The notes under the pieces are model-generated. The model did no database searches. It saw only the letters and a program-made list of their open reading frames with translations, and was not told where the DNA came from. Shown here in pieces: positions 1 through 64,000 of a stretch of DNA of 64,000 nucleotides; within the stretch, counting starts at the first letter, position 1; each line of letters begins with the position of its first letter. Made by a program: the position numbers and the translations under genes. Source of the stretch: an uncultured Litoreibacter sp. (GTDB taxonomy: Bacteria; Pseudomonadota; Alphaproteobacteria; Rhodobacterales; Rhodobacteraceae); the NCBI GenBank assembly GCA_947494645.1, contig CANLVO010000002.1:62001-126000 (forward strand). Reading direction: 5' to 3'.

Positions 1-2
1 AG

Positions 3-344
3 GCGTTGGTCACCGGGTTGGATACAAAGCTGGCCATGAGCACCGGGCTCGCACGGCACGCCTATCTTTGTGCGGTTCGATACAAAGGAGGCGGTCAATC
101 GCATATGCTGGCATTTCTGGACCCGGTGCCGGGGGCGGAACCCGCACTGGTGCACGCGGTGAATGAGGCACTGGTGTTCAGCGGTATCGAAGCAGGATCG
201 CTGGATGTGGCTTTTTTCAGCGCCCGCGACCCTTTGGCGGCGGAACTGGCGAAAGTCGGACTGAGGTTTGATTTGCCAGAGATGGCCGCGCCAGAGGCGC
301 CCGTCGCGCCGGGGATGAACCCCGACAAGCCGCCACGCCTTTAA
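3..344 (+). CDS. SseB-like family protein, C-terminal part (5' truncated by window edge)
   Basis: Frame is open to the window edge; C-terminus ...APGMNPDKPPRL resembles roseobacter SseB-like proteins. Confidence 0.5.
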   Translation, partial: ALVTGLDTKLAMSTGLARHAYLCAVRYKGGGQSHMLAFLDPVPGAEPALVHAVNEALVFSGIEAGSLDVAFFSARDPLAAELAKVGLRFDLPEMAAPEAPVAPGMNPDKPPRL

Positions 345-1270
345 TACCCTGCGTCCCGATCAACGAGATGCAAGAACGGTTCGCCCGCTTCACCGCGACG
401 GATGTTCTCTGCAATGACCTCGGACGCGCTGGAGGGCCGGGTTTCCGAGGCGATATGCGGCGTAACTGTGACCTTCGGATGGGCCCAAAAGGGATGCTCT
501 GAAGGCAGCGGCTCGATGCGGAACACATCCAGAGTAGCGTGGTTCAGGGTGCCATGATCCAGCGCCTGTATCAAAGCATCATCGTCGATCAACGGGCCGC
601 GGCCCGGGTTGATGATCACCGCGCCCGTGGCCAGCAATCCAAGCGTTTCGGCGTTGATGATATTGGCAGTGGCCGGCGTGTCAGGAAGCAACAGAATAAT
701 GACATCTGCATCGGTCAGGCTTGTCGAAAGGCCTGTGTCACCATGATGGCATGCGACCCCTCGGACCGACTTTTCACGCCGGCTCCAGCCGTGGACATCG
801 AAATTCAGTGCCGCAAGCTGCTGTGCGCAGGCCGTTCCCAAGGCGCCGAGGCCCAGCACGCAGACCTTGCGCTCCCGCGCCAAGGGTGGCGCGCCTTCGA
901 GCCATTCTCCAGTTTGACCAAGAATATGGCGGTCTATCCCAAGATGGTGGCGCAAGGTGTGGCCCGTGACCCATTCGACCATGCCTTCCGTCAGCCCGTG
1001 ATCAACCATTCGGCAGAGCGGCTGGGTGAGGGTCTTATTGTCGACGATGCTTTCGACCCCGGCCCAAAGGCTGAGCACTGCTTTGGTGTTGGTGTAGGGC
1101 GACAGATCGGTGACCGGGCCGTTTGGGGCGTAGACAATATAGTCGACCTGCTCAGGTGGGAATTCCGTCGCCAATGTGTAGTCGAGACCTGCCTTGTCGA
1201 AGGCCGTGTGGAGGTGAGGGCGAAACTCCTCCCAACGAGCGGGTTGGGCGGAAAAGAGGATGTTTATCAT
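341..1270 (-). CDS. ghrA: glyoxylate/hydroxypyruvate reductase A (D-2-hydroxyacid dehydrogenase)
   Basis: GLGALGTACAQQLAALNFDVHGWSR Rossmann motif, NPGRGPLIDDDAL, HPKVTVTPHIASETRP. Confidence 0.85.
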   Translation of the reverse strand: MINILFSAQPARWEEFRPHLHTAFDKAGLDYTLATEFPPEQVDYIVYAPNGPVTDLSPYTNTKAVLSLWAGVESIVDNKTLTQPLCRMVDHGLTEGMVEWVTGHTLRHHLGIDRHILGQTGEWLEGAPPLARERKVCVLGLGALGTACAQQLAALNFDVHGWSRREKSVRGVACHHGDTGLSTSLTDADVIILLLPDTPATANIINAETLGLLATGAVIINPGRGPLIDDDALIQALDHGTLNHATLDVFRIEPLPSEHPFWAHPKVTVTPHIASETRPSSASEVIAENIRRGEAGEPFLHLVDRDAGY

Positions 1271-1273
1271 CGC

Positions 1274-2413
1274 TTAGCGTGGCCTGTGGACATGGGCGGA
1301 TTGCACGAGCCCGAAAGCCAGCATCAGCACCAGCATGGCGGAGCCACCATAGCTGACCAAGGGCAGCGGCACGCCCACAACAGGGGCCAGCCCCATGACC
1401 ATCGACATGTTCACGGCGAAGAATAGGAAGAAGGTCAGCGCGACGCCCAACGTGACAAGCGAGGCGAACCGGTCCTTGTTGCTGAGCGCCGAGGCGACGC
1501 AGAACACCAGCACCAGCACGTAAAGCAGCAGCAGGGATATGCCGCCAACGAAGCCAAACTCCTCGGCCAGTGTGGTGAAAATGAAATCGGTGTGTTTCTC
1601 GGGCAGGAAGTTCAGCCTGCTTTGAGTGCCTTGCATATATCCGCGCCCGGTCCAGCCGCCGGAGCCCAGCGCGATCTTGGACTGGGTGATATGATAGCCC
1701 GCGCCCAGCGGGTCGGAGGCGGGGTCGAGAAACGTGTCGATGCGGCGATATTGGTAGTCTTTTAGCAACTGCCACTCGGTGCCTCGGGATTTGAACACGG
1801 CAGAAACGAGCGCGGCTGCGCCCCCGATGACGCCCGCGAAATAGAGCCAGCTGACGCCCGCCAAAAACATCAGCCCACCGCCGCCGAACATCAGCAAGAG
1901 CGCCGTTCCAAGGTCGGGTTGGCGAAGGGTCAAGTAGGTGGGCACCAGAATGATCACAACCGGGATCAGCACCCAGAACGGGTGAGAGGTTTTCTTGATG
2001 TCGAGCCAGTCGTAGTAAGAGGCGAGGAAGAGCACGAGTGTGATTTTGGTCAGCTCTGAGGGCTGCAGGCGCATAAATCCAAGGTCGATCCAGCGCTGCG
2101 CGCCCATGCCAGTCGACCCGAAGAACTCCACGCCGATCAGCAGCAGCACGGAGACGCCATAAGCCAGTCCCGCCATATTGCGCAGGAACCATGTGGGGAT
2201 CATCGCCACGATGAACATAAGGACCAGCCCCATGACAAAGCGCTTCATTTGCGGCTCCGCCCAAGGGGTCATGGAACCACCCGCTACGGAATAGAGCATC
2301 AGGAACCCGACGCTAGCGATGGCGGCGAGCAGCATGGCGATAGGCCAGTTCAGATAGAGCAGCTTCAGCGGGCCGGATGGCACCGACTTATGGTTATGCG
2401 CGAGATATGTCAT
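1274..2413 (-). CDS. rodA: rod shape-determining protein RodA (SEDS glycosyltransferase)
   Basis: Multi-TM SEDS protein, HTDFIFTTLAEEFGF motif, operon with mrdA and mreBCD. Confidence 0.95.
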   Translation of the reverse strand: MTYLAHNHKSVPSGPLKLLYLNWPIAMLLAAIASVGFLMLYSVAGGSMTPWAEPQMKRFVMGLVLMFIVAMIPTWFLRNMAGLAYGVSVLLLIGVEFFGSTGMGAQRWIDLGFMRLQPSELTKITLVLFLASYYDWLDIKKTSHPFWVLIPVVIILVPTYLTLRQPDLGTALLLMFGGGGLMFLAGVSWLYFAGVIGGAAALVSAVFKSRGTEWQLLKDYQYRRIDTFLDPASDPLGAGYHITQSKIALGSGGWTGRGYMQGTQSRLNFLPEKHTDFIFTTLAEEFGFVGGISLLLLYVLVLVFCVASALSNKDRFASLVTLGVALTFFLFFAVNMSMVMGLAPVVGVPLPLVSYGGSAMLVLMLAFGLVQSAHVHRPR

Positions 2414-4350
2414 GCCTCAGAGACCTTTGGGCCATCTTTGGGGTCGTCGATTTGAAGCTCTTCGAGCGCGGATTGGATCCGGCCCCGTTGTGATTCAGGG
2501 TAGGCTGACAGTGGCGGTATCCCGTCAAATTGGGCTGCAAGAATGATGTCGCGAGCGATCGGCGCGGCGGCGCGAGAGCCACCGCCACCATGCTCGACCA
2601 CAACGGAAATTGCGTAGCGCGGGTTGTCGTAGGGGGCAAAGCCCACGAACAGCGCATGGTCGCGACGCTCCCATGGCAGGTCTTCGTTGCGAAAGACCCC
2701 TGCCCGACGCTCTGCAGCAGTGATGTTGCGAACCTGGCTGGTACCGGTTTTACCCGCCATGCGGCGCTCTTTGTCTGCAATGCGAGAGCTATAGCCGGTG
2801 CCGCGTTGTTCGTTACTGACGGCAAACATGCCTTGGCGAATGTAGTCGAGCGAGGTCTTGGACAGCTCGAGCGGTGCGCCGAGCGTCGGCGGAACCTCTT
2901 GCTCATTGACGGCACGCACGAGGCGTGGCTCGACAGCGCGGCCTGTAGCAAGCCGCGCTGTCATGACCGCAAGCTGCAAGGGAGAGGCCAGCACAAAGCC
3001 CTGCCCGATAGCGGCGTTCAGGCTGTCGCCAATCACCCAATCCGCGCCCCGGTTTTCAGCCTTCCACGCTTTGGTGGGGGTCAAGCCGGAAGAAACGGCA
3101 GACATGGGCACATTGTGCCGCTCGCCAAGCCCCAGTTTGCGAGCCATCGCAGATATTCTTTCAATGCCGACGCGCTGGGCGAGGTCGTAATAGTAAACGT
3201 CGCAGGACTGTTTGAGAGAATTGTGCAGGTCCATCTTGCCGTGACCACCGCGTTTCCAGCAGTGGAAGCGGCGGTTCGCAACTTCGGTGTGACCGCCGCA
3301 ATAGACGGTTTCTTCGGCGGTGATTTCTCCGGCCTCGATTGCCGCCAAGGCAGTGACCATCTTGAACGTGGAGCCCGGCGGGTAGGTCCCTTGCACCGCT
3401 TTGTTGGCCAGCGGGCGATATTTGTTCTCTGTCAGTGACGCGTAATCCGCGACAGAGATGCCACGCACAAATTTGTTGGGGTCGAATGCAGGTGCTGAAC
3501 CGATGGCGACCAGATCGCCATTGGTGACGTCGATGACCACGGCCGCAGCGCTTTCGCCTGCCAGTCGCGCCTGGACGAAGTTCTGCAACTTGGTGTCGAT
3601 GGTCAGTTGTACGGTTTCGCCCTTGGTGGCCTCATCGCGGCCCAGTTCGCGCATGACGCGGCCAACGGCGTTCACCTCAATCCGCTTGGTCCCTGCTTTG
3701 CCCCGCAACGAGGCCTCCAGCTTGTTTTCGATCCCGGTCTTGCCGATCTGGAACTTCGGGATTTGCAGCAACGGATCAGGGTTTTCGATCCGGCTTAGGT
3801 CATAGTCCGAAACAGGCCCGACATAGCCGATGATATGGGCGAAATCGTCGCCGCGCGGATAAAATCGGCTGAGCCCAAACTCCGGCGTGATCCCGGGCAA
3901 GGCGGGGGCGTTCACCGCGACTTGGCTGACGTCCTCCCAGCTGAGCCTATCGGCAACGGTGACCGGCACCAAACGGGAGCGCTTGGACATCTCCTCCAAG
4001 ATACGCTCGACCTCTTCCGGGGGGAGCGGGATCAAGCGGCTGAGGTTTGTCAGTGTTTGCTTGGGGTCATCCACCTCGTCGCGAATGATGGTGACGCGGT
4101 AATTCTGCTGGTTGCCCGCGATGAGCAAACCGTTTCGGTCAAACACCTGCCCGCGCGGCGGCGGCAAAAGACGGATGTTGATCCGGTTTTCCTCGGCCAG
4201 AAGACGGAATTGATCGGCCTCATTCACTTGCAATTGGCGCATCCGGCTGCCCAGCAACACAGCGAAACCCGCCATGCCGGAGCCAAGGATCAGCCCGCGA
4301 CGGCTAATCATGCCGATGCTGTCCTCAGTATCCTTCGGCGAACGCCTCAT
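2410..4350 (-). CDS. mrdA: penicillin-binding protein 2
   Basis: STFK (YPPGSTFKMV), SCD and KTGTS motifs; overlaps rodA and mreD by 4 nt. Confidence 0.95.
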   Translation of the reverse strand: MRRSPKDTEDSIGMISRRGLILGSGMAGFAVLLGSRMRQLQVNEADQFRLLAEENRINIRLLPPPRGQVFDRNGLLIAGNQQNYRVTIIRDEVDDPKQTLTNLSRLIPLPPEEVERILEEMSKRSRLVPVTVADRLSWEDVSQVAVNAPALPGITPEFGLSRFYPRGDDFAHIIGYVGPVSDYDLSRIENPDPLLQIPKFQIGKTGIENKLEASLRGKAGTKRIEVNAVGRVMRELGRDEATKGETVQLTIDTKLQNFVQARLAGESAAAVVIDVTNGDLVAIGSAPAFDPNKFVRGISVADYASLTENKYRPLANKAVQGTYPPGSTFKMVTALAAIEAGEITAEETVYCGGHTEVANRRFHCWKRGGHGKMDLHNSLKQSCDVYYYDLAQRVGIERISAMARKLGLGERHNVPMSAVSSGLTPTKAWKAENRGADWVIGDSLNAAIGQGFVLASPLQLAVMTARLATGRAVEPRLVRAVNEQEVPPTLGAPLELSKTSLDYIRQGMFAVSNEQRGTGYSSRIADKERRMAGKTGTSQVRNITAAERRAGVFRNEDLPWERRDHALFVGFAPYDNPRYAISVVVEHGGGGSRAAAPIARDIILAAQFDGIPPLSAYPESQRGRIQSALEELQIDDPKDGPKVSEA

Positions 4351-4886
4351 GAAATCATCCCTGACCCGTCAAAATCTGATGGCCGCGCTCGACGCACCCG
4401 CGTGACGAACACTGAGAACGCCATAACGACCGGATAGGCCACCGCCGTGACGATAACATGCAGGGCACTTGCGCCGAAAGAGGGATGCGGAATGCCGAAG
4501 AGTAGATGAACCACCGCATTCGCGGCCACCATTGTGGCGAACAGCGTCATCGCCATCCCAAACTCGATCAATGCAGGGATCTCCGTGCTCGCGGTGGATT
4601 TGCGGCGGAGGTATTCGTAGCCCAATAGCGAGATAGCTGGCCATAGCCCGACTGGACGAAGAAACAGCAAATCCGCAATCAGATGCACTAGCACGATCAG
4701 CCCCACAGGCGCCCACCGCGGCCTGCGCATGATCCAGATAGCCGTGATGCAAAACAGCAAGTCTGGGCCGGGCACGCGGCGCGGCTCTGTCGTCAGCGGC
4801 AACATGCTGATGAAGATGATACAGGCGCAAAGTGCGAAGAAGAGCCCGCGGAACACCCAACGTCTTGTTGCGGCAGGATCAACCAT
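4347..4886 (-). CDS. mreD: rod shape-determining protein MreD
   Basis: Small multi-TM protein between mreC and mrdA. Confidence 0.85.
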   Translation of the reverse strand: MVDPAATRRWVFRGLFFALCACIIFISMLPLTTEPRRVPGPDLLFCITAIWIMRRPRWAPVGLIVLVHLIADLLFLRPVGLWPAISLLGYEYLRRKSTASTEIPALIEFGMAMTLFATMVAANAVVHLLFGIPHPSFGASALHVIVTAVAYPVVMAFSVFVTRVRRARPSDFDGSGMIS

Positions 4887-5814
4887 CTGTTGCCTCCGCC
4901 TCTTCTGCAGGCTCGGTGAGCGCTTCGCTGACGGGTATCTCATCAGCGGGCAGCTCATCCGGGGCAATCAGATCCCCGGTTGAACGGATCGCCGGGGCCT
5001 CCGGATTGCGCAGTACTCGCAGAAATTCGAGGCGGCCGTAATCCGCGGCAAGTTTCACGCGTAGCCGCCCATTGGGTCCTTGTGCGATCTGTCCCACCAG
5101 AATGTCGGCGGGAAACACCTTGCCGTCGCCCGAGGTCACGACGCGGTCACCAGGGCGGACATCTTCCAGATTATCTGCGATATCAACCGGAGGGGCCAAT
5201 GTGTTGTCGCCGACCAACAGCGCGTTCTGGCCCGAGGGTTGGATACGCACCGGAACCCGGCTGTTGCTGTCAGTCAGTAGGATCACACGGGACGTTTGCT
5301 CCCCCACACCGGAGATTCGTCCCACCAGCCCCAGCCCGTCCATCGTGGCCCAGCCGTCGCGAATACCGTCACGTGCGCCTACATTCAAAAGTACTGATCG
5401 GCGGAAGGGAGAGCCATTATCTGTCAGCACCACACCGGTAACGTATGTCAGCTGCGCGTTCAGCCGCACCTTATTGAGATCAAGCAGGCGGGCGTTTTCC
5501 TGACCCAGTTGAATAGCGGCTTCCTGCCAGCTCTTCATCTGCTGAAGCTCGCGCCTAAGCTCTTGGTTTTGCTCGTATATACGTGTGTAAGATTGGAAAT
5601 CCTCAACCATCCGCGAGACCCGCGTGGCGGGCACCAAGGCCCATTCGAATGAAGGAAGGATTTTGTCGATCGCGGCCGAGCGCAGCCGCTCGATGCGCGG
5701 ATTGTCGATGCGCCAGACCACAAACACCGCGAGCAGGATAACCACCAAAAGCCCGATCAGAACGCGCCTGACGGGCCTTGTGTATTCTTCCTGCGCATTT
5801 CGATCTCGTGCCAA
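4879..5814 (-). CDS. mreC: rod shape-determining protein MreC
   Basis: N-terminal TM, coiled coil and MreC beta domain; operon context. Confidence 0.92.
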   Translation of the reverse strand: MARDRNAQEEYTRPVRRVLIGLLVVILLAVFVVWRIDNPRIERLRSAAIDKILPSFEWALVPATRVSRMVEDFQSYTRIYEQNQELRRELQQMKSWQEAAIQLGQENARLLDLNKVRLNAQLTYVTGVVLTDNGSPFRRSVLLNVGARDGIRDGWATMDGLGLVGRISGVGEQTSRVILLTDSNSRVPVRIQPSGQNALLVGDNTLAPPVDIADNLEDVRPGDRVVTSGDGKVFPADILVGQIAQGPNGRLRVKLAADYGRLEFLRVLRNPEAPAIRSTGDLIAPDELPADEIPVSEALTEPAEEAEATDG

Positions 5815-5883
5815 ATCAATCTTCCCGGCAGTTGCTGGGTTACTCTAGACCATCTGCGACGCCCCCTCAAAGAGGCCTCCGCT

Positions 5884-7840
<1,957 letters not shown>

Positions 7841-7912
7841 CGCCCCATCATTGCTTCAGAAATACTCTCGCCGAAGGCGGCGCTTTCATCACGATGAGTA
7901 CAACACCAGAAA

Positions 7913-7935
7913 TGGCGGGCTCACCTCGCCCGCCA
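7913..7935 (-). terminator. putative hairpin terminator of leuA
   Basis: TGGCGGGC-7nt-GCCCGCCA inverted repeat just 3' of leuA, weak T-tract on minus strand. Confidence 0.55.
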
Positions 7936-7972
7936 CGCCTGTCAAAACAACGCGCGTCAGCGCTCCTTTGGA

Positions 7973-9529
7973 TCAGCCTGCGTCCTTGTAGGACACTTCC
8001 GCCATGTCACCGCCAGACTTCTCACGGCGCACCAACAGCCGGTTCAGCGCGTCGATATAGGCCCGCACGGAAGCCACGACCGTGTCGACATCCGCCGATT
8101 GTCCAGTGGCAATCTTTCCGTCCTCTTCCAGTCGCACCGACACCGTCGCCTGCGCATCGGTGCCTTCCGTCACCGCGCTTACCTGGTACAGCTGCAGCCG
8201 GGCGGAGTGCTCAAACAGGGCTTTTACCGCGTTAAACGCCGCGTCCACTGGTCCATCGCCCGTCTGGCGTGTGGTATGGGTCTCGCCGTCGATAGTCAAC
8301 GACATCTCTGCGGATTTTTCAAGATCCATGCCGCAAGACACGTGCAATGCGTTTAGCTTGATGCGGTCTTCCACATCCGAGCCGACCTGCATCAGCGCAA
8401 TAAGATCCTCGTCGTAGATTTCCTTCTTCTGGTCCGCCAGAGCTTTGAACCGCACGAAGACATCCTTCAGTTGGTTGTCGCCCAGGTCAAAGCCCAACTC
8501 ACTGAGTTTCGAACGCAACGCGGCACGCCCAGAATGCTTGCCCATCACCAGATTGGTTTCTGACAAGCCTACGTCTTCAGGGCGCATGATTTCAAAAGTT
8601 TCCGCATTTTTCAGCATACCATCCTGATGAATGCCGCTCTCATGCGCAAAGGCATTCTTGCCGACAATCGCCTTGTTAAACTGCACCGCGAAGCCTGAGA
8701 CAGCCGCCACGCGGCGCGAAATATTCATCAGCTTGGTGCTGTCGATGGCGGTCGTGAACGGGATAATGTCGTGGCGCACTTTCATGGCCATGACCACCTC
8801 TTCCAACGCCGTGTTGCCCGCGCGTTCGCCCAGACCGTTGATCGTGCATTCAATTTGGCGCGCGCCGCCTTCAACAGCCGCCAGCGAGTTCGCTGTCGCC
8901 ATGCCCAAGTCGTTATGGCAATGCGTGGCAAAGACCACCTCGTCTGCACCGGGGACCTTGGCGATCAGGCGACGGATCAGGTCGGCGCTTTCGTTGGGCG
9001 CGGTGTAGCCGACAGTATCGGGGATATTGATGGTGCTGGCGCCCGCCTTGATCGCGATCTCGACAACGCGGCAAAGATAGTCCCACTCGGTTCGCGTGGC
9101 ATCCATGGGCGACCATTGCACGTTGTCGCACAGGTTACGGGCATGGGTAACGGTCTCGTGGATTTTGTCAGCCATCTCATCCATGGTCAGGTTCGGGATG
9201 GCACGGTGCAGCTCGGAAGTGCCGATAAACGTATGGATACGCGGCTTTTTCGCGTGTTTCACGGCCTCCCAGCAACGATCAATGTCCTTGAAATTGGCCC
9301 GCGCCAAACCGCAGATCACGGCGTCTTTGGTTTGCTCGGAAATGGCTTTGACTGCCTCGAAATCACCCTCTGAGGCAATCGGGAAGCCCGCTTCGATGAT
9401 GTCGACACCCATCTCGTCCAGCAGGCCTGCGATCTCAAGTTTCTCGGCGTGGCTCATGGTAGCGCCCGGCGATTGCTCGCCATCGCGCAATGTGGTGTCA
9501 AAGATCACAACACGGTTTTTGTCTGTCAT
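7973..9529 (-). CDS. leuA: 2-isopropylmalate synthase
   Basis: VVIFDTTLRDGEQSPGATMSHAEKLEIAGLLDEMGVDIIEAGFP; long bacterial LeuA with C-terminal regulatory domain. Confidence 0.97.
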   Translation of the reverse strand: MTDKNRVVIFDTTLRDGEQSPGATMSHAEKLEIAGLLDEMGVDIIEAGFPIASEGDFEAVKAISEQTKDAVICGLARANFKDIDRCWEAVKHAKKPRIHTFIGTSELHRAIPNLTMDEMADKIHETVTHARNLCDNVQWSPMDATRTEWDYLCRVVEIAIKAGASTINIPDTVGYTAPNESADLIRRLIAKVPGADEVVFATHCHNDLGMATANSLAAVEGGARQIECTINGLGERAGNTALEEVVMAMKVRHDIIPFTTAIDSTKLMNISRRVAAVSGFAVQFNKAIVGKNAFAHESGIHQDGMLKNAETFEIMRPEDVGLSETNLVMGKHSGRAALRSKLSELGFDLGDNQLKDVFVRFKALADQKKEIYDEDLIALMQVGSDVEDRIKLNALHVSCGMDLEKSAEMSLTIDGETHTTRQTGDGPVDAAFNAVKALFEHSARLQLYQVSAVTEGTDAQATVSVRLEEDGKIATGQSADVDTVVASVRAYIDALNRLLVRREKSGGDMAEVSYKDAG

Positions 9530-9605
9530 GGGACTGGTCTCTTAGCTGATGTTAGGAAGATGTCCGGCGCTGGTCCTACTGAGCGGCACGCGCCGGATGG
9601 CACGC

Positions 9606-9656
9606 TCAGCGCAGGCTAAGAAGCAGTAGGATGCGGGAGATGGCGATCTTCAACAT
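9606..9656 (-). CDS. leuL: leu leader peptide MLKIAISRILLLLSLR (putative attenuator)
   Basis: Read directly: atg ttg aag atc gcc atc tcc cgc atc cta ctg ctt ctt agc ctg cgc tga; four consecutive Leu codons, about 77 nt upstream of leuA. Confidence 0.7.
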   Translation of the reverse strand: MLKIAISRILLLLSLR

Positions 9657-9748
9657 GCGCTGTATCATACAACCACCCTCCCAAATGAAAACCCCCGTCG
9701 TTGTCTATTGCTGTTGACGCTCTTGGCCACCGCGTTACCTCAAGCGGC

Positions 9749-10405
9749 ATGGAACGACATTTGATCATCGGCGCATCGGGCGGGATTGGCAGTGCGGTGG
9801 CCGGTGCGCTTGAGGGCGAGGTTACCGGGTTATCGCGCAGCGCGCACGGCCTCGATGTCACTGACGAGGATAGCATTGTGCGCGTGTTAGGCGGGCTCGA
9901 AGGGACGTTCGACACGATCTTTGTGGCCACCGGCGCACTTACAGCCGGCGGACATGAGCCTGAGAAGACCATCAAAGCTCTGACGCCAGAGGCGCTTTTG
10001 GAACAGTTTCAGGTCAACGCGATGGGTCCAGCTTTGGTGCTGAAGCATGCCCTGCCCCTGATTCCGCGTGACCGGCGCTGCGTGTTTGCGGCGCTTTCAG
10101 CGCGGGTCGGCTCAATTGGCAACAACCAGATTGGCGGGTGGCACAGCTACCGCGCGGCCAAATCCGCGCTGAACCAATTGATCCATGGCGCGGCGATAGA
10201 GCTGGCCCGGACCCATAAACAAGCCATCTGCGTCACGCTGCATCCAGGCACCGTGGCCACACCGTTCACGGCAAAATATGCGGGCCGACATACCACCGTC
10301 CCACCTGAAAAAGCAGCGGCGAATCTGATCAACGTCATGGATCAGCTGACACCGGATCACAGTGGCGAATTCTTTGACTATAGCGGCGCGGCCATCCCAT
10401 GGTGA
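9749..10405 (+). CDS. SDR family NAD(P)-dependent oxidoreductase
   Basis: IIGASGGIGSAVA, YRAAKSALNQ (YxxxK). Confidence 0.85.
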   Translation: MERHLIIGASGGIGSAVAGALEGEVTGLSRSAHGLDVTDEDSIVRVLGGLEGTFDTIFVATGALTAGGHEPEKTIKALTPEALLEQFQVNAMGPALVLKHALPLIPRDRRCVFAALSARVGSIGNNQIGGWHSYRAAKSALNQLIHGAAIELARTHKQAICVTLHPGTVATPFTAKYAGRHTTVPPEKAAANLINVMDQLTPDHSGEFFDYSGAAIPW

Positions 10406-11925
10406 GGCTGGTTCTGGTTCTGGGCGATCAGTTGTCAGAGACGCTCTCCGCACTGCAGCATGCGGACAAGGACACAGACGTCGTGGTCATGGCCGAGGTC
10501 GCGGCGGAAGCCACGTATGTGCCGCACCATCCGAAAAAGATAGCGTTCCTGTTCTCCGCCATGCGTAAGTTTGCGGCGAGGCTGATCTCCGATGGCTGGC
10601 AAGTGACCTATACAAAGCTGGACGACCCTGAGAATGCGGGGTCTATCCCCGGCGAGTTGCTCCGCCACGCAGAAACATATGGCGCCAGCGAGGTTATCGC
10701 CACTGAACCCGGGGAGTGGCGATTGATCGAGGCGCTGAATGACGGGCCATTGAAGGTCACCCAACTGCAGGACACACGCTTTATCGCCTCACATGCCGAA
10801 TTCGAGGCCTGGGCCGACGGGCGCAAAGAGCTTCGGATGGAGTGGTTTTACCGAGATATGCGCCGCAAGACGGGGCTGCTCATGGATGGAGACAAGCCGG
10901 TTGAAGGGAAATGGAATTTTGACCACGACAACCGCAAATCCGCGCCCAAATCGATCAACTACACAGGCCCGATGGAATTCACTCCCGATGAGACCGTGCA
11001 AGAAGTCTTGGACCTCGTCGAGGCGCGGTTCGGCGAGAATTTCGGCGATCTACATCCATTCTGGTTTGCGACTGACGCAGAGCAGGCGCAGCGCCAACTG
11101 ACCCGCTGGATCAACTACGCGCTGCCGCATTTCGGGGATTTTCAGGACGCAATGATGGGGGAAGAAAAGTTCCTCTATCACTCGATCATCAGCTTCTACA
11201 TCAATGCGGGGCTTCTCGACCCGCTGGATGTGTGCCGTCAGGTTGAGGACGCCTACCGCGACGGCCATGCGCCGATCAACGCAGCTGAGGGCTTCATCCG
11301 CCAGATCATCGGCTGGCGAGAGTATATGCGCGGCATCTATTTCCTCGAAGGGCCAGAATACACGTCGCGCAATGTTTTGGGCCATGAACGAGCACTGCCG
11401 GCGTTTTTCTGGGGGGCCGAAACCAAGATGAACTGCATCTCCAAGGCCGTAGGCCAAACCGGGACAGATGCCTACGCGCATCACATTCAGCGGCTAATGG
11501 TGACGGGCAATTTCGCGCTGCTCGCAGGCGTAGATCCGCACGAAGTTCATGAGTGGTACTTGGCGGTCTACGCGGATGCCTATGAGTGGGTCGAGGCCCC
11601 GAATGTGATCGGGATGAGCCAGTGGGCAGATGGCGGGGTGGTCGGCTCGAAACCCTATATCTCGTCCGGGGCCTATATCGACCGGATGTCGGATTACTGC
11701 AAAAGCTGTGCCTATATGGTGAAAGACAAGACCGGGCCGGATGCCTGCCCGTTCAACGTGCTCTATTGGGACTTTCTGGCCCGGCACCGCGACCGGTTCG
11801 GCAATAACCACCGAATGGGCAATATGTACCGGGTCTGGGACCGGATGGATGAAGCCAAGCGCGACGTAGTCCGTGCGGAAGCACAGGCTTGGCTCGCCCG
11901 GCTTGACGCAGGCGACGTTGTTTAG
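10399..11925 (+). CDS. cryptochrome/photolyase family protein, FeS-BCP/(6-4) type
   Basis: RLVLVLGDQLS N-terminus; Cys-rich region YCKSCAYMVKDKTGPDACPFNVLYWDFL; overlaps upstream SDR. Confidence 0.92.
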   Translation: MVRLVLVLGDQLSETLSALQHADKDTDVVVMAEVAAEATYVPHHPKKIAFLFSAMRKFAARLISDGWQVTYTKLDDPENAGSIPGELLRHAETYGASEVIATEPGEWRLIEALNDGPLKVTQLQDTRFIASHAEFEAWADGRKELRMEWFYRDMRRKTGLLMDGDKPVEGKWNFDHDNRKSAPKSINYTGPMEFTPDETVQEVLDLVEARFGENFGDLHPFWFATDAEQAQRQLTRWINYALPHFGDFQDAMMGEEKFLYHSIISFYINAGLLDPLDVCRQVEDAYRDGHAPINAAEGFIRQIIGWREYMRGIYFLEGPEYTSRNVLGHERALPAFFWGAETKMNCISKAVGQTGTDAYAHHIQRLMVTGNFALLAGVDPHEVHEWYLAVYADAYEWVEAPNVIGMSQWADGGVVGSKPYISSGAYIDRMSDYCKSCAYMVKDKTGPDACPFNVLYWDFLARHRDRFGNNHRMGNMYRVWDRMDEAKRDVVRAEAQAWLARLDAGDVV

Positions 11926-11942
11926 GCTACCTATCAGGCGCC

Positions 11943-13406
11943 TTAGTTGTTGTCTGCTGCCTCGGTTTCAGCTTCGGCGGCAGGCTCTGAGGCCGGTTCG
12001 GCGACGGCCTCTTCCGTTTCGCTGATCTTTGTCAGGCGGCCCTCAGCCCATTCACCCGCCGAGACCGCTCCGTCTGCGTAGCTCATAACACCCTCGCCGG
12101 ACCGTTTGCCGTTCTCGAACGCACCTTCATAGACGTCCCCGGTGGGGTAGGTTGCCTTGCCGGTCCCACTGATCTGGCCGTCTTTCCACTCACCTTCATA
12201 AGAGAACCCATCAGGCCGAGTGAAACTGCCCTGCCCGTCACGCTGACCCCCTTTAAAAGTGCCGTCATATACCGACCCATCGGCATAAGATGCTCTGCCG
12301 GCACCCTCGCGCTTACCTTCCACCCAAGCACCTTCGTAGACGTAGCCATCAGGGTAAGTCATCTTGCCTTGGCCCGAGATCAAGGCATTTTCGAAGCTGC
12401 CTTCATAGACCAAACCGTTTTCATACCGGGCGACGCCTTGGCCCTCGATTACGCCTGCGACCCAATCACCCTCGTAAGTCGAGCCGTCCGGGTAAGTTAT
12501 TTTGCCGGTGCCATTGGCCAGATCGTCCTTGAGCTCTCCTTCATAGACGGAGCCGTCGGGGTAAGTCACTTTGCCGGTACCTTCGATTTTGCCGTTCACC
12601 CAGCTGCCGGTATATGCAAAGCCGTCTGTGCCGGTGAAGCTGCCCTGGCCGTTTCGGGCATCCGCCATGAACGCGCCTTCATATACGTCGCCATTCGCAT
12701 AGGTGACCTTGCCCGTGCCTTCGCGAGCCCCGGCCACCAAAGTTCCTTCATAGACGTCGCCGTTGGATTGCGTCAGCGTGCCCGTGCCGTCAATCTGGCC
12801 GTCTTTCCAGTCGCCGGTATACGTCAGCCCGTCGGTCATCACCAAGGTCCCTTCGCCCTGCCGTTTGCCGCCAGCCATCTGGCCATCATAGGTCGCACCA
12901 TCCGGGTAGGTGATCTTGCCCTTACCTTCTTTGACGCCACCCACCCATTGACCTTCGTAGCGGTAGCCATTTGGGCTGACCATCAGGCCGGTGCCGTGGT
13001 GCTGCGCGTTGCGGAACTCACCCTCGTAACGTGTGCCGTTAGCGTAAGTTGCAATGCCGCGACCGGTAATTTTTCCGTCGGTCCAGTCGCCCTCATAAGT
13101 GCCGCCATCGGCGAAGATAATCTTGCCAAACCCGTCAGGCTTTCCAGTCTCGAACTGGCCTTCATAAAGCGAGCCGTTGGGGAAACGCGCGGTGCCTTGG
13201 CCTTTGATCTCACCTTCGACCCAATTGCCGGAGTACTCGTAGCCATTGGGCAGCGTAAACGTGCCTTGGCCGTGGCGTTTTCCCTCTTTGAATGCGCCAG
13301 TATATAGCCCGCCATCGTCATACTGCTTGGTCCCGCTCTCTTGAGCAGCGGCAGGTGCGGCGAGGCTAAGCGCCAAAAGAGTTGCGGCGACATGTTTCAA
13401 TTGCAC
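11943..13406 (-). CDS. exported MORN-repeat protein
   Basis: Signal peptide, about 19 tandem 23-aa repeats of type YPDGSTYEGDWVAGVIEGQGVAR. Confidence 0.92.
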   Translation of the reverse strand: MQLKHVAATLLALSLAAPAAAQESGTKQYDDGGLYTGAFKEGKRHGQGTFTLPNGYEYSGNWVEGEIKGQGTARFPNGSLYEGQFETGKPDGFGKIIFADGGTYEGDWTDGKITGRGIATYANGTRYEGEFRNAQHHGTGLMVSPNGYRYEGQWVGGVKEGKGKITYPDGATYDGQMAGGKRQGEGTLVMTDGLTYTGDWKDGQIDGTGTLTQSNGDVYEGTLVAGAREGTGKVTYANGDVYEGAFMADARNGQGSFTGTDGFAYTGSWVNGKIEGTGKVTYPDGSVYEGELKDDLANGTGKITYPDGSTYEGDWVAGVIEGQGVARYENGLVYEGSFENALISGQGKMTYPDGYVYEGAWVEGKREGAGRASYADGSVYDGTFKGGQRDGQGSFTRPDGFSYEGEWKDGQISGTGKATYPTGDVYEGAFENGKRSGEGVMSYADGAVSAGEWAEGRLTKISETEEAVAEPASEPAAEAETEAADNN

Positions 13407-13558
13407 GATGGTTTCCCCCGAATTCCCTCAAAAACGCCAGCGCGTTGTTGCAAAAAAGACTAGTGGAGGCCGGGGGCGGTGACAAGCACTGCTGCTGCGG
13501 CCCTTTCCCTTGAGCATAGGTCTGCTAGAACGGTCGCAACTGCACCGGAGACACGTCC

Positions 13559-15217
13559 ATGACCCAAACTTTCCGCCTGACATTGGCGCAGCTGAACCCA
13601 ACCGTGGGCGACTTTGCGGGCAACGCGGCCAAGGCGATTGCAGCTTGGGAAGAGGCGCGTGCAGCCGACGCTCAGATGGTCGCATTGCCCGAGATGTTTC
13701 TGACCGGCTATCAGGTGCAAGACCTTCCAATGAAGCCTGCCTTCACGGCGGATGCGATGCGCGCCGTTGATGCGTTGGCCGCACAAATTGCGGAGGGCCC
13801 CGCGATGGGGATCGGGCATCCGATGATGCAGGACGGACAGCTTTATAACGCCTATTCGATCCTGAAAGACGGCAAAGTAGCTTCGCGGATCCTCAAGCAT
13901 GAGTTGCCGAATTTTAATGTGTTTGACGAGAAGCGGGTCTATACGCGCGGACCCATTCAGGGGCCTTATGCGCTGGACCCGTTGCGGATCGGCACGCCAA
14001 TCTGCGAAGACGCTTGGCATGAGGATGTGTCAGAAACCTTGGCCGAGTCGGGGGCGCAATTGCTCTTGGTGCCTAACGGCTCGCCCTACTTTCGCAATAA
14101 GCATGACATTCGGGTAAGTCACATGGTGTCCCGTGTGGTCGAGACCGGGCTGCCGCTGGTCTACCTCAACATGGTCGGCGGGCAGGATGACCAGGTGTTT
14201 GACGGCTGCTCTTTCGTGCTGAACCCGGGGGGCGAGTTGGCATTGCAACTGCCTGCCTTTGACGAGGTGATCGCGCATGTTGATTTCGAGCAAGGCGACG
14301 ACGGCTGGCGCGCGATTGCATCAACGAAGACCGTGTTGCCGGATGAATGGGCGCTCGATTACCGGATGATGGTCGAGTCGCTGCGCGACTATATGGGCAA
14401 GACCGGGTTCAAGTCGGTGTTGCTGGGCATGTCGGGCGGGATCGACTCGGCGCTGGTGGCGACAATTGCGTGCGACGCGCTGGGTCCGGAGAACGTGCGC
14501 TGTGTGATGCTGCCGTCGGAATATACGTCGGAACATTCGCTGGAAGACGCGTCCGACTGTGCCAACCGTTTGGGCGCGCGGATTGACACAGTGCCTATTT
14601 CCGGGCCGCGTGCAGCGGTGACAGAGGCTTTGGCCCCTTTAATGGAGGGCACCGAACCGGATGTGACCGAAGAGAATATCCAGTCGCGGTTGCGTGGTCT
14701 GATGCTGATGGCGCTGTCGAACAAGTTTGGCGAAATGCTTCTGACCACGGGTAACAAGTCCGAGGTCGCGGTGGGTTATGCCACGATCTACGGAGACATG
14801 TCGGGCGGCTACAACCCGATCAAGGACCTCTACAAGATGCGGGTCTTTGAGACCTGCCGTTGGCGCAACACGCATCATGAGAGCTGGTTGATGGGCAAAC
14901 AGGGCGAGGTGATCCCGACCCGTATCATTGACAAGCCTCCATCCGCAGAGCTGCGGCCTGATCAAAAAGATGAGGACTCACTGCCGCCCTATGAGGTGTT
15001 GGATGACATACTGGACCGTTTGGTGGATCAAGACCAATCCGTGGCAGAAGTAGTCGCCGCGGGCCATGACCGTGCAATGGTCAAGAAGATCGAGCATCTG
15101 ATCTACATTTCAGAGTACAAGCGCTTCCAATCCGCCCCCGGCGGGCGTTTGACTCCGCGCGCTTTCTGGCTGGATCGCCGCTACCCTATTGTGAACCGCT
15201 GGCGCGATACGAGCTAG
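13559..15217 (+). CDS. nadE: NAD+ synthase (glutamine-hydrolysing)
   Basis: N-terminal nitrilase domain, LLGMSGGIDSALVATIA PP-loop, TTGNKSEVAVGY. Confidence 0.96.
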   Translation: MTQTFRLTLAQLNPTVGDFAGNAAKAIAAWEEARAADAQMVALPEMFLTGYQVQDLPMKPAFTADAMRAVDALAAQIAEGPAMGIGHPMMQDGQLYNAYSILKDGKVASRILKHELPNFNVFDEKRVYTRGPIQGPYALDPLRIGTPICEDAWHEDVSETLAESGAQLLLVPNGSPYFRNKHDIRVSHMVSRVVETGLPLVYLNMVGGQDDQVFDGCSFVLNPGGELALQLPAFDEVIAHVDFEQGDDGWRAIASTKTVLPDEWALDYRMMVESLRDYMGKTGFKSVLLGMSGGIDSALVATIACDALGPENVRCVMLPSEYTSEHSLEDASDCANRLGARIDTVPISGPRAAVTEALAPLMEGTEPDVTEENIQSRLRGLMLMALSNKFGEMLLTTGNKSEVAVGYATIYGDMSGGYNPIKDLYKMRVFETCRWRNTHHESWLMGKQGEVIPTRIIDKPPSAELRPDQKDEDSLPPYEVLDDILDRLVDQDQSVAEVVAAGHDRAMVKKIEHLIYISEYKRFQSAPGGRLTPRAFWLDRRYPIVNRWRDTS

Positions 15218-16413
15218 GTTGGCCGTATCTTGCTGGGCAGTCCCGTGCCTATTTGCGTATAGCCCGTCAACTGAAAGGGCGTGGCCTTCGGCAGGCTGCC
15301 CTCCTTTTGCTGGGCGTTCTTTGAGGTCCCAGCGAACGCACCCGGCAGAGTGAACTGGATCGCAGCGCCAGTTGTAAAGTTGTTCTGCGCCTGTACCACG
15401 CGGCCGCCGCGTGCGGCTACGATGGCTAGGGCAGAATTCAATCCAAAGTCCGTGCCAACCTGACCGGGTGTTGGCAATACCGACTGCCCATCACTGCGGA
15501 TGCCTGCGGAGCGCCCGACGCCGTCATCGCTGACCGTCACGGCGATAACATTGCCGGTTGGGTCATCCGCCAGCTCTGCGACGCTGACGGAGATCTTTTT
15601 GTCAGCATAGCGCACGGCGTTTTCCATCAAGTTGCGCAGTACCATCTGCATGGCAACGCGGTCAGTGGTGACATGCGCGCTTGGCAGTTCGATGCTCAGG
15701 CGTTGGTGAGGATCAAGCAGGGCCGCAATGTCAGAGGCAACATGCCCCATATCAACTTCGTCCACCTCTTTCTTGGCAAGCTTAAGGCCTTGGGCCGTCG
15801 CGAGAATGCCGCTCATGGAGGCAATGGCGTCATGGGCGATTTCTGAGCAAAGCGCCAACTGATCCCCTTTTTCATCGCCGAGGTCCACAAAACCGTCCAT
15901 AACCATATCAATCAGGGCGATCATTGTCTGAAACGGCCCCTGCATATCCTGCGCCGTTGTTGAGGCAAAAACCTGCAGGTCTTCGTTCAGCCGCGTCATT
16001 TCAGACAGCTTTTGTGAGGCGCCAAACATAGCATCCTTGCGGGGTGTGATGTCGAAAGCCAGACCCACAATCTGGCTCAAATTGCCCTGATCGTCGAATA
16101 CCGGAGAGAGGGTCGTTTGCCACCAAAGCGGGCCGGTCGGCAGCTCTAGAATCTCTTCATAGGTGTAGACCTCGCCGGAGGCCCGGCAGATCTCGTAGTT
16201 CTGGACGACGGTGTCGGCGAGCCGTTGCGGAAAGGCGTCATGCGGGGTTTTTCCGACCACCATCTCGTTGCTCAGGCCGGACAGGTTTTGGTGAATACCG
16301 TTGAGACCTCGAAAAACGAACGTCTCTGGACCCTGCACCTGCAAGAGGAACATAGGTTGTTGGATGAGCTCCATCACATCCAAAATTTGGTCTCTGTTGT
16401 CGCCAAGTGTCAT
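15214..16413 (-). CDS. PAS-domain sensor histidine kinase (degenerate H-box)
   Basis: PAS/PAC (GPLWWQTTLSPVFDDQGNLSQIVGLAFDIT), N-box RNLMENAVRYAD, G-box SDDGVGRSAG; H-box reads AQDMQGPFQTM. Confidence 0.75.
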   Translation of the reverse strand: MTLGDNRDQILDVMELIQQPMFLLQVQGPETFVFRGLNGIHQNLSGLSNEMVVGKTPHDAFPQRLADTVVQNYEICRASGEVYTYEEILELPTGPLWWQTTLSPVFDDQGNLSQIVGLAFDITPRKDAMFGASQKLSEMTRLNEDLQVFASTTAQDMQGPFQTMIALIDMVMDGFVDLGDEKGDQLALCSEIAHDAIASMSGILATAQGLKLAKKEVDEVDMGHVASDIAALLDPHQRLSIELPSAHVTTDRVAMQMVLRNLMENAVRYADKKISVSVAELADDPTGNVIAVTVSDDGVGRSAGIRSDGQSVLPTPGQVGTDFGLNSALAIVAARGGRVVQAQNNFTTGAAIQFTLPGAFAGTSKNAQQKEGSLPKATPFQLTGYTQIGTGLPSKIRPT

Positions 16414-16540
16414 CCAGGGTGTCCAATCACAGATCTGTCCCCTCTCGCTTGGTCTTTCTTGCAGCCCTTCCCTAACAAAACGTTGCGCCGCCTCGCATTT
16501 CTACGACGCGGCGCTTCTCGATTTCTTAAAATGTGATCTG

Positions 16541-17473
16541 TCAGAGCATCATCTGGTAGCTCACGGGGACGTATTCAAACCCGTCATCTTTGGCAGCTAC
16601 ATATCCGACACCAGGGAATGGCATGTGATATCCAACAGTTGGGATCTTGTCTGCCGCCAACATGCCCAGCACCTTGCGCCGGGACGCAGCAGCGGCAGAT
16701 TTGTCCATGTCAAACTTCACTTCCCAGTCGGGATGCGCCAACGAATACACGTAATGATTGGCCAGATCGGCCATCAGCAAAAGCTGCTTACCACCGGACT
16801 CCAACATATAGGTCATGTGCCCGGGCGTATGGCCAAACGCACCCACCGCCGTGATGCCGGACGCCACGGCCGCACCGTCGTCGATCATTGAAAACTTATC
16901 GTCCAGCGGCTTCACCTTGGCGTTGAAATTGTCATTCGCAGCACCAGACCAATGGTTGTGTTCCGCCGCGCCGGTGACGTAGCTCGCATTGGTGAAAGTC
17001 TCGCCTCCGTCTCCTATCAAGCCGCCGATATGGTCGCCATGCATGTGAGTAATGACCACCGTGTTGACGTCGCTTGGCGCATAGCCCGCCGCGTCCAGCG
17101 CGCCCACGATGCCCTCGGGGCTTTGGCCAGTGTCAAACAGGATGACCTCTGAACCGGTGTTGACCAAAGTGGGCGTGAAGAAGAACTGCATCTTGTCATT
17201 GGGCAGAAAAGCCGCCTCTGAGACAGCGGCGAACTCGTCGGCCGGAACGTTCATCCCAAAGATGTTCTGCGGGCCCTCAACCATCCTTGTGTTGGTCAGC
17301 AAGGTAACCACTTCGAAATCGCCCAGCTGCATTCGACGGTAGGTCGCCATGCCGATGTCTTTCTTGGCATGACCATCAGCGCGGGTCGCAGTGGCAGTCA
17401 GAAGCGCAGGTGCGCCCAAAGGAAGTGCAGCGCCAAGTTTCAGGGCCGCACGGCGGGAGAATGAGTTCGGCAT
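16541..17473 (-). CDS. MBL-fold metallo-hydrolase, probable Tat-exported
   Basis: THMHGDHIGG, GHTPGHM; N-terminal SRRAALKLG twin-Arg signal. Confidence 0.9.
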   Translation of the reverse strand: MPNSFSRRAALKLGAALPLGAPALLTATATRADGHAKKDIGMATYRRMQLGDFEVVTLLTNTRMVEGPQNIFGMNVPADEFAAVSEAAFLPNDKMQFFFTPTLVNTGSEVILFDTGQSPEGIVGALDAAGYAPSDVNTVVITHMHGDHIGGLIGDGGETFTNASYVTGAAEHNHWSGAANDNFNAKVKPLDDKFSMIDDGAAVASGITAVGAFGHTPGHMTYMLESGGKQLLLMADLANHYVYSLAHPDWEVKFDMDKSAAAASRRKVLGMLAADKIPTVGYHMPFPGVGYVAAKDDGFEYVPVSYQMML

Positions 17474-17625
17474 GGTATTTCTCTCCTGTTTTTGATCAGA
17501 TGTTATAGTATAGCGCGACTTCGGCTTGGATCGATAAACACCGCGTGAACAGCTTTGGCGCGCCGCAGTATATGGACAAACAGCGCGGCCTATGTTTCAC
17601 CCAGCCAGCCTTCAAAGGATCTGAA

Positions 17626-18951
17626 ATGACCGTCACCCGCTTTGCCCCCTCTCCCACCGGCTACCTGCATGTCGGCAACCTGCGTACTGCGCTGTTCAAC
17701 TATCTGATTGCTCGCAAGAATGGCGGTGAATTTGTGTTGCGGCTGGACGACACGGATCCAGAACGTTCCAAGCCGGAATATGCGGACGCAATCAAGCAAG
17801 ACCTTGAATGGCTCGGCCTTGAATGGGACCGGGTGGAGACGCAGTCCTCCCGGTTGGACCGCTACGCCGAAGCCGCTGACAAACTGCGCGAGATCAACCG
17901 CTTCTACGAGGCATGGGAAACGCCGGTCGAGCTGGACCTGAAACGCAAGAAACAACTCAATATGGGAAAGCCGCCCGTCTATGACCGTGCCGCGCTGGAC
18001 CTGAGTGAGGCCGAAAAGGACGCGCTCAAGGCAGAGCGTGGCTCAGGCGTATGGCGCTTCAAGCTGGACCATGCCCGGATCAACTGGACCGATGGCATCC
18101 TCGGCGACATATCAATTGACGCGGCCTCGGTTTCTGATCCTGTGCTTATTCGCGGTGACGGTCAGGTGCTTTATACGATTGCGTCGGTGGTCGATGACAC
18201 GGACATGGGCATTACGCATGTCGTGCGTGGCTCGGACCATGTGACGAATACCGCGACGCAGATCCAGATCATCGAGGCGCTCGGCGGAACAGTTCCCAAT
18301 TTTGCGCACCACTCGTTGTTGACCGGACCACAAGGTGAAGCTTTGTCCAAACGTCTCGGCACATTGGCGCTGCGCGACCTGCGCGAAAACGGTGTGGAGC
18401 CGCTGGCCCTGCTGTCGCATATGGCCCGCATCGGGTCCTCGGATCCAATAGAGCTGCGCAGCTCCATGGAGGAGCTGGTCGAGGGGTTCGATTTGTCGCG
18501 TTTCGGCACAGCTCCAACTAAGTTTGATGTAGATGACCTTTACCCGCTGACCGCAAAGCACCTGCATGCGCAGGACGTAGATGCAGTCGCAGCAGATCTT
18601 GACGCTTTGGGCGTTCCTGCGGAGTTGCAAGACGCCTTCTGGAACGTGGCTCGTGAAAACATCACGACGCGCCACGACATAGCACAATGGTGGACCCTCT
18701 GCCGTGACGGGGCGGAGCCCGATATCGACCCGGAGGATGCAGAATTTGTGTCCGAGGCGCTGACCTTACTGCCCGAAATGCCGTTCACGGAGACCAGCTG
18801 GTCCGAATGGACCTCGGCCGTGAAAGAGAAATCTGGACGCAAGGGCCGGGCGCTGTTCATGCCGCTCAGGAAGGCGTTGACAGGAATGCAGCATGGCCCC
18901 GATATGGGTCAGCTGATGCCGCTGCTGCAAACGGTCCGCGCAAAAGGCTGA
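17626..18951 (+). CDS. gltX: glutamate--tRNA ligase
   Basis: MTVTRFAPSPTGYLHVGNLRTALFN; SKRLG (KMSKS-like) motif. Confidence 0.95.
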   Translation: MTVTRFAPSPTGYLHVGNLRTALFNYLIARKNGGEFVLRLDDTDPERSKPEYADAIKQDLEWLGLEWDRVETQSSRLDRYAEAADKLREINRFYEAWETPVELDLKRKKQLNMGKPPVYDRAALDLSEAEKDALKAERGSGVWRFKLDHARINWTDGILGDISIDAASVSDPVLIRGDGQVLYTIASVVDDTDMGITHVVRGSDHVTNTATQIQIIEALGGTVPNFAHHSLLTGPQGEALSKRLGTLALRDLRENGVEPLALLSHMARIGSSDPIELRSSMEELVEGFDLSRFGTAPTKFDVDDLYPLTAKHLHAQDVDAVAADLDALGVPAELQDAFWNVARENITTRHDIAQWWTLCRDGAEPDIDPEDAEFVSEALTLLPEMPFTETSWSEWTSAVKEKSGRKGRALFMPLRKALTGMQHGPDMGQLMPLLQTVRAKG

Positions 18952-19051
18952 GGCCTCGCCATGGTGTGCTTCGCAGGGGGTTTGGGGGCAAAGCCCCCGG
19001 GTCCGCGCGACAGCGCAATAACATCATGCGCGGCGCAGCCGCACATTCAGA

Positions 19052-19606
19052 TCAGCTTCCAGCCATCCAGCCCCTGATCAATGCCTGTGCGGCGGGGCTG
19101 TCCCATTCGTAGTCACCCACAGCGCGACCGATTTCTTGGCCTTCCGGGTTGATGAAGATACTCACCGGCAGCCCGGGCGCGCCCGCCTCGCGTGCAATCT
19201 GCATCTTCGGGTCAAACAGCTTGGGAAGGTTCACCAATTCCTTCTCGGCGAAAAACGCATCCACAGCAGGGCGCGCGTTTCGACCAGTGGCTAGGGTGAC
19301 CACCTCGAAGCCTTCGCCAATTGCACCGTCCAGACGGTTCAGCGCAGGCATTTCCTTTACGCAAGGCGCACACCAGAGCGCCCAGAAATTCAAAAGCACA
19401 TGTTTGCCGCGGTAATCATCCAAAGTCGCAGGCGCGCCGTTCTCGTCAAGGAACGCCGAAAGCTGCAAAGGACGGGGCTCAGAATGGAACTGGATGCGAC
19501 CCAACTCGCCCTCGGCCAAAGCCACCAGACGGCCTACATCGGCGCTGGCGGGGTTGCCCATCAGGGCCAGCCCCGCGTATAGGACCAAGGATCGGAATAG
19601 ACGCAT
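19052..19606 (-). CDS. tlpA: TlpA-family thiol:disulfide interchange protein
   Basis: [22 protein letters not shown]; divergent from argH. Confidence 0.9.
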
Positions 19607-19634
19607 AACTGCAGCTCCAACAAGGCCAGCCTCA

Positions 19635-21026
19635 ATGACTGACGACACTTCAAACACCATGTGGGGCGGGCGCTTTGCGGCAGGCCCCGACGCCATTATG
19701 GAAGCGATCAATGCTTCCATCGGCTTCGACAAGCGGATGGCAAAGCAGGATATAGAAGGGTCCCGCGCCCATGCCGCCATGTTGGCCGCACAAGGTATCC
19801 TGACCGATAACGATGCGCGGGCCATCCGGGAAGGCCTCCTCACGGTGTTGTCAGAGATCGAGACCGGAAAATTCACGTTCAGCACGGCACTTGAAGACAT
19901 CCACATGAATATCGAAGCCCGCCTGAAAGAGATCGTGGGCGAGCCTGCAGGCCGGTTGCATACTGCCCGGTCACGCAATGATCAGGTGGCGACAGATTTC
20001 AGGCTTTGGGTCCGCGACCAAATCGACGCCTGCCTGCAGGCCATCGAGGCGTTGCAAAAGGCGTTTCTTGCTCAGGCCGAGGCCGGGACCGATTGGGTAA
20101 TGCCGGGTTTTACTCATCTGCAAACCGCGCAGCCGGTGACATGGGGCCACCACATGCTGGCTTACGTCGAGATGCTGGGCCGTGACGCCTCACGCTTTTC
20201 GGATGCCCGTGCTCGGATGAATGAAAGCCCGCTTGGTGCGGCGGCCCTTGCAGGGACCAGCTTTAACATCGACCGCGATGCCACGGCGCAGGCGCTCGGA
20301 TTTGACCGGCCGGCCGCAAACTCGCTCGACGCCGTATCTGATCGCGATTTCGCGCTGGATTTCTTGAACGCCGCCTCGATCTGTGCGATGCACCTGTCGC
20401 GTTTCGCGGAAGAGCTGGTGATTTGGTCCTCGGCGCAGTTCCGTTTCGTGGCTCTGTCTGACCGGTTCTCCACCGGGTCCTCGATCATGCCCCAAAAGAA
20501 GAACCCAGACGCCGCTGAGCTGATCCGCGCGAAGGTCGCCCGCATATACGGGGCCAATACCGCATTGATGATGGTGATGAAGGGCCTGCCCCTGACCTAT
20601 TCCAAGGACATGCAGGAGGACAAAGAGCAAACTTTTGACGCCGCCGACAACTTGATGCTGGCGCTCGCTGCAATGACGGGCATGGTCTCGGATATGAGCG
20701 CCAACCAGCCAAACCTGGAAGCCGCCGCGGCCTCAGGTTTCTCCACCGCTACGGATTTGGCCGATTGGCTGGTGCGCAGCCTTGATATGCCGTTTCGCGA
20801 CGCGCATCACGTGACGGGCAGCCTCGTTAAGCTGGCTGAGGACAAGGGCTGTGACCTGCCAGATTTATCGCTGGATGACATGCAAAGCGTCCACGCCAAA
20901 ATCACCCAAGACGTGTTTGACGTGCTAGGGGTCAAGAATTCTGTCGCCAGCCGCACCAGCTATGGCGGCACAGCACCTGCACAAGTGCGGTCGCAAATCG
21001 CCAGATGGAAGGAGAAACTTGGATGA
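19635..21026 (+). CDS. argH: argininosuccinate lyase
   Basis: [25 protein letters not shown] signature. Confidence 0.97.
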
Positions 21027-21127
21027 GGATCATTATCATCGCACTCGTCGCTACGTTTTGTCTTACTGCCTGCGGTGTAGATGGGGAGCCTACCGCCCCG
21101 ACGCCACGCGCATCCCTGCAAAACTAG
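21023..21127 (+). CDS. 34-aa LptM-like lipoprotein [34 protein letters not shown]
   Basis: ATGA overlap with argH; lipobox LTAC; absent from the supplied ORF track because of size. Confidence 0.75.
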
Positions 21128-21247
21128 CTCTGCAAGACCATCTCGGCGGGGTGCCGCCCATGTGGGCTTGCAAATCCGCGGCACTCCGGGTGACATAAGA
21201 TTCTCGCGTGCCTCACCGTGCGCCTCTGCAACAAGAACGGTAAGATC

Positions 21248-21718
21248 ATGGACAAGATACCAATGACGCCCAAGGGCTTCAAAGCCCTCGATAGCGAGTT
21301 GAAACAGCTGAAGGTCGAGGAGCGCCCTGCCATCATCACCGCAATCGCTGAGGCCCGCGAGCATGGCGACCTGTCGGAAAACGCTGAGTACCACTCCGCC
21401 AAGGAAAAGCAGTCCTTTATCGAAGGCCGCATCAAAGAACTGGAGGGCATGATTGGGCTGGCGCAAGTTATTGATCCTGCAAGCCTTTCCGGGGCGATCA
21501 AGTTTGGTGCCACTGTCAAACTGGTCGACGAAGAGACCGAGGAAGAAAAGACCTACCAGATCGTCGGCGAACAGGAGGCTGATATTCACAATGGGCTTCT
21601 GAACATCGGCTCGCCTTTGGCGCGCGCCCTGATCGGCAAAGAAGAGGGCGACAGCGTTGAGGTCCGCACGCCCGGCGGTACGCGCGATTATGAAGTGCTA
21701 GAGATCAAATACGTCTAG
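21248..21718 (+). CDS. greA: transcription elongation factor GreA
   Basis: [51 protein letters not shown]. Confidence 0.97.
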
Positions 21719-21761
21719 GCGTACATCTTTTGCGATGACGCCCAATGATGAAGGCAACACC

Positions 21762-22835
21762 ATGAGCCAAGAGACGCCGCAAGAGGTGATCCCGCCCCAA
21801 CAGCAAGCTCCTGCTGCGCGTCCAGCAGAAGGCAAGCCAATAAATTTTGGCGCCTACTTGCGCCAAGACAGTGGTCTGGCTGCCGCTGATGTGATCGCCA
21901 TCGCGCTGACAGTGTTATGGGTTCTGAGCGTCCTAGTGTATTTCATGTTCCTGCGGGACCCAAATGCGGGCAGAGCCACACAGTCGGGATACCTTCTGTC
22001 TATCCTAGCAATTTTCCTGCCGATCGCGATGATCTGGATTGGGGCCACCGTGGTGAAATCTGCCCGGATCATGCGCGAGGAAAGTGCCCGTCTGCAGGCG
22101 TCCATCGACGCGATGCGCAATGCGTATCTGTCGCATAACCAGGCGCGGGTGGACGGTGTTAAGCCTGCGCTGGAGCAAAAGCTTGACGAGATCGTCGCCC
22201 GCCAGAAACAGGCCGAGACGGCGATTGCAACCTTCGCGACGAGCCGGGATAACCAACTTCCCGCCGACTCCCCGCAACAACCCGCGCTGGTTTCGGAAGG
22301 TATCGCCTCCGGGGACAGCCAGCCGATGCTGGCACTTGGTACCCCGCCTGAGGCCTTGAACCCTGCGCTTTCGATTAGTGACTTTATAGGTGCGATGAAT
22401 TTTCCTGAAAATGAGAACGACGCGGAAGGGTTCGGCCAGCTGCGCCGGGCCTTGGCCGATGCCAATTCAGGCAAGCTGATCCGGGCTTCGCAGGACGTGC
22501 TGACCCTGCTCAGCCATGACGGAATTTATATGGATGATTTGCGGCCCGACCGGTCTCGACCCGTGCTGTGGCGCAAGTTTGCGGAAGGGCAACGCGGCGC
22601 CGCGATCTCGGGGATTGGCGGTATTCATGATCGCTCCGCATTGGCGCTGGCCTCTGGCCGTATGCGGGCCGATCCGATCTTTCGTGACGCGGTGCACCAT
22701 TTTTTGCGTCAGTTCGACCGTACTTTTGCGCGTTTCAGCGAGCATGCGACGGATGATGACATCATCCGGCTTGCCGACACCCGCACCGCGCGGGCGTTTA
22801 TGCTGCTCGGTCGGGTGACCGGGACGTTTGACTAA
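21762..22835 (+). CDS. hypothetical membrane/coiled-coil protein
   Basis: Two N-terminal TM helices then coiled coil; intact ORF with codon bias. Confidence 0.7.
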   Translation: MSQETPQEVIPPQQQAPAARPAEGKPINFGAYLRQDSGLAAADVIAIALTVLWVLSVLVYFMFLRDPNAGRATQSGYLLSILAIFLPIAMIWIGATVVKSARIMREESARLQASIDAMRNAYLSHNQARVDGVKPALEQKLDEIVARQKQAETAIATFATSRDNQLPADSPQQPALVSEGIASGDSQPMLALGTPPEALNPALSISDFIGAMNFPENENDAEGFGQLRRALADANSGKLIRASQDVLTLLSHDGIYMDDLRPDRSRPVLWRKFAEGQRGAAISGIGGIHDRSALALASGRMRADPIFRDAVHHFLRQFDRTFARFSEHATDDDIIRLADTRTARAFMLLGRVTGTFD

Positions 22836-24937
22836 AGACCGTAGCTGGAAAACGGCACGTAGCGCACCAAGTCGCCGGGTGTGACCTTCTGCGCTGGATC
22901 ATCCAGCTCTACAAACCCATCTGCCCAGCTGAGGCCCGAGATGCGGCCCGACCCTTCAGAGGCAAACACCTCTACGTGGCCATCGTCGGTCAGGCGCGCC
23001 CGCGAAAATTCTCGGCGCCCTTGCTTTTTGGATTTGGAGAAAGCGGCAGGGACCATGAAGCCACGCGGGTCAGACCATCTGCCGCCCGCCAGCACCGATA
23101 AGGACGGCCGCGCGAAAATCAACGCGCAAGTAAAGGCCGCGACCGGGTTGCCCGGAAGGCCAAATATCGGGGTGCCGTTCCACATGGCCAAGGCCAGCGG
23201 ACGGCCCGGCTTGATCGCAATCCGCCAGCTTGTCAGGGACCCTTCCTCGGTCAGTAAGGCGGAGACGTGATCTTCATCCCCAGCCGAAGCGCCGCCCGAG
23301 GTTAGGATGACGTCGCAGCGGCCGGCGGCCTCGTTCAACACGTCACGAAGCGCGTCACGGTCATCACCCACATGCCCCAAATCGACAGCATCGTAGCTCC
23401 ACCGTTTGGCGAGGCTCAACAGCATGGGACGGTTGGCGTCAAAGGTGCGATCAGCAGGCGCATCGGCTTTTGGGGCGATCAGCTCGTCGCCGGTGGACAA
23501 GACCCCCACGCGCAGACGCTTGGTCACTGTGATGTCTGAGACGCCCAAGGCCGTCAGAAGCGCTGCATCTTGCGGACGCATAAGATGGGTCGCTCGAAGC
23601 GCCAACGCTCCTTGCACCACATCTTCGCCCGCCTTGCGCGTGTTTTGCCCTTGCTTCACTTTGTCGGGTAAAGCGACCTGCCCGTCCGTGACGGTACATT
23701 CCTCCTGCATCACCACCGTGTCGACCCCTTCGGGCAGGACTGCGCCGGTCAGAATGCGGATCGCCTGACCTGCGGGCAGGGCCTCCTTGAACGCCGCGCC
23801 AGCGGCTGCGCGGCCGGCGCTCAGGGGCATTTTGCGCTCCATGTGCTCAAAGGCGAAACCGTAGCCGTCGATTGCAGAGTTCGGGGCTGGCGGGTTTGAA
23901 CGTAGGGCAGAGATGTCCTCTGCCAGAATGCGACCTGCACTTTCGGAAACAGGGATGGTTTCGACCCCCATGACTGGCTGCATCCGGTCTTTCAGACGCG
24001 CCAGCGCCTCATCGACCGAGGTCCAGTTCACCCCTTGTGGCAGGGCGAAGCAATCATTGGCCAGAGCCTCTGGTTTGATCTGTTCGTTTGCCATCCGCGC
24101 CAACTCCGCCTCATGTCCAACCCCGAGGATCCAGCCTTCGCTGGCTCCGGTTTGGCCCTCTGCCAACATGGCGTCCAGCCGCCCGTGTTTGTCAAGCGAT
24201 GCCAGCACACCCGCTAAAACCCGCATCTGCGCTGCGTCTTTGATTTCTCCGGGCTGTTGCGCCTGCGCGATCTGCGGCGCGATCAGGGAAGGCCATATTT
24301 CAACGAAAGCGACAGGGGTCTGCAACTGCTCAAACGGCCAGACAGAGACCTGTCCCGCAAAACGCTGCCTGAGCCGGGAAAGCACCGGCAGGCCCATGAG
24401 CACCTGCGAACCAACGGCCCCCGCCCCCGCCAGTTGCCAGCAGGTGAAACTGCCCTTCGCGCGGTTTTCTACGGCGCGACGTTCGGGAAATTCTGTATTG
24501 GTGCGGGCCAATCCTTTACGGGGCAGATCCGCGTAGTCTTGAGATCGGAACGGATTGCCCCAGAACGGACCAACACCTGCAAACAGCGCGTTGATATCAG
24601 AGGCGACCTGGCAGCGGTTGTTGCGGTCCGGGTGATCCTCGATCCTGGCCTCTAACCAGCTCCACATCGCCAAAGGGTCTTCTGACCCCGTGACCGCCTC
24701 AGCAAAACCTGCCGGGTAGCCAAAGGGGAAGTCAAAGCCGATCAGGCAACGTCGACCAGCACCAGTTTCCGTTTCGATGAGCTCCGCCAACCATTGCTCA
24801 GCAACTTGGCGGTTGCGCAGATAGACGGGCGTCGCGTCGCCGGCGTTGCAGACCCAAATCGCGTCTTTGCGCGGGCGGGCCCCTGCGTCGTTTCCTCCAG
24901 ACCAATCGACCACCACATACGTGTCGAACAGGGTCAC
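22832..24937 (-). CDS. moeA: fusion: uncharacterised RNase H-like N-domain + molybdopterin molybdotransferase MoeA
   Basis: C-terminal 390 aa is MoeA (DGYGF, GVLSTGDEL, TSGGASAGDEDHV, GLPGNPVAA); N-terminal approx 310 aa has VVVDWSGG...LIGFDFPFGYP. Confidence 0.88.
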   Translation of the reverse strand: MTLFDTYVVVDWSGGNDAGARPRKDAIWVCNAGDATPVYLRNRQVAEQWLAELIETETGAGRRCLIGFDFPFGYPAGFAEAVTGSEDPLAMWSWLEARIEDHPDRNNRCQVASDINALFAGVGPFWGNPFRSQDYADLPRKGLARTNTEFPERRAVENRAKGSFTCWQLAGAGAVGSQVLMGLPVLSRLRQRFAGQVSVWPFEQLQTPVAFVEIWPSLIAPQIAQAQQPGEIKDAAQMRVLAGVLASLDKHGRLDAMLAEGQTGASEGWILGVGHEAELARMANEQIKPEALANDCFALPQGVNWTSVDEALARLKDRMQPVMGVETIPVSESAGRILAEDISALRSNPPAPNSAIDGYGFAFEHMERKMPLSAGRAAAGAAFKEALPAGQAIRILTGAVLPEGVDTVVMQEECTVTDGQVALPDKVKQGQNTRKAGEDVVQGALALRATHLMRPQDAALLTALGVSDITVTKRLRVGVLSTGDELIAPKADAPADRTFDANRPMLLSLAKRWSYDAVDLGHVGDDRDALRDVLNEAAGRCDVILTSGGASAGDEDHVSALLTEEGSLTSWRIAIKPGRPLALAMWNGTPIFGLPGNPVAAFTCALIFARPSLSVLAGGRWSDPRGFMVPAAFSKSKKQGRREFSRARLTDDGHVEVFASEGSGRISGLSWADGFVELDDPAQKVTPGDLVRYVPFSSYGL

Positions 24938-25428
24938 ATCTCAAGCTCAGAGAGGATGAAATCGGCAATGGCTTTGGTGTCATCCAGATCAAGGAGGGGG
25001 ACGCTCAGCCCGTCGGGGTCAGTGTTGCTGGCGACCGCCCGGATCGTGTCGTCGTCCACGGCGATCAGCGGTTGGCCGGTCTCGGCGCGATGCGCCTCGA
25101 TCTTCGGGTGCGTGTCGCGCTTATAGCCCTCGATCAGTACCAAATCGACGGGCGAGAGCTTGGCCAACAATTCTGCCAAAGGCGGCTCTTTCGCGCCGCG
25201 CAACTCGCTCATCAACGCCCAACGGTTAGACGAGGACAACAATACCTGCTGCGCGCCAGCCACGCGGTGCCGGTCGCTGTCCTTGCCGGGGCGGTCAACC
25301 TCAAAACTATGATGGGCATGTTTAAGGGTGGACACGCTCAACCCCCGCGAGACGAACTCAGCCACGAGCCGCTCCATCAACCCGGTCTTGCCAGAGTTCT
25401 TCCAGCCCACAACACCAAAAACGTTCAT
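24934..25428 (-). CDS. mobB: molybdopterin-guanine dinucleotide biosynthesis protein B
   Basis: GVVGWKNSGKTGLMERLV P-loop, LVLIEGYKRD. Confidence 0.93.
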   Translation of the reverse strand: MNVFGVVGWKNSGKTGLMERLVAEFVSRGLSVSTLKHAHHSFEVDRPGKDSDRHRVAGAQQVLLSSSNRWALMSELRGAKEPPLAELLAKLSPVDLVLIEGYKRDTHPKIEAHRAETGQPLIAVDDDTIRAVASNTDPDGLSVPLLDLDDTKAIADFILSELEM

Positions 25429-26027
25429 GCCAAGAGGGCCTCCGCCCGTGCCAGATCATCTGGCGTGTTGATATTGAAGAACGGGTCAAACGGCTCTGCC
25501 GGGAACTCTGCGGATGCCGTCTTGTGGCGGTCGGTCCATTGGACGACCTTGCGCACCCCGTCGTTCAAAGCCGCCCGTAGATCGTCACGCAATGCCACAG
25601 GCCAGAGGCCAAAAGTCGGATGCCGCGCGAGGCCTCGCCTTGGGTCCGGCGTGGCGGCAAGGGCGATGTCATGGTGCTCTGCCGCGAGCATCAAGCGTGG
25701 CACCAGATCGCATGGAAAGAACGGCGTGTCCGCGGCCGCCGTCACGACATGCGTTGCACCTTGCGTTTCGGCCCAATCCAATCCGGCGAGCACGCCCGCT
25801 AGCGGACCGGCGAAACCGTCCACGCTGTCAGCCACCACCGGATAGGTGCTGTCAAATCGCGCGGGGTCGCCATTGGCGTTCAAGACAATCGCTGCAACCT
25901 GAGGCTCCAACCGGTCGATGACATGGGCCAGGACGGTCTTGCCACCCAACATCAGCAGGCCCTTGTCGCCACCACCCATCCGCCGGGCCTGACCGCCTGC
26001 GAGAATTACACCGAGAGGTTGCTGCAT
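25425..26027 (-). CDS. mobA: molybdenum cofactor guanylyltransferase
   Basis: GVILAGGQARRMGGGDKGLL. Confidence 0.95.
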   Translation of the reverse strand: MQQPLGVILAGGQARRMGGGDKGLLMLGGKTVLAHVIDRLEPQVAAIVLNANGDPARFDSTYPVVADSVDGFAGPLAGVLAGLDWAETQGATHVVTAAADTPFFPCDLVPRLMLAAEHHDIALAATPDPRRGLARHPTFGLWPVALRDDLRAALNDGVRKVVQWTDRHKTASAEFPAEPFDPFFNINTPDDLARAEALLA

Positions 26028-26071
26028 TTAAGCGGCCTCCCGGGGGGAATATTTGAGCCTAAACGAAACCA

Positions 26072-26947
26072 TCATGTGGCGCTTTTTCTGGCCGCTTTGC
26101 GCGGTTCCTGTTTGACGTGGCTGGGGTCTGCATCCCAGATCAGCCGCTCCTCACCTGCCAGACAAATGAACCGCTGGCCGCGCATCCGACCGATCAGGGT
26201 CAACCCCACTTGCTGAGCCAGCTCCACGCCCCAAGCGGTAAAGCCAGAACGGGAGACCAGCGCCGGGATGCCCATGATCGCACATTTCATCACCATCTCA
26301 GAGGTCAGCCTACCGGTCGTGTAAAGGGTCTTGTCCGCCGCGCTTATGCGTTCAGAGCGCATCCAGCCCGCGACCTTGTCGACCGCGTTGTGACGTCCGA
26401 CATCTTCCATATAGACAAGCGGGCGGTCGCCCTGACAGAGCACCGTGCCGTGGATCGCGCCAGCATCCAGATATAGGCTCGGCGTGGTGTTGATCTTGGC
26501 CGCCAAAGCATAGAGATCGGAGGTCTTAATTTGCGCAGAGGGTAGGCTCAGTCCTTCAAGCTCTTCGAGCATGTCGCCGAAAACGGTGCCCACGGCGCAG
26601 CCGGAGGTCCGGGTTTTCTTGGCGAGCTTTTCTTCGTGGTTGGTCTCTACTGCGGTGCGGATGACCACTGTGCTCGTCTCTTCGTCGTAATCGATGCCGG
26701 TCACCTCGTCAGCGTCCGACAACATCGCCTGATTGCGCAGAAATCCCAGCGCCAGATAATCAGGATAGTCGCCAATGGTCATGGCGGTGACGATCTCGCG
26801 GGAGTTGAGGAAGATGGTCAAGGGGCGCTCTTCCACCACGTTGATTTCCTGCTTGTTTCCTTCGTGATCTGTGCCGGTGACAGGTCGCGTCAGACCCGGG
26901 CGCTGGGGGTATGGCGCAATGACATAGGCGCTATCACGATTTGGCAT
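26072..26947 (-). CDS. fdhD: formate dehydrogenase accessory sulfurtransferase FdhD
   Basis: CAVGTVFGD, EDVGRHNAVDKVAGW, TGRLTSEMVMKCA. Confidence 0.94.
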   Translation of the reverse strand: MPNRDSAYVIAPYPQRPGLTRPVTGTDHEGNKQEINVVEERPLTIFLNSREIVTAMTIGDYPDYLALGFLRNQAMLSDADEVTGIDYDEETSTVVIRTAVETNHEEKLAKKTRTSGCAVGTVFGDMLEELEGLSLPSAQIKTSDLYALAAKINTTPSLYLDAGAIHGTVLCQGDRPLVYMEDVGRHNAVDKVAGWMRSERISAADKTLYTTGRLTSEMVMKCAIMGIPALVSRSGFTAWGVELAQQVGLTLIGRMRGQRFICLAGEERLIWDADPSHVKQEPRKAARKSAT

Positions 26948-27006
26948 TTGACCTTCCCTGCCCGCTGCGGTCCTTTGAGGGCCGACACGCAGCATAGGGC
27001 CGACGC

Positions 27007-27705
27007 ATGACCACTTCCACCTCGAAATCAACCTATCTGCTGGGTCTCACTCGGGCGCTGCCTTTTGTGATCGTGGTGATCCCCTTTGCGATGCTGTTCG
27101 GGGTGGTGGCCACGGAAGCGGGGCTGCCTTTGTCGCAGACGATGGCGTTCTCAGTTTTGGTGGTGGCGGGGGCGTCGCAGTTTGCCGCGCTGCAGTTCAT
27201 GTCGGAGAATGCGCCCGTATTGGTGATCCTCGCCTCGGCATTGGCGGTCAATCTGCGGATGGCGATGTATTCAGCCTCGATCACGCCGCATCTGGGATCT
27301 GCGCCGATGTGGCAGCGGGTGGTGATCTCGTATTTTCTGGTCGACCAAAGCTACGCCATGTCCAACGCTGAGTTTGAAGCGCGGCCCGAGATGAATTTGC
27401 GTGAAAAGCTTGCGTATTTCGCGGGAGTGTCGACGCCAATCTGCCCGCTCTGGTTTGGTTTCTCCTATCTGGGGGCGGTGCTGGGGGACCGGATCCCGTC
27501 CGACTACGGTCTGGACTTCGCGATGCCGATCGCGTTCCTGGCGATGGTTGCGCCCGCGTTGCGCACGCCTGCCCATATCGCAGCAGCGTTTGTGTCGATT
27601 GTGCTGGCGCTTGGATTGTTCTGGGTGCCGCTAAACCTCGGCCTGCTCATCGCGGCTGTCTTTGCCATGATGACGGGCGCCGAGATTGAACGGCGGATGG
27701 CATGA
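27007..27705 (+). CDS. azlC: AzlC family branched-chain amino acid permease
   Basis: FAMLFGVVATEAGL, VAGASQFAALQ; followed by azlD. Confidence 0.9.
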   Translation: MTTSTSKSTYLLGLTRALPFVIVVIPFAMLFGVVATEAGLPLSQTMAFSVLVVAGASQFAALQFMSENAPVLVILASALAVNLRMAMYSASITPHLGSAPMWQRVVISYFLVDQSYAMSNAEFEARPEMNLREKLAYFAGVSTPICPLWFGFSYLGAVLGDRIPSDYGLDFAMPIAFLAMVAPALRTPAHIAAAFVSIVLALGLFWVPLNLGLLIAAVFAMMTGAEIERRMA

Positions 27706-28031
27706 ATTACACTGACGCACAGATCTGGGGGATTATCGTGGCCATGGGCGTGGGCACGTTTCTGATCCGGTTTTCGTTTCTTGGGCTGATCGGCAGCCGC
27801 CCGATGCCGCCCTGGGTACTCAGACATCTGCGCTACACATCTGTGGCGATCCTACCTGGTCTCGTCGCTCCGCTAGTGCTGTGGCCTGCTGCGACAGATG
27901 GCCAACCCGACCCGGCGCGATTGGCGGCAGCGGTTGTCACGGTAGCTGTCGGCTATTGGACCAAAGGCGTGGTGCTTGCGATGTTGGCAGGGGCCGCGAC
28001 GCTTTACGGATTGCAGTTTGTGATCAGTTAA
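27702..28031 (+). CDS. azlD: AzlD domain protein
   Basis: Small TM protein overlapping azlC by 4 nt. Confidence 0.88.
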   Translation: MNYTDAQIWGIIVAMGVGTFLIRFSFLGLIGSRPMPPWVLRHLRYTSVAILPGLVAPLVLWPAATDGQPDPARLAAAVVTVAVGYWTKGVVLAMLAGAATLYGLQFVIS

Positions 28032-28492
28032 AGCGGCAGGGCAGTTGTCTTGAACACGGTGCGCAAGGCGAAGCTGGATTGCATCTGCAAAACCCCCGGC
28101 AGCCGCGCAAGGGAGCGGCGATGTATGCGAGCAAAGTCCTCGGTATCACCGGCGACGACTTTCAGCAGGTAATCGGCGCTGCCAGCCATCAAATGGCATT
28201 CCAGTACCTCCGGGATCAAGCGCACCTCCCGCTCAAACGCTTCGAGCACTTCGTCAGCCTGACCACTGAGAGTAATCTCGACAAATACTGTCGTCGGTCG
28301 ATCCACTTTACGCGGGTCTACCAAAGCCACGTAGTCGCGGATGATTTTATCACGCTCCAACCGGGCCACGCGGCGATGACATGCGGAGGCGGACAGATTC
28401 ACCTTTTCCGCGAGGTCCGCATTGGACATCCGGCCCTGTTTTTGCAGAACCGCGAGGATTCGGCTGTCTGTTTCATCAATATTTCTAGACAT
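28028..28492 (-). CDS. Lrp/AsnC family transcriptional regulator
   Basis: IDETDSRILAVLQKQGRMSNADLAEKVNLSASACHRRVARLE. Confidence 0.94.
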   Translation of the reverse strand: MSRNIDETDSRILAVLQKQGRMSNADLAEKVNLSASACHRRVARLERDKIIRDYVALVDPRKVDRPTTVFVEITLSGQADEVLEAFEREVRLIPEVLECHLMAGSADYLLKVVAGDTEDFARIHRRSLARLPGVLQMQSSFALRTVFKTTALPL

Positions 28493-28623
28493 GGGGTATT
28501 CTTCGCAAAACTCTCTGTATCACGCAAGATTCTTTACCGTTAGCGGCATCATCAAGGTCAAATTTCCAAAATTCGCCATGCAACGCGGCTACCCTCAATT
28601 CAAACTTGCCGGAGGAGGCCAGC

Positions 28624-29742
28624 ATGATCATTGGATGCCCAAAAGAAATCAAACCGCAGGAATTCCGCGTCGGGATGACCCCAAATGCCGCCAGAGAGGC
28701 CGTAGCCCACGGCCATCAGGTGGTGATTGAGACGCAGGCCGGCACAGGTGCAGGGTTCACGGATGAGGACTATGTTGCTGCCGGGGCCGAGATGTTGGGC
28801 AACGCGTCGGATGTGTTCGAGAAAGCCGAGATGATCGTTAAGGTAAAAGAGCCCCAGCCCATTGAACGCAAGATGCTGCGTGAAGGCCAGTTGCTCTTTA
28901 CCTACCTTCATCTCGCGCCCGATCCCGAGCAGACCAAGGACCTCTTGGCGTCCGGTTGCACGGCGATTGCCTATGAAACCGTTACTGACCGAAATGGTGG
29001 CTTGCCTTTGCTTGCCCCCATGTCAGAAGTCGCGGGTCGATTGGCCCCTCAAGTCGGCGCGTGGACCTTGCAAAAAGCCAATGGCGGGCGCGGCGTATTG
29101 ATGGGCGGGGTACCGGGCGTCGGCCCTGCCCGCGTGATGGTCATCGGCGGCGGGGTCGTCGGCACCCATGCGGCCCGCATCGCTGCGGGCATGGGCGCGG
29201 ATGTGACCGTACTTGATCGCTCTCTGCCAAGGATGCGCTATCTCGACGATGTGTTCGGGACGCAGTTCAAGACGCAATACGCCTCTGCCGGGAACATTGC
29301 AGAGCTGGCAGAACAGGCCGATATGGTGGTCGGCGCGGTGCTGATCCCGGGGGCCGAGGCGCCCAAGCTGATTTCCCGTGCGCAGCTTTCAAGCATGAAG
29401 CCCGGCGCGGCGCTCGTCGATGTAGCAATTGACCAAGGCGGTTGCTTCGAGACGTCAAAAGCCACCACCCATAAGGACCCTATCTACGAGGTCGACGGTG
29501 TCATGCATTACTGCGTGGCCAATATGCCGGGTGCGGTGGCCCGCACCTCGACCATCGCATTGGGCAACGCGACCATGCCCTTCATGCTCGCCTTGGCCGA
29601 TAAGGGCTGGCGTCAGGCTTGCGAAGATGATGAGCACCTCTTGGCGGGGCTGAACGTTCATGCAGGTCAGCTGACTTACTATGCCGTGGGCAAGGCGCTT
29701 GGCATTGACGTGATCTCCCCTCAGCTGGCGCTCAAGTCATGA
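28624..29742 (+). CDS. ald: alanine dehydrogenase
   Basis: [31 protein letters not shown]. Confidence 0.96.
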
Positions 29743-29809
29743 TTTGACCCCGCCCAAAGCACGGCCCTAGCATGAAGGCATTCATTCATTTCTTTTCGAG
29801 GATGCCGTT

Positions 29810-30847
29810 ATGTCTGAGCATTACATTGCCTTTTGGAACTTGGAAAACCTGTTCGCGCCGGAGGACTACGCCGACCGCATCGACTGGGTCCGCGCGCAAA
29901 CCGCGTCCGATCTTGCAGGGTGGTCGCAGGCCCTTTACGACCGCAAACGCGCCCAGCTGGCGAAGGTCATTGCGGCCATGAATGTGGGTGCGGGGCCCGC
30001 CATTTTAGGGGTCTGCGAGGTTGAGGACGAGAAGGTACTCAACGACCTGATCGCCACGATTGCCCCGCTTTTGCCTGCCCGCGATTACAAGGCGGTCTTT
30101 GCCACGGCTGATCTCAGCTTTCGTGGCATCGACACGGCGTTCATTTTCGATGCCAACGCTTTCACAGTCGACAGCGCCCTTGTCTTCAACCACTTCGTCA
30201 TGCGCCGCACCGGCACGCGGGACATTCTGCAGGCCACCTTTATCTCCAAGACGTCAAATGCACCGCTGGTTGTCATGGCCAACCACTGGCCGTCGCGCTC
30301 TGGCGGCGGGGCGGCGGCCTCTGCAGGCTTCCGCGCGACGGCGGGGGAGACGCTGTCTTACTGGCACAAACGCGCACGTGAAGAGGCCCAGACCCTCGAC
30401 CGCACCCCTATTCTGGCGATGGGGGATTTCAACGATGATCCGTGGGACGCCAGCCTAACGTTCAACGCCATTGCCACCCGCGAACGCGGCGACGTTGAAC
30501 GCGGCAAGAGCGAAAAATTCTACAATTTCGCGTGGGAGTTTCTGCAAAACGAGGTGGAAGACCACCGAGGCAACATGCGCACTCTCGACGGCACGCTCTA
30601 TTATAAAAACAACGGCAATCTGTTTGATCAGGTGTTGGCCAACCGCCCGCTCTTGGATGCAGATCCAAGCGGATTCAAGGTGGTCGATGGCAGCGCGGGG
30701 GTGTTCACCCTGCCGGAAATGGTGTCCCACAAGGTCGGCAATGGTCCAATCCGATTTGGCACGCCGAAGGGCAATGTGGCCGATAATATTGACGAGAACG
30801 GCTTCAGCGACCATTTCCCCGTCAAAATCGTGGTGCGGGAAACCTAG
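29810..30847 (+). CDS. endonuclease/exonuclease/phosphatase family protein
   Basis: FWNLENLF, NHWPSRSGG, ILAMGDFNDDPWD, FSDHFPV. Confidence 0.88.
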   Translation: MSEHYIAFWNLENLFAPEDYADRIDWVRAQTASDLAGWSQALYDRKRAQLAKVIAAMNVGAGPAILGVCEVEDEKVLNDLIATIAPLLPARDYKAVFATADLSFRGIDTAFIFDANAFTVDSALVFNHFVMRRTGTRDILQATFISKTSNAPLVVMANHWPSRSGGGAAASAGFRATAGETLSYWHKRAREEAQTLDRTPILAMGDFNDDPWDASLTFNAIATRERGDVERGKSEKFYNFAWEFLQNEVEDHRGNMRTLDGTLYYKNNGNLFDQVLANRPLLDADPSGFKVVDGSAGVFTLPEMVSHKVGNGPIRFGTPKGNVADNIDENGFSDHFPVKIVVRET

Positions 30848-31719
30848 TCCAGCCGCCCCTCAAAGGCCGGGCGCATCTTACGGATACGGGCGGCTGCGAA
30901 CTCCATGAATGTTGCCACCCGTGGGACCGCCCGCAGGTCGGGATGGGTCAGAACCCAGATCGGCGAATATTCAAATAGATCGACCTTCGGCAGCCGTGCC
31001 AAAGCGGGGTCGCTGTCGCCCAGAAAGCAGGCCATCCGCGTGGCCCCGATCCCAGCCCGCACGGCTCCAATGGCTGCGATCATGTCATCGACCACCAACG
31101 CCACTCTGCGATTTGGCCATGTGGAGGTGATCTGCTTCGGCAGACCCGGCCAATGTGCAAATCTCACCCAGTCAAGCGGCAGGGACGGGTCATTTTCCAA
31201 TCGCGCAATCAGGTCATGGTTGGCATATACAGCGGCTCGCTGGTCCGTCACGCGGACACCCACCAATGTCGGGGACGGCGATCCCCCGATGCGAAATGCG
31301 ACATCTGCCTCCCTTTGCGCGAGGTTGAGCACCTCGTTTGTTGCCACCACATTGATCCTGATTTCAGGATGCACCGCGCGGAACCCGAGCAATATTGGCG
31401 ACAGGACCCGTTCTACCAAGAGCTGCGGTGCGGTTATGGTCAGGGTCCCGCTGAGCGAGCGGTCGCGGGCCGCAATCGCGCGGTTCAACTCGGCACTTGA
31501 ACGCTCCATCTGCTCTGCGGCGCGTGCGGCTTCCAGACCAGCATCGGTTGGCGCGTAGCCGGCCGGCAGACGGTCAAAAAGCCGCGCACCGATTGCGTCT
31601 TCGGCGGCTGCAATGCGCCGCGATACTGTGGCGTGATTAACTTTCAGCACCCGCGCGGCACCGCTCAACCCGCCTTGGCGAACGGTTTCAAGCACGTACT
31701 TCAGATCGTTCCAATACAT
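30844..31719 (-). CDS. LysR family transcriptional regulator
   Basis: MYWNDLKYVLETVRQGGLSGAARVLKVNHATVSRRIAAAED. Confidence 0.93.
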   Translation of the reverse strand: MYWNDLKYVLETVRQGGLSGAARVLKVNHATVSRRIAAAEDAIGARLFDRLPAGYAPTDAGLEAARAAEQMERSSAELNRAIAARDRSLSGTLTITAPQLLVERVLSPILLGFRAVHPEIRINVVATNEVLNLAQREADVAFRIGGSPSPTLVGVRVTDQRAAVYANHDLIARLENDPSLPLDWVRFAHWPGLPKQITSTWPNRRVALVVDDMIAAIGAVRAGIGATRMACFLGDSDPALARLPKVDLFEYSPIWVLTHPDLRAVPRVATFMEFAAARIRKMRPAFEGRLD

Positions 31720-31821
31720 CATAGCCCGTGCAATATTGCACATCCTTAGCGCAGGGTTGAGCGGTTTTCGTGCCTCTGAGAGATGATAAAGTCATCCTCA
31801 ACACTTCAAAGGAGAACTTCT

Positions 31822-32103
31822 ATGACCGCGCATGCTTTCGTTACTCTCACGGTTACCGACCCCGACAAGATGGCCGCTTACCGCGAGGTCGCTGGCCCTG
31901 CCCTGGAAAAATACGGCGCCACGCCGTTGCAGGTCTCGCCTGAGGCAACATGGCTCGATGGCGACGGGGATGCACCGGACGTGGCCGTATTGCTGGCTTT
32001 CCCGGACAGGGAGGCGGCACAGGCCTGGCGCGACGACCCCGAGCTGGCAGAGGTACACCAGCTGCGCAACGATGCTGGCACCTGCCGCATCCTGCTGCTC
32101 TAA
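31822..32103 (+). CDS. DUF1330 family protein
   Basis: HAFVTLTVTDPDKMAAYREVAGPALEKYGATPL. Confidence 0.8.
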   Translation: MTAHAFVTLTVTDPDKMAAYREVAGPALEKYGATPLQVSPEATWLDGDGDAPDVAVLLAFPDREAAQAWRDDPELAEVHQLRNDAGTCRILLL

Positions 32104-32107
32104 CGAA

Positions 32108-32135
32108 AAAGGCCCGCCGGATTGGGCGGGCCTTT
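32108..32135. terminator. bidirectional rho-independent terminator
   Basis: AAAGGCCCGCC-6nt-GGCGGGCCTTT between convergent genes, T-tracts both sides. Confidence 0.9.
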
Positions 32136-32155
32136 GTTTATTGAGTGCGAGCGAT

Positions 32156-32581
32156 TTAGCTCTTGGCGAGGTTGTCGCGGATCTCGGTCAGCAGATCGAT
32201 CTCGGATGGGCCTGCTGGCGCTTCCTCTTCTGCGGGACCTTCAGCCATCGCTTTCACTTTGTTGACGTAGCGCACCAGCATGAACACCACGAAAGCGATG
32301 ATCAGGAAGTTGATGACGGCCATGACGAACGAACCCCAAGCGAAGACGTTTGCACCTGCTTCGCGAGCAGCCTCTAGGGACGTACCCTCGGCCACTTCAC
32401 CGGCCAGAGTGACGTAGTTATTCGTGAAGTCGACTCCACCCGACACAAGACCGATGATCGGGTTGATCAGATCGGCTACCAACGATGTGACAATCGCTGT
32501 GAAGGCCGCACCAATAATGATACCCACAGCCATATCCATGACATTGCCTTTGGCAATAAAGTCTTTAAATTCGCTCAGCAT
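32156..32581 (-). CDS. mscL: large-conductance mechanosensitive channel
   Basis: [40 protein letters not shown]. Confidence 0.97.
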
Positions 32582-32732
32582 TCCGTAGTCCCTTTCGATT
32601 TCTTTAGCGGCGCCCCTGTTCGCATCAAAAAGCGCATCGCGAAGGTTAATAACAGCTTTTTGAACAATAACATGGATTTTTTTCGTATTGTTTCCCCCTG
32701 CATGAAAACCGACACAGCAAAGGTGTTACCGA

Positions 32733-33431
32733 ATGACCGACCTCTCCGACTTTCCGATCACTGAAAGATGGCCTGCCCAAGACGCCAAAGTGCTGCAGCT
32801 TTACTCCTTCCCCACGCCCAACGGAGTGAAAGTGTCGATCGCGCTCGAAGAGATGGGAATTCCCTATGAAGCCCATAAGGTGACGCTGTCGGATGTGGAC
32901 GTCAAAAGCGCAGCTTTCTTGTCGCTCAACCCGAATAACAAGATCCCGGCCATTATCGATCCCGACGGGCCAGACGGCGCGCCCCTGGGTTTGTTTGAAT
33001 CCGGTGCCATCCTGATCTATCTGGCGGAGAAATCCGGCAAGCTCATGGGCAAGACCGCGTCCGAGAAAGCCATCGTGATCCAGTGGGTCATGTTCCAGAT
33101 GGGCGGGCTTGGGCCAATGCTGGGCCAGCTTGGGTTCTTCTCTAAATTTGCGGGCTCAGAGTGGGAGGATAAACGTCCCCAACAGCGATATATCGCGGAA
33201 GCTAAGCGGCTTTTGGCTGTGCTAGAGGGCCAGCTCGAAGGCAAAGACTGGATCACCGGAGAGTACTCCATCGCCGATATCGCGATTGCGCCTTGGCTCA
33301 GGGCGCTGGATTTCTACGGCACGCAAGACCTTGTCGGCTGGCATGACAACCCCAACCTCGTCGCCTATCTGGAGCGTTTTGTGGCGCGCCCTGCCGTGCA
33401 AAAGGGACTGGTGACCCCGCCGCGTGACTAG
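32733..33431 (+). CDS. glutathione S-transferase family protein (YghU/GstB-like)
   Basis: LYSFPTPNGVKVSIALEEMGIPYEAHKV; FESGAILIYLAEK. Confidence 0.88.
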   Translation: MTDLSDFPITERWPAQDAKVLQLYSFPTPNGVKVSIALEEMGIPYEAHKVTLSDVDVKSAAFLSLNPNNKIPAIIDPDGPDGAPLGLFESGAILIYLAEKSGKLMGKTASEKAIVIQWVMFQMGGLGPMLGQLGFFSKFAGSEWEDKRPQQRYIAEAKRLLAVLEGQLEGKDWITGEYSIADIAIAPWLRALDFYGTQDLVGWHDNPNLVAYLERFVARPAVQKGLVTPPRD

Positions 33432-33434
33432 CGT

Positions 33435-33881
33435 CTAGGGCAGTTTGCCAGTCAGCACATAGCGCAAGATATCGGCAACCTTCGCGGGGTCTTCGGTCAC
33501 CGCGAGGGCGGCAGCATCGACCTCTTTCAGAGGGTGCTGATGCTCTGGCCCGTGGACCACGATCAGCGACTTGCCCAAAGCGGCTGCAAAGCCCGCATCA
33601 AAGGCCGCGTTCCACTGCTTGTACTGCTCGCCAAACCGCACCACGACAACATCAGCGTCCTGAATGCCTTTGCGGGTCCGAATAGCGTTTATCATCGCGC
33701 CCTTATGGTCGTGCCAGTATTTCTGATCCTCTGCGCCCAGAATTTCTACGCCGCAATCATCTGATGCGCCGTGATCTGTAACGGGGCTATTGAAGCTGAC
33801 ATCAAGCCCTTTGCTGGCAGCAATGATCTGCTCGCGCCAGTCGGTGTGGATCTCGCCAGAGAGGTAGACGTTCAAGGTCAT
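33435..33881 (-). CDS. YtoQ family protein
   Basis: LNVYLSGEIHTDWREQIIAA...DADVVVVRFGEQYKQWNAAFDAGFA. Confidence 0.85.
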   Translation of the reverse strand: MTLNVYLSGEIHTDWREQIIAASKGLDVSFNSPVTDHGASDDCGVEILGAEDQKYWHDHKGAMINAIRTRKGIQDADVVVVRFGEQYKQWNAAFDAGFAAALGKSLIVVHGPEHQHPLKEVDAAALAVTEDPAKVADILRYVLTGKLP

Positions 33882-33902
33882 TGGACCGCTCCTGTTTTTG
33901 CC

Positions 33903-36299
33903 TTAACCGCGCAGCGTACCGCCTGTGGCCTTGGTCACTTTCTCGATGACCTTGGCGGCGAGCGCCTCGATCTCTTCGTCAGTTAGCGTCTTTTCGGTTG
34001 GTTGCAATCGCACGGTGATCGCGAGGGATTTTTTGCCCTCGCCCAATGCGCCGCCGATGAATTCGTCAAAGACACGCACGTCCTCGATCAGCACCTTGTC
34101 CGAGCCAGCCGCCGCTTTGACCAATGTAAGCGCCTCGACATCTGCATCAACGACGAACGCAAAGTCGCGCTCTACGGCCTGTAGATCCTTCAAGTGCAAC
34201 GGCGCGCGGGCAGCGGATTTGGATTTCGGGAAAGGCACCTCAGCAGGCCAGATGGTGAAGCCCATCGCAGGGCCCTTGACGTCCATCGCTTTCAGCACTT
34301 TCGGGTGAATTTCGCCAAACACCGCCAGCACTTTCTTGGGGCCCAGGCACATCATGCCGTGGCGACCCGGGTGCCACCAATCCGCGGCCCCGCGCATAAT
34401 CTGCACCTTCGCAGGTGCGCCCATCGCGGCTAAGGCGGCTTCTGTATCAGCCTTCACGTCATAGATATCGACCGCGCGGCGTTCTCCATGCACGTCTTTC
34501 GGGCCAGTATGGCCCACCAGCAAACCGCTGGCCAAAAGATGCTGCTCGGACGGCTCGCCCCCATGGAAGGCAGGGCCCACCTCAAACAGTGCCATATCCG
34601 CAAATCCACGCGCTTGATTGCGGGCCGCGGCTTGCAGCAGGCCCGGCAGAAGCGCAGGCCGCATATGGCTCATCTCTGAACTGATCGGATTTTCCAGCTT
34701 GGTCGCCTCGCCTGCGCTGCCAAAAAGCGCGGCAGAGGCTGCGTCAATGAACGAATAGGTCACGCATTCATTGTACCCAAGTGCTGCAATGGTGCGGCGA
34801 AGCACTTGTTCGCGCTTTTGCATCGGCGTCAGGATCGGTTTCGGCACACCCGTTTGGGTGCGGGTCAGCGGTTTGCCTTCCAGCTTAGTCAGCGAAGCGA
34901 TCCTCGCGACCTCCTCGACAAGGTCGGCCTCCCCCTGAACATCAGGACGCCAAGACGGCACATGTGCCATGTCGCCCTTCATCTCAAAGCCCAAAGCTTC
35001 CAATGTCGCGTGCTGCGTGGCGGCTGGAATATCCATGCCGACCAGCGATTGCACCCGGTCCGTGTCCAGCTTGTAGGCACGCGAATGGTCCGGCATCTCA
35101 CCTGCCACTACCGGCTCGGAGGCCTCGCCACCTGCGTGGTCAAGGATCATCTTCACAGCATGATCCAAACCAACGGGAGTGAACTCAGGATCCACACCGC
35201 GTTCAAACCGGTATCTCGCGTCAGAGTTGATCTTCAACTTGCGTCCGGTATGCGCGATCTCGATCAGATCCCAAAACGCACTTTCGACGAAGACATTCAC
35301 CGTCTCGTCGGTACACCCAGTGGCCGCACCGCCCATGATACCCGCAATGCTCTCTGGGCCCTCGTCGTCGGCAATCAGCATCATGCCGGAGTGCAGGGCG
35401 TATTCCTTGTCATCCAGAGCGATGAGTTTTTCACCGCCCTTGGCGCGATAGACGCGCAAATTGCCTTTCACCTTGTCAGCGTCAAAGACGTGCAACGGGC
35501 GATTGCGGTCATAGGTGAAGAAATTGGTGACATCGACGAGGAAATTGATCGGACGCAGGCCAATGGCTTTCAACACATCCTGCAGCCATTGCGGCGATGG
35601 GCCGTTTGTCACGCCTTTGATCAGGCGGCCGTAGAAAACCGGGCAACCGTCGTTCGTGTCCGCGTCTATTGAAACGCTGATCGGGCTTTTGAAGCTGCCC
35701 TCGATGGGCTCCACGTTACGGGGCTTTAGTGTCCCCAGACCACGAGCCGCCAGATCGCGCGCAATGCCGCGGACACCCAAGGCGTCGGGTCGGTTGGGCG
35801 TGATCGCGATCTCAATAACCGTGTCGACCTTCGCCGGGTCATGCTCGGCCAGCCAATCCACAAAGCGCTCACCGACGTCACCGGAAGGCAGCTCAATGAT
35901 ACCGTCGTGCTCGTCAGACAGCTCCATCTCCCGCTCAGAGCACATCATCCCATAGCTTTCCACGCCACGAATTTTGCCGACACCAATGGTGGTATCGATC
36001 CCGGGTACATAGACGCCGGGCTTTGCCACGACGACATTGATCCCCTGACGCGCATTCGGTGCGCCGCAGATGATCTGCAGCGGGCCTTCGTCGGTTTCCA
36101 CCTGACAGACACGCAATTTGTCAGCGTCTGGATGCTTCTCGGCAGAGATGACATGGCCGACGGTAAATCCCGCCAGACGCTCGCTGGGATTCTCGATCCC
36201 TTCGACCTCAAGACCAAGGTCTGTCAGGGCGTAAGCAATCTCGTCTACGGAGGCGTCGGTCTCAAGATGATCCTTGAGCCAGGAGAGGGTGAACTTCAT
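33903..36299 (-). CDS. pheT: phenylalanine--tRNA ligase beta subunit
   Basis: MKFTLSWLKDHLETDASVDEIAYALTDLGLEVEGI; tRNA-binding, B3/B4 and FDX-ACB domains. Confidence 0.97.
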   Translation of the reverse strand: MKFTLSWLKDHLETDASVDEIAYALTDLGLEVEGIENPSERLAGFTVGHVISAEKHPDADKLRVCQVETDEGPLQIICGAPNARQGINVVVAKPGVYVPGIDTTIGVGKIRGVESYGMMCSEREMELSDEHDGIIELPSGDVGERFVDWLAEHDPAKVDTVIEIAITPNRPDALGVRGIARDLAARGLGTLKPRNVEPIEGSFKSPISVSIDADTNDGCPVFYGRLIKGVTNGPSPQWLQDVLKAIGLRPINFLVDVTNFFTYDRNRPLHVFDADKVKGNLRVYRAKGGEKLIALDDKEYALHSGMMLIADDEGPESIAGIMGGAATGCTDETVNVFVESAFWDLIEIAHTGRKLKINSDARYRFERGVDPEFTPVGLDHAVKMILDHAGGEASEPVVAGEMPDHSRAYKLDTDRVQSLVGMDIPAATQHATLEALGFEMKGDMAHVPSWRPDVQGEADLVEEVARIASLTKLEGKPLTRTQTGVPKPILTPMQKREQVLRRTIAALGYNECVTYSFIDAASAALFGSAGEATKLENPISSEMSHMRPALLPGLLQAAARNQARGFADMALFEVGPAFHGGEPSEQHLLASGLLVGHTGPKDVHGERRAVDIYDVKADTEAALAAMGAPAKVQIMRGAADWWHPGRHGMMCLGPKKVLAVFGEIHPKVLKAMDVKGPAMGFTIWPAEVPFPKSKSAARAPLHLKDLQAVERDFAFVVDADVEALTLVKAAAGSDKVLIEDVRVFDEFIGGALGEGKKSLAITVRLQPTEKTLTDEEIEALAAKVIEKVTKATGGTLRG

Positions 36300-36502
36300 G
36301 GGGTTGCCTTAATTCACAGCGTATCAGGTTTAGCCGGGTTGCTATCCCATCGCGGCAATAAACGAAAGGGGTTGAGGGCCTTAGCGGCACATCAGAATGG
36401 TTACCATTTCGCTCACCATGCCATAATCTCGCCACATTCTGACGGCAAATAAGTCGGAAGTGGGGCGCGTGTTAGTGATTCTGTCTGTTTGAGGCCCAAT
36501 AA

Positions 36503-36694
36503 ATGACTACTTTTGTATTCGACCTCGTGTCTTCGGTTTTCCGCCCCTCTGTAGCGGCATTGGCCATTGCGGCCGCGCTGGCGGTAGTTTCCGTGGACAA
36601 CAACACACTCACCGTAAGCACGAGTGTTGTCGATGTGACCAACCTCAGCTGCAGCGGTTTGTTCAAACCGTTTTGCAACTTTGGCGGGTACTAG
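36503..36694 (+). CDS. small hypothetical protein (63 aa), possible membrane/exported
   Basis: MTTFVFDLVSSVFRPSVAALAIAAALAVVSVDNNTL...; hydrophobic stretch; no family recognised. Confidence 0.4.
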   Translation: MTTFVFDLVSSVFRPSVAALAIAAALAVVSVDNNTLTVSTSVVDVTNLSCSGLFKPFCNFGGY

Positions 36695-36746
36695 ATCAGC
36701 CTTCCATCTTCCATTCTATTGATGTCGCGCCCCGGAGTTTCTTCGG

Positions 36747-37475
36747 ATGAGTGATGCGCGCGAGCTTTGTCTTTTGCACATAGGCAAGACTGGCGGCAGC
36801 TATCTCCGCTCTATCCTGCGTCACAACCGAAAACACTGGCAGCGTCCTCTGCAATTGCTGCGCCACCGTGCAACGCTTGAAAACACGCTTGAGAACTTTG
36901 GTGATAGCCGCCAGCTCGCCTTCACCTTTCGCAATCCGACCGAACGTTTCGTCTCTGCCTTTTACTCCCGCCAGCGGCAGGGTCGCCCGACCTACCAATT
37001 CAACTGGAGCGCAGATGAAGCAGTCGCCTTTCTTTGGTTCGACAGCGCGGAACAGTTGGCACTGACTCTAAACTCCGAGAACGAGGCACAAAAATCTGCA
37101 GCCCATTTTGCGTTCAATGCGATTGATCACCTGCAATCAAATCTGGCGTATCATCTGAGCAGCCCGGAAGCTCTGAGGCTCAGCAAAGACCAGATTGTTG
37201 CCTGCGCTGACCTTCGCGATCTGGACGCCGTCTTGCAGGACTTTATGGCCAAGCTCGGCGTGCCCGAATTTGAAATGCCTAAGCATCCGAAACGCCATGC
37301 AGCGCCGGCCCCTCTGCCACCGCTTTCAGCGAGCGCGGAGGCCGCGTTGCCGCGCTACTGGGACCTGGAATACAGAATTTACGACACCGCTTGCGACATC
37401 GCGGCAGAGCTGGGCCTGAGCCGCCCGGTCAGCGACTTAGGCCAGAGGCAAGATCAGGCTGGTCAAGCGCGCTAA
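36747..37475 (+). CDS. sulfotransferase-family-like protein
   Basis: [20 protein letters not shown] (PAPS 5'-PSB-like), [18 protein letters not shown]. Confidence 0.75.
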
Positions 37476-38502
37476 AGCCGTAATTCCGTAGCCAACGCAG
37501 GTCGCTGTCAAAGAAGGCCCGCAGGTCGGGAATGCCGTATTTCAGCATCGCAATCCGGTCGATACCTACGCCAAAAGCAAAGCCCTGCCACTTGGCCGGG
37601 TCAATACCACCAGCCTCAAGCACTTTTGGGTGCACCATGCCGGAGCCCAAAATCTCCAGCCAGTCGTCGCCTTCGCCCACCTTCAGCTGACCGTCATCCC
37701 AAGAGCAGCGAATATCGACCTCGGCAGACGGCTCGGTGAAGGGGAAATGCGAGGCGCGGAAACGCAACTCCACGTCATCCACTTCGAAGAAAGCCTTCAC
37801 GAACTCTTCAAGCACCCATTTCAGGTTGGCCATCGAGATGTCAGTATCAATCGCCAGCCCCTCAACCTGATGGAACATCGGCGTGTGGGTCTGGTCGTAG
37901 TCCGCACGATAAACGCGGCCGGGGCAGATCACTCGCAGCGGCGCGCCATGCTCCAGCATTGAACGGATTTGCACGGGCGAGGTATGCGTGCGCAGTACAT
38001 GCGGCGGGCGGTTATCGCCTTCTGCGCGGTGCATATAGAACGTGTCCATCTCCCCGCGTGCCGGATGATGGCTCGGAATATTCAGCGCGTCGAAATTATG
38101 CCAGTCGTCTTCAATCTGCGGACCCTCGGCCACGGAGAACCCGAGATCAGCAAAGATAGCCGAGACCTCCTGCGTCACTTGGCTGATCGGGTGAATGCTG
38201 CCAGCCGCGCGGCCACGGCCCGGCAGCGTCACATCCAGCCACTCGGTCTTCAGCCGCTCATTGAGCGCCGCGTCGGCAAGCCCGGCCTTCTTGGCGATCA
38301 GTGCAGAGTTCACCTCATCCTTTAGCGCGTTCAGCGCGGGGCCTGCGACCTGACGCTCCTCCGGCGTCATCTTGCCAAGCCCGCGCATCTGAAGGCTGAT
38401 TTCACCCTTCTTGCCGAGGGCGGCAATGCGGATATCCTCCAACGCCGCCTCGTCTGAGGCACTCGAGATTTGAGCAAGATATTTGGCTTTCAGATCGTCC
38501 AT
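37429..38502 (-). CDS. pheS: phenylalanine--tRNA ligase alpha subunit
   Basis: [53 protein letters not shown]. Confidence 0.97.
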
Positions 38503-38576
38503 GACGCCTCTCCAGATCAGTCAGGTTCTGCTATCTTTGAGCGCGGGCGATTGCAAGCGCCGCCCTAAATCACTGC

Positions 38577-38608
38577 AAAGACTCATGAATTTTTCGGAGT
38601 GAGTCTTT
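38577..38608. promoter_or_regulatory. 9-bp perfect inverted repeat upstream of pheS
   Basis: AAAGACTCA-14nt-TGAGTCTTT, about 75 bp upstream of pheS start. Confidence 0.45.
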
Positions 38609-38815
38609 CGAATCACACTTGGGAAAAATCGCAAAATATCCGCGTTTTACGGGCTGTTTCTACCACATAAAGCGCCTAGACATAGCGGACGTCGCTTGGT
38701 CTGACAAAACGCCCCAAGACCTGCCAGTGAGGGGCAACACTCCGCTTAGACTTTGCGTACGACGTTTGTGCTGTTGTGGGAGGTTGCGTGCGCGCCCCGC
38801 AACTTGGGGGTTACT

Positions 38816-39571
38816 ATGAGTGAAGTCGCGGCGACACCTCGTCCGATCAAAAAAGCCAAGACCCGCGCCCGTGTCGCGGTGGTGCTTGGCGCGGTGTCGT
38901 TTGTTGCTGTCGGTGCGATTGCTTGGAATGCTCTGCAGGCCGTTAACGAAACATTCGCCGAGGACGCCGCCGAACGCGCAACCGAAAAGGCGTTGCAGTT
39001 GGCCGCAGCGCAAGAGCCCCCTGCCCCCAAAGAAGTCATCAAGGTTGTCTACGTTCCCCGCCCGACACCTGCCCCGCGTGCTGAGCCAGAACCTGAGCCT
39101 GTGGTCGCACCAGAGCCAGACCCACTTATCGAGCCGGAGACCCTCGTCGAGGCCGATCCCAAAATCCTCCCCGACGCTGAACCCGCCGTGCTGCGAACCT
39201 GCGTCGATGATCTGCGGACCTTCACGGCGGGCCGGACCATCTTGTTCAATATCGGTAGCGCCGAGGTCGACCCCGGCAAACTGCAACAGCTCCGGTTGCT
39301 CGGTGAGATGGCCGCGGCCTGTGACGACGCAGTCATCCGGGTGACGGGGCATTCCGACAGCAGCGGGTCTGACCTGATCAACCTCGGCCTCAGCTGGGAG
39401 CGTGCGGACAATACCATCGCCGCACTAGAGGCGTTCGGCTTCTCAACGGAGGCGTTCGAGCCGCTTGGTTTTGGGGCGCGGTCTCCGATTGCGCAAGGCG
39501 ACGATGCCGATGACGAGCTGAACCGCCGCGTAGAGTTTCAAGTTTATAAAAAGAGCGAGCAAGACAACTGA
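38816..39571 (+). CDS. OmpA family protein
   Basis: N-terminal TM, Pro-rich linker, ILFNIGSAEVDPGKLQQL...VTGHSDSSGSDLINLGLSWERADNTIAAL. Confidence 0.88.
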   Translation: MSEVAATPRPIKKAKTRARVAVVLGAVSFVAVGAIAWNALQAVNETFAEDAAERATEKALQLAAAQEPPAPKEVIKVVYVPRPTPAPRAEPEPEPVVAPEPDPLIEPETLVEADPKILPDAEPAVLRTCVDDLRTFTAGRTILFNIGSAEVDPGKLQQLRLLGEMAAACDDAVIRVTGHSDSSGSDLINLGLSWERADNTIAALEAFGFSTEAFEPLGFGARSPIAQGDDADDELNRRVEFQVYKKSEQDN

Positions 39572-39834
39572 TGGCGACCTTCGTGCAATTCTTCATCCTG
39601 ATCTGCGCCATGACCGCGGCGTGTGCCATCGGGTTCTGGGTGGCGCTTCAACAGGTGGCGCACCGTCCAACGCGGCAACAGAAATCGAATAAGGTGGCAC
39701 AGACCATCGAGCAGCTGCGCGACCGCACGGCCAGAGCGGAGGCCGATAAGAGCCTTTCTCTGATCGCGTCGGATCGTGACCGGGATAGGGTGAACGCATG
39801 GCGTGTCTCTCAACAAACCCGCCCGGTCTCCTGA
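39571..39834 (+). CDS. hypothetical protein (87 aa, one TM helix)
   Basis: Directly coupled to the OmpA-family gene (TGATGG); N-terminal TM. Confidence 0.6.
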   Translation: MATFVQFFILICAMTAACAIGFWVALQQVAHRPTRQQKSNKVAQTIEQLRDRTARAEADKSLSLIASDRDRDRVNAWRVSQQTRPVS

Positions 39835-39860
39835 TCTCTCAGGGTCACGCAGGAACTAAG

Positions 39861-39889
39861 AAGGCCGCTCACCCAGAGCGGCCTTTTTG
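39861..39889 (+). terminator. rho-independent terminator
   Basis: AAGGCCGCTC-accca-GAGCGGCCTT followed by TTTGT. Confidence 0.9.
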
Positions 39890-39921
39890 TTTGCACAGGT
39901 CGCCGTCCACAGAGGCGACAC

Positions 39922-39947
39922 AAAAAAGCCCCGCTCTCGCAGGGCTT
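39922..39947 (-). terminator. rho-independent terminator of rpmI-rplT
   Basis: Minus strand: AAGCCCTGCGAGAGCGGGGCTTTTTT. Confidence 0.85.
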
Positions 39948-39975
39948 CCTTTGAACTTTGATAGGCAGCTTCGGC

Positions 39976-40338
39976 TTAGGCCAGCGCAGCTTTCGCCTTC
40001 TCAACCACAGCGGCAAAGGCGTCAGGCTCGTTGACAGCCAGATCGGCCAGAACCTTGCGGTCCACTTCGATGCCAGCCAGCGACAGGCCGTTGATGAAAC
40101 GCGAATAGGTCAGCGTTTCGTCCAGTGCACGGCAGCCAGCGTTGATGCGCTGGATCCACAAAGCGCGGAAGTTGCGCTTGCGGTTCTTGCGGTCGCGGGT
40201 CGCGTATTGGTTGGCCTTATCGACCGCCTGTGAGGCGACCTTGAAGGTGTTCTTGCGGCGGCCATAATACCCTTTAGCGGCTTTGATGACCTTCTTGTGG
40301 CGTGCGTGTGTTGTGACGCCGGATGTAACTCTTGCCAT
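39976..40338 (-). CDS. rplT: 50S ribosomal protein L20
   Basis: [34 protein letters not shown]. Confidence 0.98.
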
Positions 40339-40350
40339 GTCAGATTCTCC

Positions 40351-40551
40351 TTAGCGCGCGTAGGGCATGTATTTTTTCACGATGTTCTCATCTGCTTTGC
40401 AGAGGATCGTCGTGCCGCGCGCGGTGCGGATAAACTTGGTGGAGCGCTTGATCATGCCGTGGCGTTTGCCCGCTTGAGCAGCTTTGACGCGGCCAGAGGC
40501 CGTCATCTTAAAGCGCTTCTTGGCGCCTGATTTCGTCTTCATCTTCGGCAT
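40351..40551 (-). CDS. rpmI: 50S ribosomal protein L35
   Basis: [37 protein letters not shown]. Confidence 0.98.
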
Positions 40552-40684
40552 TTCCATCTCCTTGGTGTTCGGGTGGTGAACGTGGCGACTCGGCATGCCT
40601 ATAAGCCGGTCCCACGGGGTCGAGCGCGCCTTCTACGAAGCTTTATCCAACTTGGCAAGAGAGAAGCAGAGGCCCGCCTCAGCT

Positions 40685-40909
40685 TTACAAAAAGCTTTTG
40701 ACCACACGTGCAAAGATATCTGGCAGCTCATTGACCGAATAGCCGCCGGGCGTGGTGAAAACCGCGTAAACGATCATACCACCGGCGACCACAATCGCTA
40801 AAGCCGCGGCCCGAGGTGGATTGCCATCAATGGCGGCGCGAAACATGCTCGGTACCGCCAAAACACCGATGACTATCCCGAAAACCAGTATGAACTCGGT
40901 CGTTAACAC
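40685..40909 (-). CDS. hypothetical two-TM protein (74 aa)
   Basis: MLTTEFILVFGIVIGVLAVPSMFRAAIDGNPPRAAALAIVVAGGMIVYAVFTTPGGYSVNELPDIFARVVKSFL. Confidence 0.65.
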   Translation of the reverse strand: MLTTEFILVFGIVIGVLAVPSMFRAAIDGNPPRAAALAIVVAGGMIVYAVFTTPGGYSVNELPDIFARVVKSFL

Positions 40910-40939
40910 TGTGGCCTCACAACACTTTTCGCAAATATA

Positions 40940-42388
40940 CTACTCAGGGTCGGCTGCGAAAATCAATCTTTCTTCAACAGGCGCTACGCGCAGAATATTG
41001 GTCGTGCCCGGCTTGTTGAACGGGACACCCGCTGTGACGACGATCTGATCTTGCTCGGTGGCAAAGTCGTATTCGCGCACCGCGCGCGCCGCGCTGACCA
41101 CCGCCATTTTGAAGCGCTCCACCTCGCCGGTGATGACGCAATGCATCCCCCAGCTCAGACAAAGCCGGCGCGCGGTGCCCTTCAAAGGCGTCAGCGCAAT
41201 CGCAGGAACATGTGGACGTTCGCGCGCAACCAATAGGGCCGTGGTGCCGGATTGCGAGAAACAACAGATCGCTTTGATATCTGTCGTCTCCGCGATTTCG
41301 CGAGCTGCGACCACGATGCCATCAGCGATGGTGTGTTTCATGCCGCCGCGCTGTGCCGCGATGATATCGATATAGTTGGGGTCGTTCTCAACCTCGATGG
41401 CCACATTGTTCATTGTGTTGACCGCCTCGACCGGGTAGGAACCGGCCGCGCTTTCGGCGGACAACATAATGGCGTCCGTCCCTTCGTAGATTGCGGTCGC
41501 CACGTCTGAAACCTCCGCACGGGTCGGCATTGGACTGTCGATCATGCTTTCCAGCATCTGGGTCGCAACGATCACCGGCTTGGCCACCGCACGGCACTTT
41601 CGGACGAGACGCTTCTGGATCGGCGGCACGTTTTGCACGGGCAACTCAACGCCCAAATCGCCACGCGCAACCATGATCCCATCCGATACCGCCAAGATGT
41701 CGTCAAAGAACTTCACGGCAGTTGGTTTCTCGATTTTCGACAAAAGCGCGGCCCGGCCTTTGGCCAAAGCGCGCGCTTCCTCCACATCGGCAGGGCGCTG
41801 CACAAAGGACAATGCCAGCCAGTCGACGCCAAGCTGGCAGACAAATTCCAGATCCTTACGGTCCTTGTCCGACAAAGCCGCCAGCGGCAGCACCACATCG
41901 GGCACGTTCACGCCTTTACGGTCAGAGATGACGCCGCCCACTGTAACTTCACAATTGGCAAAGTCCGCGCCGCAATCTTTCACCACCAACCGGATCTTGC
42001 CGTCATTGACCAGCAACGAAGCCCCCGGCTCTAGCGCATCGAAAATTTCCTTATGCGGAAGCTGTACCCGGGTCGCGTCACCCTTCGCGTCGTCAAGGTC
42101 AAGGCGGAAGGCTTGGCCGACTTGCAGATCGACACCCTCGCTGTCGGCAAACTGGCCGACGCGCAGTTTGGGGCCCTGAAGGTCGGCGAGGATGGCAATC
42201 GGGCGGCCGGTGTCTTTCTCGATTTGGCGGATGATCTCATGGCGCACCCGAATTTCGGCGTGGTCGCCGTGGCTCATGTTCAGGCGGAACACGTCCGCGC
42301 CGGCCTCGAACAGGGCACGGATGGTGTCATAGTCGTTGGAGGCGGGGCCCAATGTTGCAACGATCTTGACCTTACGGAGGCGTCTCAT
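40940..42388 (-). CDS. pyk: pyruvate kinase
   Basis: RKVKIVATLGPASNDYDTIRALFEAGADVFRLNMSHG; VMVARGDLGVELP-type signature. Confidence 0.97.
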   Translation of the reverse strand: MRRLRKVKIVATLGPASNDYDTIRALFEAGADVFRLNMSHGDHAEIRVRHEIIRQIEKDTGRPIAILADLQGPKLRVGQFADSEGVDLQVGQAFRLDLDDAKGDATRVQLPHKEIFDALEPGASLLVNDGKIRLVVKDCGADFANCEVTVGGVISDRKGVNVPDVVLPLAALSDKDRKDLEFVCQLGVDWLALSFVQRPADVEEARALAKGRAALLSKIEKPTAVKFFDDILAVSDGIMVARGDLGVELPVQNVPPIQKRLVRKCRAVAKPVIVATQMLESMIDSPMPTRAEVSDVATAIYEGTDAIMLSAESAAGSYPVEAVNTMNNVAIEVENDPNYIDIIAAQRGGMKHTIADGIVVAAREIAETTDIKAICCFSQSGTTALLVARERPHVPAIALTPLKGTARRLCLSWGMHCVITGEVERFKMAVVSAARAVREYDFATEQDQIVVTAGVPFNKPGTTNILRVAPVEERLIFAADPE

Positions 42389-42517
42389 TCCTGCGTTATC
42401 CTTTAGTTATTCAAATTTTGTCGTTGGGCCGGGGCCACATATGACCCAATCCAAGCCGTATCGCAACTGGCGCTTTTGGCAGGCACTGACTAGATAGGGC
42501 GCGGATGTAACGGGCAG

Positions 42518-43264
42518 ATGTTCATGACGTATCAACCTTTTGAGATTGACGGCGCGGATCGCGCGGGCCGCTTTGTCTTCCTGTGTGACCACGCGGCCAA
42601 CACGGTACCAGATTTCATAAACGGCGGCGATCTGGGTTTGCCCGCTGAAGATATGAACCGACACATCGCCTTTGACATCGGCGCAGCCGCGGTCACCAAG
42701 GCTTTGGCGGAACGACTGGACGGCCCGGCGGTGCTGTCAAATTTCTCCCGCCTCGTGATTGATCCCAACCGCGGCGAGGACGATCCGACGCTGATCATGC
42801 GGCTCTATGACGGAACCATTATCCATGCCAATCGCTCGGTGGACGAGACGGCGCGCCAGCATCGCCTCGACACCATGCATCGACCTTACCACGGCGCAGT
42901 GGGCAAAATTGCAGCGGACCGCTCTGACCCGGTTCTGGTCTCGATCCATTCCTTCACACCGCAACTGCGAAGCCGTCCACCCCGGCCTTGGCACATCGGT
43001 GTGCTCTACGCCCATGACCGCCGCCTCGCCGACCCGTTCATGGCGCGGCTCGCGCAGGAAAAAGACCTGACCGTGGGCGACAACCAACCCTATTCGGGGC
43101 ATCTGACCGGGGACACAATGGACCAACACGCCTTGCAGCACCGCCGCCCGCATGTCTTGATTGAGATACGAAATGACCTCATATCAACTGAACAAGATCA
43201 GCAGGCATGGGCCCATCGACTGGCGCCGGTGCTGACCGACAGCCTCGCCGCCTCTGGCCTATGA
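42518..43264 (+). CDS. N-formylglutamate amidohydrolase family protein
   Basis: FLCDHAANTVPDFI, HIAFDIGAAAVTKAL, VSIHSFTP. Confidence 0.92.
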   Translation: MFMTYQPFEIDGADRAGRFVFLCDHAANTVPDFINGGDLGLPAEDMNRHIAFDIGAAAVTKALAERLDGPAVLSNFSRLVIDPNRGEDDPTLIMRLYDGTIIHANRSVDETARQHRLDTMHRPYHGAVGKIAADRSDPVLVSIHSFTPQLRSRPPRPWHIGVLYAHDRRLADPFMARLAQEKDLTVGDNQPYSGHLTGDTMDQHALQHRRPHVLIEIRNDLISTEQDQQAWAHRLAPVLTDSLAASGL

Positions 43265-43267
43265 AGG

Positions 43268-43576
43268 ATGAAGAACATGGACGCCCAAACCCAGCTCGAA
43301 CTTGAAGCCGCCGCCTTTCGCACGCTGCGCGACCACCTGCAGAAGCGCACCGATGTGCAGAATATCGACATGATGAACCTGGCGGGCTTTTGCCGTAACT
43401 GCCTGAGCCGTTGGTATCAGGAAGCCGCCGCCGAGCGTGGCATCGAAATGGGCAAAATGGAGGCCCGCGAAGCTTTCTACGGCATGCCGTTTGACGAGTG
43501 GAAGGCCAAGCATCAGTCGGAAGCCAGCGACGCGCAAAAGGCCGCGTTCGAGGTGTCCCACAAGGACGCGACCTAG
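43268..43576 (+). CDS. DUF1244 family protein
   Basis: LRDHLQKRTDVQNIDMMNLAGFCRNCLSRWYQEAA. Confidence 0.9.
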   Translation: MKNMDAQTQLELEAAAFRTLRDHLQKRTDVQNIDMMNLAGFCRNCLSRWYQEAAAERGIEMGKMEAREAFYGMPFDEWKAKHQSEASDAQKAAFEVSHKDAT

Positions 43577-43623
43577 CCCAACGCCGCGCAAATCCCCAAC
43601 ACAGCCTGAGGTAACACAACACC

Positions 43624-44130
43624 ATGCGCGCAGCCCTGTCAGTCCTTTGCATCGTCGTTCTATTGGCTGGCGCCGTTTGGCTATGCTGGCTCGGCGCTTC
43701 CCAACTGTACTCCGCTCGCGCGAGCACGTCTTGGCCTTCGGTGACCGGCACTGTCGTCTCCGCCGGATTCAAAGGCACCAGTTCAGGGCAAAACTACGCC
43801 CGCAAGGCCTATGTCCAATACAGGTACACTATCGACGGCACCAACTTTGCGGGTGAGCGCATCGCATTCGGCCCAACACCCAATTTCAAGGTAGACGGCG
43901 TGGTCGAGGGCGCGCGCAACGAGGCGATCAAAGAGCTTGCCCGGCAAACAGGCGGGAGCGATGTCGCCGTTTACTACGACCCCGATGCCCCTGCGAACGC
44001 CGTGCTCCTACCCGGTGGCGGGTTATTCTTCCTGCTTCACATTTTCGGGTCGGCCCTGCTGGTCGGCATGGCCGGGCTCATCTTCCTGATCACAACAGGC
44101 CGCACCAAAGTCCCCGTCTATCGTCGGTAA
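43624..44130 (+). CDS. DUF3592 family membrane protein
   Basis: WPSVTGTVVSAGFKG...YVQYRYTIDGTNFAGERI; TM helices at both ends. Confidence 0.75.
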   Translation: MRAALSVLCIVVLLAGAVWLCWLGASQLYSARASTSWPSVTGTVVSAGFKGTSSGQNYARKAYVQYRYTIDGTNFAGERIAFGPTPNFKVDGVVEGARNEAIKELARQTGGSDVAVYYDPDAPANAVLLPGGGLFFLLHIFGSALLVGMAGLIFLITTGRTKVPVYRR

Positions 44131-44164
44131 CCGGTGCGACCCGTCGCTCATGCACTAAAATCCG

Positions 44165-46120
44165 TCACAGCGAGATGCGAAACCGTGCGAAACCATCCGG
44201 GCCCTCGCCCGCGGCTTCGATATCGGCATCAACCTGATCCAGATAGGCCTTGGCCGCAGGCCCTGTGTCAAACAGAACCGTGGTGCCTTCCATTGGCGCA
44301 AACGACCAGTTGCTGTCCGCGCGGGGGCTGATGGTGCCCTGTTCGACAATGTAGCGAACGATCACGTCTCGGTTGGTATCTGGTCCTTCGAAAACGGTGG
44401 TTTCCGTGCTGGCACCCGGAAAGCTGCCGCCACCACCTGCGCGGTAGTTGTTCGTGGCGATGATGAACTCCGCGTCCATATCCAGCGGCGCGCCATCATA
44501 GGTCAGGTTGACAATGCGGCTGGCGCTCTCGTCCAGCAACGCGCCCTTCGGGTCATATTTCGACCGCTGAGACAGGTCGATCTGATACTCGACACCATCA
44601 ATCACATCGAAGTTGTAGCTCGGGAATTCGGGGTTCAACAACACCACGTCCTGCGCGCCGGGCGAGACCTGATTGAAGATACCGGCGGAGCGTTCTAGCC
44701 AGTCTTTGACCTGCTGGCCCGTGACACGCACGGCGCGCGCGGTGTTCGGATAGAGATACAGATCAGAGACATTCTTGATCGCCACGTCCCCTTTCGGCAC
44801 GTCGGTGAAATATTCCGGTCCACCTCGGCCACCGGCCTTAAACGGCGCTGCTGCAGAAAGAATGGGCAAGCCCTCATGCTCTGTCCCCTGCATCATCTGC
44901 TCAATGTACCAAAGCTGCGCAATGGAGACGATTTGAACCGAAGGATCATCCGCGACCAAAGCAAAATAGCTATGCAGCGGCGCATCCGTTTTGCCAACGG
45001 CCCGGCGCACATAGGTCAACGTCTCGTCATGTTCAGCTTGAACGGAGGCCAGAACGTCCTCGTTGCTCTCCACCAAGGCGGTCGTAGACCGGTCTTCGTT
45101 GCGCTTTGAGATCGGACGGGCCTCCGACACGGCAGAGACGACACGCCATTCATTGCCATCTTTCTCGATGAGCAGATCAATCAGACCCATATGGCTGCCC
45201 CAGAAGCCTCCCATTGTGGCAGGCGTCCCCATCAGGGTGCCCGCATCTACATCGGTGCCGGCAAATTCAGCATAGCCCGGCGAGGGGAAGACGAGGTGGC
45301 TGTGTCCTGTCAAAATGGCGTCGACACCGTCCAGCCCTGCCAGAGGAACTGCGGCGTTCTCCATACCATCACTGGCATCGGCGGCCCCGATACCCGAGTG
45401 CGACAACACCACGATGATATCGGCCCCCTCTTCCTTCATCTGGGGAATGTAGGCTTTGGCGGTTTCAACAATGTCACGCGCCTGGACTTTGCCTTCTAGG
45501 TGGCGACGATCCCAATTCATAATCTGAGGTGGCGTGAAACCGATCAGGCCGACCTTGATCGGCTGCTCGGCACCGGCACCATCCGTGACCTTGTGATCAA
45601 GAATAACATAGGGTGGGATCAGGGTTTTGTCCTTCGTCGGATCGCTGCCAAGCTCAAGGGCGACGTTGGCATTCACCACCGGAAAGTCAGCCCCGGCCAG
45701 CGATTTCATCAAGAAATCCAAGCCATAATTGAACTCATGATTGCCAAGGGTAGAGGCATCAAATCCAAGCGTGTTCATCGCCTGAATAATCGGATGCGTG
45801 TCGCCTTCTTTCATGCCCCGCTCATAGGCGATGTAGTCCCCCATCGGGTTGCCCTGCAGGAAGTCGCCATTGTCGATCAGCAGCGAATTGGAGGCCTCGT
45901 CACGAACTGCCTGTATCAGCGATGCCGTCCGCGCCAGCCCAAGCGTGTCACGCGGTTTGTCCGCGTAGTAGTCATACGGGAACACGTGAACATGAAGATC
46001 TGTTGTCTCCATGATGCGCAGATGCGCTTGATTGGTGGCGGCGGTGGCGGAGAAAGGATGAAGAGCAATAAATCCGGTAGTGCCTGCAAGAAAGCTGCGG
46101 CGATTAAGTGTCAATGACAT
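44165..46120 (-). CDS. cpdB: bifunctional 2',3'-cyclic-nucleotide 2'-phosphodiesterase/3'-nucleotidase
   Basis: [22 protein letters not shown] (signal), [32 protein letters not shown]. Confidence 0.94.
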
Positions 46121-46415
46121 GATTTTGGTCCCCCAAGGTTGAACTCAATGCCCCAAGCATGCGGCTTTGTCGGGTGTGTGTCACTGCAAAGATTCTGCAT
46201 CTGCAACTTGTCGCCGGTCGCGCACCCGAAAAGCAGTGTTGCGACAGAATTTGCGAGAAAGTGGTCGACAGCTTGGGCCAGCGACTGTCTTTGGCACGCC
46301 TCTCAGGCGGTCAATCAGTGTTACACGAGGTGACAGCGCCGTGAAAAAAGGTGTTTCTACCTTTCTGATCGGACGTGATATTGAAAGCTATCAGAACAGA
46401 AAAAGGAGAGACCCA

Positions 46416-46682
46416 ATGCGCTTCTCTAAATTCATCATGGCGACAGGCATGGCAGTGAGCCTCGCAGGTCCTGTAACCGCAGACGGTACCTCGCAGCTTG
46501 AGCGCTCCGTCGCGACTATTTTGCCGCAATACGGCTATGCTGATGTTGACGTGTCATCGCTGAATTCCGCCCAGCTGGCGCAGATCAAACATCTGGCCGG
46601 CAGCAACAAGGGCCAAGGCGAAATTCGCGGACAGATCGGCGCCGTGCTTGGCAACTCCATCATTGATTTCCTACGCGGATAG
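46416..46682 (+). CDS. small exported hypothetical protein, copy 1 of tandem paralog pair
   Basis: RBS AGGAGAG then MRFSKFIMATGMAVSLAGPVTADGTSQLERSVATILPQYGYADVDVSSLN. Confidence 0.7.
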   Translation: MRFSKFIMATGMAVSLAGPVTADGTSQLERSVATILPQYGYADVDVSSLNSAQLAQIKHLAGSNKGQGEIRGQIGAVLGNSIIDFLRG

Positions 46683-46695
46683 GGTGGTTGTTCAG

Positions 46696-46977
46696 ATGAA
46701 GAAGTTTTTTGCCGCCAGCCTGATTGCCGCCACGGCCGCTTTGACAACGGTGCCGGCAACTGCCGCGCCAAACAGCCAGCTTGTCCGGTCCGTAGAGCAC
46801 CGCCTCGCCGTCATTGGATTTCGCAATGTTGATGTCAGCACGCTGAGCACCGGCCAAGTAGCTGCTCTTCACCTGAAACTGCAAGGGCCCTACGCGTCTA
46901 CGTTTCGCCGGGTACGCACCCAGCAAGAGGTAAAGGTTATCCTCAATTGGGACGGCAGTGAGAACAAAGGGTTCTGA
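46696..46977 (+). CDS. small exported hypothetical protein, copy 2 of tandem paralog pair
   Basis: MKKFFAASLIAATAALTTVPATAAPNSQLVRSVEHRLAVIGFRNVDVSTLS; shares SQLxRSV...L...G(Y/F)xxVDVSxL with copy 1. Confidence 0.7.
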   Translation: MKKFFAASLIAATAALTTVPATAAPNSQLVRSVEHRLAVIGFRNVDVSTLSTGQVAALHLKLQGPYASTFRRVRTQQEVKVILNWDGSENKGF

Positions 46978-46999
46978 TTAACAAACAGTTACCAAATTT

Positions 47000-47021
47000 C
47001 TTGTTTTCTATTGAAAACAAG
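47000..47021. terminator. AT-rich hairpin between convergent genes (putative terminator)
   Basis: CTTGTTTTC-TATT-GAAAACAAG perfect inverted repeat. Confidence 0.4.
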
Positions 47022-47057
47022 GCGGTAGACCAATGCGGCGCATGCGCCGCGCAGAGG

Positions 47058-47915
47058 TCAAATCGCTTGTTTCATGCTCTCATCAAGATAGATTTCGCGC
47101 AGTCTCGCGGCCACAGAACCCGGCTTACCATCGCCCAAAGCCTGCCCATCTACCTCGACCACAGGCATCACAAAAGTTGAGGCCGAGGTGATGAAAGCCT
47201 CATCCGCGTTCTTGGCTTCTTCCACCGTAAAGGCACGCTCCTCAACCTCCATCTGCGCGGACTTAGCGAACTTCAGCACCGCAGCCCGGGTGATCCCATG
47301 CAGGATTTCATTACCCAGATGCCGCGTGATGATCTTGCCGTCCTTCACGATATAGGCGTTGTTCGAGGACCCTTCGGTGATCGCCCCGTCCTCGAACATC
47401 CATGCGTCATCCACCCCCGCCGCCTTGGCCATCATCTTGGCCATCGACGGGAACAACAGCTGAGTTGTCTTGATGTCACGCCGCGCCCAGCGCTGGTCCT
47501 CTACGGTGATGACCTTCATGCCGGTGTTGATCTTTGGGTTGTTCAAAAGGTTTGCCGTCTGGGTGAACAGCACCAACGTCGGGCTGGTGTCCTCGGACGG
47601 GTAGACAAAGTCGCGGTCGCCCGGATTGCCACGGGTCAGCTGCAAGTAGATCATTCCTTCCTGAATGTCGTTGCGTTTGACCAGCTCGCGGTGAATGTCC
47701 AGCAGCTCGTCCATGTCGACTTTGTAGTTCATGCCCAGCTCATCGACAGAGCGTTGCAGCCGGACCGCGTGGCCGTCAAATGCGATCAGCTTGCCGCCAA
47801 GGACAGAAGTGACCTCGTAGACCGCATCGGCAAACAGGAACCCACGATCAAAGACCGAGACTTTGGCTTCGGTTTCAGGCAGGTATTCCCCGTTCAGGTA
47901 AACGATGCGGCTCAT
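47058..47915 (-). CDS. dat: D-amino-acid transaminase
   Basis: RIVYLNGEYLPETEAKVSVFDRGFLFADAVYEVTSV; EGSSNNAYIV. Confidence 0.9.
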   Translation of the reverse strand: MSRIVYLNGEYLPETEAKVSVFDRGFLFADAVYEVTSVLGGKLIAFDGHAVRLQRSVDELGMNYKVDMDELLDIHRELVKRNDIQEGMIYLQLTRGNPGDRDFVYPSEDTSPTLVLFTQTANLLNNPKINTGMKVITVEDQRWARRDIKTTQLLFPSMAKMMAKAAGVDDAWMFEDGAITEGSSNNAYIVKDGKIITRHLGNEILHGITRAAVLKFAKSAQMEVEERAFTVEEAKNADEAFITSASTFVMPVVEVDGQALGDGKPGSVAARLREIYLDESMKQAI

Positions 47916-47919
47916 GATT

Positions 47920-48882
47920 TTATCCCCAAAGGTTTGCATCAGGCGCGTGCACGCCCTTGTCGTCAAAAGTTAGCGGTGTGTCGCGGTCTTCGGCCAAGAG
48001 AAGCGGTCCGTCAAGGTCGGTAAAGGCCACTCCCTGCGCCAGGATGGTCGCGGGTGCCATGGCGAGAGATGACCCCACCATGCACCCGACCATCACGCCG
48101 TATCCCTCATCAAGCCCCTCACGCTTGAGTTCCAACGCCTCGGTCAAGCCGCCAGTTTTGTCCAGCTTGATGTTGATAACATCGTATTTGCCAATCAGGT
48201 TTGGCAAAGAGGCGCGGTCGTGGCACGCCTCGTCGGCACAGACCGGCAGCGGGCGGGCTATTTCGGCCAGCATGTCGTCCTCGCCTGCTGGCAGCGGCTG
48301 TTCGACCAGCTTCACGCCGAGGCGAACCAAATGCGGGGCCAGGTCGGAATACACATCCGCCGTCCAGCCCTCATTGGCATCAATGATAATCGGCGTTTCA
48401 GGCGCGCCACGGCGCACCGCCTCAAGTCGGGGCATGTCGTCGGGGGTGCCGAGCTTGATCTTCAGCAGTGGCCTATGCGCGTTCTTGCGGGCGGATACCT
48501 CCATCGCATCGGGTTCAGCCAGCGACAAGGTATAGGCCGTGATCTCTGGCATCGGCGCAGGCAATCCCAGCAGGTCCCAGACGCGTTTGCCTTGAGACTT
48601 GGCTTCCAGATCCCACAACGCACAATCAACCGCATTGCGAGCGGCCCCGGCGGGCAAAGCCGCCTGCAGCTCGGCCCGCGAAATATCGGCGGGCAGACCC
48701 ATGACTTCATCGGTGACACTGTCCAAAGTCTCGTCGTAGCGGGCGTAGGGGACGCATTCACCGACCCCCACCACGCCGTCGCGTTCCACGCGGACGGTCA
48801 GCACCTTGGCCTCCGTCCGCGAGCCACGAGAGATCGTGAAAACCTCCGCCAGTTTGAACGTATCAGCGGTGACCGAGATCAC
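47920..48882 (-). CDS. dgcA: enolase-superfamily dipeptide epimerase-like / N-acetyl-D-glutamate racemase DgcA-like
   Basis: GTG start, GTGA overlap with upstream gene; LLKIKLG, IDANEGW, DEACHDRASL, VGCMVGSSLAMAPA. Confidence 0.82.
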   Translation of the reverse strand: MISVTADTFKLAEVFTISRGSRTEAKVLTVRVERDGVVGVGECVPYARYDETLDSVTDEVMGLPADISRAELQAALPAGAARNAVDCALWDLEAKSQGKRVWDLLGLPAPMPEITAYTLSLAEPDAMEVSARKNAHRPLLKIKLGTPDDMPRLEAVRRGAPETPIIIDANEGWTADVYSDLAPHLVRLGVKLVEQPLPAGEDDMLAEIARPLPVCADEACHDRASLPNLIGKYDVINIKLDKTGGLTEALELKREGLDEGYGVMVGCMVGSSLAMAPATILAQGVAFTDLDGPLLLAEDRDTPLTFDDKGVHAPDANLWG

Positions 48883-49880
48883 AGCTTTTCCAGCGCGTCC
48901 ACGAGTTTTTCTGCACCGAAGCGAAACGGGTCGGTGGTGGGCAGGCCCATGCGATCTTCGACCTCCGCAACGTAGGCTTTGGCCTCTTCTTCCCCCATGT
49001 GCTGGGTGTTGATGGAGATGCCAATGACCTCGCATTTCGGGTTCACCACGCGGGCCAGTGTCAGAGACATGTCACGCAATGCTTCGAGCGACGGCTGCTG
49101 ATAGTCCGGCAAGCCGCGCATGTGTTTGCGGGTAGGTTCGTGCGCCAGAACCAGCGCGTCAGGCTGGCCGCCGTGGACCAGCGCCATGGTCACACCAGAA
49201 TAGGAGGCATGAAACAGGCTGCCCTGCCCTTCGATGTGATCCCAGTGGTCGTCGTCATTGTCCGGGGTCAGATACTCCACCGCGCCCGCCATGAAATCGG
49301 CGATGACCGCGTCCAGAGGCACGCCACCGCCAGTGATCAGGATGCCGGTTTGGCCGGTGGGGCGGAAGGTGGATTTCATGCCGCGTTTGCGCATCTCGGC
49401 GTCCATGCACATGGCCGTGTACATCTTGCCGACAGAGCAGTCGGTGCCAACGGCCAGTACCCGTTTGCCGGTCCTCTTCACGCCAGTTGCGATTGGGTAG
49501 GCGACGGTCGGAATACGCACGTCATGCAGGGTGCGGCCATGCATCTTCGCAGCGCGTTGCAGCTCATCTTCTTCGCGCAGCAGGTTATGGAGACCGGACG
49601 CGATGTCGTAGCCCATTTCCAGCGCCTCAACGAGGACCTTCTTCCATGCCTCCGAGATGACGCCACCCCGATTGGCAACGCCAATGACAAGCGTTTTGGC
49701 TCCTGCGTCGAGGCCCTCTTGCAAAGTCATATCCGTCAGCTTCATGTCGGCCTTGCAGCCTTCCATGCGGAACTGGCCTACGGCGTTCTCAGGACGCCAG
49801 TCCTTGATGCCTTGGGCCACTTTGGCAGCAAGCGCGTCCGGCGCGTCGCCGAGAAACAGGAGGTATGGTGTTTGGATCAT
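48879..49880 (-). CDS. dgcN: DUF1611 family protein, DgcN-like N-acetyltransferase
   Basis: MIQTPYLLFLGDAPDALAAKVAQGIKDWRPENAVGQFRMEGC; RVLAVGTDCSVGKMYTAM P-loop-like, paired with dgcA. Confidence 0.85.
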   Translation of the reverse strand: MIQTPYLLFLGDAPDALAAKVAQGIKDWRPENAVGQFRMEGCKADMKLTDMTLQEGLDAGAKTLVIGVANRGGVISEAWKKVLVEALEMGYDIASGLHNLLREEDELQRAAKMHGRTLHDVRIPTVAYPIATGVKRTGKRVLAVGTDCSVGKMYTAMCMDAEMRKRGMKSTFRPTGQTGILITGGGVPLDAVIADFMAGAVEYLTPDNDDDHWDHIEGQGSLFHASYSGVTMALVHGGQPDALVLAHEPTRKHMRGLPDYQQPSLEALRDMSLTLARVVNPKCEVIGISINTQHMGEEEAKAYVAEVEDRMGLPTTDPFRFGAEKLVDALEKL

Positions 49881-50060
49881 GGCAGGTGTCCCCAAATTGA
49901 AGGCGAATCTATGTCCCGCGCAAAATAGCGCGTCTACATGCGTCATGCCCGTCCAAAAAGCCGCGTGATAGGGCCAGTTTGGTGAAGATATCTGGCCAGA
50001 ATGCCGGACTGGTGCAAGATTCTTCACATGGGTTTCGCCGCGCTGCGCGCGCCGACACGC

Positions 50061-50103
50061 GGGGCTCTGCCCCGTACCCCGAGGTATTTCCGCCAAGATG
50101 AAA
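50061..50103 (+). repeat. dispersed intergenic repeat typical of roseobacters
   Basis: GGGGCTCTGCCCCGTACCCCGAGGTATTTCCGCCAAGATGAAA. Confidence 0.5.
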
Positions 50104-50117
50104 CCGAACGAGGAACT

Positions 50118-50957
50118 TTAGCTGGCGTCCAGCTCCTGCCACATGTCTTCGACCCAACCTTTGATGACCTGCGCCTCTTCCCAGCGGTTAGACATCTCTT
50201 TTCCGTCGGGGCCGGTCATGGCGTATTCCGGGGGGCCGAGTTCGCACACAAAGATGCAGTCGCCTGACGAGTTGCGGTCGCGCCAAGACGTCAGGCCTTC
50301 GCGCCACCATCCTTTGAACAGCTCGACCCATTTCTGGTGCTGCGGGAAGGCGAGTTGCAGCTGGATTTGCTGACGAGATGCCACCCGGCCCTGAAAGCTG
50401 TCGGAGCGTTCAAGAATGCGGCTGATCAAGCCAAGGTCGTGATCGGAGAGCGGGAACCAGAATTCGCGGTCCACGACGTAATGACTGAGGTCGGCGCAGA
50501 TACGCATGTCAGGGATACGCTCGATCAACAGCAGCGTGGTGTAGAGGTCGTTGGTGATGCAATTGCGGTGCGTCTCAAATTGAATGGGCTGGCCGATCTT
50601 GTCGGACATCTCCATCCACGTCTCGATCACCGGCACCATGTCATCGAGGGCAATCGGCATCACCTGCCCGATCACATCGACAAAGGGTGCGCCGAAATCC
50701 TTGGCCATTTTGAGCGTGTCTTCGAGGCTTTCAATGGTCTTGGGGAAGGCCACGATCAGCGGCGTGAGGTTGTTGCGTTCCATATGCGGACGGACAGCAT
50801 GGGCGGTCGCCACATCAGACGCACCCAGATCAATCGCCATCCCGTCAAATCCGGCCCCGGCGACCATATCGCATACCTGATCGTAGGGCAGTTTCACCCC
50901 GGTGGGGTCATGCGGCTGCATGGCCCAAAGGGAGGTGTAGGTTTTGAGTTGTCTCAT
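50118..50957 (-). CDS. sugar phosphate isomerase/epimerase-like TIM-barrel protein
   Basis: VCDMVAGAGFDGMAIDLG...ADLSHYVVDREFW; 4-nt overlap with desaturase gene. Confidence 0.8.
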   Translation of the reverse strand: MRQLKTYTSLWAMQPHDPTGVKLPYDQVCDMVAGAGFDGMAIDLGASDVATAHAVRPHMERNNLTPLIVAFPKTIESLEDTLKMAKDFGAPFVDVIGQVMPIALDDMVPVIETWMEMSDKIGQPIQFETHRNCITNDLYTTLLLIERIPDMRICADLSHYVVDREFWFPLSDHDLGLISRILERSDSFQGRVASRQQIQLQLAFPQHQKWVELFKGWWREGLTSWRDRNSSGDCIFVCELGPPEYAMTGPDGKEMSNRWEEAQVIKGWVEDMWQELDAS

Positions 50958-51949
50958 TCCGCCGGGATCCGGGCAGAGCGTCCGCCGGAGGTTGGTACGA
51001 CCCAGACCTCATCCATCGGGTATTGGCTTTCGTCCTTGGCGCGGAGCTTGTTGATCACCTCGATCTGGAACTCGATCCAGCCCATGCGATGCACCTCACC
51101 CGCCTTGCTTTCCAACTTATCGTTCAGCTCCCGCAGCTTCCAAAACGGCACGGCGGGGAAGGTGTGATGCGCGGTGTGGTAGGGCATCTGCCAGCACAAC
51201 CAGCGGAACAGCCCGTTGGTGCGGGTGGAGCGGGTGTTTTCCAGAATGTCCTGCTCATGGCTGAGGCCCAGATGCTCAATAGTGTTTTGCAGCTGATGGA
51301 TGGGCTTGGTGAGCACCATCGGGATGATCCAGAAAGTCAGCGCGGCCCATGTGCCCATGATGATCGAAGCAATCGCGATGACACCGTAAAGTGCGATGTG
51401 AACACGCGCCTCATTTATGACCTTGGCCTCTTCCTCCGCCCGGATATAGGGCTCCAGAATGATGCCACGCGCCCGGCGGATATTGCCAACGATGCGGTTG
51501 CGCCAATAGGTGACGCCGCTCAGCCACAACAGGTAGGTGGTCAGGGTGTAGGGCTCGCGCACCAACTCACCATCACGTTCCCAATCCTGCGTGTATTGGT
51601 GATGCGCGAAATGCATGATCTGGTCGAAATCGCGCGGGAAGATCTGGATGGAGCCGATGAAACGACCGAAGACCTCGTTTAGTTTTCGAGTTTTGAAGAC
51701 GGTGGCATGAGACAGCTCATGCTGGCCTGCATAGAGGAAGTTCAGCAACACGCCGAGTACCAAACCGGTTGCCAAGACCAACCAAGACCCCATCGCCTGC
51801 GCATGCAAGGTCGCTACAAATACAATTGCGCCAAAATGCGAGCCAAGTTGCAGGAAGCCCTTGGCATCGGATCGCTCTGATAGAGTGCGCAGCTCGGTCG
51901 GGGTTAAAATTTCGCGGCGAGAAAAACTGGCTTCCATTGAGGGCTCCAT
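50954..51949 (-). CDS. fatty acid desaturase family protein
   Basis: His boxes GQHELSHATVF, HFAHHQYTQD, YHTAHHTFP. Confidence 0.88.
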   Translation of the reverse strand: MEPSMEASFSRREILTPTELRTLSERSDAKGFLQLGSHFGAIVFVATLHAQAMGSWLVLATGLVLGVLLNFLYAGQHELSHATVFKTRKLNEVFGRFIGSIQIFPRDFDQIMHFAHHQYTQDWERDGELVREPYTLTTYLLWLSGVTYWRNRIVGNIRRARGIILEPYIRAEEEAKVINEARVHIALYGVIAIASIIMGTWAALTFWIIPMVLTKPIHQLQNTIEHLGLSHEQDILENTRSTRTNGLFRWLCWQMPYHTAHHTFPAVPFWKLRELNDKLESKAGEVHRMGWIEFQIEVINKLRAKDESQYPMDEVWVVPTSGGRSARIPAE

Positions 51950-52033
51950 CGGTAGGTTTGGCCCAAAGTGACACGGAAGAAAATTCATGTCATACGGTAT
52001 AAATTCAGCTTTTACCTGAAATGGATTCATGCC

Positions 52034-52936
52034 TTGATCCCTTCTACATCAGCTCTTCAAGCCTTGGTGAACCTTGCCCAGACCGGGTCGATCACCCGCA
52101 CGGCGGAGAAAATGCGGCTCACTCAATCCGCCATCAGCCATAAAATAAAGGCGCTCGAGGGGCAGTTGGGCTTTGCTCTTTTGGATCGCGACGGGCGCGG
52201 GGTGCGGCTGACTCACCGCGCACGCCAATACGTGGCGGAGGTGGGCCCCGCTTTGGAAGTCTTAACCAAGGCGGGCGACCGCAGCGAGTTGACCGGCAGC
52301 CTGACCCTAAACATCGCGCCGGGCTTTGCCGCGAACTGGCTTGCGCCGCGCCTGTCCGGTTTCGTGGCCAGCCACCCCGGTTTGGCGGTCACCATCAACA
52401 CGCCGCGTGGCTACGGCGATTTGGGGCGGCGACGCGACGACATCTATGTCAGTTTCCTGCCCCCCGACCAAGCCCCGCACGGCGCGCGGCATCTTATGGA
52501 TGTGGCATTCTTCCCGGTCGCCGCTCCGGGCTTGACGGGTGGCGGACGCAACCTGAGCCCAGACGAGGTGCTGGCATTGCCGCTTCTGCACCTGGATGGT
52601 CGCAAGGATTGGGCAGCTTGGTCAAAGGCAGCGGGCGCGTTAGGTGGACAAATCCCAGATGGCGTGGTGTTTCAAGACATGCAGATCATGGCCGCTGCTG
52701 CACGCGCGGGCCAGGGCGCTGCCCTTGGCGACGCACTTACGAGTGCCACCGCGTTGGAGCGTGGAGAATTGGTCCGGTTGCATCCATTTGAATGGCACTC
52801 GCCCCGCGCCTACTGGTTGATTGCAGGGGACACGCCGCCGAGCGACGGCAAAGCCGCGTTTGAAGAGTGGGTGCTACACGCGTTGGGCCGTCAGCCCGCA
52901 GGCAACAGCGCAATCGGCACATCTGGCTCTTCGTAG
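52034..52936 (+). CDS. LysR family transcriptional regulator (GcvA-like)
   Basis: LQALVNLAQTGSITRTAEKMRLTQSAISHKIKALEGQLGFALLDRDGRGVRLT; start uncertain (TTG). Confidence 0.9.
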   Translation: MIPSTSALQALVNLAQTGSITRTAEKMRLTQSAISHKIKALEGQLGFALLDRDGRGVRLTHRARQYVAEVGPALEVLTKAGDRSELTGSLTLNIAPGFAANWLAPRLSGFVASHPGLAVTINTPRGYGDLGRRRDDIYVSFLPPDQAPHGARHLMDVAFFPVAAPGLTGGGRNLSPDEVLALPLLHLDGRKDWAAWSKAAGALGGQIPDGVVFQDMQIMAAAARAGQGAALGDALTSATALERGELVRLHPFEWHSPRAYWLIAGDTPPSDGKAAFEEWVLHALGRQPAGNSAIGTSGSS

Positions 52937-53241
52937 AAATCACGCGGCGCAGCATTGGATGCCACGGTATTTCTTTTGAACTCAAACACGCGTTCACCAG
53001 CCTCTTCCTGTGAGGTCACGATAAGCGCTTGGTACAAGTGCCGTCCGCCGTCGTAGATATCCACGAGCCCACGTAGGCGTGGCGCTGTATCGGCGTCGAC
53101 CGTGAAGGTATTGCTGGCAAATTGCAGGATCGGGTAAATCTCGTCGCCCACATGCACCCGTAACCGAGATCGCTTCCGCATGGCTTGCTTTTGTGCCGCC
53201 TCAAGGCCGGCCTGTACTTCGCGTGACAAGAACGTCGACAT
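52891..53241 (-). CDS. hypothetical protein (116 aa)
   Basis: Intact ORF downstream of and convergent with lysR; no family recognised. Confidence 0.6.
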   Translation of the reverse strand: MSTFLSREVQAGLEAAQKQAMRKRSRLRVHVGDEIYPILQFASNTFTVDADTAPRLRGLVDIYDGGRHLYQALIVTSQEEAGERVFEFKRNTVASNAAPRDFYEEPDVPIALLPAG

Positions 53242-53334
53242 GGTGATTCCCCTACTAACTACAGGTTCAGCTTAGCCAGTTAGCCGGGATTCTCCTAAAT
53301 ATTCGTTTCAATTCTATGACATAGCCAGATGTTG

Positions 53335-54102
53335 CTAGGTTAGAACCTTTGGACGCAAGACATGGGGTATTTGGGGGTCGTAAAGCGCGGAATCTTTGAA
53401 GTCTTTGATGTCCGCCAGAGCCGGACCCACCAGAATCAACGCCGTGCGGGTAATCTTTTCAGCCCGCACTTTGGCGTGAATTTCGCTTAGCGTGCCGCGC
53501 AGAAACACCTCGTCCGGCCAACTGGCCCGGTAGGCCACCACCACAGGGCAATCAGCCCCATAATGGGGCGTCAACACGCGCTCGATCTCGCGCAGGGCTC
53601 GGATGCCGAGGTGAATGGCGAGGGTCGCGCCTGTGCGGGCAAAATTCTCCAGCGTCTCGCCTTCTGGCATAGACGTCGATTTCATCGACATACGGGTCAG
53701 CACGATGGATTGCGCGATTTCGGGGACCGTCAATTCCTGTCCTAAGGCGGCGGCGGCGGCGGCATAGGCAGGCACGCCGGGGATGATCTGGTAGTCGATG
53801 CCGTCAGCTTTCAATCGGCGGATCTGCTCTGCAATCGCGCCATAAAGCGACGGATCGCCGGAATGAACGCGCGCTACGTCTTGGCCCTTAGCATGGGCTA
53901 CGGCAATCTGCGCATGGGTGTCGTCCAGCGTCATCGGTGCGGTGTCCATGACCAACGCGCCGTCAGGTGCCCCCGCAACTACGGCCGCCGGCACCAACGA
54001 GCCTGCATAGAGGCAAACAGGACATTCCGAGATGATCCGTTGCGCCTTCAGCGTCAGCAGTTCTGGATCGCCTGGACCCGCGCCAATAAAGTAAACCGTC
54101 AT
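53335..54102 (-). CDS. cobM: precorrin-4 C11-methyltransferase
   Basis: MTVYFIGAGPGDPELLTLKAQRIISECPVCLYAGSLVP. Confidence 0.95.
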   Translation of the reverse strand: MTVYFIGAGPGDPELLTLKAQRIISECPVCLYAGSLVPAAVVAGAPDGALVMDTAPMTLDDTHAQIAVAHAKGQDVARVHSGDPSLYGAIAEQIRRLKADGIDYQIIPGVPAYAAAAAALGQELTVPEIAQSIVLTRMSMKSTSMPEGETLENFARTGATLAIHLGIRALREIERVLTPHYGADCPVVVAYRASWPDEVFLRGTLSEIHAKVRAEKITRTALILVGPALADIKDFKDSALYDPQIPHVLRPKVLT

Positions 54103-54163
54103 GTGTGAACTCCAATACGGGAGGGTGGGCGGGGCGATGCCGCAGGCGAGCGTCGCATCATCC

Positions 54164-55957
54164 TCACGCCAAATCCCCATCAATCTTGCGCGCATATCCA
54201 CGCGGCGTGTACATGCGTGGCCCCTCGCCCAGTTGCGCCAGCTTGGTATGGCTCGAGCCCACCAACACCACGGTCAGCATGTCCACTTCATCCACCTCCA
54301 ACTCGCTCAGCTTACGGTAGCGCACATGCTCCTCTGGCCGACCCAGCGAGCTTGCCAGCATAACCGGCGTATCCGCAGGTCTATGCTGCAACAAAATATC
54401 CCGCGCCTCTGCCAGCAGGGTCCGGCGGCGCATGGAGACAGGGTTGTAAAAGGCGATAACAAAATCGCCCTTGGCTGCGGCATGCAGGCGCTTCACAATA
54501 TCTTCGCGCGGCGTCAACAAGTCGGACAGCGATATGGCGCAGAAATCATGCCCCAAGGGCGCACCCGCACGTGCGGCGGCTCCTTGCAACGCCGACACCC
54601 CGGGGGTGGAGACAACCTCCACCCGGTGCGCCGCATCACTCACACCCATCTCGTCCGATGCGCGGTCCAGTAATTCAAACACCAACGCGCCCATCGCGTA
54701 AATGCCTGCATCGCCTGAACAAATCAGCGCGACGGTTTTGCCTTGGGCGGCCTGTTCGAGTGCATACCGGCAGCGGTCTTCTTCGCCCCCCAGCGGAAAG
54801 TCGGACCGTGTTTTACCATAGGCCAGCGGTCCCAGCAGATCGATGTAAAGCCCATATCCCACCAACTCTTCTGCTTCCTGAACAAGCTTGGAGGCCTCCG
54901 GTGTGCGCCAGGAATGCTGCCCAGGCCCGATGCCGATGATTGAGAGCTTGCCACGCGATCGGCCACGCAATTCGGTGAGAGGCGCGGGTGCTATCGCAAT
55001 GGCGCAGGTTGCATTCGCTGTCTTGCGTTTGGTCACTTCCAAAACCGCCTCGGCCCCGCCTTGAGCAAGGGCCGCCGCCTCACTTACGCCATGGCACCCA
55101 ACCTCGGCGAAGACCACGTCGGACGGGGTGGCGAGGCGCGGCGTTTCCGCCTCTAGCTCTGCCGCTGTAAAAACGCGCATAGGCACATCAAGCGCCTTGG
55201 CCAGGTCGATCATCGCGGGCTCGTCAGCCTTTAATTCCAATGTGTTGAGCGAGTGGATGGCCCCTTTTGCCAGCCCGACATCGGCCAGTGTTTTGTCGAC
55301 CAGTTCTGCCAATTCCTCCGGCGGGCAGTTGCGGGCACAGCCGACGCCGAGGGTCAGGCGTTGGGGGTGAAATTGCAGATCGGCGTCGCTTGGGGTGATT
55401 CCGGCGGAGATTGTCAGATCGCTGCCCTTCGGCAGGCCGGACAGCCAGTCAGCTTCGCCGTCGATAGTGACGCCAGCGCCGGACAGAAGCTGTGCCATAA
55501 CCCCTTTTGCCGCCTCTGGATTTGCCAGTCCCCAACCTGCAGGGGGCTCGTCCAGCGCAACCCCCAAGGCCACGTCACCCGCTGTTGTAACGGCTGCAAC
55601 CGATTGTAATCCTTCGGCAATCTTGACCGCCAAACGGTTGGCTCCGCGATGACCACCCAAAAGTGGCACCACGACCGCACCATTGTCAGACACGGAAAGC
55701 ACCGGTGGCTCCATAGTCTTGTTTGCCAGCAGCGGTGCGACGGCTCGGATCAGTATGCCGGAAGCACAAACGCCTATGACCGGCGTGCCCGCGGCGAAGA
55801 GTGTGCGGGCATGGTCGAGGGCATTGGCGAAGAAGAAATCCGCGACATCGACACGGCTCTCTCGGCCATGCACGGGCGCGTCCAGCAGCTTGGCGATGCG
55901 ATGCGCCGTGGCCTCGCCCGCGCGGTTGAGGCAGAGAACTGCCGGGGTTAGAGCCAT
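54164..55957 (-). CDS. cobJ: fusion: cobalt-precorrin-5A hydrolase (CbiG) + precorrin-3B C17-methyltransferase (CobJ/CbiH)
   Basis: N-terminal CbiG (GVCASGILIRAVAPLL, LTLGVGCARNCPPEEL), C-terminal IIGIGPGQHSWRTPEASKLVQEAEELVGYGLY. Confidence 0.92.
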   Translation of the reverse strand: MALTPAVLCLNRAGEATAHRIAKLLDAPVHGRESRVDVADFFFANALDHARTLFAAGTPVIGVCASGILIRAVAPLLANKTMEPPVLSVSDNGAVVVPLLGGHRGANRLAVKIAEGLQSVAAVTTAGDVALGVALDEPPAGWGLANPEAAKGVMAQLLSGAGVTIDGEADWLSGLPKGSDLTISAGITPSDADLQFHPQRLTLGVGCARNCPPEELAELVDKTLADVGLAKGAIHSLNTLELKADEPAMIDLAKALDVPMRVFTAAELEAETPRLATPSDVVFAEVGCHGVSEAAALAQGGAEAVLEVTKRKTANATCAIAIAPAPLTELRGRSRGKLSIIGIGPGQHSWRTPEASKLVQEAEELVGYGLYIDLLGPLAYGKTRSDFPLGGEEDRCRYALEQAAQGKTVALICSGDAGIYAMGALVFELLDRASDEMGVSDAAHRVEVVSTPGVSALQGAAARAGAPLGHDFCAISLSDLLTPREDIVKRLHAAAKGDFVIAFYNPVSMRRRTLLAEARDILLQHRPADTPVMLASSLGRPEEHVRYRKLSELEVDEVDMLTVVLVGSSHTKLAQLGEGPRMYTPRGYARKIDGDLA

Positions 55958-56649
55958 GGATCGGCCCCTTTCGTAAGTAGGATCATGGAGAAATAGGGAG
56001 CCTTTTCAGGGGCTTGCGCAAGCGGCAGGACGACCTCTTCGGGCAAAGTCGCGCGTTCAACATAAGTGGCCTGATCGGTCAGACCCAGCCCATCGATCAC
56101 GGTTTTGATTTTTGCGAGGTGGCGACCGACCTTCATGATGACGACGCTTTCCGCGCCCTCGATGCGGGTCTTCAGCTCTGCCTCCGGCAGGGGTCCGGGC
56201 AGCACGGTCAGACGTTCGTTGCGGGCGGCCAGTGGCATTCCGGCGCGGGTGGCGCAGGCGGTGATGGAGGTGACGCCGGGGATGACTTCGATGTCAAAAT
56301 CGCGGGAAAGTCTCGCGTAGAGATACATGAAAGAGCCGTAGAAGAACGGATCTCCTTCGCACAAACAGACGATATTTTCGCCTGTTTCCAGTATCTTAGA
56401 AATCTGTGCGGCGCCTGCGTCATAGGCATTCTGGGCAGGTTGCCGCTCCGTCGTCATCGGCACGTCCATGCGGATTTCGCGGGTGCCTTCCTTGATCAGG
56501 TCTTTGGCAATGGCACGTGCGAAGCTGTCGCCTCCGGCGAGCGTGGGGTAGGCGATGGTGGTCGCGTTTTCGATCAAGCGGGCAGCTTTTAGGGTGATCA
56601 ATTCGGGGTCACCCGGGCCGAGGCCAATGCCGTAGAGCGTGCCTTTCAT
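55948..56649 (-). CDS. cobI: precorrin-2 C20-methyltransferase
   Basis: MKGTLYGIGLGPGDPELITLKAARLI; VIPGVTSITACA. Confidence 0.95.
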   Translation of the reverse strand: MKGTLYGIGLGPGDPELITLKAARLIENATTIAYPTLAGGDSFARAIAKDLIKEGTREIRMDVPMTTERQPAQNAYDAGAAQISKILETGENIVCLCEGDPFFYGSFMYLYARLSRDFDIEVIPGVTSITACATRAGMPLAARNERLTVLPGPLPEAELKTRIEGAESVVIMKVGRHLAKIKTVIDGLGLTDQATYVERATLPEEVVLPLAQAPEKAPYFSMILLTKGADPWL

Positions 56650-57863
56650 CGCTTCACAAGGCTCCATTGGGTGACTGTCATGGCCGGACGCCAGCCAGTC
56701 AAACGGCCCACGGGTTCGGCGCGCTCAACACCGATTTTGACCAGTGATCCGCCATGCTTTTTGTGCAGTGCGATGAGAAGACTCTCGCTTTCCAGGGTCA
56801 CCGCATTGGCGACCAGGCGGCCCAAAGGGCGCAGGTTTTCCCAAGCGATATCAAAGGTTTCTTCGCTCAATCCCCCGCCGATGAAGATGGCATCGGGGGC
56901 GTCGAGGCCGCTCAAGGCGGCGGGAACTTCGCCCTCGATGAGCTGCAGCTTTGGGGCCCCCAAGGCGAGTGCGTTTTCGGCGGCCATGGCGCGTCTGTCG
57001 GCGCGGGGTTCGATGCCGATGGCGCGGGCGTAGCGTGCGGCGCGCATCCATTCGATGGCGACCGAGCCGGAGCCCGTGCCGATATCCCATAGAAGGGCGC
57101 CGCGCATGGGCATGAGTTTGGCAAGCGTTGCCGCCCTAACCTCTTGTTTTGTCATGGTTCCGTCGGACTGAAACAGGTCATCTGCGAGGCCCGGAACGCG
57201 CGGCAGCAGGGCGGCATCAGGGGCGGCGATGCAGTTGACGGCGAGGGTGTTGAAGGCAGGGACCTCGTGGGTCCAGTCTCCCGCAAGTCCCTCAAAACGC
57301 TTCTCTTTTTTGCCTCCCATATTGGCAAGCACTGTCATTTCAGATTGCCCGAAGCCGCGTTCTGTCAGGAAGTTGGCGATCTGGGCCGGGGTCTCTGCGC
57401 CTGTCGTGAGGATGATAAGCTTTTGATCTGGTTGAATAAAAGCGACCATCTGGTGCACGGGACGCCCATGGACGGTGAGGGTTTCGACATCCGCGAGACT
57501 CCAACCCATACGGGCCGCGGTGAGCTGAAACGCGGAGAGTTGCGGGTGATAGACGATCTCTGAGGGGTCTATAGCGCGCCCAATACGGGCCCCGACGGAG
57601 AACCAAAGCGGGTCGCCTGTGGCCAAGACGACCACGCGCTTGCCTTTGAATTCATTGAGTTTTTCAATGAGTGCGTCGAAGGGCGACGGCCATGCGACGC
57701 GGGTGGCGGTGACGTTGTCTGACAGCTGGTGATGGCGATCGCCGCCGACGATGATCTCGGCGGCTTCGACCACGGCGCGGGTGGCGGGGGAGAGGCCGTC
57801 CATGCCGTCCTCGCCAATGCCGACGATATGCAACCATTTGTTAGGGTTTGAGCGCTCAGACAT
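56646..57863 (-). CDS. cobL: precorrin-6Y C5,15-methyltransferase (decarboxylating), CbiE-CbiT fusion
   Basis: WLHIVGIGEDGMDGLSPATRAVVEAAEIIVGG; MPMRGALLWDIGTGSGSVAIEWMRAA. Confidence 0.95.
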   Translation of the reverse strand: MSERSNPNKWLHIVGIGEDGMDGLSPATRAVVEAAEIIVGGDRHHQLSDNVTATRVAWPSPFDALIEKLNEFKGKRVVVLATGDPLWFSVGARIGRAIDPSEIVYHPQLSAFQLTAARMGWSLADVETLTVHGRPVHQMVAFIQPDQKLIILTTGAETPAQIANFLTERGFGQSEMTVLANMGGKKEKRFEGLAGDWTHEVPAFNTLAVNCIAAPDAALLPRVPGLADDLFQSDGTMTKQEVRAATLAKLMPMRGALLWDIGTGSGSVAIEWMRAARYARAIGIEPRADRRAMAAENALALGAPKLQLIEGEVPAALSGLDAPDAIFIGGGLSEETFDIAWENLRPLGRLVANAVTLESESLLIALHKKHGGSLVKIGVERAEPVGRLTGWRPAMTVTQWSLVKR

Positions 57864-57872
57864 GCGGTTTAC

Positions 57873-57887
57873 CCCATTTTGTACAAA
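57873..57887. promoter_or_regulatory. candidate operator, copy A: CCCATTTTGTACAAA
   Basis: Contains perfect palindrome TTTGTACAAA; identical 15-mer repeated 31 bp away. Confidence 0.5.
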
Positions 57888-57903
57888 TCTTTTTGGCCCA
57901 AAA

Positions 57904-57918
57904 CCCATTTTGTACAAA
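57904..57918. promoter_or_regulatory. candidate operator, copy B: CCCATTTTGTACAAA
   Basis: Identical to copy A, in cobH-cobL intergenic region. Confidence 0.5.
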
Positions 57919-57923
57919 AGTTT

Positions 57924-58562
57924 TCACGGCTGAACCTCCGGCAGACCGGCGGCGAGCGCGTTGACCGCAGCGGAGGCGATGGCCGATCCGCCTTTGCGAC
58001 CTTTCAAGGCCACGAAATCGCAACCGCGCGGGTTGGCGGCGAGCTCGGCTTTCGACTCGGCGGCCCCGACGAAACCCACGGGGAAGCCGAGGATCAGACT
58101 GGGTTTAGGAAAACCTTGGTCGAGCAGGTCGAGGAGATGAAACAAGGCGGTCGGCGCGTTCCCGATGGCGACCACTGCGCCTTCAAGATGCGGCTGCCAC
58201 AGCTCTACCGCCGCGGCCGACCTTGTGTTGCCGATCTTGGCAGCCCGATCCGGGGTGGTGGGGTCATTGAGAGTGACGATGACCTCGTTCTCGGCGGGAA
58301 GGTAGCGGCGGATGATGCCTGCGGCGACCATCTCGCAATCGCACAGGACGGGCGCGCCGTTTTGCAGCGCGGCGTAGCCTTTGAGATAGGCGGAGTCCGT
58401 GAAGGCCAAGCGGTCGGCGATTTCGACCATGCCGCAAGCGTGGATGACGCGGGTCGCGAGGCGGTCGAGACCGTTTGGAAACCGCGCGAGATTGGCCTCA
58501 GCCTGCACGGTGGCGAAGCTGGCCTTGTAAATCTCGGCAGGGTTTTTCTCGTAGGGTCTCAT
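57924..58562 (-). CDS. cobH: precorrin-8X methylmutase
   Basis: RVIHACGMVEIADRLAFTD, GNAPTALFHLLDLL, GFPVGFVGAAESKAEL. Confidence 0.96.
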   Translation of the reverse strand: MRPYEKNPAEIYKASFATVQAEANLARFPNGLDRLATRVIHACGMVEIADRLAFTDSAYLKGYAALQNGAPVLCDCEMVAAGIIRRYLPAENEVIVTLNDPTTPDRAAKIGNTRSAAAVELWQPHLEGAVVAIGNAPTALFHLLDLLDQGFPKPSLILGFPVGFVGAAESKAELAANPRGCDFVALKGRKGGSAIASAAVNALAAGLPEVQP

Positions 58563-58624
58563 GGGTGGCGCTTGGTGTTGGCGGAGGGAGCCTCCGGCGG
58601 GGATATTTTAGAACATGGGAAGAC

Positions 58625-59833
58625 TTAGGTTTTGGCTTTGCGGGCGCTTTCGGGGCCGTGGGGGTGTTTGGCGTGGGGGTAAGGCGCGTGGTGGTGGTGA
58701 TCATGCCCGTGGTCGTGGCCGTGCGTATGATCGTGGCCGTGGTGGTGATGATGGTGGTGGTCCTGCATTTCGAGACGGCAGACGCCGGTGCAGAACGTGT
58801 CGCAATGGGTGCAATCGGCCACGTTTGAGCCGGGCGCAGACGCGCCCTGACCTTCGACGTGGTGGTGATGGGATTCCTGAATGGCGCCGACTTCGGCCTC
58901 GAAGCCGAGAACCTGCGTGCGGTATTTGCACAAGACGCAGGTGGGGGGCGGTGTGTCGGCGAAAGCCGGGTGGTTGCGCTGGTCGGGTGTGATGTGGCGG
59001 TGTTCGCCATTGTCAAAGGCCAGCACCTGTTCGCGGTAGCCGCAGATGCCGCAATTAGGGGGCGGGTTGGCGCCCATTTGTTCGGTCACACGTTCGGCGA
59101 AGGTTTCGAGCACCTTTGCGTGGTCGTTGAGATAGCCCGCTTTGACGAATTCGATATCTGTATGTTCGGCGGCGACCTGATCGGTGAAGCCGTAGATGCG
59201 GTCGATCAGGATGCCGGTGAACAGGAAATACGGGAAGACGATGATGCGCTTGTAGCCGAGCTTGGCGGCATGTTGCAGGCAAGGCTCCACCAGCGGGAAG
59301 GTGACGCCGGAATAGCCTGTTTCGACCCAGCCAAAGCCCATGCCTTCATGCAGCATGCGGGCGATTTTGGCGACATTGCCGTTGGCGTCGGGGTCGGACG
59401 CGCCACGCCCTATGACGACGAGGCAGGTGTCTTCGTTGGCGACATGTTTGGTGGTGTTGGCTTGGTCGACCGCGTCCTGGATGCGGGCACCGGCGGCGGC
59501 GATCATTTTAGGATCGACGCCAAGCTCGCGGCCATAACTGATCTCGATCCCGTGCTTGGCGGCGTAGGTGTTCAGGACCGTGGGGATGTCATTTTTGGAA
59601 TGCATCGCGGCAAAGAGCATGCCGGGGACGGCGAGGATCTTGTCGCAGCCCGCTTCGCGCAGTTTGTCGAGGCCGTCGCGAATGACGGGGTTGGCAAATT
59701 CGAGGTAGCCGTATTCGACCAGCCAATCATCGGGGACGTAAGCGGGCAGCTTTTCGGCGAGAACCGAGAATTGGTCGACGGCCGCTTGGGAGCGTGAGCC
59801 GTGGCCGCAGATCATGACACCTGTTTTGCTCAT
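58625..59833 (-). CDS. cbiX: sirohydrochlorin cobaltochelatase CbiX, long form with Cys motifs and His-rich tail
   Basis: VMICGHGSRSQAAVDQF, FPYFLFTGILIDRI; C-terminal CGICGYREQVLAF, CVLCKYRTQVLGF, DHHHHHHHGHDHTHGHDHGHDHHHH. Confidence 0.92.
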   Translation of the reverse strand: MSKTGVMICGHGSRSQAAVDQFSVLAEKLPAYVPDDWLVEYGYLEFANPVIRDGLDKLREAGCDKILAVPGMLFAAMHSKNDIPTVLNTYAAKHGIEISYGRELGVDPKMIAAAGARIQDAVDQANTTKHVANEDTCLVVIGRGASDPDANGNVAKIARMLHEGMGFGWVETGYSGVTFPLVEPCLQHAAKLGYKRIIVFPYFLFTGILIDRIYGFTDQVAAEHTDIEFVKAGYLNDHAKVLETFAERVTEQMGANPPPNCGICGYREQVLAFDNGEHRHITPDQRNHPAFADTPPPTCVLCKYRTQVLGFEAEVGAIQESHHHHVEGQGASAPGSNVADCTHCDTFCTGVCRLEMQDHHHHHHHGHDHTHGHDHGHDHHHHAPYPHAKHPHGPESARKAKT

Positions 59834-60063
59834 GCGGGTTCTTCCTCCCCGTCTTCTTCAAGCTCTTCTTCTGGCTCTGCTTCCGGGTCTTTTTTGCCTT
59901 TCAGCGCGCCCCAGAGCCCCACACCCACAGCGACCCCAATGGCGATGCCCGCGATCCAGTGATCATGACCAGCGGCCTCCCCGATATGGCCGATATGGGC
60001 GGCGGCGGGGGTGGCACTCAGCGCAGTGGAGGCAAGAAGCAAACGGGTCATCACAGTGGCCAT
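59830..60063 (-). CDS. small TM protein of cobalamin cluster (signal peptide, HIGHIGEAAGHDHW, acidic tail); possibly DUF6732-type
   Basis: MATVMTRLLLASTALSATPAAAHIGHIGEAAGHDHWIAGIAIGVAVGVGLWGALKGKKDPEAEPEEELEEDGEEEPA; 4-nt overlap with cbiX. Confidence 0.7.
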   Translation of the reverse strand: MATVMTRLLLASTALSATPAAAHIGHIGEAAGHDHWIAGIAIGVAVGVGLWGALKGKKDPEAEPEEELEEDGEEEPA

Positions 60064-60354
60064 CGGGGCACCTTTCTCTAGTCTCATATGGAGAGAGGCG
60101 CCGCGTGCGGCCTGATCGGACGATGCAACCGGTGGACCCCCTATTTGGGTCGATCCGAAGGCCGCCAACCTCTCTGGGGGCGTGCCCCCTCGTCTGAGTC
60201 GCAGATGTACAGGGGTGCCGTGCCGGTCGCAATGGGGGAAGCGGCGGCGCGGGGCTTGTTTGCGTCACGCGCAGTTTCTGTGCGGGGGCGTGGAGGTGAC
60301 TTTTCGCGGTCTCGCGCGTTAGGGGTTGAGAAACCGCAAGTTAGGAGACGCGTG

Positions 60355-61329
60355 ATGGGACTGTTGGTAGAGGGCGAATGGAAAGACCAGTGGTATGACA
60401 CCAAGTCTTCCGGCGGGGCATTCAAACGCTCGACCGCCGGGTTTCGCAACTGGATTACTGCGGACGGGTCTGCCGGGCCATCCGGCGAGGGCGGGTTTGC
60501 GGCTGAAGCGGGGCGGTATCATCTGTACGTGTCTTATGCTTGCCCTTGGGCGCATCGCACGCTGATTTTCCGCAAGCTGAAAGGCCTGGAGGGGCTGATT
60601 GACGTCTCTGCCGTGCATCCCGACATGCTGGGCGACGGCTGGACCTTTGAGACCGATGATCAGGGGGCCACGGGGGACCGCCTGTATGGCCTGCCCTTTG
60701 CGCGCGACATTTATATCAAGGCGGACCCTGCGGTGTCGGGGCGGGTGACGGTGCCGATCCTGTGGGACAAGGAACGCGAGACGATTGTGAGCAATGAAAG
60801 CTCGGAGATCATTCGCATGTTCAACTCGGCGTTTGACGGGATCACCGGGAGTGATCTGGATTTCTGGCCGGAGGCTTTGCGTGACGCGATTGCGCCAGTG
60901 AACGACCGGATTTACGACACGTTGAACAACGGGGTCTACAAGTCGGGCTTTGCGACCTCGCAGGAGGCCTATGACGCGGCCGTCGGTCCGCTGTTTGACA
61001 CGCTGGACTGGCTTGAGGAGCGGTTGGCTGAGAACCGCTACCTGATGGGTGACGCGCTGACGGAGGCCGATTGGCGGCTGTTTACCACGCTGGTGCGGTT
61101 TGACCCGGTCTATCACCTGCATTTCAAATGCAACCGGAAGCGGATCGTGGATTACCCCAACCTATGGGGCTACACGCGCGAGCTGTACCAGTGGGAGGGC
61201 GTGCGTGAGACCGTGAATTTCGACCATATCGTGCGGCATTACCATTACAGCCACGAGAGCATTAACCCGCACCGGATCATTCCGACCAACCCGGTGATCG
61301 ACTGGGACGCGCCGCATGGGCGGGGGTGA
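60355..61329 (+). CDS. glutathionyl-hydroquinone reductase (YqjG/ECM4-type GST)
   Basis: YHLYVSYACPWAHRTLIFRKLKGLEG; NNGVYKSGFATSQEAYD. Confidence 0.93.
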   Translation: MGLLVEGEWKDQWYDTKSSGGAFKRSTAGFRNWITADGSAGPSGEGGFAAEAGRYHLYVSYACPWAHRTLIFRKLKGLEGLIDVSAVHPDMLGDGWTFETDDQGATGDRLYGLPFARDIYIKADPAVSGRVTVPILWDKERETIVSNESSEIIRMFNSAFDGITGSDLDFWPEALRDAIAPVNDRIYDTLNNGVYKSGFATSQEAYDAAVGPLFDTLDWLEERLAENRYLMGDALTEADWRLFTTLVRFDPVYHLHFKCNRKRIVDYPNLWGYTRELYQWEGVRETVNFDHIVRHYHYSHESINPHRIIPTNPVIDWDAPHGRG

Positions 61330-61335
61330 CCAGAC

Positions 61336-61929
61336 TTAGCGGGTCAGGACCGGGGGCGTGTCGAAATCGGCGCGCCATGCGACGAGGCAGAGGACGGGGT
61401 CTGTGCCTGTTTCCATTGCATGTGGCTGGTTGCTTTCGTGAAACGAGGTGTCTCTCTCGAAAAGCTGCGTGTCGGGGTGGCCTTGGCGTCTGAAGACCGC
61501 GTTGCCTGAGATCACCATGTAAATCTCTTCCGCCGGGTGGTGGTGCCACGGATAGTAGAGCCCCGCGGGCATGTAGACCATGAAGAGCCGGATCGCTTCG
61601 GAGGTGAACGGGGCGTTTTCGCCGATGATGCAGTAGCACGCGAACCGGTCCATGAAATCGCGGCCTATGTCAGTGCCGCGGTAGGTCTCGCGCCAATGCA
61701 CGATAGGGCTGGCGGCGCGGATGGCGTCTTGTAGGTCGCGATAGGCAGAAGACGCCAGCGCGATATCAGCCTGAAACACATCACTGCAGGGGCAATGATA
61801 GGGCGTGACGGGTTGCGCGGTAACATCGCCCGGAAACGGCGCGAAGGCGGTCATTGCGGGGGTTTCGCGATAGGCCTGCTGCGCGGTTTCGAGGAGGGTC
61901 TGGAAGCGGGGATCATGGGTCATGCGCAC
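61336..61929 (-). CDS. dddQ: cupin dimethylsulfoniopropionate lyase, DddQ-like
   Basis: YYPWHHHPAEEIYMVISGNAVFRRQG ... HESNQPHAM: H-x3-E-x-Y plus downstream His metal-site pattern. Confidence 0.78.
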   Translation of the reverse strand: MRMTHDPRFQTLLETAQQAYRETPAMTAFAPFPGDVTAQPVTPYHCPCSDVFQADIALASSAYRDLQDAIRAASPIVHWRETYRGTDIGRDFMDRFACYCIIGENAPFTSEAIRLFMVYMPAGLYYPWHHHPAEEIYMVISGNAVFRRQGHPDTQLFERDTSFHESNQPHAMETGTDPVLCLVAWRADFDTPPVLTR

Positions 61930-62009
61930 AGTTTTGGGGCGCAGTCTGACCCTGTCTTGTTAGGAAACGACACGCGTGACGTGTTCGACGCGCCTTTCTG
62001 TCGGGCCGG

Positions 62010-62366
62010 TTAGCGGCCGTGATGTTCGACCAAGGCCGCCATGTCTTCGGGTGGCATGGCGGCGGGGATGAGGGCACAGGCGTTGGACATGTAGGTGAAG
62101 ATCGAGCCGTCCGAGAAGAAGCTCTTCGCGGTCACAAAGATCACCTTGCATGCCGGTCTGCGGTAGCTGGCGTAGTCGGCCACCGCCATGGCACTTCCGT
62201 TTCCCAAATCGAGATTTAGGACCACAATATCGTACGAGCCGTCGCCTAACGCGTCGACCGCTTTTGACTGATCCGCGACCACGTCAACCAGCGCACCCAG
62301 CCTTGCAATATGGCTGCGCCAGATCCGACCGCGGTTCGGATCATTCTCTACAATGAGCACTTTCAT
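62010..62366 (-). CDS. single-domain response regulator-like protein
   Basis: MKVLIVENDPNRGRIWRSHIARLGALVDVV...YDIVVLNLDLGNGSAMAV...KVIFVTAKS. Confidence 0.8.
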   Translation of the reverse strand: MKVLIVENDPNRGRIWRSHIARLGALVDVVADQSKAVDALGDGSYDIVVLNLDLGNGSAMAVADYASYRRPACKVIFVTAKSFFSDGSIFTYMSNACALIPAAMPPEDMAALVEHHGR

Positions 62367-62547
62367 AGAACGTCCGACCTCCATTAACGGTTATGGCCGG
62401 TACACTCCCCCTACTGAACAACGTCAGCTTGCGCCCGGAGTCTTAACAAAGAGTGAATCATCTGCCGTGCCGCGCGTCTTGCGTTGCCTGCGAGAATGCT
62501 TTTCATGGGTCTTTCAAATACACGCCCGCCCTAAAACGAGGACCGCC

Positions 62548-62922
62548 ATGACCAGCTGGATCACCATCTGCGACACCTGCAAACGCGACGACTGGGCCGA
62601 AGGCGGCAGCGGCATCACCAGCGGGGAGACATTTGCCGCATTGGTCGAGAAAGCCGCCGAAGGCCGCAGCGACGTGCGCACGCGCCGCCATTCCTGCCTG
62701 ATGGGCTGCAACCGCAGCTGCAACGTGGCAATCCAAGCGGCGGGCAAGCTGAACTATACCTTGGGCGAGTTCGAGCCAAGCGATGCGGCGGCGCAGGCCG
62801 TGGTCGAGTATGCGGCCCTGCACGCGCAAAGCGAAACCGGACAGGTCCCCTACAAGACATGGCCGCAGGAGGTGAAAGGGCATTTCGTGACCCGTCACCC
62901 GCCATTGCCCGGCGATGAATAG
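62548..62922 (+). CDS. DUF1636 family metal/FeS-binding-like protein
   Basis: WITICDTCKRDDW...RRHSCLMGCNRSCNVAIQAAGKLNYTLGEF; overlaps cobC by 8 nt. Confidence 0.85.
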   Translation: MTSWITICDTCKRDDWAEGGSGITSGETFAALVEKAAEGRSDVRTRRHSCLMGCNRSCNVAIQAAGKLNYTLGEFEPSDAAAQAVVEYAALHAQSETGQVPYKTWPQEVKGHFVTRHPPLPGDE

Positions 62923-63844
62923 CAGCCGCGATCATGGCGGCGGGCTAGATGCTGCTGTTGCCGCGTTCGGGGGGACGCGGGATGGTTGGCTGGACCTGTC
63001 GACCGGGATCAACCCGGTACCCTACCCGGTGGGCGAGACCCGGGCGGAGGCGTGGACCGCCCTGCCCGATCATGGCGCACAGACCCGGTTGATTGATGCG
63101 GCTCGGGCATTTTGGAACGTGCCCGAAGATGCGGAGATTGTGGCGGCGCCGGGTGCCTCCGCCCTGATTGCGCAGATGCCCAGGGTGTTTGAGGGCAAGC
63201 ATGTGTCGATCCCGATGCCCACCTATAATGAACATGCCGCCGCGTTTCGGGCCTGCGGCTGGGAGGTCAGCGACGGCGCGGCGGATTTGCACGTGCTGGT
63301 GCATCCCAACAACCCGGACGGGCGGCTTTGGGACGCCCCAACCGGGGCTTGTGTGATTGACGAGAGTTTCTGCGACGTGACCCATGCGAGCAGCCATGTG
63401 GCTTTGGCTGAGCGGGACGGGGTCGTGGTCCTGAAGAGCTTTGGCAAGTTCTGGGGGCTGGCCGGGTTACGGCTGGGCTTTGCGATTTGTTCGCCTGAGA
63501 TGGCAGACAGGCTGCGCGACGGGCTGGGGCCATGGGCGGTGTCCGGCCCGGCGCTGGAGATCGGCGCGCGGGCTTTGGAAGACACCTCTTGGGCGCAGAG
63601 CACCCGAGTGCGGTTGGCGGCAGATGCGGCGCGGCTGAACGCGCTGATGGCCAAGACAGGGGCAACGGTCGTAGGCGGCACGGACCTGTTCGGGCTTTAC
63701 GACGTGGGCGACGCGGCGGCGTTTCAGGAGCGGTTGGCGCAGGCGCACATTTGGTCGCGCATCTTCCCTTACTCGGACCGCTGGGTGCGGCTGGGCCTGC
63801 CTGCACCAGAGGCGTGGCCCCGGCTTGAGACGGCTTTGGCGTGA
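62915..63844 (+). CDS. cobC: threonine-phosphate decarboxylase (CobC/CobD aminotransferase)
   Basis: [55 protein letters not shown] motif. Confidence 0.94.
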
Positions 63845-64000
63845 CGCTGACCCTTGCGATGATACTGGACGCGGTGTTCGGGGAGCCGAAATGGCTCTGG
63901 GACCGCGCCCCACATCCGGCGGTGATGATCGGCCGGGTGATCTCCTGGCTTGAGGAGCGGATGAATACCGGCAACCGGCGGGCGATGGGCGTGGCGATGG
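63841..64000 (+). CDS. cbiB: adenosylcobinamide-phosphate synthase CbiB/CobD, 5' part (truncated by window end)
   Basis: GTG start overlapping cobC stop; [42 protein letters not shown]. Confidence 0.9.

Follow-up and report, generated by a model that had tools for sequence, protein, structure and literature searches.

Known domain fusions in molybdenum and cobalamin cofactor synthesis

The N-terminal domain treated here, for which we use the name NDOM, has its closest described relative in the NCBIfam model PRK14495 (NF011066), entitled 'MobB/unknown domain fusion', where the same domain occupies model positions 167–449, likewise in a mob setting and with no function stated in the model. Additional domains joined to MoeA are also found in gephyrin and Cnx1 (MogA–MoeA) and in PRK14491 (MobB–MoeA); their partners MogA and MobB act in the same pathway, whereas NDOM has no known pathway role. 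Methylorubrum extorquens MoeA1 is a tungsten insertase that works with MobB and carries Arg291 and Ala312, and with Lys or Ser put back its preference moves toward molybdenum (PMC13197769). Among RNase-H-fold proteins, DUF429 has been reported as RNase-H-like (PMC3985635). In M. smegmatis MSMEG_5849, a DUF429 domain is fused to a (p)ppGpp synthetase, with a reported RNase HII activity, and in mycobacterial Rv2228c an RNase HI is fused to CobC, each of the two being confirmed as active in vitro (PMC4429107, PMC5566576); with these two cases, there is precedent for the fusion of RNase-H-fold domains to metabolic enzymes.

Architecture of the fusion gene and its operon

The window, that is, the whole stretch of 64,000 nucleotides analysed here, contains the continuous 701-aa ORF that a previous sequence-only reading had described, with a GTG start on the minus strand; the plus strand of the same interval is full of stops and is not open. 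The ORF and its neighbours are as follows.

22832–24937, minus strand: whole fusion gene, NDOM and MoeA, 701 aa, GTG start, 4-nt overlap with the mobB stop
24080–24937, minus strand: NDOM, residues 1–286; RNase-H-like topology predicted; D11, D69, E213, and D234 invariant; no Pfam family
24035–24076, minus strand: flexible linker (pLDDT <50 at residues 290–294) and start of the MoeA-clade motif NDCFALPxGVxW
22832–24046, minus strand: MoeA part with its own N-terminal extension; Pfam domains; KPGR...GNPVA signature
24934–25428, minus strand: mobB, the partner upstream in the operon; PF03205
25425–26027, minus strand: mobA (molybdopterin guanylyltransferase); MobA-type NTP transferase, PF12804
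26072–27031, minus strand: fdhD (formate dehydrogenase sulfur carrier); TTG start at 27031, PF02634 match within 26950–26075

The transcription order is fdhD–mobA–mobB–[NDOM::moeA], with fdhD heading the group and the fusion gene last. The 4-nt overlaps that had been read between these genes are present (mobA, 26027–25425; mobB, 25428–24934; fusion start, 24937), but mobA and mobB precede the fusion gene and do not follow it. The motifs VVVDWSGG and LIGFDFPFGYP, recognized earlier, are residues 8–15 and 65–75 of the fusion protein. The assignment of the last ~390 aa to MoeA also holds, with the Pfam domains MoeA_N (residues 307–465), MoCF_biosynth (478–613), and MoeA_C (630–696) all over cut-off and in order, so that residues 307–696 make up a complete MoeA. 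The preceding part is an uncharacterised domain, as proposed, and is shorter than the ~310 aa given for it, consisting of about 286 aa followed by a linker near residue 290 and the MoeA-clade N-terminal motif at about 294–305. The database label of the fusion is plain MoeA (gephyrin-like molybdotransferase Glp in plasmid annotations), and a literature search found no paper that describes the fusion.

Family assignment of NDOM

Residues 1–300 have no Pfam match, even at E ≤ 1, and a PHROGs search with NDOM returned no match. Against NCBIfam, residues 4–282 match PRK14495 positions 167–449 with 237–240 bits; the fusion stays under the cut-off of that model (596 bits) because only the domain part matches (237 bits), and the domain itself belongs to the same family, known to NCBIfam only as the 'unknown domain' of this model. 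The two architectures differ in the position of the domain, which is C-terminal to MobB in PRK14495 and N-terminal to MoeA in the window. NDOM is an unnamed domain family without a Pfam entry, found here in a new architecture. A weak match of the NDOM profile to CobN (E 0.12) was taken as chance.

The sequence-only reading had likened this part to DUF429 proteins and the RNase H fold. Its view of the fold fits the predicted topology and the conserved acids described below, but membership of DUF429 is unsupported by sequence: the fusion protein has no PF04250 (DUF429) match at E ≤ 1, its NDOM relatives are unmatched too, PF04250 matches are absent from the window's genome, and hhalign against a profile of eight DUF429 proteins gave a probability of 0.5% with the last helix alone aligned. 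DUF429/COG4328-type proteins and NDOM are similar in their motif order: strand 1 holds an Asp and strand 4 [V/I]D-x-P-[I/F]-G-[L/Y]-P, after which come E-x-x-P and, in the last helix, another Asp. A sequence search found no solved relative of NDOM.

Predicted fold and invariant residues of NDOM

The NDOM model, generated with AlphaFold2 from 74 aligned sequences, is confident (pLDDT 96.3; pTM 0.93), and its elements, assigned by DSSP, run in the order β1–β2–β3–αA–β4–(helical insert)–αB–β5–αC. D11 lies at the end of strand 1, D69 after strand 4, E213 at the end of the last core strand, and D234 at the start of the next long helix. All four are invariant in both the 33 diverse and the 74 closer sequences, and W12, W126, W167, W200, R43, R108, and R154 are further invariant residues in the 33 diverse sequences. 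RNase-H-like enzymes hold metal ligands at positions matching these four acids, and we take the element order and acid placement of NDOM to represent the RNase-H-like plan. Foldseek searches against the PDB and a viral library gave no match at E ≤ 0.001 (best E about 1), and the weak matches (E about 1–4) are mostly RNase-H-fold enzymes, including RNase H1, T7 polymerase (with its exonuclease domain), and foamy-virus RNase H/integrase in the PDB, and polymerases, RNase H, and Holliday resolvases in the viral library. The fold check thus yielded the RNase-H-type order in the model and no significant match to a solved RNase-H-like structure; judging from the model, NDOM likely has an RNase-H-like fold. 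In the model of the full-length fusion, the linker (residues 290–294) has pLDDT <50 and the overall pTM is 0.59 with both domains still confident, as expected of tethered, independent domains.

With such a fold, NDOM might be a ribonuclease with RNA or R-loops as its substrates, among them perhaps the leader RNAs of cofactor operons; its gene would then travel with riboswitch-type operons, and the fusion would couple the level of the cofactor enzyme to RNA turnover. The RNase HII activity of MSMEG_5849 and the RNase HI–CobC fusion of Rv2228c provide precedents (PMC4429107). Rv2228c and MSMEG_4305 place an RNase H domain on a cobalamin enzyme, in parallel to the NDOM::CobH fusions described below, but consist of a true RNase HI and CobC, and their fused partners are of other families than those of NDOM::CobH (PMC4429107). 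We consider this explanation improbable, as NDOM has no detectable sequence relation to PF04250 and cofactor operons without NDOM are common.

Fused and split architectures in roseobacters

One genome per species was scanned and the 80 best relatives were kept, all of them from roseobacters or close kin. NDOM and MoeA share one frame in 69 of these 80 loci and are separate neighbouring genes in 9, a ratio that is no census because the 80 loci are the most similar matches; NDOM occurs without moeA in the other 2 (L094 and L128). What had been taken for a one-off is accordingly a clade-wide architecture of roseobacters. Purifying selection acts on both halves: in the comparison with the closest relative, NDOM has a dN/dS of about 0.13 and MoeA one of about 0.08. 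For more distant pairs the ratio is unsafe, with synonymous sites near saturation. The split loci (9/80) would speak for an annotation or sequencing artefact joining two genes, such as the frameshift that the sequence-only reading had envisaged, but the shared frame in 69 loci (with an in-frame stop in L056 only) and the selection on both halves reduce the probability of an artefact practically to nil, and the fusion is real. A Litoreibacter MAG copy of the fusion (L041/L056) has an in-frame TAG inside NDOM, reflecting either a pseudogene or a sequencing error.

NDOM was found in 31 of 61 relatives, and the NDOM tree requires at least 4 transitions between fused and split. Other combinations of the same genes exist as well: full-length MobB::NDOM proteins exceed the PRK14495 cut-off in two genomes of the family (G677 and G715), with a weaker full-length match in G681, and MobB::MoeA fusions occur in three relatives whose fdhD–mobA–mobB–moeA cluster has no NDOM (L240, L242, and L245). 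The existence of both MobB fusions, together with the interaction of M. extorquens MoeA1 with MobA, MobB, and FdhD (PMC13197769), would suit a catalytically silent NDOM serving as a scaffold for the assembly of MobB, MobA, MoeA, and FdhD, in which the acids are structural. We regard such a role as very unlikely, considering that the invariance of the four acids and of many polar residues extends far beyond the mob setting, that the linker is flexible, and that NDOM is optional in the clusters.

MoeA half and its tungsten signature

The insertase motifs NSxxDGYG, ILTGA, STGDE, SGGASxGDED, KPG[KR]P, and GLPGNPV show no or almost no variation among 39 fused proteins. The MoeA half is probably an intact, MobB-linked type of Mo/W insertase. 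The fused MoeA reads RIAIKPGRP...GNPVA, in which the Arg of IKPGR and the Ala of GNPVA are 21 residues apart, the spacing of Arg291 and Ala312 in M. extorquens MoeA1, whose gene is likewise mobB-linked (PMC13197769); the two differ in that no NDOM is reported for M. extorquens MoeA1 and that the metal preference of the roseobacter protein is a prediction. The second MoeA of the genome (G000:C1:1136233-1137414; L188/L190) is canonical, reading KIAMRPGKP...GNPVS. KPGR/NPVA was found in 95 mob-cluster MoeA matches, a count in which some species are represented twice and from which two further pattern matches, being unrelated frames, are left aside; RPGK/NPVS was found in 30/30 canonical paralogues. 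The division into R/A and K/S is uniform between the two paralogues across the family members examined, and some MobB-linked MoeAs of other families combine K with A. The NDOM-less mob clusters of the family also carry KPGR/PVA, so that the signature marks the MoeA clade and not the fusion, and NDOM was rejected as its cause. Going by the signature of one study, formate dehydrogenase probably receives tungsten (or both metals) through this operon.

NDOM in cobalamin gene clusters

Phylogenetic profiling, suggested by the sequence-only reading, gave the clade-wide roseobacter fusion described above and, beyond that reading, a broader association of the domain with cobalamin genes. An NDOM relative is present in 53/289 genomes of the class sample, and 39/41 matches in the phylum sample are alphaproteobacterial; outside roseobacters, most copies stand alone with about 300 aa. 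In eight loci (L131, L132, L134, L135, L138, L154, L168, and L169), NDOM is flanked by a CbiX-type chelatase on one side and by CobH on the other, after which come CbiET, CobI, CbiG–CobJ, and CobM, and in five of the eight NDOM is fused to CobH. It adjoins CobU in L136, L140, and L143, and CobQ in L145. In total, the class sample has 28 closer relatives outside roseobacters, and 10 of them, from about eight families, have a cobalamin gene next to them. A sixth NDOM::CobH fusion (L274, 3844–5154, minus strand) has a shortened NDOM that has lost D11 and the surrounding motifs; the domain seems dispensable there, and this NDOM is a decaying copy. N-terminal extensions before CobH in L275–L278 were rejected as NDOM, since they look like open-frame noise upstream of the real start.

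In the NDOM tree, the mob-cluster copies form one clade (35/36 rows, support 100), and the cob settings are scattered across its sister group. A move of NDOM from the cobalamin to the mob setting is plausible, the direction being our inference. A distant sub-group (L157–L165; hhalign E 2.5e-34), which no Pfam family covers, is mostly located near rarA/mgsA, rluC (pseudouridine synthase), and atp12, a neighbourhood that is conserved. Some stand-alone copies have ABC-transporter, alcohol-dehydrogenase, or CCA-transferase genes as neighbours, among which no common theme emerged; some (L282 and L144), including one from outside Alphaproteobacteria, are next to the gene of a poly(A) polymerase/CCA-adding enzyme.

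The window itself contains a cobalamin cluster (53335–59833, minus strand; CobM, CbiG–CobJ, CobI, CbiET, CobH, and CbiX), ordered like the NDOM-containing clusters of other Alphaproteobacteria and 33 kb from the fusion, in which CbiX directly precedes CobH with no NDOM between them.

57924–58562, minus strand: cobH, unfused; elsewhere NDOM is directly upstream or fused
58625–59833, minus strand: cbiX-type chelatase; separated from cobH by NDOM in other genomes

The CbiX-type protein of the window ends in a presumably metal-binding tail, in which there are pairs of Cys and a long run rich in His.

Relation of NDOM to the cofactor pathways

The repeated cobH/cobU/cobQ and mob/moeA neighbours in about eight families are hard to explain without a link to the cofactors. 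NDOM may act directly in cofactor assembly as an RNase-H-fold phosphodiesterase or pyrophosphatase on nucleotide-bearing intermediates or dead-end products, for which MPT-AMP or MGD (with mob/moeA) and adenosylcobinamide-GDP or related species (with cob) would be the substrates, and its tether to MoeA or CobH would serve to channel or proof-read intermediates. This role would agree with the occurrence of NDOM beside or fused to MoeA, MobB, and CobH and its abutting CobU, with its location in the cobH group, where it always has CbiX on one side and CobH on the other, and with the invariant aromatic and basic residues, which suit a planar or nucleotide ligand. Moreover, CobH is commoner in genomes with NDOM (19/31) than in those without (79/258), a comparison uncontrolled for genome size and kinship. 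However, the substrate of CobH is a nucleotide-free corrin, and the CobH fusion L274 has lost D11. NDOM also persists in genomes lacking the putative partners: MoeA and CobU are absent from G586 and G198, and CobH and MobB from G063, G278, G183, and G262, of which G063, G278, and G183 scored 100% complete and some of the six may be incompletely assembled. Conversely, several roseobacters have a complete mob–moeA cluster without NDOM, such as G296 and G302 of the window's genus, which keep fdhD–mobA–mobB–moeA; in G319 and G322 NDOM stands apart from such an NDOM-free cluster, and in G309 and G315 it is in the cob cluster while the mob cluster is NDOM-free. The persistence of NDOM without MoeA, CobU, or CobH and the NDOM-free mob clusters favour an autonomous enzyme, and the direct cofactor role, rather unlikely in our estimation, is the main rival.

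We therefore tentatively prefer, at somewhat less than even probability, the explanation that NDOM is an autonomous RNase-H-fold enzyme joined to MoeA by operon neighbourhood, with the two halves working separately. NDOM would be a metal-dependent enzyme, its most likely activity being that of a nuclease or of another phosphodiester hydrolase, and in Alphaproteobacteria it would normally be a separate protein of ~300 aa. In the roseobacter lineage, the NDOM gene may have come between mobB and the moeA of the mob cluster, where translational coupling through the 4-nt stop/start overlaps could have led to its fusion to moeA, the fused state then being lost or gained several times. The halves on the flexible linker would act separately, and the fusion would mainly secure co-expression, with NDOM forming no part of the insertase machine.

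A bolder proposal, which we consider quite unlikely, is that NDOM founds an unrecognised RNase-H-fold family whose substrates are intermediates, nucleotide-bearing or metal-loaded, that Mo/W-pterin and corrin synthesis have in common, and that the MoeA, MobB, and CobH fusions mark an undescribed step of proof-reading or salvage in both pathways.

NDOM, its putative catalytic acids invariant, is fused to enzymes from two metal cofactor pathways that are unrelated to each other; this makes the family worth testing, and the association in itself shows no role in metal insertion. If NDOM acts on cofactors, both pathways would have a step not yet known; if it is an ordinary nuclease, the fusions would show how operon neighbours fuse without shared chemistry. 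Apart from this, the mob-cluster MoeA of roseobacters looks, from its signature residues, like a tungstate insertase.
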